Part shown: positions 1 through 33,639 of the stretch, one piece after another | Numbering within the stretch: the stretch's first letter is position 1 | Layout of the letters: each line of letters opens with the position of its first letter | From: Campylobacterales bacterium | GTDB taxonomy: Bacteria; Campylobacterota; Campylobacteria; Campylobacterales; Sulfurimonadaceae | Direction of reading: 5' to 3' | NCBI GenBank assembly: GCA_026390115.1 | Contig: JAPLGO010000014.1 | Span: forward strand, 1 to 33,639 | Length of the DNA: 33,639 nt | Notes under the pieces: model-generated | The model's input: only the letters and a program-made list of their open reading frames with translations | Databases searched by the model: none | Told to the model about the DNA's origin: nothing | Translations under genes and position numbers: made by a program

Positions 1-243
1 AAAACTCAAACCGTTATATGCTCCGGTTTCATACTTTAGGTAACCGCCGATTGCATTCGCGCTACGGGTATAATCATCTTTCGTCGCATCACTTAAATCC
101 ATAGTTCTGGAAATACTGAACTCTCTAATCTGTCCGCTGGTCTTACCCTCGGAAAACATCGAACTTAAGTCCTCTGCACCATAAACATTTACTGCACTTA
201 GCAACCCTACTGTTATTACGCTTATTGTTATATGTCTTTTCAT
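1..243 (-). CDS. Outer-membrane porin, OprD-like (5' part only)
   Basis: The first 81 codons of a minus-strand gene are present; the rest lies beyond the left edge. The product starts MKRHITISVITVGLLSAVNVYGAE in sense, a typical signal peptide with probable cleavage near residue 22. It continues with a segment containing GKTSGQIREFSISRTMD and GGYLKYETG, which resembles the first strands of OprD/Opr-type porins of Campylobacterota. It would form an outer-membrane beta-barrel for solute uptake. An AAGGGG ribosome binding site lies about 8 bp before the ATG. Family assignment rests on memory of the N-terminal motif only; substrate unknown. Confidence 0.7.
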   Translation of the reverse strand, partial: MKRHITISVITVGLLSAVNVYGAEDLSSMFSEGKTSGQIREFSISRTMDLSDATKDDYTRSANAIGGYLKYETGAYNGLSF

Positions 244-425
244 TTTAATGTACCCCTTCAATTCTAAAGTAGGTAATCCTAAACCATATAAGTAGCATGA
301 ACATAGCAAAGTAAAATATTGTCAACAAAATTGTAAATTTATTTCTATAAATTACGAAAAGTTACACTTTGTGAGGATTTATTTCAAAGTTGTTACTATT
401 GGTATTTTATTCTCTGAATATCTTT
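244..425. promoter_or_regulatory. Upstream region of the porin gene
   Basis: This 182-bp AT-rich gap lies between the DUF2798 gene and the porin gene, both on the minus strand. Its length and the strong AAGGGG site beside the porin ATG suggest the porin has its own promoter here. On the minus strand there is a TTGACA near 325, but a good -10 hexamer at standard spacing is not obvious, so I do not assign exact promoter boxes. No hairpin terminator was recognised. Confidence 0.3.
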
Positions 426-650
426 TTATTTTGATGCAATCTTCATAGCAAGTTTACGAGCTAGCGGAAACACAATCAATACACTCGGAAATGCAATAGC
501 ATACGCAACAATCCATGCATGAAACCACATTTCTACAAAGCCATCTACCAATCCCAAATTAATAAATGAAATCGCTCCGGACATAATCAAGCTCATAAAA
601 CCTGAAAGGAAAAGTGCCTGTACCTGATGAAGATATTTAACTGAAACCAT
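426..650 (-). CDS. DUF2798 family small membrane protein
   Basis: This 74-residue protein has two membrane segments, roughly residues 10-32 and 42-64, and a short basic C-terminus. The pattern FLSGFMSLIMSG followed by WFHAWIVAYAIAFPSVLIV fits the DUF2798 family, whose members are small inner-membrane proteins of unknown function. A strong AAAGGAG ribosome binding site precedes the ATG. It stands alone: the next minus-strand gene begins 182 bp downstream and nothing coding is seen for 445 bp upstream. Confidence 0.8.
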   Translation of the reverse strand: MVSVKYLHQVQALFLSGFMSLIMSGAISFINLGLVDGFVEMWFHAWIVAYAIAFPSVLIVFPLARKLAMKIASK

Positions 651-1095
651 TTTTTCTCCTTTTAATTACTGCCACATGCTATCGTGATATTTTACGAAAT
701 TCCCATATCTGCTCTGAAAGAAATACACTTGCGGTGCCAATATTTATTAATTAAACTTCTTGCATAACCCAAAAAAGATCTAAAAATTGCTATTCTAAAT
801 GTATAACGAATTATGAAAAACTACAACTGTCAAACGGGTAGTCAAAAATAGTATTTTTTTTTGAAAATTAGTAGATATCTATCTCGTTAAAGTTCATAAA
901 AGTACCTCGTATATTAAAATGCCATCCAAAACTTTTTAAGATTTTATGTGTTTAGAATCAGTATGATACTGAATTTTAGTTATATTTTTAAGCTATTTGA
1001 ATGATTTTTTATTTGACACAATACATCGATTTTTAAGTTCAATGATTTTAGAAATAACTAAGTAAAAAACAATATAATTTTAAAAAAGGGATTTT
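651..1095. other. Long intergenic region, no gene seen
   Basis: This 445-bp AT-rich stretch separates the divergent DUF2798 and AMMECR1-domain genes. Only ORFs of a few codons occur in it, none with a convincing ribosome binding site. It must hold the promoters of both neighbours. A TATAAT at 1073-1078 (plus) lies 17 bp before the ATG at 1096, with an AAGGGA site between them, so it could drive the AMMECR1 gene with a very short leader. I saw no tRNA fold, CRISPR repeat or clear terminator. A small RNA cannot be excluded by eye. Confidence 0.5.
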
Positions 1096-1668
1096 ATGTT
1101 GAATAATATTTTATTGCAGATAGCCAAAAGTGCCATACTTAGCAAGTTTGACGGTGGGAGTAGTTTAGATAGGGAGTCGCTTCTTCAAAAATATCCATTT
1201 TTAAATAACAATGGTGCGGTGTTTGTCACTTTAAATTGTGACAATCAGTTACGCGGTTGCATAGGTTCTATTGCACCTTACAGAACTTTGTTGGATGATG
1301 TCTTGCACAATGCTGTCTCAGCGGCATTCGGTGACCCTAGGTTTGCTCCGCTTAGCAGTCGGGAACTTGGAAATTTGACGCTAGAAGTCTCAGTTTTAAG
1401 TGAGCCGACAATTTTAGAGTATAAAGATTATGATGATTTAGTGAAAAAAGTAAGACCTTTTATCGATGGGCTTATTTTAAAACATGGCTCCTATCAAGGA
1501 ACTTTTTTACCTCAAGTTTGGGAGCAGCTTCCTCATGCCGAGCAGTTTTTGGAGCATCTTAGCATGAAAGCAGGTGCAAATCCCTCTATATATGCTCTGC
1601 ACCCTACTATTTATCGCTATGAGGTTGAGCATATTAAAGATAATTTCAAAAATATAAAAGGAGTTTAG
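1096..1668 (+). CDS. amrA: AmmeMemoRadiSam system protein A (AMMECR1 domain)
   Basis: The 190-residue protein is a single AMMECR1 domain. The family signature LRGCIGS is at residues 52-58, followed by FGDPRFAPLS (78-87) and the C-terminal block with GTFLPQVWEQLP (135-146). AMMECR1-domain proteins are conserved from archaea to humans and commonly encoded with a MEMO-like protein and a radical SAM enzyme, hence the name AmmeMemoRadiSam; the reaction is not established. The MEMO-like gene follows after 2 bp, so the two form an operon. The radical SAM member is not adjacent and is absent from this window. Confidence 0.92.
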   Translation: MLNNILLQIAKSAILSKFDGGSSLDRESLLQKYPFLNNNGAVFVTLNCDNQLRGCIGSIAPYRTLLDDVLHNAVSAAFGDPRFAPLSSRELGNLTLEVSVLSEPTILEYKDYDDLVKKVRPFIDGLILKHGSYQGTFLPQVWEQLPHAEQFLEHLSMKAGANPSIYALHPTIYRYEVEHIKDNFKNIKGV

Positions 1669-1670
1669 CC

Positions 1671-2456
1671 ATGAAACGAAATATGAGCGTTGCGGGCAGT
1701 TTCTATCCAGCCAGAGCAGTTGAGATTCAAAAATTTTTTGAACATTTCAGTACAATTTATGATGAAGCTTTTACCTTGCCAGACATAAAAAGCAGAGCCG
1801 TCATAGTGCCACATGCCGGGTATGTTTATAGTGGATATACGGCAAATGTTGCTTATAGAGTACTGCAGAAACAGGGTATAAAAAAATTTGTCATTATTGG
1901 ACCTTCTCATAGAGTGGGCTACGATGGAGTAAGTCTCTGTAACTTTCAAAGCTATGACACCCCTTTTGGAGAGATAACTGCTGCAACTGATTTGGCTCAA
2001 AAAATAAATGAGAAATTTAATCTCACATGCCTTAGTTCGGCGAACCATGAGCATAGCACAGAGGTGCAGTTTCCTTTTGTAAAATATTATATGGAGGATG
2101 CAGAGATTGTTGAGCTTGTTTACTCAAATGCCAACACAGGAGAGATTTCTAAAATCATAGATTTTGTACTCCAGCAAGAGGAGTGCGGAGTGATTATCAG
2201 TACCGATTTAAGCCACTTCTACTCACTGAAGGAGGCGAATCAAATAGATGAGTTATGCCTAAAAGCAATAGACAAATTAAGTATAAATGCACTCCATGGC
2301 GGCTGTGAAGCATGCGGAATGATTGGTGTCGAAGCCATGATTATGAGTGCAAAAAAACTTGGGCTTCATTCTACCATTTTGGATTACAGAACAAGTGCAG
2401 ACGCCAGCCATGACGATAGCAGAGTTGTCGGGTATGTGAGTGTTAGTTTTTCATAA
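1671..2456 (+). CDS. amrB: AmmeMemoRadiSam system protein B (MEMO-like)
   Basis: The 261-residue protein covers the full MEMO fold, which is related to extradiol dioxygenases. Conserved putative metal-site residues are visible: His48 in VPHAGYVYSG, His80 in IGPSHRVG, Asp179 and His182 in STDLSHF, and Cys212/Cys215 in GGCEACG. Human MEMO1 binds metal through the equivalent His, His and Cys residues (from memory). The start ATG is 2 bp after the AMMECR1 gene stop, with a GGAG site overlapping that stop, which implies translational coupling. The gene ends convergently, 19 bp from truC, with no obvious terminator between. Confidence 0.92.
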   Translation: MKRNMSVAGSFYPARAVEIQKFFEHFSTIYDEAFTLPDIKSRAVIVPHAGYVYSGYTANVAYRVLQKQGIKKFVIIGPSHRVGYDGVSLCNFQSYDTPFGEITAATDLAQKINEKFNLTCLSSANHEHSTEVQFPFVKYYMEDAEIVELVYSNANTGEISKIIDFVLQQEECGVIISTDLSHFYSLKEANQIDELCLKAIDKLSINALHGGCEACGMIGVEAMIMSAKKLGLHSTILDYRTSADASHDDSRVVGYVSVSFS

Positions 2457-2475
2457 ATCTGCTTGCGCTCTTTTG

Positions 2476-3201
2476 TCACCAGCCAAACTTCTCAAATAAA
2501 GATGTAAATATTTCATCTATCGGAGCAGTTATTTCTAACTTTTCATGGCTGTGTGGGTGAATTATCTCCAATTTACTCGCATGTAAAAGTAATCTGTTGC
2601 AGTTATATACTTCTCTTATGAATTTATTGTGCTCGCCTCTTCCATATTTTGTATCGCCTAAGAGATGGTGGGAAATATGTTTCATGTGTCTTCGTATCTG
2701 ATGTTTTCGCCCCGTCTTCGGCATCACCTCTACAAGCGAATAACGGATATTTTCATAACGACCAAGGGCATGGGGGAGTTCAACTGTGGCTAATCGTCTG
2801 TAATGCGTAATTGCCTCTTGTGCCTCTTTATTCTCTTTTGCTTTTTTGTCTGCAATTTTGTCCAGCTTTTCAACCAGAGAATGCTCTATAACGCCATCAT
2901 CATCCGTGTAGCCTCGAACAACTGCAAGGTAAGTTTTTTGGATTGTATGGTTTGCAAACTGCTCTGACATAAGCCTTGCGATATCACTATCGAGGGCAAA
3001 AATAAGAACACCTGAAGTCGGTTTATCAAGACGGTGAATCGGGTAGACCCACTGTCCAAGCTGGTCACGAAGCATCATCATGGCAAAATAGACTTCATGC
3101 CTATCTATCATAGACTTATGAACTAAAAGCCCGCTAGGTTTATTGATAGCGACAAGATGTACATCTTGATATAGGATTTCTAGTTTATACTCTTTCCACA
3201 T
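2476..3201 (-). CDS. truC: tRNA pseudouridine synthase TruC-like (RluA family)
   Basis: The 241-residue protein is an RluA-family pseudouridine synthase. The catalytic motif is PIHRLDKPTSG with Asp59 as the expected nucleophile. RKHQIRRHMKHISHHLLGD near residue 164 is another family block. The opening LEILYQDVHLVAINKPSGLL and HHLLGDTKYG resemble E. coli TruC, which makes pseudouridine 65 in tRNA. There is no S4 domain, as in TruC. The gene starts 12 bp after the DEAD-box helicase stop and is probably cotranscribed with it. The ribosome binding site is weak. The specific tRNA target is inferred from similarity only. Confidence 0.85.
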   Translation of the reverse strand: MWKEYKLEILYQDVHLVAINKPSGLLVHKSMIDRHEVYFAMMMLRDQLGQWVYPIHRLDKPTSGVLIFALDSDIARLMSEQFANHTIQKTYLAVVRGYTDDDGVIEHSLVEKLDKIADKKAKENKEAQEAITHYRRLATVELPHALGRYENIRYSLVEVMPKTGRKHQIRRHMKHISHHLLGDTKYGRGEHNKFIREVYNCNRLLLHASKLEIIHPHSHEKLEITAPIDEIFTSLFEKFGW

Positions 3202-3213
3202 GCCATCAAATAA

Positions 3214-4575
3214 CTATTTTGAAGTTTTACTTTTTTTTGCTGAAAAAGCCTTTTTGTTCGTAACTATTTTTTTTCTTGGCTCTGTTTTTTTATTTGTATC
3301 TGTTTTCTTTGTATCTGTTTTTTTAGTTATTTCTGCTCTCTTATTTGAAGAGGGGCTTTTCATGTTTCTTTTGTGGTAGGTAACTTCAGGTTTTTTATGC
3401 TCATTTTTGAGTTTTACTTCGTCAGCATCGGCTCTTCTGAGAGTCGGGTCTGGCTCAAAGCCTGCAACCGTCTCTTTTGGTATCTTCATACCTATTACTC
3501 TCTCAATATCTTTTATATCAAACTTTTCATACACATCAAGGAGCGAAATAGCCTCGCCGTCCCGCCCTGCTCGTCCAGTTCGCCCTACTCTGTGAACATA
3601 ATCCTCAGGAACCGAAGGAAGCTCGTAGTTTATAACATACGGCAACTCCTCTATATCTAACCCTCTTGAAGCGATGTCTGTTGCAACCAAAACCTTAATT
3701 ATTCCCTCTTTGAACTCATTAAGAGTCTTTTGTCTGTTTGCCTGCGTTTTATCGCCATGGATTATTCCACACTTCAAACCATCTTTTTTAAGTTCTATCA
3801 CCAACGCATCGGCACTAGCTTTGGTTCTTGTAAATACCAAAACCTGCGGATAGTTTCTTGAACCAATCAAATAGGCGAGAAGTGCCGCTTTTTTGTCGGT
3901 ATCCACCATGTAGGCGATCTGATTGATAGTATCGACTGTTGAATTCTTTTTAGAAATCTCTATAAATGTAGGTTTCGTAAGCAAAAGCTTTGATAATTTT
4001 CTCACTTTATCACTGTATGTAGCGGCGAAAAGAAGAGTTTGATGTCGTTTTGGAAGCAATGGATGCACTTTTCGAAGTTCTTTTGCAAACCCCATGTCAA
4101 GCATTCTGTCCGCTTCATCAACTACAAAAATTTCAACTTGTGAAATATTAAGCCCTTTTTCCACATGCTCCATAAGTCGCCCCGGAGTAGCAATAATAAT
4201 GTCAATGCCTTTTTTTAACAATCTCTGCTGAGACTCTAAATCTTTTCCGCCGACTAAAACCGCACACCCCAAACTCATGTATTTAGAGAAGCTCTTCATA
4301 TCTTCAAAAATTTGAATAGAGAGCTCACGCGTTGGAGATAAAATTACTCCTCGGATGACTCTGTCCTCAGCTGCAGTCGTATTTCTAAGCCTTTGCAGAA
4401 GTGGAAGTCCAAATGCAGCCGTTTTGCCGGTTCCTGTTTGAGCAGTGGCAAAAATATCCTCTTTTGCTAACACTAAAGGGATAGCTCTTTTTTGAATTGC
4501 AGTCGGATGTTCAAACCCTAACTCTTTTATCGCACCTAAAAGCGGTTTGATAAGTCCTAATTTCTCAAATGACAT
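3214..4575 (-). CDS. DEAD-box ATP-dependent RNA helicase (RhlE/DeaD type)
   Basis: This 453-residue superfamily 2 RNA helicase has all the core motifs: Q motif (HPTAIQ, 23-28), Walker A AQTGTGKT (45-52), PTRELS (81-86), TPGR (130-133), DEAD (153-156), motif III as AAT rather than the usual SAT (184-186), and HRVGRTGR (328-335). The tail after about residue 385 is rich in lysine and threonine and carries short KKTDT-type repeats at 418-431, probably an unstructured RNA-binding extension. It would unwind RNA in ribosome assembly or cold adaptation. It is followed by truC. The 83-bp AT-rich region upstream probably contains its promoter. Confidence 0.95.
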   Translation of the reverse strand: MSFEKLGLIKPLLGAIKELGFEHPTAIQKRAIPLVLAKEDIFATAQTGTGKTAAFGLPLLQRLRNTTAAEDRVIRGVILSPTRELSIQIFEDMKSFSKYMSLGCAVLVGGKDLESQQRLLKKGIDIIIATPGRLMEHVEKGLNISQVEIFVVDEADRMLDMGFAKELRKVHPLLPKRHQTLLFAATYSDKVRKLSKLLLTKPTFIEISKKNSTVDTINQIAYMVDTDKKAALLAYLIGSRNYPQVLVFTRTKASADALVIELKKDGLKCGIIHGDKTQANRQKTLNEFKEGIIKVLVATDIASRGLDIEELPYVINYELPSVPEDYVHRVGRTGRAGRDGEAISLLDVYEKFDIKDIERVIGMKIPKETVAGFEPDPTLRRADADEVKLKNEHKKPEVTYHKRNMKSPSSNKRAEITKKTDTKKTDTNKKTEPRKKIVTNKKAFSAKKSKTSK

Positions 4576-4658
4576 AAATTACCTTATAAAAATATGTGAA
4601 ATTTTAACATATTAAACAAAATATAAGCTATTTATATATAACTAATAATCAAACTGAT

Positions 4659-5525
4659 TCATAAAATTTTTATCTTTTTACTTTTAACATAAAAATAGAC
4701 CCATACAAATGCCGCGCCAATGCTCATTCCAAGGCTTAGAACCTGCCCAAATGTTATAACATCACAACAAACATACCCTATCTGCACATCGGGTGCACGA
4801 TAAATCTCTGCGATAAACCTGAAAATACCGTAACTTATGGCATAGATTAAAATCAACTCTCCGCTGAATCTCTGAAATCTTCTGTAGGCGTAAACAACAA
4901 GAAAAACTCCAAAACCCTCTAGTGCTGCCTCATAAAGTTGTGATGGGTGGCGGAGAACTCCGTCCACAAAAATTCCCCAGCTTACATCGGTTGCACGACC
5001 TATCAGCTCTTGATTTAAAAAATTGCCGATTCTGCCAAAAACAAAGGCAAGAGGAACACTCAGAGCCACTAAATCGATTATCTTTCCAAACGCAACACTG
5101 TATTTTTTACAAAAAATATAAGTACTGAGGACAAAGCCAATAACTGCACCGTGGTAACTCATACCTCGTATGCCTATAAATTCACCGTTTTGAAATGGAT
5201 TAAAAATCTGCCATGGGTGGGATAAAAAGTAGAGTGTTTGCGTGTCGTAAAAGAGTACGTATCCAAGCCTTGCACCCAAAATTACACCGATTTCTACATA
5301 GATAAAATAGATATCTATCTGATTGGCGGTAATCTCCAACTTATCTTTTTTAATAAAGTATTTACCGATATACAGAGCACTTGTCAGGGCTAAAACATAC
5401 ATCATCCCATACCAATGAACCGGAAGAGAAAATATATGGAAAGCTACAGGGTTAAAAGTGTCGTAAATATGGTTCCAGCTACTGTTTGGCACCACAAGGG
5501 AAGTTGTTATTTCATTCGGAAGCAT
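4659..5525 (-). CDS. lgt: Prolipoprotein diacylglyceryl transferase
   Basis: Lgt moves diacylglycerol from phosphatidylglycerol to the lipobox cysteine of prolipoproteins in the inner membrane. The 288-residue length and multiple membrane helices fit. The Lgt signature GRIGNFLNQELIGR is at 164-177, with HWYGMMY (37-43), SYHGA (123-127, His125) and HPSQLYEA (193-200) also conserved. The start codon lies 1 bp beyond the Fe-S protein stop, and its AAGGAA ribosome binding site overlaps that stop, so it is the last gene of a hemN-FeS-lgt operon. Confidence 0.97.
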   Translation of the reverse strand: MLPNEITTSLVVPNSSWNHIYDTFNPVAFHIFSLPVHWYGMMYVLALTSALYIGKYFIKKDKLEITANQIDIYFIYVEIGVILGARLGYVLFYDTQTLYFLSHPWQIFNPFQNGEFIGIRGMSYHGAVIGFVLSTYIFCKKYSVAFGKIIDLVALSVPLAFVFGRIGNFLNQELIGRATDVSWGIFVDGVLRHPSQLYEAALEGFGVFLVVYAYRRFQRFSGELILIYAISYGIFRFIAEIYRAPDVQIGYVCCDVITFGQVLSLGMSIGAAFVWVYFYVKSKKIKIL

Positions 5526-5526
5526 T

Positions 5527-6804
5527 TTATTTCCTTAGGGCTTCAGCTATAAGCTCAATCGGATTTTTGAAAATTGTCTCAACCCCTGCACTGCTCATAG
5601 AGTTATTTATCTGCATTCTGCATGCACTGCACTCAGCACTCACTATGTCCGCACCGCTTCTTCCTATCATATGTGCTTTTGGAATACCTGCTGCATGTGC
5701 AAAGTGGTACTTTTCAGTCTGCATAGTTATTCCGCCAAAACCGCAACATGCGTTCGGGTCGCTCATCTCTGCTATCTTGTAGTTTTGTTTTATAAGGTTT
5801 CTCGGCTCCTGATGGATTCCCTGCATTTTTTTAGCATGGCATGGGTCGTGGTAGGTCACAATGCGGGTATCTTTTTTCTTTGAGGCCAAAAGGTGTTCTA
5901 AATGGGTATGGTGCTGCAACCACTCTGTTGCCATAAAGATTTTGCCCTTGATTTTTTTAGCACGCTCAAGCCACTCAGGCTGGTCATGAAAGTAGTGTTC
6001 GTAGTCGATTTTGAGCATTGCAGAACATGTAGCTTCAGGAACAATAATAGCTTCTATATCGTTTCCAAAACTCTCAAAATATTTGATGTTGTGTTTTGCA
6101 TTCGCATCCACCGTATCAAAATCGCCTGTAAAATAGGCAGGTGCCGAACAGCATTTTTGGTCTTTTGCTAAAAAAGCGTCAATCTCCAACGCCTTTAATA
6201 TTTCCAAAAGAGAATTTCCGATATCAACATAGTTGTAATTGCCCAAACATCCTATAAAAATCGCAACCTTTCTTTTTCCGCCGTTGTTTATATTCTCTTT
6301 GTGAGAATTCAAAAATGATGTTTTTTTAAGGCTCGGAAGGAGTCTATCTGTTTTTATCATAGGCAGGTTAAAACGGCTATTCATCGAATCTATCTCGTGC
6401 TTAATTTTAAATCCGCATGTCTGGAATGTCCAGCCAAGTTTAAAAGCTATGTCATTGAGCCAGCGGTGGCGAAGAAGCAAAAAGAAAGCTCTTTTGTACC
6501 AAGCAATACCGAATTTTTTAGCGATGTCGGAGCGAACCTGTTCGATTATCATGTCGGTAGGAAGTGCTTTTGGACAAACTTCTACACAGTTGGTACATAA
6601 AAAACAGCTCTCAAAAATATCTTTTGCATTTTTGTCTAACTCTAATTTACCCTTGTGATATGCTCCCAGAAGGTCTATAAAGCCCCTTGGAGAAGTAACT
6701 TCATCGGCATTTACATTGTGAATAGTACAAACCGGAATACATTTTCCACACTTTATACACTCATCTGAGATAGCACTAAAATCAAAAATATTCCCATCTG
6801 CCAT
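5527..6804 (-). CDS. GlcF/GlpC-like (Fe-S)-binding oxidoreductase subunit
   Basis: The 425-residue protein has two N-terminal 4Fe-4S motifs, Cys16/19/22/26 and Cys67/70/73/77, each CxxCxxCxxxC. Two C-terminal CCG-type domains follow, with KCCSAPAYFTGD and later HDPCHA and ACCGFGG. This is the architecture of GlcF, GlpC and the heterodisulfide reductase HdrD family, electron-transfer subunits that normally work with a flavoprotein dehydrogenase. No such partner is in the window. It sits 2 bp after hemN and 1 bp before lgt. From memory, Helicobacter pylori also has a glpC-like gene next to hemN, so the pairing may be old. The substrate cannot be deduced. Confidence 0.85.
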   Translation of the reverse strand: MADGNIFDFSAISDECIKCGKCIPVCTIHNVNADEVTSPRGFIDLLGAYHKGKLELDKNAKDIFESCFLCTNCVEVCPKALPTDMIIEQVRSDIAKKFGIAWYKRAFFLLLRHRWLNDIAFKLGWTFQTCGFKIKHEIDSMNSRFNLPMIKTDRLLPSLKKTSFLNSHKENINNGGKRKVAIFIGCLGNYNYVDIGNSLLEILKALEIDAFLAKDQKCCSAPAYFTGDFDTVDANAKHNIKYFESFGNDIEAIIVPEATCSAMLKIDYEHYFHDQPEWLERAKKIKGKIFMATEWLQHHTHLEHLLASKKKDTRIVTYHDPCHAKKMQGIHQEPRNLIKQNYKIAEMSDPNACCGFGGITMQTEKYHFAHAAGIPKAHMIGRSGADIVSAECSACRMQINNSMSSAGVETIFKNPIELIAEALRK

Positions 6805-6806
6805 GT

Positions 6807-8174
6807 TTAGACCGTTTTAGAGAATGTCTTTGAGCTTTGTGAATGTTTCTTCATATAGGCATCAAAAGGCATTGCAATATTTCTTATAAGCAAAGTTCCT
6901 GTTTCGGAACACTCGATATGATTTTCATCCATTTTTAAAAGTGCATCATCCTCAAAAGGTTTCAAAGCTTCGATTGCATCCGCAAAATAGGTTTTAAATT
7001 CAACATTAAAAAGTTTTTCAAATCTTTTTATATCCAGCTTGAAGTTGCTCATAAGTTCCATGATTACGAACTGACGGATTTGGTCGTCCACTGTTAAAAC
7101 TACACCTCGTTCAAATGGGAGTTTTCCTGCATCAATTGCCTCTTCATATTCATTCATATCTTTAAAGTTCTGGTTATAACTGTCCACACCTTCACCGATA
7201 GAAGTAAGACCTACTCCGATTAAATCTGCTCCGCCTTTGGTTGTATATCCTTGAAAATTTCTGTGAAGTTCGCCCTTTTCTATCGCTTTAAAGAGCTCAT
7301 CTTCCGGCTTTGCAAAGTGATCCATTCCTATCATCTTATAACCATGAGAAGTTAAAAAATCTATAGTAAACTGCATAATGCTAAGCTTCTCATCAGGGAG
7401 AGGAAGCGTTGTCTCATCGATTTTACGCATCGTTTTTTTAAGCCAAGGAACATGCGCGTAGTTAAAAACTGCAAATCTGTCAGGATTGAGGCTTAAAGCA
7501 AGGGAGAGTGTCTCTTTAAAAGTTTCCAGCGTTTGGTGCGGTAAGCCATAAATCAGGTCAACATTCACTGAGTGCATATTGTACTTCCGAGCCAAATCCA
7601 TTGCATCTTTTGTCATTCCATAAGGCTGTACACGATGCACTGCAAGCTGCACTTTTTCGTTAAAATCTTGAATTCCAAAACTTACACGATTAAATCCAGC
7701 CTCACTCATTACCCGCATCTGCTCTTCATTAATATGACGAGGGTCAATCTCACAGCTAATTTCAGCATCTTTTACAAAATTTGGAAAGTAGGATTTAATC
7801 TCTTCTATAATCTCTTGTAACTGCGGTGCTGAAAAAAAAGTTGGAGTTCCTCCGCCAAAGTGCATCTGAATAACTTCACGGTTACAGTTCAAATGTTTAG
7901 ATAAAATTTTCAATTCTCTTTTGAGATACTCCATATAGCGAACCATTTTGTCATCTTTTGAAGTAAATACAACATTACATCCACAGAAGTAACAGGCATT
8001 GCGACAAAAAGGAAGATGAAAATAGAGACTTAAAGGACGAGCCGAGTCTTGCGACTCCAGTTTTTTAATATATATGTCATACTCGTAACTGTCACTGAAC
8101 TCTAAGGCTGTCGGATAACTTGTATAGCGAGGGCCGGGTTTAGAATACTTTGTAAATTTTGCAAAATCTAACAT
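6807..8174 (-). CDS. hemN: Oxygen-independent coproporphyrinogen III oxidase
   Basis: HemN is a radical SAM enzyme that decarboxylates coproporphyrinogen III to protoporphyrinogen IX without oxygen. The cluster motif with Cys57, Cys61 and Cys64 lies in FCRNACYFCGCN, with the extra HemN cysteine at 66. FGGGTPTFF (about 113-121) is the SAM-binding glycine motif, and the opening PGPRYTSYPTA is typical of true HemN. The length of 455 residues is full size. It heads a tight hemN-FeS-lgt operon. A TATAAA at 8189-8194 on the minus strand is a possible -10 giving a very short leader. Heme supply fits the cytochrome-based respiration suggested by ccoIS and cytochrome c553. Confidence 0.96.
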   Translation of the reverse strand: MLDFAKFTKYSKPGPRYTSYPTALEFSDSYEYDIYIKKLESQDSARPLSLYFHLPFCRNACYFCGCNVVFTSKDDKMVRYMEYLKRELKILSKHLNCNREVIQMHFGGGTPTFFSAPQLQEIIEEIKSYFPNFVKDAEISCEIDPRHINEEQMRVMSEAGFNRVSFGIQDFNEKVQLAVHRVQPYGMTKDAMDLARKYNMHSVNVDLIYGLPHQTLETFKETLSLALSLNPDRFAVFNYAHVPWLKKTMRKIDETTLPLPDEKLSIMQFTIDFLTSHGYKMIGMDHFAKPEDELFKAIEKGELHRNFQGYTTKGGADLIGVGLTSIGEGVDSYNQNFKDMNEYEEAIDAGKLPFERGVVLTVDDQIRQFVIMELMSNFKLDIKRFEKLFNVEFKTYFADAIEALKPFEDDALLKMDENHIECSETGTLLIRNIAMPFDAYMKKHSQSSKTFSKTV

Positions 8175-8248
8175 TTTTAATCCAATATTTTATAATTTTC
8201 TGTAAAGTGGTGAGATTATCTCTAAAAAGTGTTGAAAGAGTTATAAAA

Positions 8249-9958
8249 CTATTTTTCAAACTCTCCGGCTAATCTTTGATAAATCTCTGAGTATTCTAAC
8301 AACTCTTTGTGATTTCCGCATGCTACGATTGCTCCACCTTGCATAACCAAGATTTTATCAGCATGTTCTATGGTGCTGAGTCTGTGTGCAATTGTAATTG
8401 TTATTTTGTCTTTCGTATATTCATTCAATGATTTTTGAATTCTTTTTTCACTTTCGTTATCGAGAGCGGAAGTTGCTTCATCAAAAAGCAGAAGTGAAGA
8501 GTGTTTATAAATCGCCCTTGCAATCGCTACACGCTGACGCTGTCCGCCTGAGAGATTTGCTCCGAATTCTTCCATTTTTGTCTGAATTCCATCTGAGAGT
8601 GCCTCTACAAATTTTATTGCATCTGCCAGTTTAAGAGATTCATAAACTCTCTCCTCATTTATCTCCTGTCCATAAGCGACATTGGCGGCAAGCGTATCCT
8701 GAAATATATAGATTCTCTGCGTTACAAGAGAGATATGATGCTTTAATGAGATTTGATTTAACTCTTTTATGTTTGTTTTGTTGATAAAAACATCGCCGCT
8801 GTCAGGGTCATAAAAACGAAGAATCATGTTGATAAATGTACTCTTTCCGCCGCCGCTGTCACCGACAAGCGCGATATTTTCGCCTCTGTTTATAACAATA
8901 TTCACATCTTTGAGGGCGTAGGCGTCGAGATATTTGAGTGTTACATTTCTAAACTCCACCTGCCATATATCCTCTTCTAAAAGCTTATCTCCATCAACAA
9001 TTCTGCTTTTAGTATCTAAAACTTCAAAAACTCTCTCACTCGCAGCCACTGCATCTTGAATTTTTGAATAAATAGAGCCTATGCGGCGAACAGGCTGAAA
9101 TACAAGCCCGACAGCGGTTAAGAAGGCGGTAAATTCACCAACACTCATCTTGCCCTCATATACCTCTTGTCCTCCTACAAAAATCACCGCTGCAAGCCCT
9201 GCCGCTCCGACAATCTCCATCAAAGGAGAAACTATTTCGCCCACATAAACAGACTTCATATTTATTTTAAAGAAGTCCCAATTTTGCGTGCTGAAGCGCT
9301 CAACCTCGTATTTTTCCGTAGCATTCGCTTTTATGATTTCGCTGTTGTTAAAAACCTCGGTAAGTCTTGTCACGACATCTGCATTTTTTGCCTGTGAACG
9401 GTGGGAGTATTTTTTAAGTTTTTTTGCTATCAGAATAAGCGGATAGATAATAAGCGGAACAACTATCAGAGAGTAAAACGCAAGAGTCGGATTGAGATAA
9501 ATCACATATCCGACAAGTGCAACAACGGTCAAACTCTCACGAAAAAGCTCGGGAAGCATATTTGAGACAAAATATTGGATGCGGTTTATATCGTTTGTAA
9601 CACGGGAAATAAGCTCTCCGCTTCTGTTTAAATACAGAAATGTCATGTCAAGAGAGATGATTTTTTCTAAAAGCATTTCACGAAACCTTGTCACTATATG
9701 CTGACCTATGTAGTTCATGTAAACAGATTGAACATAACGCCCGACTGATTTTAAAAAGTAGATTGCAACCAAACCAAAAGGGATAAAATAGAGCATCTCC
9801 TCTTTTTTGGCTATAAACATGTCATCCATAAGAGGCTTCATAATGTGGGCGGTTGCGGTAGTTGCACCTACTGTTAGAAGTATTCCTGCCAAAACCAATA
9901 TATATTCCAGTTTATACTCTTTTATAAACGGCCAATATCTTTTAAAAATTGTTTTCAA
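8249..9958 (-). CDS. msbA: MsbA-like lipid A/glycolipid ABC exporter
   Basis: This 569-residue half-transporter has six membrane helices in residues 1-300 followed by an ATPase domain. It shows Walker A GDSGGGKST (367-374), signature LSGGQ (469-473), Walker B LLLFDEA (489-495) and the switch His525. It would flip lipid A-core across the inner membrane, consistent with the neighbouring LPS genes. The start codon is TTG, supported by an AGGGA site 6 bp before it and by the normal MsbA N-terminus. It lies 15 bp after the LTA-synthase-like gene, so both are probably one transcript. The substrate is inferred; other lipids are possible. Confidence 0.9.
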   Translation of the reverse strand: MKTIFKRYWPFIKEYKLEYILVLAGILLTVGATTATAHIMKPLMDDMFIAKKEEMLYFIPFGLVAIYFLKSVGRYVQSVYMNYIGQHIVTRFREMLLEKIISLDMTFLYLNRSGELISRVTNDINRIQYFVSNMLPELFRESLTVVALVGYVIYLNPTLAFYSLIVVPLIIYPLILIAKKLKKYSHRSQAKNADVVTRLTEVFNNSEIIKANATEKYEVERFSTQNWDFFKINMKSVYVGEIVSPLMEIVGAAGLAAVIFVGGQEVYEGKMSVGEFTAFLTAVGLVFQPVRRIGSIYSKIQDAVAASERVFEVLDTKSRIVDGDKLLEEDIWQVEFRNVTLKYLDAYALKDVNIVINRGENIALVGDSGGGKSTFINMILRFYDPDSGDVFINKTNIKELNQISLKHHISLVTQRIYIFQDTLAANVAYGQEINEERVYESLKLADAIKFVEALSDGIQTKMEEFGANLSGGQRQRVAIARAIYKHSSLLLFDEATSALDNESEKRIQKSLNEYTKDKITITIAHRLSTIEHADKILVMQGGAIVACGNHKELLEYSEIYQRLAGEFEK

Positions 9959-9973
9959 ATATATCCCTAGTTT

Positions 9974-11959
9974 TTACTTTTTTTGTGATTTTATCAAATA
10001 CTCTGTCACTGCCAGTGTTGCTTTATACTGTTCTTGACACTTTTTTTGCTCATCCGACTCTGCTTTGCCATCTTTAAAACCGCCGTCTTTTGCAATAATT
10101 ACGCCGGCATCATTAAAGCCGCAGTGAAGCCTGCTTTTGTCTAATAGATTTGTGCCGATAGCCGCGTACTCTTTCTCATCCAGTGTCAGGTTATAGAGTG
10201 TCGGAAAAATATCTTTGTGCGATGAAGCCAGAGTTGTGTCAATCGCCTCTTTTGGTTTCAAATAAGGCGGCAAATAAATATAAAACGGGATTTTCTTAGT
10301 TTGCGTATAGTAATCATCGTATTTCATTATCCCCTCAATCGTGTTATTATCGGCAGTAAATGCCACAACCGATTTTTTTGAGAGCTCTGAATTTTTCACT
10401 CTGTCTAAAAATGCTCCCGCCATGTCAAGGGCATAGGCATAATCTTTAAACCTTAATTTTGCAAGCTCCAAGTCTCCCGTTATATGCTCTTTGAGATTCT
10501 GTGCAATCTCCAAAGAGTTTGATTTGTAATCACTCGGGACGGTGTATGGCGGATGGTTGTTTGTAGTAAGCACAAAAATAAATTGTGGTTTTGTGGCATT
10601 GTTTAATTTTTCAAACACATAGTTGTAGAGATACTCATCAAAAACCCCCCAATCATGGGAGATAGACTTAGCATCTTTCCCCAAACTTGTAGCAATAGAA
10701 GCTCTTCCATCCACATGCTCAAATCCTTGACGCGATACAAAACTGCCGACATTTCTCCAAGATAAATCTCCACCGTAAACAAATGAAGTTTCATATCCGG
10801 CATCTTGATACACCTTTGCACTCGCCTGCTTGAATGAGGTGTTTAAATACTCACTTTGGGCAAAAGATGTTGAGTCCGGACGCGCCGTGATGTTTAAAAG
10901 CAGGGGTTCCAAAGATACAATCGTTCCGTTTGAGCTTGAGATAAAATTTGTAAAAAGAGTATCTTCTTTAAAGTGTTTTTGAAGCCTGCCCATAATATTA
11001 AAACTCTCACTCTGATAATCCAAAATAGGCGTACCAAAACTCTCAACCATGACAACAACGACATGTGGGCTTTTCTCTTTTGCAGCTTCATTATGGGAAG
11101 ATTTATATCGGATGTTACTCAGCAAATCCTCTCTGTTTATATTCTCATTTTGCGTGTGAACCTCAAAAGCTTTATCGATTTTGCCTTGATACCCTGCCAT
11201 TGTTATGAGGTCATAGTTTCCCGATTTACTCTTTGTATATTGCTCGTAGGAGTTGAGCATTGCGTAACATGCGGTTTGTGAAAGCTTGTTTATAAATGGG
11301 TCTCGACTCACATCAGGAATATCTTTTGCAAGTGGAAAAAGCCCGACTGAACCTCTTCCTAAAAGTACAACAACCGCTATTACGGCTATAAAAAAGAGTG
11401 CTTGTTTAGGCAGGTTCCATAAGACACTGAACTTTTTTTGTTCCTTGAGAATTTTAAAAATAATAAAGTAAAAGAGCGAGAAAAAAAGAAAAACTCCGAC
11501 TCCGACAAGAGGAATATTATAGTTAGCAAATGCTGTTTTTACAAGTGCCTCGGTATCATCATCCACAACACCGAATATCATAAGCGTTGCATGCTCCGCG
11601 AAGTAGGAGAAGTAGGTTAAATCTGCAAATGTAATAAGAAACAAAAATGACAAAAAGAGCACAAAATAGGCTCTGAAAAAGTTATAAAGATATTTTTGCA
11701 AAAACTTTAAATTTAAAAGCCAGACAATAAAAGTGAAAAGAACTGCAGGAGCAAAAACATAGGCGAGAATACTTGCATCAAGCCTCAACCCAAGCAAAAA
11801 GGTGTTAAAAAGCTCTAAAATTGTAAAAGAAGAGGATGCGCCGTAGCTCAAAAAAAGATAGAGGCGTGAAGCCAGCATGAAAACTAAAAGCACTAAAGAG
11901 AGCTTTAAAAATGAGAAAAGCAGATTTAAAAAAAATGAAAAATGATTATTTATTTGCAT
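9974..11959 (-). CDS. LTA-synthase-like phosphotransferase, altered metal motif
   Basis: The 661-residue protein has about five N-terminal membrane helices (within residues 8-205) and a periplasmic alkaline-phosphatase/sulfatase-fold domain from about 298. Expected LtaS-type positions can be seen: Glu306 in VESFG, Thr346 in SNGT as nucleophile, Trp401/Arg402, and His469 in NNHPPY. The usual Asp-His pair reads FTADNNT, so the histidine is Asn538. LtaS-like enzymes move phosphoglycerol, or phosphoethanolamine in related families, onto envelope glycans. It is cotranscribed with msbA, suggesting lipid A or core as target. The altered ligand could reduce or change metal use. Exact donor and acceptor unknown. 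Confidence 0.85.
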   Translation of the reverse strand: MQINNHFSFFLNLLFSFLKLSLVLLVFMLASRLYLFLSYGASSSFTILELFNTFLLGLRLDASILAYVFAPAVLFTFIVWLLNLKFLQKYLYNFFRAYFVLFLSFLFLITFADLTYFSYFAEHATLMIFGVVDDDTEALVKTAFANYNIPLVGVGVFLFFSLFYFIIFKILKEQKKFSVLWNLPKQALFFIAVIAVVVLLGRGSVGLFPLAKDIPDVSRDPFINKLSQTACYAMLNSYEQYTKSKSGNYDLITMAGYQGKIDKAFEVHTQNENINREDLLSNIRYKSSHNEAAKEKSPHVVVVMVESFGTPILDYQSESFNIMGRLQKHFKEDTLFTNFISSSNGTIVSLEPLLLNITARPDSTSFAQSEYLNTSFKQASAKVYQDAGYETSFVYGGDLSWRNVGSFVSRQGFEHVDGRASIATSLGKDAKSISHDWGVFDEYLYNYVFEKLNNATKPQFIFVLTTNNHPPYTVPSDYKSNSLEIAQNLKEHITGDLELAKLRFKDYAYALDMAGAFLDRVKNSELSKKSVVAFTADNNTIEGIMKYDDYYTQTKKIPFYIYLPPYLKPKEAIDTTLASSHKDIFPTLYNLTLDEKEYAAIGTNLLDKSRLHCGFNDAGVIIAKDGGFKDGKAESDEQKKCQEQYKATLAVTEYLIKSQKK

Positions 11960-12025
11960 GCGGAATTATACTATTATTAATCATTTATTAAGTAAAATCA
12001 TACACTTTTTTAAAATAGGAATAGC
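11960..12025. promoter_or_regulatory. Divergent promoter region, LtaS-like gene / uxs
   Basis: This 66-bp divergent gap must drive both directions. On the minus strand a perfect TATAAT at 11965-11970 sits only 5 bp before the ATG at 11959, so that mRNA would be leaderless or nearly so. On the plus strand TAAAAT at 11993-11998 is a possible -10 for uxs, followed by an AGGAA ribosome binding site about 5 bp before the ATG at 12026. Confidence 0.45.
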
Positions 12026-12961
12026 ATGAGAAAACGAATTTTAGTAACGGGTGGAGCAGGTTTTTTAGGCTCACATCTTTGTGAAAGACTATTAAACGAA
12101 GGGAATGAAGTCATCTGTTTAGACAACTTTTTTACAGGTGATAAAAAAAATATAGAACATCTTTTAGATAACCACTACTTTGAGCTTATTCGCCATGATG
12201 TAACTTTTCCTATCTCGCTTGAAGTGGATGAGATTTATAATCTTGCATGTCCGGCTTCTCCTCCGCACTACCAATTTGACCCAGTTCAAACCACTAAAAC
12301 ATCGGTAATAGGTGCTATAAACATGCTCGATTTGGCTAAAAAGTGCAAAGCTAAAATCCTTCAGGCAAGTACGAGTGAAGTGTACGGCGACCCCGAGGTT
12401 CACCCACAGCCTGAAAGCTACAGAGGTTCAGTAAATACAACGGGCATACGCGCATGTTATGACGAGGGAAAAAGATGTGCAGAGACACTCTTTTTTGACT
12501 ACTACCGTCAATATGGAGTGAAGATAAAAGTAATGCGAATCTTCAACACCTATGGACCCAACATGAACCCGTACGACGGAAGAGTTGTAAGCAACTTCAT
12601 CGTCCAAGCCCTCAAAGGCGAAGATATAACCATGTACGGAGACGGCACGCAAAGCAGAAGCTTCTGCTATGTGGATGATTTGATAGATGGCATGATAAAA
12701 CTTATGAACTCTAAAGATGAGTTTACGGGACCGGTAAATATAGGAAATCCTGTAGAATTTACAATGCTAGAACTCGCAGAAAAGGTAATACATTTAACCG
12801 GAAGCAAAAGTAAAATGATTTTCCAACCCCTACCGCAAGATGACCCGCTCCAAAGACAGCCAATTATAGATTTAGCCAAAGCGGAGCTAAACTGGGAACC
12901 GCATGTAAAGCTTGAAGATGGATTGAAGAAGAGCATTGAGTATTTTAAAAGTATTCTATGA
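12026..12961 (+). CDS. uxs: UDP-glucuronate decarboxylase (UDP-xylose synthase)
   Basis: The 311-residue protein is an extended short-chain dehydrogenase. The NAD-binding motif GGAGFLGSH is at 9-17 and the catalytic pair is Tyr145/Lys149 in YDEGK. The stretches [12 protein letters not shown] (72-83) and STSEVYGDP (115-123) are characteristic of Uxs, which converts UDP-glucuronate to UDP-xylose with loss of CO2. Its substrate would come from Ugd, encoded at 19996-21321. The gene ends in an ATGA overlap with the O-antigen ligase gene, implying translational coupling. ArnA-like decarboxylases are related, but no formyltransferase domain or arn genes are present. Confidence 0.92.
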
Positions 12962-14196
12962 ATCACTTCATGCGCATAAAAGATAAAATAAATTTTGATA
13001 AATTTTATCTTTATGCAACACTTCTTTTTGCTTTTACTCTGCCGCTTTCAAGAGCTGCCGTAAGTTTTTTCATTATTACGCTACCGATAATTTTTATCCT
13101 TGAAGGCAACTTTAGAAATAAGGTTAAACGTATCTGGAGTAATAAACCTCTACAAGCAATACTTCTGTTCTTAGTCTTCAACCTGCTATCACTGCTCTGG
13201 ACAGAGGATTACAGCGATGCTCAGAATGTTGTAAGACTTTACGGATATTGGCTAGTAATATTTGCCCTCGCTCTGTCGATACATAAAAACGATATTCAGA
13301 AAATTATTACATTTTTTTTGTATGGGATGCTTTTAAGCGAATTGATTGCTTATGGCGTCTTTTTTGAACTGTGGAGCTTCAAACATGCAACAATAAACAA
13401 CCCCAGTCCCTTTATGTTTTGGATAGATTACAGTGTTTTTACAGCTTTTACATCCATACTTCTGCTAAGCCGTCTCTTTTCAAATAACTACCTTAAAAAA
13501 GAAAAAATCCTTATGTTTCTGTTTTTTCTCTCAACCACGGGAAATCTATTTTTAGGGCTCGGAAGAACAGGTCAAGTTGCACTTATTGTGGCTATTGTTG
13601 TGATGATCATTCTCTATCTTAAAATTAATTTCAAATCCATTCTCATAACTCTAGCGCTTCTCTTAAGTATCTACGGTGCAGGGTTTATACTAAGCGATAC
13701 ATTCAAAACAAGAGTAAACAGCGCCGTACATGATATTGAAAATATTAAAAACAACAATTATGACTCCTCATGGGGAATAAGGGTTGTCTATTGGATTATA
13801 ACCTACGACATACTCAAAGAAAATCCGTTATTGGGTGTGGGGATAGGCGATTATGAGCAAACGATTAAAGTGTTTTTGGAAAAAAAGAACTATCCAATTT
13901 CAGAATCAACACAAAAATTTATCTCAGAGCACCATGCACACAATCAATTTTTAATGGTCATAATTCAAACAGGCTTTATCGGGCTACTTTTAATGTTAAA
14001 TGTCATATATCAACTTTACACTCTAAAAATTGAGAATGATGAACTCAAAAAATTATCTCTGCTTTTTTTAACCATCTTTTTTGTAAGTTCGATGGCTGAA
14101 CCCTTATGGCTCAAACAATTTCCATTGGCTCTCTTTGTTCTGCTTATCGGTCTTTTTGTAGCTGCGAATCAGACTAAAATTTATCCTGCCAAGTAA
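12958..14196 (+). CDS. O-antigen ligase family membrane protein (WaaL/Wzy_C)
   Basis: The 412-residue protein has about ten to twelve membrane helices and a large periplasmic loop between roughly residues 245 and 330. Typical Wzy_C features are GLGRTGQ near 200, LGVGIGDYE near 295, and HAHNQFL near 325, whose histidine matches the catalytic one in WaaL ligases. It would transfer a polymer or oligosaccharide from undecaprenyl diphosphate to the lipid A core, or act as a Wzy polymerase; sequence alone does not separate these. Its start overlaps the uxs stop (ATGA). Its 3' end overlaps the convergent acyltransferase gene by 23 bp. Confidence 0.85.
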
Positions 14197-14725
14197 TATT
14201 CTCTTTTACTACTTTGGCTGGATTTCCGACTGCCACTGATTCTTTAGGTATATTTTTTACAACAGTTGAATTAATCCCGACAACAGACCCACTGCCTATT
14301 GTAACCCCTTTCAATATTATCACATTATCTGCAACCCAGACATCATCTTCAATCGTTATGCTTTTGGCTTCATTAATTCTGACTCCGTCTTTATAGATAG
14401 GGTGTCCATCCGATGTCATGATTTTTACATTTCTTGAAAATCCACAGCGCTCCCCGATAATAAGAGAAATATTTTGCTCTCTTGCACTTATATAACTTCC
14501 CTCTCCTATTGTGCTTCCTGAACCTACTGTTATGCTACAGTTTTCTCCAATAACTTCAATCAAAAGATTTCTCAATCTTATATCATCACCGAATATTAAA
14601 CTATTGTTGTCACCCTTCATAACCACTTTGCAACCGGTCATTTTAAAATTTTTGCCTATGGAAATATTGCTTGTTTTGTCAACTTTTATCTTATTTCTAA
14701 CTCTGTGAAGTATATTAAATTTCAT
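14174..14725 (-). CDS. Hexapeptide-repeat acyltransferase (WbbJ/WcaF type)
   Basis: This is a left-handed beta-helix acyltransferase of about 183 residues. Repeated hexapeptides such as VGSGST-IGEGSY and VTIGSGSVVGINS are clear, together with the MTSDGHPI block holding the likely catalytic His and the ending VGNPAKVVKE. It probably acetylates a sugar in the core or O-chain. I chose the second in-frame ATG (14725) because an AAGGA site sits 5 bp before it; the first ATG at 14731 would be directly against that site. The start overlaps the end of the GT2 gene by 11 bp, and the end overlaps the convergent ligase gene. Confidence 0.88.
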   Translation of the reverse strand: MKFNILHRVRNKIKVDKTSNISIGKNFKMTGCKVVMKGDNNSLIFGDDIRLRNLLIEVIGENCSITVGSGSTIGEGSYISAREQNISLIIGERCGFSRNVKIMTSDGHPIYKDGVRINEAKSITIEDDVWVADNVIILKGVTIGSGSVVGINSTVVKNIPKESVAVGNPAKVVKENITWQDKF

Positions 14726-15554
14726 CTGCATCCTTTTTCAGACCGTCTCTGCAAAAAAACTTATTTTCATTTTGTCTCATCAGCATCATTTCACTATTTT
14801 TGTTATGCGCCGCTTCTCTTTCTTTTCTTGCATGGTTTAAATGAATAAGGTTTGCTGCATATTTGCAAGACTTATTTTTCACTCCAATAGCATTTAAACG
14901 CCACTCTATATCGACATCATCTGCTATATCTCCGCTAGGATAGGATTCATCAAACCCGTTAATAGCCAAAAAATCATTTTTGTGCAGTGAAAAATTACAT
15001 CCTACCAATCTGGATTTTTTGTCCAAATATCGGATGACAAATCTATAAAAAAAAGTTTTTGGAAACAGGTACAAACCCTGTTCAACATGTCTTGCTTTAT
15101 CTTTTTTAAATTTTGACCAGAAAGAAAAAAACTCGTGCTCTATTTGACCAAGAGAAATACTCTTCTCTCGAAGTTGCTTCGTTAATCCATCTCCTGTATT
15201 TACCCGTCTGCCGCATAAAACTCTCTTAGTTTCGCTTAAAACAACATGTGATTCAACAAAAGTATAATATGGCAAACAATCGCCGTCAAAAAATACTAAA
15301 TACTCTCCGCTCGAGAGTTTGACAGCGCCATTGACTGCCTTTGCTTTTCTCCAGCCATTATCTTCATGTGAGAAGTGTTTTATAACATAATCGGAACTAT
15401 AATTTTTTAAAAAAGATTTAACCTCTTGGGAAGTATCATCCTCAGCCACTATTACTTCAAAATTTTTATATGTCTGCAGATTCAGAGCGTCTAGGATAAG
15501 TTCCAAAGCCTGAACATCTTTATATGTAGGTATGATTACAGATACGAATATCAC
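14715..15554 (-). CDS. Glycosyltransferase family 2
   Basis: The 279-residue protein has a GT-A fold: VSVIIPTYKD at the N-terminus, VIVAEDD (34-40), and DGD at 90-92 as the metal/nucleotide-sugar DxD motif. A later block with GCNFSLHKNDF and DVDIEWRL is typical of GT2 enzymes with a galactosyltransferase-like C-terminal part. It would add one sugar to the envelope glycan from the cytoplasmic side. The start is GTG, in a GTGA overlap with the stop of the GT4 gene upstream, so the two are translationally coupled. Donor and acceptor cannot be inferred. Confidence 0.88.
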   Translation of the reverse strand: MIFVSVIIPTYKDVQALELILDALNLQTYKNFEVIVAEDDTSQEVKSFLKNYSSDYVIKHFSHEDNGWRKAKAVNGAVKLSSGEYLVFFDGDCLPYYTFVESHVVLSETKRVLCGRRVNTGDGLTKQLREKSISLGQIEHEFFSFWSKFKKDKARHVEQGLYLFPKTFFYRFVIRYLDKKSRLVGCNFSLHKNDFLAINGFDESYPSGDIADDVDIEWRLNAIGVKNKSCKYAANLIHLNHARKEREAAHNKNSEMMLMRQNENKFFCRDGLKKDADEI

Positions 15555-16651
15555 ATGTTTTCCAAAATTGATTGCAGTTTAGTAAACTGCTTCTGGCTGT
15601 CAAAAACAGCATTGGACTTCTCTTTGCCCGCATGTGCCAATCTGTTTTTCAACGCAACATTTTCTTCCAAAAGTTTAATCTTCTTATATAAATCTGCACT
15701 GTCTTTTGTCTTAAAAATAAGCCCTGTCTCATTATCATCCACTATCTCCAAAGGACCGCCGCTGTCGCTGCAAACCACAGTTATGCCGCATGCCATGGCT
15801 TCTATCAAAACAAGTCCAAAAGTTTCTCTCTGGGTTGCCAGAACTAAACAATCACATAACTGCATAAGTTTCTGTGCTTCTGTTGTGAAGCCTGTAAAAA
15901 TAATACTGTTATGAAGATTTTTCTCTTTTATCTCGCTCTTTAATGATATAAGATAATTTTCATCCATAGCATGTCCGACAATAAGAGCTTTGGCATCTAT
16001 ATTATCTGCAATCAGTTTTTCAATGGCTTCGATAACCAAATATTGACCCTTCTCCATCTCCACTCTGCCGACTATTCCGACTATAAACGAGTCGCCAAGT
16101 TTATAACTGTTTTTTAATTTTATCTTCTCTTGTGAATCTATTAAAATTGGAGCTTCGGCACCCATGTAAAGTACTTCCACTTTTGGACGGATATCATTGG
16201 GAATAAATTTTTCTAATTGTGACTGAACCTGATAGGTTACCGGCAACATCCAATCCATATTTTTGTATAAAAACCTATGATAAAAATCATCTTTAAATCT
16301 TGTCATAGTCATGTTTCTAGTCTGAACAAGCTTTGGTTTTTGTTTTGAAAAAAGTTTTGCAAGAACTGCTACCGGAATATCTTTTGTCCAGTGCAGATGA
16401 ACGACATCTATTTTATTTTCATCAATAATAGAGGCTAATTTTTTTGCAGATAAAATAGAGAGGAGAGGAGAGTGTCTTTTAATTTTTTCATATTTATAGA
16501 TAGAATTTTTATAATACTGTTCCAACTTTCCAGCTTCATTTATTACACTTACAACATTTACTTTTTCATGTAAAAAATGGGAAGCCCTGACCATGTAAAG
16601 CTCTAGTCCGCCCAAATCAGGGGAAAGGCACAATTCTAAAATATTTTTCAA
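15551..16651 (-). CDS. Glycosyltransferase family 4
   Basis: The 366-residue protein has a GT-B fold. The N-terminus has PDLGGLELYM. The C-terminal donor domain carries GRVEMEKG (195-202) and ETFGLVLIEAMACG (276-289) with the EX7E pair Glu276/Glu284. It would act as a retaining transferase in core or O-chain assembly. The start is TTG, supported by a GAGGGG site about 8 bp upstream. It is the first gene of a three-gene minus-strand operon (GT4, GT2, acyltransferase) transcribed divergently from the kinase-like gene. A TATCAT on the minus strand near 16680 is a possible -10. Confidence 0.9.
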   Translation of the reverse strand: MKNILELCLSPDLGGLELYMVRASHFLHEKVNVVSVINEAGKLEQYYKNSIYKYEKIKRHSPLLSILSAKKLASIIDENKIDVVHLHWTKDIPVAVLAKLFSKQKPKLVQTRNMTMTRFKDDFYHRFLYKNMDWMLPVTYQVQSQLEKFIPNDIRPKVEVLYMGAEAPILIDSQEKIKLKNSYKLGDSFIVGIVGRVEMEKGQYLVIEAIEKLIADNIDAKALIVGHAMDENYLISLKSEIKEKNLHNSIIFTGFTTEAQKLMQLCDCLVLATQRETFGLVLIEAMACGITVVCSDSGGPLEIVDDNETGLIFKTKDSADLYKKIKLLEENVALKNRLAHAGKEKSNAVFDSQKQFTKLQSILENM

Positions 16652-16719
16652 ATTATTAGCCCCTCTAAATTTTCAAAAATGATAACATTTTTTTGTTTAA
16701 AACCTTAGCTGAAATTCGC

Positions 16720-16735
16720 TATAATCGCGCTCATG
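16720..16735 (+). promoter_or_regulatory. Predicted leaderless promoter, TATAAT-N7-ATG
   Basis: A perfect -10 hexamer TATAAT (16720-16725) is followed by the 7-bp spacer CGCGCTC and then the ATG of the kinase-like gene. A standard start point would be at or next to the A of the ATG, so the mRNA should be leaderless. No Shine-Dalgarno sequence is present. The same arrangement occurs before the genes at 21385 and 22719. Confidence 0.6.
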
Positions 16736-17476
16736 AATAAATACAAATTAAATAAAAACTACGCAAATAACTTCCAAGTTTTTCTTTCAGATATCAGAGA
16801 ATATTTTCATCGCAATAAAAATACAATCCATAAAGCCAGAAATGAATTAAAAGTTATAAATCACGAAAAAGTAGATACCGTAGTAAAATCTTTCAGAATT
16901 CCTAATATATTAAACCAAATTGTTTACTCTTTCTTTAGAGATTCAAAGGCAAATAAATCTTACGAATACTCTCTGAAAATTGGAGATTTTACACCGGAGC
17001 CTATTGGATATATTGAATTTTACAAATCTATTTTTTTAAAAGAAAGTTATTTTATAAGCAAAAAATTTGAATATGACTTTACCATACGAGAACCTTTGCT
17101 TGATCCTGAATTTCCAGACAAAGAAGAGATTTTCAAAGCATTTGCAAGATTTACATTAGAGCTTCACAACTGGGATATATTTCATAATGACTACTCACCT
17201 GGGAATATCCTTGTAAAAAAAGAGAATGGACACTATATTTTTAAAATTGTTGACATAAACAGAATGAAATTTTTCAAATTAACCCAGAAAGATAGAGCAA
17301 AAAATTTTTCTAAACTGTGGGCCAGTGATGAAATCTTAACTCTAATAGCTAAAGAGTATCAGTCAGCTTATGGGTGTGATAACAAATTTATAGAGCGGGT
17401 ACTCTATTATTCAAACAAAAATAAAAGAATTAAAAATTTTAAAAAAAGATTAAAAGGTCAAGAAGTTAATGACTGA
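16733..17476 (+). CDS. LPS-core kinase-like protein (Kdo/heptose kinase family)
   Basis: This 247-residue protein resembles the small kinase-fold enzymes that phosphorylate LPS core sugars (KdkA, WaaP/WaaY, InaA-like). The catalytic loop reads HNDYSPGNIL (151-160), giving Asp153 and Asn158, and the metal-binding Asp is likely Asp174 in VDINR. Lys52 in VVKSF is a candidate ATP-binding lysine. The glycine-rich loop is not obvious, as is usual for this family. The gene has no ribosome binding site and a TATAAT 7 bp before its ATG. It overlaps the next GT2 gene by 8 bp. It is visibly more AT-rich than the housekeeping genes nearby, which may reflect transfer. Confidence 0.78.
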   Translation: MNKYKLNKNYANNFQVFLSDIREYFHRNKNTIHKARNELKVINHEKVDTVVKSFRIPNILNQIVYSFFRDSKANKSYEYSLKIGDFTPEPIGYIEFYKSIFLKESYFISKKFEYDFTIREPLLDPEFPDKEEIFKAFARFTLELHNWDIFHNDYSPGNILVKKENGHYIFKIVDINRMKFFKLTQKDRAKNFSKLWASDEILTLIAKEYQSAYGCDNKFIERVLYYSNKNKRIKNFKKRLKGQEVND

Positions 17477-18251
17477 AAACAGAATAAAAAACATCTCATG
17501 TGCCATAATAGCTAAAGATGCAGAATCTACAATTGACATGGTATTAAAATCCTTGAGGGAGTTTGATGATGTTGTTGTATATAGCAACAATTCTACTGAC
17601 AAGACTGATACAATAGCAAAAAGTTATGCAAATGTAAATTTGATTCAAGGTGATTTCAAAGGTTTTGGACCTACTAAAAACAGCGCAGCTGCTTTTGCAA
17701 AACATGATTGGATACTCTCTTTGGATGCCGACGAAGTTTTATCCGATGAGTTTGTAGAAAATTTACAAAAAGAAACTCTTGATGAAAATCTTATTTACTC
17801 CATTTTACGAACAAATTACTACAAAGAAACAGAGATAAAACACTGCTGGGGAAATGATGTTATTGTAAGGCTCTACAACAAAAAAAGAACATCATTCACA
17901 GATAAAAAAGTACATGAAAAAATTATTGAAAAGGGCTTACAGATTACGCCAATAGATGGAGTTATCAAACATTATCCCTATGCGTCCATTACGGATTTTA
18001 TTATAAAACTGGACCGCTATTCGACGATGTATGCACATGACAATGTCGGCAAAAAGAGATCATCGCCACTCAAAGCAACCCTTAACGGTCTATTCTCTTT
18101 TTTTAAAACCTACATCCTGAAACGAGGTTTTTTAGACGGATACGCCGGCTTAGTAATAGCTTTTTCTCATATGGCAACAAACTTTTACAAATATATAAAA
18201 TTGTATGAATTAAATAAAGAAAAAGTTAAATCTTACTCAAAGCAGATTTAA
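17469..18251 (+). CDS. WaaE/KdtX-like glycosyltransferase family 2
   Basis: The 260-residue GT2 enzyme has CAIIAKDAE at 11-19, YSNNSTDKT at 38-46 and the metal motif LDADEV at 85-90. The overall pattern, including GFGPTKN (65-71), the KVHEKI block and the basic C-terminal region with FKTYILKRGFLDG, is that of WaaE/KdtX-type lipooligosaccharide glucosyltransferases that add a hexose to inner-core heptose. It overlaps the kinase-like gene by 8 bp and its 3' end overlaps the convergent GT9 gene by 26 bp. Sugar specificity is inferred from the family only. Confidence 0.88.
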   Translation: MTENRIKNISCAIIAKDAESTIDMVLKSLREFDDVVVYSNNSTDKTDTIAKSYANVNLIQGDFKGFGPTKNSAAAFAKHDWILSLDADEVLSDEFVENLQKETLDENLIYSILRTNYYKETEIKHCWGNDVIVRLYNKKRTSFTDKKVHEKIIEKGLQITPIDGVIKHYPYASITDFIIKLDRYSTMYAHDNVGKKRSSPLKATLNGLFSFFKTYILKRGFLDGYAGLVIAFSHMATNFYKYIKLYELNKEKVKSYSKQI

Positions 18252-19188
18252 CGTCATCAAATATTTTTTCTCTATTTGTTGAAGACGGAATCATAAAATG
18301 CTCTTGCAATTTTTCATCTCCGACACCCTTCCAGCGTGCGGAGCTTGCAAAGAGGCTATCGGCAAAAAATGTCATGGTCGGCGTTCCAACGAGGGATGCA
18401 AGATGATAAGTTCCGGTGGAAGTACTCACAAAAAGTTTGAAATTGCTTATGAGTTTTGCAAAATGTACTATCCCTTCTTTTGAGATGTAGAAAATAACTT
18501 TTTCATGTGCAAACCTCTTTTTCATCGCATCACACAGAGCCGTTTCATCGGGTCCAAAAGTAAGAACTACTTGGTATTTCCCATGAGCCAGAACTTCACG
18601 GATTAAAATCTCATACTCATCCAAGCTCCAGTTGGCATCGCTGCTTCCGCCAAAGCCCACATGAAAAGCTACTACTGCTTTTGATATGTGATACTCATGA
18701 ACAAACTCTTCATACACCTCTTTTGCATCACAAAACTCCAAAAGCGGTTTTTTATACTCCAAATTTATCTCAGAAAAGAGTGTTTTTGTAAGCTCTAGGT
18801 TATACTCAAACTCCCCCATTTTCACTTCGCTTCTTCGCTGTTTTATACGATGAGTATAGAAAATTTGCGCTATTTTTGTGGCAGGTGCTATGCGTTTTGG
18901 AATGCGTGCCAAAAACTGGGCAAGAGCTACTCTTGTATTTGAAAAAAGTGTTATGGAAGCATCAATTTTTGCAGCTCTTAATTTTGCTGCTAACTCAAAA
19001 ACAGAGATTTTGCCGTCATCCACCAATACCTCATCAATAAATGGGCACTCAAATGCAAGTTCTCTATTCAAAGGTGCAATGAGAGCTATAATTCTGTTTT
19101 GCGGATTATGCTGTTTTAAAACATACATAGCAGGGAGGGCAGTTATAAAATCACCCAGCTTATCGGTACGGACTACTAAAATATTCAA
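18226..19188 (-). CDS. Heptosyltransferase-like glycosyltransferase family 9
   Basis: The 320-residue GT9 protein starts MNILVVRTDKLGDFITALPA, the typical acceptor-side block. Its C-terminal nucleotide-sugar domain carries GFGGSSDANWS and STGTYHLASLVGTP, the usual GT9 motif with a Thr-rich loop and His. It would transfer heptose (or a related sugar) to the LPS inner core; WaaC, WaaF and WaaQ are all possible. A separate, clearer WaaF is at 25291. The start is TTG, in a TTGA overlap with the stop of the DNA ligase gene, so translation of the two is coupled. Confidence 0.88.
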   Translation of the reverse strand: MNILVVRTDKLGDFITALPAMYVLKQHNPQNRIIALIAPLNRELAFECPFIDEVLVDDGKISVFELAAKLRAAKIDASITLFSNTRVALAQFLARIPKRIAPATKIAQIFYTHRIKQRRSEVKMGEFEYNLELTKTLFSEINLEYKKPLLEFCDAKEVYEEFVHEYHISKAVVAFHVGFGGSSDANWSLDEYEILIREVLAHGKYQVVLTFGPDETALCDAMKKRFAHEKVIFYISKEGIVHFAKLISNFKLFVSTSTGTYHLASLVGTPTMTFFADSLFASSARWKGVGDEKLQEHFMIPSSTNREKIFDDVKSALSKI

Positions 19189-19994
19189 TCTTTTCTCACT
19201 CTCATGTAGGAAGCAAACTTCGGCTTGCCGTTTTTTGTAAAACCAAAATATTTAAACGAAACCATCTCCCCTATTCTTGGAGGATTTTTTCTCTGCACTT
19301 CGCTAAATCCGCTTCCTATCAAAAACTGCGTGCCATCTTCAAGTTCAACTTGCAGACTTCCCATCATTCCCGTAAATTTGCCGCTTCCGTTTTTATAACC
19401 TATGACTTTCGCTTCCATATCCTCTGCAAGTTTTACTTTTAAAACAGAGTCGCTTCTGCCCTCAAAATAAGCTTTTGAACCATCTTTTATGACAACGCCC
19501 TCTCCCCCGCCAGCTATAACGCTCTGAAAATAGGTATCCAACTCTTTTTTATTTTTACATATTTTTTGCTCGATTACTGCAACATGTGTAAGATTCTGCT
19601 CTTGTATATATCTTTGAGCCTGTTCGAGTCTTTTGCTAAAATCACCCTCGGCATGAGGAGCTTCAAATATCATATATTTTATTTTGCTCCACTCCGGTTT
19701 TGGCGTTTTATCCATCACGATGGATTGAATATTTTCAAAATCCCCTCTCTTCGTCCAAAGTTCGCCGTCAAGCTCAAAGGGTGGAAGCTTCTGCGTAAAC
19801 CACTCCGGAGCGTTTATACTCTGCCCCTGTCTTGAAAGAAGCTTTTTTCCATCCCAATAGGCTCGAACACCATCAAACTTTTCAGACATCATCCAGCCGG
19901 AAATATTTTGGTCACTATAGATATTTGCTTTTTGTAGTGTGAGTGCGTTGAGATTCAATACAAATAAAAGTGCGACTACAAAAAGCTTTAACAT
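19185..19994 (-). CDS. ligE: Periplasmic ATP-dependent DNA ligase (LigE type)
   Basis: The 269-residue protein is a minimal ATP-dependent DNA ligase with an N-terminal signal peptide (residues 1-17, LKLFVVALLFVLNLNA). The adenylated lysine is Lys39 in SEKFDGVRAYW (motif I KxDGxR). Motif III is FELDGELW (73-80), motif IV GEGVVIKDG, and motif V VLKVKL. The OB domain follows, giving the usual length of the Lig E group known from Haemophilus, Neisseria and Campylobacter. It would seal nicks in periplasmic or extracellular DNA, perhaps during uptake. It starts 1 bp after ugd and overlaps the GT9 gene by 4 bp, an unexpected place for a DNA ligase. Confidence 0.93.
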   Translation of the reverse strand: MLKLFVVALLFVLNLNALTLQKANIYSDQNISGWMMSEKFDGVRAYWDGKKLLSRQGQSINAPEWFTQKLPPFELDGELWTKRGDFENIQSIVMDKTPKPEWSKIKYMIFEAPHAEGDFSKRLEQAQRYIQEQNLTHVAVIEQKICKNKKELDTYFQSVIAGGGEGVVIKDGSKAYFEGRSDSVLKVKLAEDMEAKVIGYKNGSGKFTGMMGSLQVELEDGTQFLIGSGFSEVQRKNPPRIGEMVSFKYFGFTKNGKPKFASYMRVRKD

Positions 19995-19995
19995 C

Positions 19996-21321
19996 CTAAT
20001 TTACACCGATTTGAAAATACTCAAACCCGTATTTCGCCATCTTCTCTTTGCTGAACTGGTTTCTTCCGTCAAAAAATACGGGATTTTTGAGAAGTTTTTT
20101 CATCTCCTCAAAATCAGGACTTCTAAACTCCTGCCACTCCGTCACCAAAATAAGTGCGTCTGCGTCTTTGAGAGCCTCATATTTGCTCTCGACATAAGAG
20201 ACTTTTTCATTACCTACAAGATAGTGCGTTTGTGCTTCATGTATCGCTTTTGGGTCGTATGCCACCACTTTTGCGCCTCTTGAAGTGAGCTCATTTATAA
20301 TAGTAATTGAGCTGGCCTCGCGCATGTCATCGGTCTCAGGTTTAAAACTCAGCCCCCATACTGCAAATATTTTGCCGCTTAAATCCTCTCCAAACTTAGT
20401 GATTACTTTATTGGAAATTACATATTTTTGCGCATAATTTACCGCTTCAACCGCATCCAAAATTCTTGGGTTATATCCAAAATCTTTTGCTGTTTTTGCC
20501 AGTGCTTGAACATCCTTTGGAAAACAGCTTCCGCCGTATCCACACCCAGGATAGATAAAACTGTAGCCGATTCTGCTGTCGCTTCCTATGCCGTTTCTCA
20601 CCTTGTTTATATCCGCTCCGACTCTCTCACAAATCTGGCTCATCTCATTCATAAAACTGATTTTTGTCGCAAGCATTGCATTTGCGGCATACTTTGTCAT
20701 CTCAGCCGATTTAATATCCATCGCAATAAAGCGGTCATGATGCTTCATAAAAGGAGCATAAAGTTCGCGCATAATCTCCATGGCAATCTCACTGTCCGCA
20801 CCGATAACTACACGGTCAGGGTGCAGAAAGTCGTTGATTGCCGCACCCTCTTTTAAAAATTCCGGATTTGAGACAACGGCAAACTCTATTGTTTTGCCTC
20901 TTTTGTCCAGCTCCGCTTGGATAGTCGTTCTTACTTTATCGGCAGTGCCAACCGGAACAGTCGATTTATCAACGACCACAAGATACTCTTCCATCGCCTC
21001 GCCGATACTTTTAGCAACCGCCAGGACATAGCGTAAATCAGCGCTTCCGTCTTCGCCCATCGGCGTCCCAACAGCTATAAAAGCTATTTTTGAACTTTTT
21101 ATCGCACTGCTTACATCCGTTGAAAAATTAAGTGTTTTATTTTTATAGTTCTCTAAAGTCATATCCTCTAAGCCCGGCTCATATATGGGGATAATACCTT
21201 GTTTTAAATTTTCTATTTTTTTCTCATCTATATCTACACAGGTTACTTTGTTACCCATCTGAGCAAAGCAGACTCCGCTGACAAGTCCTACATAGCCTGT
21301 GCCGATTACTGATATTTTCAT
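19996..21321 (-). CDS. ugd: UDP-glucose 6-dehydrogenase
   Basis: Ugd oxidises UDP-glucose to UDP-glucuronate with two NAD+. The 441-residue protein has the NAD motif GTGYVG (7-12), TVPVGT (121-126), NPEFLKEG (152-159), the catalytic Cys266 in GGSCFPKD, and the C-terminal [12 protein letters not shown] block. Its product is the substrate for Uxs at 12026-12961 and may also be used directly by glycosyltransferases. It heads a minus-strand operon ugd-ligE-GT9 with a 1-bp gap and a 4-bp overlap. The promoter must lie in the 63-bp divergent gap; TATAAA-like boxes are present there. Confidence 0.97.
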
Positions 21322-21357
21322 TACATAGCATCCTGAAATAATTTATTTTATAGATTT

Positions 21358-21387
21358 TATCTTAAAAAAGATATAATCGCACTTATG
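21358..21387 (+). promoter_or_regulatory. Predicted leaderless promoter with inverted repeat
   Basis: TATAAT (21372-21377) is followed by the 7-bp spacer CGCACTT and then the ATG at 21385, with no ribosome binding site, so the transcript is expected to be leaderless. An inverted repeat TATCTT-AAAA-AAGATA spans 21358-21373 and overlaps the first bases of the -10. It could be an operator or chance in AT-rich DNA. Confidence 0.55.
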
Positions 21388-22710
21388 AAAAAACCGTACC
21401 AGTGGGATGATTATTCAGATCAGCCATACCAACTCAAAGATAAAAACTACAAAAAACAGATAAGAAAAAAGGAGTTTTTCTCTCTTTTAAAAACTTTTTT
21501 TATAGCTCTACTTATCCTTCCATTTTCACTCATAATGATGCCATTTACAAAAAGGAAAGAGGTATATGCTGCCACTTTTTTTTGCATCGGAGTCGATTAT
21601 GAAAGGGAGCCTGAGCTCACTTTAGAGCTTTTGGAAGAGCTTGAGGTTGAGAGAGTTTTGCTCCGTTTTAAACTCTGGGAGATGAAGAAACTTCCTCTTT
21701 TAAAAGAGTTTATTTTGGCATATGCCCGAGCAAAGCGACAAATGCCCTTGGGGTATAAAGATAAAAAAGTAACTCTAAAAATCATGCAAGACAGAGAACA
21801 TGTTGAAGATTTAAAACTGCTTCAAAAAGATTTACGCACGATTTTTGCCACACTTGATGGACATGTAGATATGTTCGAAATCGGCTCAACAATTAACCGA
21901 ACTAAATGGGGATTTTTTAGCGTGGATGAGTACAACCGTTTCTACAAAACAGCCTATGAGTTAAGAGAAAGTGAGTTTCCGTATATGCCCGAACGAAGCG
22001 ATAAATGCCCGGGGGGTGCTAAATTAATCGGAAGTGGAGTTATAGATTTTGAGTATCACTTCACTGCCAATACACTTTTTAATCTCTTCAAATACCGTTA
22101 TGACGGAGTCTCTTCACTTTTATATGTCGATAGACGAGGTGCACCGGAGAACATGCAAATGGGCTTTAATCTCTCAAGTAAAATAGCACTTCTTAGCACC
22201 ATGGTTTGGCTTAGCCCAAAGAGTGCAAATGAGCTTCATATCACCGAAACAAATTGGCCCATTTCAAATACAGCTCCCTATGCGCCAACTAGTGAGCATG
22301 AGTGTGTGGATGAGGAGAGTTATGCAGATTTTATGCTTCGCTACTACCTGTTAGCCTTTGCTTCAGGGCAAGTAAACTCTGTCTCTTGGCATCAACTCAT
22401 TGCTGCAGGATATGGGCTGATTGACAATCGAAACGGAATTAGAAAAAGAAAAGCTTATTTCACTTTTAAATATATGGTGCAAACGCTAAAAAATGCTCAA
22501 TTTTTACAGTTAAATATAAAAAAAGAGTATTACATATTTCAATGTCTTGCTGATAATCAGCTTTTGCAAATTCACTGGTCGCTAAAACCAAAAGTCCTAA
22601 AAAATGAGAAGTTCTTTGAAGTTTATTCAAAAGATGGGAAACGAGTAGAGGATAAAACTCTTAATATTGGCTCCTCTCCTCTCTATATTTACACAAAAGA
22701 CGCGGTATAA
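21385..22710 (+). CDS. Membrane-anchored TIM-barrel glycosidase-like protein
   Basis: I do not recognise a named gene. The 441-residue protein has a basic cytoplasmic N-terminus, one membrane segment (about 31-53) and then a periplasmic domain. The order of strands resembles a clan-A (GH39/PslG-like) glycoside hydrolase: LKIMQD (131-136), FEIGSTINR (164-172) with Glu165 as possible acid/base, LYVDRRGAPE (246-255), and ITETNWP (286-292) with Glu288 as possible nucleophile. A small beta domain (about 382-441) ends SSPLYIY, as in GH39-like enzymes. It might trim or edit an envelope polysaccharide. It leads an operon with PAP2, LtaS-like and waaF genes. Function is a hypothesis. Confidence 0.6.
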   Translation: MKKPYQWDDYSDQPYQLKDKNYKKQIRKKEFFSLLKTFFIALLILPFSLIMMPFTKRKEVYAATFFCIGVDYEREPELTLELLEELEVERVLLRFKLWEMKKLPLLKEFILAYARAKRQMPLGYKDKKVTLKIMQDREHVEDLKLLQKDLRTIFATLDGHVDMFEIGSTINRTKWGFFSVDEYNRFYKTAYELRESEFPYMPERSDKCPGGAKLIGSGVIDFEYHFTANTLFNLFKYRYDGVSSLLYVDRRGAPENMQMGFNLSSKIALLSTMVWLSPKSANELHITETNWPISNTAPYAPTSEHECVDEESYADFMLRYYLLAFASGQVNSVSWHQLIAAGYGLIDNRNGIRKRKAYFTFKYMVQTLKNAQFLQLNIKKEYYIFQCLADNQLLQIHWSLKPKVLKNEKFFEVYSKDGKRVEDKTLNIGSSPLYIYTKDAV

Positions 22711-22721
22711 TTGCGCCCATG
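22706..22721 (+). promoter_or_regulatory. Predicted leaderless promoter overlapping a stop codon
   Basis: TATAAT (22706-22711) contains the TAA stop of the upstream gene and is followed by the 7-bp spacer TGCGCCC and the ATG of the PAP2 gene at 22719. The spacing predicts a leaderless transcript that starts inside an otherwise cotranscribed cluster. There is no Shine-Dalgarno sequence in the 8-bp gap between the genes. Confidence 0.55.
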
Positions 22722-23381
22722 AATACAAAATACCTAAACATTAAACTCTATTTCTGGCTCCTTTTTTTTTGTGCTTCACTTATTTTTATTTTTTTTCCTC
22801 AAATAGATTTGTACATTTCAAGCCTCTTTTATGACGGCAAAAGTTTTCCAGCTAATGGAATGTGGCTTGAAGAGCTCTTTTACTACTCGGTGCAACCTAT
22901 AATAATCACATTTGCACTCGTCAGTTTGGCTCTTTTTGCATACAATTTTTTTACCAAAAAAAATATTTTAAATATGAATGCAAAAGTTGTTTTATACTTA
23001 CTTTTGGTTTTGGGAGTCGCTCCCGGCCTAATCGTGAATGTCACTCTTAAAGATAATTGGGGAAGAGCAAGACCTGCCGAGATAACAAACTTTGGCGGAA
23101 CAAAAGAGTTTACACCGGCATTTATTCCAAGCAATCAAGGTGGATACTCCTTTAGTTCAGGGCATGCAGCAGCCGCTTTTTCTCTCATCGGTTTTGCTCT
23201 TTTGTCCCGTAAGCGAAAAAAATTTTGGATGAGTTTGGCATTTGCATATGGCGTTTTTGTAAGTCTTGCGAGAATGTCCGCTGGTGGGCACTTTTTGAGT
23301 GATGTTGTCACTTCCTTTTTCATAGTTACTCTATTTACATATATATTCCACATGCTGGTATTACAAAAGGATGAACAATAA
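22719..23381 (+). CDS. PAP2-family lipid phosphatase (LpxE/LpxF-like)
   Basis: The 220-residue protein has about five to six membrane helices and the three PAP2 motifs: Lys111 to Arg118-Pro119 (KDNWGRARP), SGH at 147-149, and Arg185...His191...Asp195 (RMSAGGHFLSD). These form the phosphate-binding and His-nucleophile site. In this context likely substrates are a lipid A phosphate (1- or 4'-position) or undecaprenyl diphosphate, acting on the periplasmic face. It sits 8 bp after the TIM-barrel gene and just before the LtaS-like gene. The exact substrate cannot be told from sequence. Confidence 0.9.
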   Translation: MNTKYLNIKLYFWLLFFCASLIFIFFPQIDLYISSLFYDGKSFPANGMWLEELFYYSVQPIIITFALVSLALFAYNFFTKKNILNMNAKVVLYLLLVLGVAPGLIVNVTLKDNWGRARPAEITNFGGTKEFTPAFIPSNQGGYSFSSGHAAAAFSLIGFALLSRKRKKFWMSLAFAYGVFVSLARMSAGGHFLSDVVTSFFIVTLFTYIFHMLVLQKDEQ

Positions 23382-25294
23382 ATTCTCGCAACCAGCTCAC
23401 TCAAATATTTTTTGTACTGATCATCAGTTTTGTCGCACTTATGGCGATTCGATTATCGCTCTATAACTTCTACCCAGCTGACTTTAGCGACCTAACAAAT
23501 CGTGAGTTTTACGCCTCACTGCTTATGGGTTTTCGTGTTGACATGATTACTCTTTTTACATTTTCGTCTCTCTTTGTTTTAGCTCTGCTTTTTGTTCAAA
23601 ATACCAAATACAGAGTAATCATTGCACTTATTTGGGCACTAATATTAAACGCTATTTTTGTACTTTGCTTCAGTGATGTGTTGTACTACGACTATATTCA
23701 CAGACACATGTCAAGCGAGATTTTTAACCTTGGAGACGATGGTGATATTATAGTTGGCATGGCGGTTGGCTCCATGCTTCCTTTTACACTTGGAGCTATA
23801 TTTTTAAGTACCCTATTTTTATATACTATTTACAAAGTTTTTTCTCAAAAGCTGGAGAGTTTCATCTCTGGCAGAATGCTCATAATTTTAACAATCATAA
23901 CAATTTTAGCTCTGTTTTTAGGAATAAGAAACAACTTCACAGGCAAGAGTTTTGGCAGTAGCGATGCCTATGCAGTAAATAAAGTAAGTAGCGGAAACTT
24001 AGCACTCAACGGTTTTTTTACTATTTACAGGACAGCAAAAACTTCATCTAAGCACACTCTTGCCAAACTCGATGATGCCGTAAAAATCACACAAGAGGCG
24101 ATGCAGACTCACAATGCACCTTTTATCAATAAAGAGTATCCGCTTCTTCGTTCATACGCAAAAAAAGAGACTCCGAAATACAATATAGTTATAGTTCTAC
24201 TGGAATCATTCGGAGCGGAGCATGTGGACGGTTTTACACACTATAAAGAGCTAGGAGTCACCCCTTACTTCAAAAAACTCTCAAATGAGGGGCTGAAATT
24301 TACTAATTTTTACTCCAACGGATACCGCTCGATTTTTGGGATAACTTCTCTGTTTACCGGCATCACGATTCCCACAGGATTTGAGTATCTGGGCAAAGGA
24401 TTAGAACTCTCAAATCTCAGCTATCTTGGAGATGTAGCAAAAAAAAATGGTTATTCTACTCTCTCCATGCAAGCGGCGAATAATCGCTCTTACAGAGTGG
24501 ATGCAGTAAGCCATCTGGCAGGCTTTGACGACTATTACGGTGCGGAGGACATGCCCAACGTAGAGGCATGTGATGAGGGAAGAGCGCCGCTTACGGGGAC
24601 TTACGACTTTAACATGCTCGATTTTTATCATAAAAAGCTTAATGCAATGAAAGAGCCGTTCTTAGGCTTTGCCTTTACTGACTCTACCCACTCGGATTTT
24701 TATCTCCCAAGCAAAAAGTTTGAGAGGTTTCCGCATGATTTACAAAACTATAACGGTGCACTCAATGCCTATATTTATGCAGACAATGCGATTGAACGAT
24801 TTATGGAGAGTGTAAAAAAAGAGCCTTGGTTTGAGAGAACTATTTTTGTTTTCACCTCAGATCATGGAAGTGGTGATGCCCTAAATGAGATTGCAAAAAG
24901 CCATGGCAGGGAAAATAAGCCTTTAACATCAATTGAACATTTTAGAATTCCTCTCATAATCTATGCACCGAAAATATTTAAACATGAAGAGATAACAACT
25001 CTCGGTTCACATAACGATATTTTTCCTACTTTAGTGGACATGCTTGGACTTGAAGCAAATATTACGACAATGGGAAGTTCACTTTTTGATAAAAATGTAC
25101 ATGAGAGATTTACTTACTTTTTTGCAGGCGACCTCATCGGTTTAGTCACAAACGATGGATATATTAAATACAATTTTAAAGAGATTGTTGAACATGTTGG
25201 GAATAAAGAGAGTGTAGAGAAGATGAAAAAACTACTTTTTGCGGTTGACACTGCCGAAGCGGGATTGTTAGAAAAAAACAGGTGGGCAAAGTGA
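23378..25294 (+). CDS. LTA-synthase-like phosphotransferase (second copy)
   Basis: This sulfatase-fold enzyme has about five N-terminal membrane helices and a periplasmic catalytic domain. Counting from the ATG at 23441 (617 residues), expected sites are Glu255 in LLESFG, Ser297 in SNGYRS at the nucleophile position, His417 in DSTHSDF, and the intact Asp474-His475 in FTSDHG. The start is uncertain. The ATG at 23441 has no ribosome binding site and lies inside the first hydrophobic helix. The open frame extends upstream to a TGA at 23372-23374 with no ATG, GTG or TTG; an ATA at 23378 sits 7 bp after AAAGG and is used here as a provisional start. Probable phosphoglycerol or phosphoethanolamine transferase for envelope glycan. 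Confidence 0.8.
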   Translation: MNSRNQLTQIFFVLIISFVALMAIRLSLYNFYPADFSDLTNREFYASLLMGFRVDMITLFTFSSLFVLALLFVQNTKYRVIIALIWALILNAIFVLCFSDVLYYDYIHRHMSSEIFNLGDDGDIIVGMAVGSMLPFTLGAIFLSTLFLYTIYKVFSQKLESFISGRMLIILTIITILALFLGIRNNFTGKSFGSSDAYAVNKVSSGNLALNGFFTIYRTAKTSSKHTLAKLDDAVKITQEAMQTHNAPFINKEYPLLRSYAKKETPKYNIVIVLLESFGAEHVDGFTHYKELGVTPYFKKLSNEGLKFTNFYSNGYRSIFGITSLFTGITIPTGFEYLGKGLELSNLSYLGDVAKKNGYSTLSMQAANNRSYRVDAVSHLAGFDDYYGAEDMPNVEACDEGRAPLTGTYDFNMLDFYHKKLNAMKEPFLGFAFTDSTHSDFYLPSKKFERFPHDLQNYNGALNAYIYADNAIERFMESVKKEPWFERTIFVFTSDHGSGDALNEIAKSHGRENKPLTSIEHFRIPLIIYAPKIFKHEEITTLGSHNDIFPTLVDMLGLEANITTMGSSLFDKNVHERFTYFFAGDLIGLVTNDGYIKYNFKEIVEHVGNKESVEKMKKLLFAVDTAEAGLLEKNRWAK

Positions 25295-26256
25295 GGATAT
25301 TAATAATACTTCCAAATTGGTTGGGTGATGCCATTATGGCTACTCCGGCTATCGAGCTTTTATCTCAATATTACCCGCAGGCAAGATTTACTTTTGTCGG
25401 TAGTTTTGTAAGCATAGAGGCTTTAAAATATCATCCACAGTGTGAAAGAGCTATTGTTGATGAGACAAAAAAGAGCTCTAATAGATTGTTAGCAACCTAC
25501 ACATTGGCAAAAGAGTTAGGTACGTTTAATTTAGCAATAAGCTTCAGAAACCAGCTCCATGCTTCACTTCTTTTGAGATTTACAAACACCGTTTTTTGTA
25601 TCGCTAAACAGTCATGGCACTCCATGTTTTTACTCTCTCACACTCCAAAAATATCCACGAATCAGCATTTAGTGATGCAGTATGCAAAACTAGCCATGAC
25701 AAATGTAGATGATTTTGATGAAACAATCAGGGATTTAAAGCTCTATATTGAAGCAAAAAAGTTTGACAGACCCACTCTTGGCATCAATGCCGGAGCAACT
25801 TACGGAAGTGCAAAAAGATGGTATCCTGAGAGGTTTGCAGCCGTCGCTAAAGAGTTTTCAGACAAGTTTGATATCATCATTTTTGGTGGACCAAATGAGG
25901 TAGAGGTGGCAAACGAGATAGAGCAAAACTTAGGTATCCCTTGCACTAATTTAGCAGGAAAAACAAATATTCAAGAGTTATGTGCAAATATCGGCGGATG
26001 CTCTCTCTTTATCACAAACGACAGCGGACCTATGCATGTAGCGGCGGCATATAAAGTGCCTACAGTTGCTATTTTTGGACCTACAAAGCATACCGAAACC
26101 TCACAATGGATGAATGGAAAAAGCAGAATTGTAAGACATGAAATGGAGTGTAGCCCATGCATGAAACGCGAGTGCCCTCTCGGACATCACGACTGTATGA
26201 GGGGCATAACAGCTTCAGAAGTCATTATAGCGGTAAGGGAAATAGAGCTTTTATAG
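25291..26256 (+). CDS. waaF: ADP-heptose:LPS heptosyltransferase II
   Basis: WaaF adds the second heptose to the LPS inner core. The protein shows RILIILPNWLGDAIMATPA at the N-terminus, NAGATYGSAKRWYPERF mid-chain, NDSGPMHVAAA near residue 243 and the WaaF cysteine block CSPCMKRECPLGHHDC near 288-303. I chose GTG at 25291, giving 321 residues, because it starts directly at the conserved MRILI block, overlaps the upstream stop as GTGA, and has AGGTGG 6 bp before it. A GTG three codons earlier (25282) is possible. It is the last gene of the GH-like/PAP2/LtaS-like operon and converges on hldE with a 19-bp gap. Confidence 0.93.
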   Translation: MRILIILPNWLGDAIMATPAIELLSQYYPQARFTFVGSFVSIEALKYHPQCERAIVDETKKSSNRLLATYTLAKELGTFNLAISFRNQLHASLLLRFTNTVFCIAKQSWHSMFLLSHTPKISTNQHLVMQYAKLAMTNVDDFDETIRDLKLYIEAKKFDRPTLGINAGATYGSAKRWYPERFAAVAKEFSDKFDIIIFGGPNEVEVANEIEQNLGIPCTNLAGKTNIQELCANIGGCSLFITNDSGPMHVAAAYKVPTVAIFGPTKHTETSQWMNGKSRIVRHEMECSPCMKRECPLGHHDCMRGITASEVIIAVREIELL

Positions 26257-26275
26257 CCTATCACCTTCAAGAGAA

Positions 26276-27700
26276 TTATTTTCCCTGTATTCTTTGTATA
26301 GTTTGTGTCGTACTCTTCCCATCAACAAAATCAACAAGTTTTAATTCGCCGGAAAACTCTGTTCCGACAACCTCTTTACCTTCATAATCTCCACCTTTTA
26401 CAAGTACATCCGGTTGTATCATTTTTATAAGATTGTAGGGTGTATCCTCTGCAAATGGCACAACAAAATCCACTGCCTCAAGAGCCGCCAAAATGTAGGC
26501 TCTGTCTTCTGCAATATTTACGGGACGACTTGGACCTTTTAGACGTGAAACAGAGGCGTCAGAGTTGAGTCCGACAATAAGAACATCCCCAAAACTTTTA
26601 GCTATTTGCAGATACTTCACATGCCCGACATGCAGAATATCAAAACAGCCGTTTGTAAAAACGACTCTCTTTCCGTTTTGTCGATATCGCTCCACCATAG
26701 AGCTAATCTCTTCAAAACTTTTTATGTGTGCATCTGAAGTACTTTTGTGCAGAGTTGCTTCGTACTCTTCTATCTCTGCAAGGCTTACAGTTGCCGACCC
26801 GATTTTACCGACCACAACTCCAGCAGCCAAATTGGCAAACTTTGCAGTCTCTTCTATACTTTTATTTGCACAAAGAGCAAAAGCGATTGAAGCTATTACC
26901 GTATCTCCGGCACCCGTAACATCAAATACCTCCTTTGCAACTGTTGGAAATATTTTGAGTTTTTCATCATAAGTTGCGATTCCGTCTTCTGAAAGGGTAA
27001 TAAGAGATATGCCTAAATCACAATCACTTTTTAGTTTTAAAAGTGCCTCTTTGAGAGTTTGTTCATCGACTATATTTATCTTTGTAGCCTGCATCGCCTC
27101 TTTTTTGTTTGGAGTGAGAAGATATGCACCCTTGTATTTTGAGTAGTCACTCCCTTTTGGGTCCACCAAAACTTTTACACCATTAGAATGGCAAAGTTTG
27201 ATAACTCCTTGGCATAATGCATCCGTTAAAACACCCTTGCCGTAATCGGATAGAATCACCATTTCGTATTCTTTGATATTCAGACTTAAAGTCTCTAAAA
27301 TTTTTGCGACAGATGAGGGTAAAATATCATCTTTGCTCTCTTTATCATATCTGAGTATCTGTTGGCTTACGGCAATTATCCGGCTTTTTTTAGAGGTTTT
27401 TCTACCGTTTTGGGTAATTAATTTTTTTGTATCAACACCAATTTTTTGAAGCATATTTATAAGTTCATGTCCATTTGCATCATCACCGATGACACCGCTC
27501 ACACTCACCTCTGCACCAAGAACAACAAGGTTATTGATAACATTTCCCGCTCCACCCAACACAGTTGTCTCTTTTGCGATGTCCACCACAGCAACGGGGG
27601 CTTCTGGTGAGATTCTCTCACAACTTCCCCACAGATAGTGGTCTATCATCAAATCACCAACAACAAGAATTTTTGGCTTTGCGTTTTTTAGAGCCACCAT
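26276..27700 (-). CDS. hldE: Bifunctional heptose-7-P kinase / heptose-1-P adenylyltransferase
   Basis: HldE carries out two steps of ADP-heptose synthesis: C1 phosphorylation of heptose 7-phosphate and later adenylyl transfer to heptose 1-phosphate. The 474-residue protein has a PfkB-type kinase domain (about 1-318) with GGAGNV (49-54) and the catalytic motif DVTGAGDT (260-267). A nucleotidyltransferase domain (about 345-474) follows with TNGCFDILHVGH (349-360, HxGH) and SRLKGPSRPVN (385-395). Both halves look intact. Its start overlaps the hldD stop by one base (TAATG), so the two are translationally coupled. Confidence 0.97.
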   Translation of the reverse strand: MVALKNAKPKILVVGDLMIDHYLWGSCERISPEAPVAVVDIAKETTVLGGAGNVINNLVVLGAEVSVSGVIGDDANGHELINMLQKIGVDTKKLITQNGRKTSKKSRIIAVSQQILRYDKESKDDILPSSVAKILETLSLNIKEYEMVILSDYGKGVLTDALCQGVIKLCHSNGVKVLVDPKGSDYSKYKGAYLLTPNKKEAMQATKINIVDEQTLKEALLKLKSDCDLGISLITLSEDGIATYDEKLKIFPTVAKEVFDVTGAGDTVIASIAFALCANKSIEETAKFANLAAGVVVGKIGSATVSLAEIEEYEATLHKSTSDAHIKSFEEISSMVERYRQNGKRVVFTNGCFDILHVGHVKYLQIAKSFGDVLIVGLNSDASVSRLKGPSRPVNIAEDRAYILAALEAVDFVVPFAEDTPYNLIKMIQPDVLVKGGDYEGKEVVGTEFSGELKLVDFVDGKSTTQTIQRIQGK

Positions 27701-28710
27701 TACTTCTTAACCTCTTCTTCAAACACTCTTTTTATCTCACTCACATAGGCTTTGATTCCATCTTCCATCTCATAAGCCGGTGCATATCCAAGAGCCTCTT
27801 TTGTAGACTCAATGTCCGCCTCTGTATGAAACTGATAACTTCCAATAAACGGGTTTGGAATGTATTCACATGTCAAAGATGTTCCTAGTTCAGATTGTAA
27901 AATATCTACAATATCCTGAAAACTTCTCGCTTTACCCGTTCCGACATTATAAATTCCGCTCTCTTTAGGCTTCATTGCCTTAACATTTGCCTGTACAATA
28001 TCTTCTATGTAGATAAAATCGCGAAGTATCTTATCACTATGCTCAAAAAGACGGGGATTTCTGCCATGGAGGAGCTGATGTCCAAATTGCAAAATCATAG
28101 AAGCAGTCGTGTTTTTAAAAAACTCTCCCGCCCCGTAAACATTAAAATAGCGAAGCCCCACAATGCTGATATTGCTCTTTTTCATATATTCACGGCTTAG
28201 ATAATCCATGCTCAGTTTTGAAAATCCGTAAACATTTGCCGGAGCTTCACAACCCACTTTTTGAGGCGATGGGGCATTTCCGTAGGTTGCAGCCGAAGAA
28301 GCATAAATCATATTTGCATTATGTGCCACTGCCAAATTGAGCAAATCTTTATACGCATTCACATTTGTTTTTATCATCAAATCTTGTTCTAATGCCGTGG
28401 TATCAGAGATGGCCGCTTCATGAAAAATATAATCAAATTTATAATTTACCTCCAAGTCTAAAAGCAAATCTTTGTCATTAATATCCCCGCTAATAACTTC
28501 GCCTTTTAAACCCAAAAGATTTTTATAGTGACCGAAGCTTTTGAGGTTTCCATTTGAGAGTGTTTCACCGCTTCTAAAGCTGTCTAAAACTACAACTTTT
28601 GCTTCAGGATGGCTGTTTTGAAAATAAAAAGCTAAGTTTGAACCGATAAACCCTGCGCCGCCCGTTATTAAAATAGTTTTATCTTTTAAATCATCTTCAA
28701 TGTATCTCAT
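27700..28710 (-). CDS. hldD: ADP-L-glycero-D-manno-heptose 6-epimerase
   Basis: HldD is the last step of ADP-heptose synthesis, epimerising C6 with bound NADP+. The 336-residue extended SDR has GGAGFIGSN at 17-25, Ser139, and the catalytic pair Tyr161/Lys165 in YGFSK. YFNVYGAGE and the FIYIEDIV block match the family. A GGATGA ribosome binding site lies close to the ATG. It is followed by hldE with a one-base overlap. The 112-bp upstream gap is divergent with the cytochrome gene and holds both promoters. Confidence 0.96.
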   Translation of the reverse strand: MRYIEDDLKDKTILITGGAGFIGSNLAFYFQNSHPEAKVVVLDSFRSGETLSNGNLKSFGHYKNLLGLKGEVISGDINDKDLLLDLEVNYKFDYIFHEAAISDTTALEQDLMIKTNVNAYKDLLNLAVAHNANMIYASSAATYGNAPSPQKVGCEAPANVYGFSKLSMDYLSREYMKKSNISIVGLRYFNVYGAGEFFKNTTASMILQFGHQLLHGRNPRLFEHSDKILRDFIYIEDIVQANVKAMKPKESGIYNVGTGKARSFQDIVDILQSELGTSLTCEYIPNPFIGSYQFHTEADIESTKEALGYAPAYEMEDGIKAYVSEIKRVFEEEVKK

Positions 28711-28787
28711 ATTCTCATCCGTAATAAAGTTTATTTATCAAAATGATACCTTTTAATTCATTAACGAGTATTTAAGACTCTAATCAC

Positions 28788-28822
28788 TATAATTAACACG
28801 AAAATTTATCCAAGGAAATAAA
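28788..28822 (+). promoter_or_regulatory. Promoter and RBS of the cytochrome c553 gene
   Basis: TATAAT at 28788-28793 is a clear -10 element 29 bp before the ATG. The expected transcript start is near 28800, giving a leader of about 22 nt that contains the strong ribosome binding site AAGGAA, 6 bp before the start. No standard -35 is seen, which is usual for Campylobacterota. Confidence 0.6.
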
Positions 28823-29119
28823 ATGAAAAAAATCGTTTTAACATTACTCGTTGCCGGTGCTTCTCTTATGGCTGCTGATGGTGCTGAATTATTCAAAAAA
28901 TGTACAAGCTGTCATGGTACTACAGGTGAAAAAGCTGCTCTTAACAAGTCTCAAATCATTAAAGGCTGGGATGCTGCTAAAACAACTGAAGCATTAAACG
29001 GTTACAAAGCCGGCACAAGAAACAGTGCAGGAATGGGTGGTCTTATGAAAGGGCAAGTTGCTGCTTACAGCGATGCTGATATAGCCGCAGTTTCTGCTTA
29101 CATAGCTACTCTAAAGTAG
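28823..29119 (+). CDS. Small periplasmic cytochrome c553
   Basis: The 98-residue protein has a signal peptide (MKKIVLTLLVAGASLMA, cleaved about residue 17 or 18) and one heme-binding motif Cys27-x-x-Cys30-His31 (KCTSCH). The axial methionine is probably Met71 or Met75 in GMGGLMKG. It belongs to the class I c553-type cytochromes of Campylobacterota that carry electrons from the bc1 complex to the cbb3 oxidase. Location next to ccoS/ccoI supports this. It is a single-gene unit with its own -10 and a downstream hairpin. Confidence 0.93.
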   Translation: MKKIVLTLLVAGASLMAADGAELFKKCTSCHGTTGEKAALNKSQIIKGWDAAKTTEALNGYKAGTRNSAGMGGLMKGQVAAYSDADIAAVSAYIATLK

Positions 29120-29127
29120 TTATTTAT

Positions 29128-29147
29128 GAACTGCCTTTTGGCGGTTC
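29128..29147 (+). terminator. Hairpin after cytochrome c553 gene
   Basis: GAACTGCC (29128-29135), a TTTT loop and GGCGGTTC (29140-29147) form an 8-bp stem with one G-U pair, 8 bp after the cytochrome stop. The following bases CTTCTATG are only weakly T-rich, so it is an imperfect intrinsic terminator. It lies in the convergent gap with ccoS and could serve both directions or protect mRNA ends. Confidence 0.55.
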
Positions 29148-29169
29148 CTTCTATGAAAGTATCATAACG

Positions 29170-29385
29170 TTATTCTGGTCTGTAGTTTCTCTTTAACTCT
29201 TTTTTCTTTCTCTCCTGATTCACAGCATCATTCAGTTCATCTTCACCATCAAACTTCGCAGCATTTAAAAACTTCTCTTCATCATCAAACTGACCGTTTT
29301 TTATAGCCCAAAGAAAAGCAAATAATGCAATTCCGCCAAGAAAAATAGATGCTCCAAGCATCATAGCAATAACCCAATTATCCAA
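29170..29385 (-). CDS. ccoS: cbb3-type cytochrome oxidase assembly protein CcoS
   Basis: The 71-residue protein has one N-terminal membrane helix (about 5-27) followed by KNGQFDDEEKFL, the CcoS hallmark. CcoS is needed for cofactor insertion into cbb3 oxidase. The start codon is TTG at 29385, supported by an AGGAG site 7 bp upstream and by the family-like N-terminus; a nearby ATG at 29390 is out of frame. The charged tail with ERKKKELKRN is variable in the family. It lies 9 bp after ccoI in the same operon. Confidence 0.9.
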   Translation of the reverse strand: MDNWVIAMMLGASIFLGGIALFAFLWAIKNGQFDDEEKFLNAAKFDGEDELNDAVNQERKKKELKRNYRPE

Positions 29386-29394
29386 ATCATTCTC

Positions 29395-31803
29395 CTACTT
29401 TTTATTCCACTTCATACGAATTCTCATAGAGTTCCCAACAACTAAAAGTGAACTGATACTCATTGAAATTGCGGCAACAAGAGGAATGACAAATCCAGCC
29501 ATTGCCATAGGAATTGTAACAGCATTGTACAGCAATGAGATATAAATGTTTTGCTTAATAAGTCCGTAAGTTGTTTGAGATATTTTAAAAGCGTCTTCAA
29601 GAGATTTTAGTGAATTGTTCAGCAAAACAACATCTCCGACTTCAACCGCTACATCACTCCCACTTCCCATGACTATGCCTATGTCGGCACATGAAAGTGC
29701 CAAAATATCATTAACACCATCGCCGACCATTACAACTTTTTTGCCTTCGCTATGAAGTTTTGTTATAAAATCTGATTTTTCTTTCGGTGTCTGCTCATAC
29801 AAGAAGGTATCAATTCCAACCTCTTTAGCAATTTTAGTTGCTATGTTAGCGTTGTCTCCCGTAAGCATAATTGTTTTTATCCCTTTTTTTGAGAGTCTCT
29901 CAATTACCTCTTTTGCGTTCTCTTTTATTTTGTCATTCAGTTCATAAATAGCTACAATGCTATCTCCTATTGCAAAATAAAAGAGTGTGTTTTCACTGCT
30001 GAAATCAATATCAATTTTATTATCATTCATAAGTTTTTGATTACCGCCAAAGAACTTTTTCTTCTCAAAAATAGCATTTATTCCACATGCAGGAATCTGA
30101 TTGAACTCATCAAAAAGTATCTCATTCACATCTTCATTATTTTGAACAAGAAACTCTAAAACTCCACATGCCACAGGATGGTTGGAGGATTTAACAAGCG
30201 AATAAAGAACTCTTTTGTCAAATCCTCCATACAGATGCTCTTTTAAAACTTTTGGTTTTCCTATGGTAATCGTTCCTGTTTTATCCAAAACAAGGGTATC
30301 TATTTTTGCCATAGTTTCAAGATGTGCCGCCTCTTTAAAGAGAATTCCTCTTTTTGCACCCAAACTAAGCCCGACTAATGTTGCTACGGGGGTGGCAAGT
30401 GCCAGCGCGCATGGGCATGCTATAATAATTACAGAAATCGCTACCATAAAAGACATTTCAAAATTATGTTGCGATAGATACCAAAAAAGAAATGTTAAAA
30501 ATGCAAAACTCAAAATGACCGAGGAGAAATATTCAGACAACCTGTTTGCCATCAGCTGAATTTTTGGTTTCTTATTGATTGCAGTTTCTAACAGCGCTAC
30601 AAGATTTGAAAGAGTTGAGTGTTGGAAATCTTTGGAGGCTCTAAAATGTACATCAGCATCTATACTAGCTGTACCACTTACTACACTATCTCCATGCTGT
30701 TTATAAATCGGATTACTCTCTCCTGTAAGATTTGACTCGTCAAAAGAACCACTGCCTTTGATAATTTCTCCATCAAGAAGAACCCTCTCTCCCGTTGCAA
30801 CAACAACAATATCACCCACGCAAACATCGTTCAAGTTACAAGGGATAATTTTGCCGTTCTTTACAATATTTACCTCATTTGGGATATGTTTTGTAATAAT
30901 ATCAAGTGTGTCCGCAGCATTTTTTTTGCTTAAAACTTCCAAAAATTTCCCAATCAAAACAAAGGTGATTATCATGCTTACAGAGTCAAAATAGGCTTCC
31001 CCTTTTTGAGCAACCGTTATGTAAATAGAGTATATATAGGTGAGTGATGAACCTGTTGCAACCAACGTATCCATGTTTATAGTTCTATTTTTTATGCCGT
31101 AATATGCACCTCTGTAAAAAACCCAACCACTGTAAAGAAGGACAGGAGTAGCTAAAATTCCCTCTGCAATATTTAAAATAGTTTTTATATCTTGGGTTAT
31201 CCCGCTAAAATAACCAGCATATTGTGCAACTGCAATCCACATAATATTCATAGATGCAAAAATAGCAACCGCCATCCTTAAATAATACTCTTTTCTCTCT
31301 TTATTCGCATGTGCCTCTTGAAGCGAAGCATCGTAAGGATAAGCGTTGTAGCCAACAGCCCTAATCATGTCGATAATAGAAGAAAGTTTTAGAACTTCAT
31401 CTGCCCAGACTATAACTGCTTTGTTGTTTGTAAAGTTTATATTCGCTTCAATGACTCCATCCATTTTATGAAGTGCTTTTTCATTCAGCCAAATACATGC
31501 AGAACAGTGAATACCTTCAATAATAAGGGCCACTTCACTGAAACCTTCTTTATTAGTTTTGACAAACCTGTCATAAAAAGCTGAAGAGTTAAAGTTTGAG
31601 GAGTCTTCATACTGCTCTGTTGGGGGAGTGAGTATTACGTTGCCAGCTTTTTCATAAAAGCTATCAAACCCTGAATCATTCAAAAGATGAAAAACACCTT
31701 GACAACCATTGCAGCAAAAGTAATGATTATTTTCTTTAATCATGACAGAGGGATTAAACTCTAAATGACAATGGCTACAAGCAATGTTTTCAGACAAGTT
31801 CAA
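29395..31803 (-). CDS. ccoI: Copper-transporting P1B-type ATPase CcoI/FixI
   Basis: CcoI moves copper out of the cytoplasm for assembly of cbb3 oxidase. The 802-residue protein has an N-terminal Cys-rich metal-binding segment (Cys9, Cys12, Cys30, Cys31, Cys34), typical of FixI/CcoI, then an HMA domain with GIHCSAC (Cys100/Cys103). Further motifs are TGES (360-363), the membrane CPC (463-465), the phosphorylated Asp507 in DKTGT, HP (542-543) and GDGVND (694-699). The start is TTG at 31803 with AGGA 4 bp upstream, inside the asparaginase gene end (14-bp overlap). ccoS follows. Confidence 0.95.
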   Translation of the reverse strand: MNLSENIACSHCHLEFNPSVMIKENNHYFCCNGCQGVFHLLNDSGFDSFYEKAGNVILTPPTEQYEDSSNFNSSAFYDRFVKTNKEGFSEVALIIEGIHCSACIWLNEKALHKMDGVIEANINFTNNKAVIVWADEVLKLSSIIDMIRAVGYNAYPYDASLQEAHANKERKEYYLRMAVAIFASMNIMWIAVAQYAGYFSGITQDIKTILNIAEGILATPVLLYSGWVFYRGAYYGIKNRTINMDTLVATGSSLTYIYSIYITVAQKGEAYFDSVSMIITFVLIGKFLEVLSKKNAADTLDIITKHIPNEVNIVKNGKIIPCNLNDVCVGDIVVVATGERVLLDGEIIKGSGSFDESNLTGESNPIYKQHGDSVVSGTASIDADVHFRASKDFQHSTLSNLVALLETAINKKPKIQLMANRLSEYFSSVILSFAFLTFLFWYLSQHNFEMSFMVAISVIIIACPCALALATPVATLVGLSLGAKRGILFKEAAHLETMAKIDTLVLDKTGTITIGKPKVLKEHLYGGFDKRVLYSLVKSSNHPVACGVLEFLVQNNEDVNEILFDEFNQIPACGINAIFEKKKFFGGNQKLMNDNKIDIDFSSENTLFYFAIGDSIVAIYELNDKIKENAKEVIERLSKKGIKTIMLTGDNANIATKIAKEVGIDTFLYEQTPKEKSDFITKLHSEGKKVVMVGDGVNDILALSCADIGIVMGSGSDVAVEVGDVVLLNNSLKSLEDAFKISQTTYGLIKQNIYISLLYNAVTIPMAMAGFVIPLVAAISMSISSLLVVGNSMRIRMKWNKK

Positions 31804-32272
31804 ACTTTCCTAAATCTTTATTTTTAACTATCCTATTCCATAGCTCCACATGCCCACTCATGCAGATATAAACTCCATAATTTTGTAAAGATTTTAGAAA
31901 TCCTATGGCTATACCCAGATTCAAACTTGCCTCAATCTTATCAATTTCAAATGGATTCATAGCCCCCACTAAAACAATTTTTTTATTATCAAATATTTCA
32001 TGAAAAAATTCGGCACTTTTATCCATAGTATCCGTTCCATGAATGATTATAAACGTATCATCTTTTGACTCACTCATAATATTAGCAAGCATTTTTCTAT
32101 CATTGAGGTCCATGTCAAGGCTATCTTTATACACAACACCTGCTAGATCATATTCAAAAGTAACACTTTGAAGTATTGACTCTACTGCCACATTATCATA
32201 TGGAACTTCCAATTCGCCATTTAAAGGATTGTATCTCTTGTTAAAAGTACCGCCACTATTTAAAATCAACAT
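31790..32272 (-). CDS. Stand-alone asparaginase N-terminal (catalytic) domain
   Basis: The 160-residue protein matches only the N-terminal domain of bacterial L-asparaginases, which are normally about 330 residues. The catalytic residues expected in that domain are present: Thr9 in NSGGTF, Thr80-Asp81 in HGTDTM, and a lysine at about 150 in RIVKNK aligned with the conserved active-site lysine. VGAMNPF (102-108) is also conserved. The C-terminal domain is missing. It overlaps gmhB by 7 bp and ccoI by 14 bp, so the short form is fixed in the operon and not a recent truncation. Substrate and activity unknown. Confidence 0.82.
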   Translation of the reverse strand: MLILNSGGTFNKRYNPLNGELEVPYDNVAVESILQSVTFEYDLAGVVYKDSLDMDLNDRKMLANIMSESKDDTFIIIHGTDTMDKSAEFFHEIFDNKKIVLVGAMNPFEIDKIEASLNLGIAIGFLKSLQNYGVYICMSGHVELWNRIVKNKDLGKFELV

Positions 32273-32799
32273 CTATTTTTCCATATATCTTCAAGTTTAG
32301 AAACTATTCTGCTAGCTTTTGAATTTTTAGCAGAGTTTGATACATCAAACAAATAAGTCTCATGTAACCCAGCTTTTAACCCAGATTCTATATCTCTTTC
32401 ATTATCCCCGACTAAAACAGAATTTTCCAAATCAATATCAAACTCTTCTTGAGCATCTAAAAGCATTCCTGCTTGGGGCTTTCTGCAACTACAATCTCCT
32501 GTGGTTTCCGGATGGTGTGGGCAGTGGTAGACTTTTTTTATCTCTATATTATGTTTAGCGAACTCTTCAACCATCCATAGACTAAGCTGTGTAAAAGCCT
32601 CTTCACTGTAATAGCCTCTACTTATTCCGGATTGATTCGTTATAACAAATATCATAAAATCTAAGTTCTGATAATAGCGGCAAAGTTCAAAAATTCCATC
32701 AATAAACTCAAATTTTTCTACTTTATGTACATAATCATAATCCACATTAATTACTCCATCGCGATCCAAAAAAAGAGCTTTATTCGTAGTTTTGGACAT
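32266..32799 (-). CDS. gmhB: D-glycero-D-manno-heptose 1,7-bisphosphate phosphatase
   Basis: GmhB removes the C7 phosphate of heptose 1,7-bisphosphate. The 177-residue HAD phosphatase has the nucleophile motif with Asp12 and Asp14 (LDRDGVIN), TNQSG (54-58), the structural zinc site Cys93/His95/Cys103/Cys105 (CPHHP...CSC), and GDNERD (131-136). It starts 2 bp after gmhA and overlaps the asparaginase-domain gene by 7 bp. Confidence 0.96.
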   Translation of the reverse strand: MSKTTNKALFLDRDGVINVDYDYVHKVEKFEFIDGIFELCRYYQNLDFMIFVITNQSGISRGYYSEEAFTQLSLWMVEEFAKHNIEIKKVYHCPHHPETTGDCSCRKPQAGMLLDAQEEFDIDLENSVLVGDNERDIESGLKAGLHETYLFDVSNSAKNSKASRIVSKLEDIWKNRC

Positions 32800-32801
32800 T
32801 T

Positions 32802-33392
32802 CTATTTGCCTACGCCATCACCGAATATCTCTTTTTCTATAATATCGCAAAGAATATGTCCAATCAATATATGAGACTCTTGAATTCTTGGAGTGGAATC
32901 TGAAGGCACAACTATTGCGTAATCGGCAAGTCTAGCCATTTCACCTCCATCACGACCGACTAATGCAACAGTGGCAATATTTTTTTTCTTTGCACTATGA
33001 AATGCATTTATAATATTGAGTGAATTGCCTGAAGTAGAGATTCCTATAAAAATATCACCGCTTTGTCCCATTCCCTCAAGCTGGCGAGAAAAAACTTTAT
33101 CATACCCGTAATCATTACCTATGGCAGTAAGATTTGAAGTATCAGTTGTAAGTGACAATGATGGAATAGAAGGTCTATCAAAACCATATCTCCCAACAAG
33201 TTCAGCTGCAATATGCTGAGCATCAGCAGCACTACCGCCGTTACCAGCTAAAATGGTTTTATTAGTACCCCTATATAATTTAACGCACATTTGTGCGACT
33301 TCTTCTATTTTATTTAATAGTTCATCATTTTCATAGATAGCAATTTTTGTTTCATAAGAGTTTTTAATTTGCTCTTTTATGTAGTTTTTCAT
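32802..33392 (-). CDS. gmhA: Sedoheptulose 7-phosphate isomerase
   Basis: GmhA makes D-glycero-D-manno-heptose 7-phosphate, the first step of ADP-heptose synthesis. The 196-residue SIS-domain protein has AGNGGSAADAQHIAAELVGR (49-68) with His60 and Glu64 of the active site, STSGNS (119-124) for phosphate binding, and QESHILIGH (171-179) with Glu172. It is the first gene of the operon gmhA-gmhB-asparaginase-ccoI-ccoS. A TTAGGA ribosome binding site lies about 9 bp before the ATG. Confidence 0.97.
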   Translation of the reverse strand: MKNYIKEQIKNSYETKIAIYENDELLNKIEEVAQMCVKLYRGTNKTILAGNGGSAADAQHIAAELVGRYGFDRPSIPSLSLTTDTSNLTAIGNDYGYDKVFSRQLEGMGQSGDIFIGISTSGNSLNIINAFHSAKKKNIATVALVGRDGGEMARLADYAIVVPSDSTPRIQESHILIGHILCDIIEKEIFGDGVGK

Positions 33393-33436
33393 TTTATTTT
33401 TCCTAAAATTTTGTTCAAAATAATAACATATATATG

Positions 33437-33463
33437 ATTATATCCAGCAATATAACATGCCAA
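33437..33463 (-). promoter_or_regulatory. Probable promoter of the gmhA operon
   Basis: On the minus strand TATAAT occupies 33437-33442, preceded by TTGGCA at 33458-33463 with a 15-bp spacer, slightly short. The expected transcript start near 33430 gives a leader of about 37 nt with an AGGA ribosome binding site. The -10 is convincing; the -35 is weak. This would uncouple gmhA from the rRNA operon upstream. Confidence 0.5.
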
Positions 33464-33589
33464 AAAAGATAATGAAATAACAATAAAAGTAGATTGAGTA
33501 AAGCAATAGTTCAAATAAGAATAAATAATCTAGTAAAGTATAATAAAAGAGTTGATAGATAAAAGAAGGAGAAGGGATTAAATTTGAGA

Positions 33590-33639
33590 ACTAGGCAGCG
33601 ACCTACATTTCCACACCTGAAAGATGCAGTATTATCAGC
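33590..33639 (-). rRNA. rrf: 5S ribosomal RNA, 3' end (partial)
   Basis: Read on the minus strand from the right edge, the sequence GCTGATAATACTGCATCTTT, then CAGGTGTGGAAATGTAGGTC and GCTGCCTAG, matches the last third of a bacterial 5S rRNA (helices IV-V, then the closing stem ending GCTGCC). The gene continues past the right edge, so an rRNA operon transcribed leftwards is expected there. The exact 3' end is uncertain by a few bases. About 197 bp separate it from gmhA, and I see no clear hairpin terminator in that gap. Confidence 0.88.

Follow-up and report, generated by a model that had tools for sequence, protein, structure and literature searches.

A protein of predicted GH39-like fold is a dedicated part of an LPS/LOS inner-core locus in many Campylobacterota

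Proteins of the GH39 glycosidase family generally carry an Asn-Glu motif at the end of strand beta4 of the barrel. Two members, PslG of Pseudomonas aeruginosa, which acts on the Psl exopolysaccharide, and GH39wh2 of Bacteroides cellulosilyticus (PDB 5jvk), are the closest described structural counterparts of the protein studied here. In PslG, Glu165 is the acid/base residue and Asn164 also contacts the ligand, according to the excerpt consulted of PMC11912335. The GH39-like enzyme CmGH1 (PDB 5z3k) carries Gln157 and Tyr264 where the two catalytic Glu residues would stand and is nevertheless reported as active in the part of PMC6933502 that was consulted. For the lipopolysaccharide (LPS) of H. 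pylori, the consulted excerpts of PMC3245313 and PMC4730577 describe a pathway in which Kdo-lipid A is acted on by LpxE (PAP2 family), then by the phosphoethanolamine transferase EptA and then by a two-part Kdo hydrolase (KdoH1/KdoH2); lpxE and eptA form one operon, and the gene order PAP2 phosphatase, then phospho-alcohol transferase, is described for H. pylori as well as for Capnocytophaga.

We report that a protein with the working name GHx is a dedicated part of an LPS/LOS inner-core locus in many Campylobacterota, and that its fold is predicted to resemble that of PslG. It was noticed in a Sulfurimonadaceae genome of 39 contigs and 2.64 Mb, of which contig 27, a stretch of 33,639 nucleotides analysed as a whole, is referred to as the window. 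GHx is encoded by the first of four consecutive plus-strand genes (Table 1), which are present as tightly packed open reading frames, as the sequence-only reading had stated. That these genes belong to an envelope-glycan locus is borne out by their surroundings: on the minus strand ugd, a DNA ligase gene and a GT9 gene lie to the left of the operon, hldE and hldD lie to its right, and the region around the four genes is an LPS-core locus. The fourth gene encodes a GT9 heptosyltransferase (PF01075, E 1.7e-41) that passes the cut-off of the heptosyltransferase II model. WaaF is the cytoplasmic enzyme that adds the second heptose.

Table 1. Features of the window, with positions counted from its first letter
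Feature	Positions	Strand	Remarks
GHx	21385..22710	+	441 aa; N-terminal signal anchor, GH39/PslG-like TIM barrel, C-terminal beta-sandwich (predicted)
Conserved N-terminal segment of GHx, residues 5-23, motif WDxxSDQP	21397..21453	+	90-sequence alignment
Predicted membrane-anchor helix of GHx, residues 31-54	21475..21546	+	helix in model; hydrophobic by eye
First repeat insertion in GHx	21721..21753	+	in frame; boundaries uncertain by a few bases; core starts at 21723
Beta4 motif of GHx, FEIGSTINRTKW, residues 164-175	21874..21909	+	Thr169 at acid/base position; Asn171 and Arg172 invariant
Second repeat insertion in GHx	21985..22017	+	in frame; boundaries uncertain by a few bases; core starts at 21986
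Codon of Glu288 of GHx, nucleophile position, end of beta7	22246..22248	+	Glu in 90/90; DSSP strand 284-288
PAP2-family membrane phosphatase	22719..23381	+	220 aa; PF01569, 9e-21; KX6RP, SGH, RX5HX3D
LtaS/OpgB-like sulfatase-fold transferase	23378..25294	+	PF00884, 8.9e-39; apparent AUA start
waaF, heptosyltransferase II	25291..26256	+	TIGR02195, 185 bits vs cut-off 134.6

The gaps between the genes had been put at 8 bp or less. This is correct for GHx and PAP2 (8 bp); it fails for PAP2 and the LtaS-like gene if the latter begins at its first ATG, GTG or TTG codon (position 23441, gap 59 bp), which may be the start. The open frame of the LtaS-like gene runs further upstream to an ATA at 23378-23380, which overlaps the PAP2 stop codon (23379-23381) and stands where many relatives have ATG or GTG, and the two genes probably overlap by three bases with ATA as the start codon. 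As a separate observation, ATA or ATC occupies this place in five distinct sequences (the window, L032/L152, L037/L153, L039/L162 and L166); most relatives have ATG, GTG or TTG, the N-terminal residues are conserved despite ATA/ATC, and L171 has a GTG two codons upstream. A frameshift in the LtaS-like gene was rejected, since L032, L037, L039 and L166 share the open frame with ATA or ATC. The LtaS-like stop codon (25292-25294) overlaps the GTG at 25291, which is the likely waaF start and gives the two genes four bases in common; waaF could alternatively begin with the GTG at 25282. Scans for promoters (16 versus 14.2 in shuffled sequences, sd 4.0) and terminators (4 versus 3.5) gave no clear excess.

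GHx was found in 96 of 397 Campylobacterota genomes and in 27 of 68 genera, where two of the 96 genomes (G382 and G392) have weak partial matches only (E 2e-4 to 4e-4). In the relatives search 37 of 60 genomes, the source genome included, carry the gene, and a search of genome contigs, which reaches close relatives only, gave 16 GHx loci from Campylobacterota or from MAGs labelled unspecifically as "bacterium"; the named relatives with matches are mostly Sulfurimonas or Sulfurimonadaceae MAGs. No GHx match was present in the plasmid and phage collections. The 14 aligned distant members have 345-365 residues. Gene neighbourhoods were compared for 56 loci, 16 from the contig search and 40 picked by hand, and 51 of these extend at least 4.5 kb downstream of GHx. 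Within this set waaF lies downstream on the same strand in 43 loci (22/25 close and 21/26 distant ones; within 150 bp in 28) and is missing downstream in eight. PAP2 follows GHx in 12/51 loci, all of them close relatives (0/26 distant), and an LtaS-like gene in 13/51, of which 11 are close and two distant at about 25% identity. Moreover, each of the two occurs without the other (PAP2 in L112 and L119, LtaS-like in L115), and hldE, hldD, GT9 and GT2 genes are located near GHx in many loci. Of the conserved linkage that had been anticipated, the GHx-waaF pair thus stands and the four-gene set does not; PAP2 and the LtaS-like gene are optional beside GHx. The simplest reading is that GHx and waaF represent an old unit, and that PAP2 and the LtaS-like gene are separable additions.

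Pfam and NCBIfam give credible matches for three of the four genes, GHx being the exception. When 33 GHx members were searched against both collections at E values up to 10 (HMMER filters on), none matched any family of glycosidases, the GH39 profile PF01229 had no match among these members or in the whole genome at E 0.001, and phmmer and profile searches of the PDB (17 and 33 sequences) gave no glycosidase and at most chain 7uek (E 0.29 and 4.4). The fold was predicted with AlphaFold2 for the window GHx (17 sequences; pLDDT 80.5, pTM 0.85) and for the relative L032, which is without the two insertions of the window protein (14 sequences; pLDDT 82.5, pTM 0.85). In both models a helix spans residues 31-54, and a beta/alpha barrel is joined by a beta-rich domain at the C-terminus. 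Among Foldseek's first 1000 matches, the only ones that VIA re-ranks, the best VIA matches were 5jvk (Z 29.1, rmsd 2.8, 337 residues aligned) and PslG (9g17; Z 27.1, rmsd 3.3, 348 residues) for the window GHx, and the same two for L032 (Z 31.8, rmsd 2.7, 336 residues, and Z 30.4, rmsd 3.2, 348 residues, respectively). The TIM barrel followed by a C-terminal beta-sandwich that characterizes PslG and 5jvk is predicted over most of the soluble part of GHx (Z 27-32, rmsd 2.7-3.3 over 336-348 residues) at 12-15% identity, and the TIM barrel suspected from sequence is supported by the predicted models, with GH39/PslG as the best structural match. The best rows outside GH39 reached Z 22.2 (window GHx) and 24.4 (L032), and 5jvk and PslG exceed the best GH30 or GH1 rows by 5 to 7 Z in both models. 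The GH39 beta-xylosidase 2bfg (Z 21.1 and 22.5) scored no better than the GH30 and GH1 rows, and the structural match is therefore with the PslG/5jvk branch of GH39 only. Foldseek alone ranked the GH30 enzyme XynC first (E 3.3e-13), and on the models GH30 may be the nearest family of GHx instead of GH39.

Ahead of the predicted anchor helix GHx has a short conserved segment, in which W7, D8, D12, Q13 and K23 make up a fraction of 1.00 of the aligned letters at their positions, S11 0.99 and P14 0.98, in the 90-sequence alignment; the exact codon pattern for WD.....DQP occurs once in the genome. We infer that GHx is anchored in the inner membrane with its barrel facing the periplasm, and the WDxxSDQP segment is expected on the cytoplasmic side.

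The conservation of the active site was assessed for 90 sequences that are distinct, free of stop codons and at least 300 residues long, including that of the window, taken from 115 loci with a match; L004, which has a stop codon at the codon for Glu288, was dropped from this set. Glu165 and Glu288, which had been proposed as the catalytic pair, are found at these residue numbers, and of the two the second holds: Glu288 is invariant (90/90). It stands at the end of beta7, the place of the nucleophile in GH39 enzymes, and PslG and 5jvk also have Glu there. Residue 165 is Glu in 59, Gln in 29, Ile in one and Val in one of the 90 sequences and lies inside strand beta4 (163-166), before the acid/base place. 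With the beta4 register relative to GH39 set by motif and strand position, the acid/base position is residue 169, which is Thr in 78, Ala in 11 and Val in one sequence and Glu in none, and the residue before it is Ser (54), Thr (24), Asn (10, the sequences in which this Asn is kept) or His (2). In an alternative register that pairs N171 with R172, the acid/base place is taken by Arg in 90/90 and thus holds no acid. In either register, consequently, none of the 90 sequences has the Asn-Glu pair that GH39 enzymes carry at the end of beta4, PslG Glu165 has no counterpart Glu in GHx, and judging from the alignment the canonical GH39 acid/base is absent from GHx. An ordinary glycosidase with Glu165 and Glu288 as catalytic residues, trimming a glycan in one system with the PAP2 and LtaS-like proteins, would agree with the GH39-like fold and the invariant Glu288; given that residue 165 is Gln, Ile or Val in 31/90 sequences and sits within the strand, and that downstream PAP2 and LtaS-like genes are absent in 39/51 and 38/51 loci, we consider this very improbable.

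Other residues invariant in 90/90 are N171, R172, K174 and W175 after beta4, D221 and E223 at beta5, D249, R250 and R251 at beta6, N290 (with E288) at beta7, and W335, H336 and Q337 at beta8. In the 33-member alignment, 23 of 43 invariant barrel positions fall in segments around the C-terminal ends of the strands that cover 80 of 314 positions (hypergeometric p 2e-5; segments chosen by the analyst, with the end of beta8 assumed at 334), and so do 9 of the 14 invariant charged or His residues. The invariance of charged residues around the mouth of the barrel suggests that the site is altered and not decayed.

Our preferred reading, held tentatively and at slightly less than an even chance, is that GHx uses an altered form of retaining catalysis in a membrane-anchored, periplasmic editing of the LPS core. 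Most likely it would edit the glycan of newly made LPS core from the periplasmic side. Glu288 would be kept as the nucleophile with the usual beta4 acid/base Glu gone, and the proton would come from another invariant group at the barrel mouth (Glu223, Asp249 and His336 are candidates) or from the substrate itself; with Arg172, Lys174, Arg250 and Arg251 both basic and invariant, the substrate may well be acidic, e.g. Kdo- or phosphate-bearing core. The fold recovered in two models with 5jvk and PslG as top VIA matches, the clustering of fully invariant residues at the strand C-ends, the occurrence in 96 genomes with linkage to waaF and the presence of DgkA in the genome argue for this reading. 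Against it, the structural match is limited to one branch of GH39, the stop codon in L004 falls at the nucleophile codon, and the GH39 pocket is described in the excerpt consulted of PMC6933502 with a negative lining, unlike the basic invariants of GHx. The step would also not be universal, as GHx is missing from 301 of the 397 genomes of the phylum.

The loss of the acid/base Glu in all 90 sequences could equally mean no catalysis at all. GHx would then be a pseudo-glycosidase, a lectin or scaffold with a GH39 fold that binds the nascent core at the membrane and guides its assembly or transport without cleavage, and the low-confidence loops after beta4 and beta7, which count against altered catalysis, would suit such a protein (among the least confident parts of both models; pLDDT below 50 at 173-176 and 290-306 in the window GHx and at 158-165 and 276-283 in L032). 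Klotho chains, which are non-catalytic proteins with a GH fold, are among the VIA rows, and the invariant N-terminal segment suggests a partner. However, invariance across the 90 sequences covers Glu288 together with many charged residues, seemingly beyond the needs of binding, and CmGH1 constitutes a reported precedent, in the part of PMC6933502 consulted, according to which activity without the canonical Glu pair is possible. CmGH1 resembles GHx by its GH39-like fold with altered catalytic residues (Z 22.4 and 23.3; likened by fold); it has lost both Glu residues, whereas GHx keeps the nucleophile. On balance we regard a purely binding role as unlikely, though less so than the next alternative. 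This is a retaining transglycosylase or glycosyltransferase using a donor with a good leaving group, e.g. a polyprenyl-phosphate sugar, for which a general acid would be needless; myrosinase, a glycosidase acting on good leaving groups, may offer an analogy. The kept nucleophile, the lost acid/base, the basic invariants after the barrel strands (Arg172, Lys174, Arg250 and Arg251 as putative holders of the donor phosphate), the predicted membrane anchor and the LPS biosynthetic surroundings are all in keeping with it, but no linked gene for donor synthesis is seen among the window genes compared, and we judge it distinctly improbable. Similarly doubtful is the more specific proposal that GHx represents an undescribed GH39-fold family that has lost its general acid, gained a basic pocket and become a periplasmic transglycosylase, paired with waaF in Campylobacterota, for building or remodelling the inner core instead of degrading it.

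With respect to the two optional proteins, the signature motifs of the PAP2 lipid phosphatase family are complete (at residues 111, 147 and 185, in the order of Table 1), in agreement with the initial assignment; the nearest model is that of LpxF (NF045633), with a score of 94.8 bits below its cut-off of 400. The sulfatase-fold domain of the LtaS-like protein is likewise confirmed (PF00884, 134 bits). EptA also has a sulfatase fold, and the phosphoethanolamine transferase model gave 19.4 bits, far below its cut-off of 500. The protein stays below the curated cut-offs of the LTA synthase/OpgB models NF053595 (81 bits versus 970) and NF003000 (57.5 versus 574) as well, and its nearest PDB matches are the uncharacterised VP1736 (3lxq, 3.4e-23) and then lipoteichoic acid primase (4uop, 3e-11). 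The nucleophile of LTA synthase and OpgB is Thr; its presumed counterpart here is Ser, which the aligned 3lxq also has. In some Sulfurimonas-like lineages the two optional genes lie between GHx and waaF. The PAP2 protein would probably remove a lipid A phosphate, and the LtaS-like protein would probably transfer a phospho-alcohol from a phospholipid, with the diacylglycerol thus set free being recycled by DgkA; a dgkA-family gene in the same genome fits a diacylglycerol-releasing transferase.

In the window operon as in H. pylori, a PAP2 gene has a phospho-alcohol transferase gene (here a putative one) as its neighbour, and the H. pylori pathway also includes a hydrolase for an inner-core sugar. 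They differ in that the window transferase is LtaS/OpgB-like by score and far below the phosphoethanolamine transferase cut-off, and in that the window genes adjoin waaF. PslG acts on an exopolysaccharide; GHx sits in an LPS-core locus. GHx may be likened to KdoH1/KdoH2 by its proposed pathway role. The statement that no described system has such a set was too strong in view of LpxE, EptA and the Kdo hydrolase, as presented in the excerpts consulted. No paper on Sulfurimonas lipopolysaccharide and heptosyltransferase was found in the open-access literature covered, and among titles and abstract beginnings on Arcobacter core and glycoside hydrolases nothing on GHx was noticed. GHx points to an often-kept step of LPS-core assembly in the phylum, including free-living Sulfurimonas and Arcobacter relatives; if it edits the core, annotation of single genes misses a periplasmic core step of these bacteria. 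A protein of predicted GH39 fold with only one of the two catalytic carboxylates also provides a clean test case for functional change within a fold.

Finally, the window GHx carries two in-frame insertions of 11 residues, which are copies of a dispersed 33-bp repeat. Both are absent from 29 relatives compared. Among 16 other loci only L031 has the first insertion, with a different six-codon insert at this place in L039, and 15 are without any insert at the second place, where L036 has a dissimilar one of 11 codons. In 151 family genomes, its 25-base pattern with up to three mismatches gave 53 occurrences, spread over 17 genomes; the reversed pattern gave 0 in the 151. In-frame copies, encoding a peptide like HVPERSDKCPWG, are present in the genes for alanine racemase (Alr), cysteinyl-tRNA synthetase (CysS), an enolase-superfamily protein, a NadB-like protein and others, and further copies are intergenic or in other frames. 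In CysS the peptide stands opposite alignment gaps of 14 and 2 residues; in NadB (L145) the alignment with known structures shows no clear gap at the peptide. When the core is relaxed to 14 bases with one mismatch allowed, the source genome has eight matches versus four in the reversed control, and single weak copies may therefore be due to chance. Among titles and abstract beginnings on palindromic repeats and Sulfurimonas in the open-access literature, nothing on the 33-bp repeat was noticed. It behaves like the Rickettsia palindromic elements, which according to the excerpt consulted of PMC10969869 are dispersed repeats that have entered protein genes in frame, and is likened to them by this behaviour; those elements are about 150 bp long and belong to another phylum. 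A stable hairpin in the repeat was rejected, as the folding energies are no better than those of shuffled sequences. An inner stem of two pairs covaries in 25 of 34 listed copies, with a score reached by 0 of 500 shuffles, and its pair 24-30 is GC in 15, AU in six, CG in two, GU in one and another combination in one copy. Nine copies are outside this count (L048, L053, L121, L123, L126, L131, L137, L140 and L143); on inspection by eye the second stem pair is broken in L053 and L140 and changed on both sides in L123.

We report that a dispersed 33-bp repeat is carried as an in-frame insertion by protein genes, including the gene of GHx (the predicted GH39/PslG-like TIM-barrel protein), and that the encoded peptide resembles HVPERSDKCPWG. 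A pattern search gave 53 matches in 17 of the 151 family genomes, and no match was obtained in the same 151 genomes when the pattern was reversed. In its behaviour the repeat is similar to a Rickettsia palindromic element, but it is very short.

Coordinates and loci of the features discussed
Feature	Position or loci	Remark
ATP-dependent DNA ligase gene	19185-19994	PRK09125, 360 bits
33-bp repeat copies in GHx gene	21721-21753 and 21985-22017	two, in frame
LtaS-like gene, apparent AUA start region	23378-23440	start overlaps PAP2 stop
33-bp repeat, other loci	L047-L054, L129, L132, L145, L150	

Fourteen distant GHx members (loci among L083-L099 and L118) are 345-365 residues long and therefore seem to lack the C-terminal beta-rich domain. 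In one relative (L004) a stop codon lies precisely at the codon of Glu288, the residue at the GH39 nucleophile position, which may reflect a pseudogene, an error or another cause.

The apparent start codon of the LtaS-like gene is an AUA that overlaps the PAP2 stop; ATA or ATC occupies this place also in four other distinct relatives, and most of the remaining relatives have ATG, GTG or TTG there or one codon further on. Immediately upstream of GHx, L037 (8163-9995), L103, L104 and L116 have a diverged second LtaS-like gene (42-45% identical).

The gene at 16733-17476 accompanies the locus in many relatives; its product has, by eye, a kinase-like HNDYSPGN motif and gave no match in a Pfam search at 1e-5. 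The ligase gene is located within the LPS-core locus, a position retained in several relatives.
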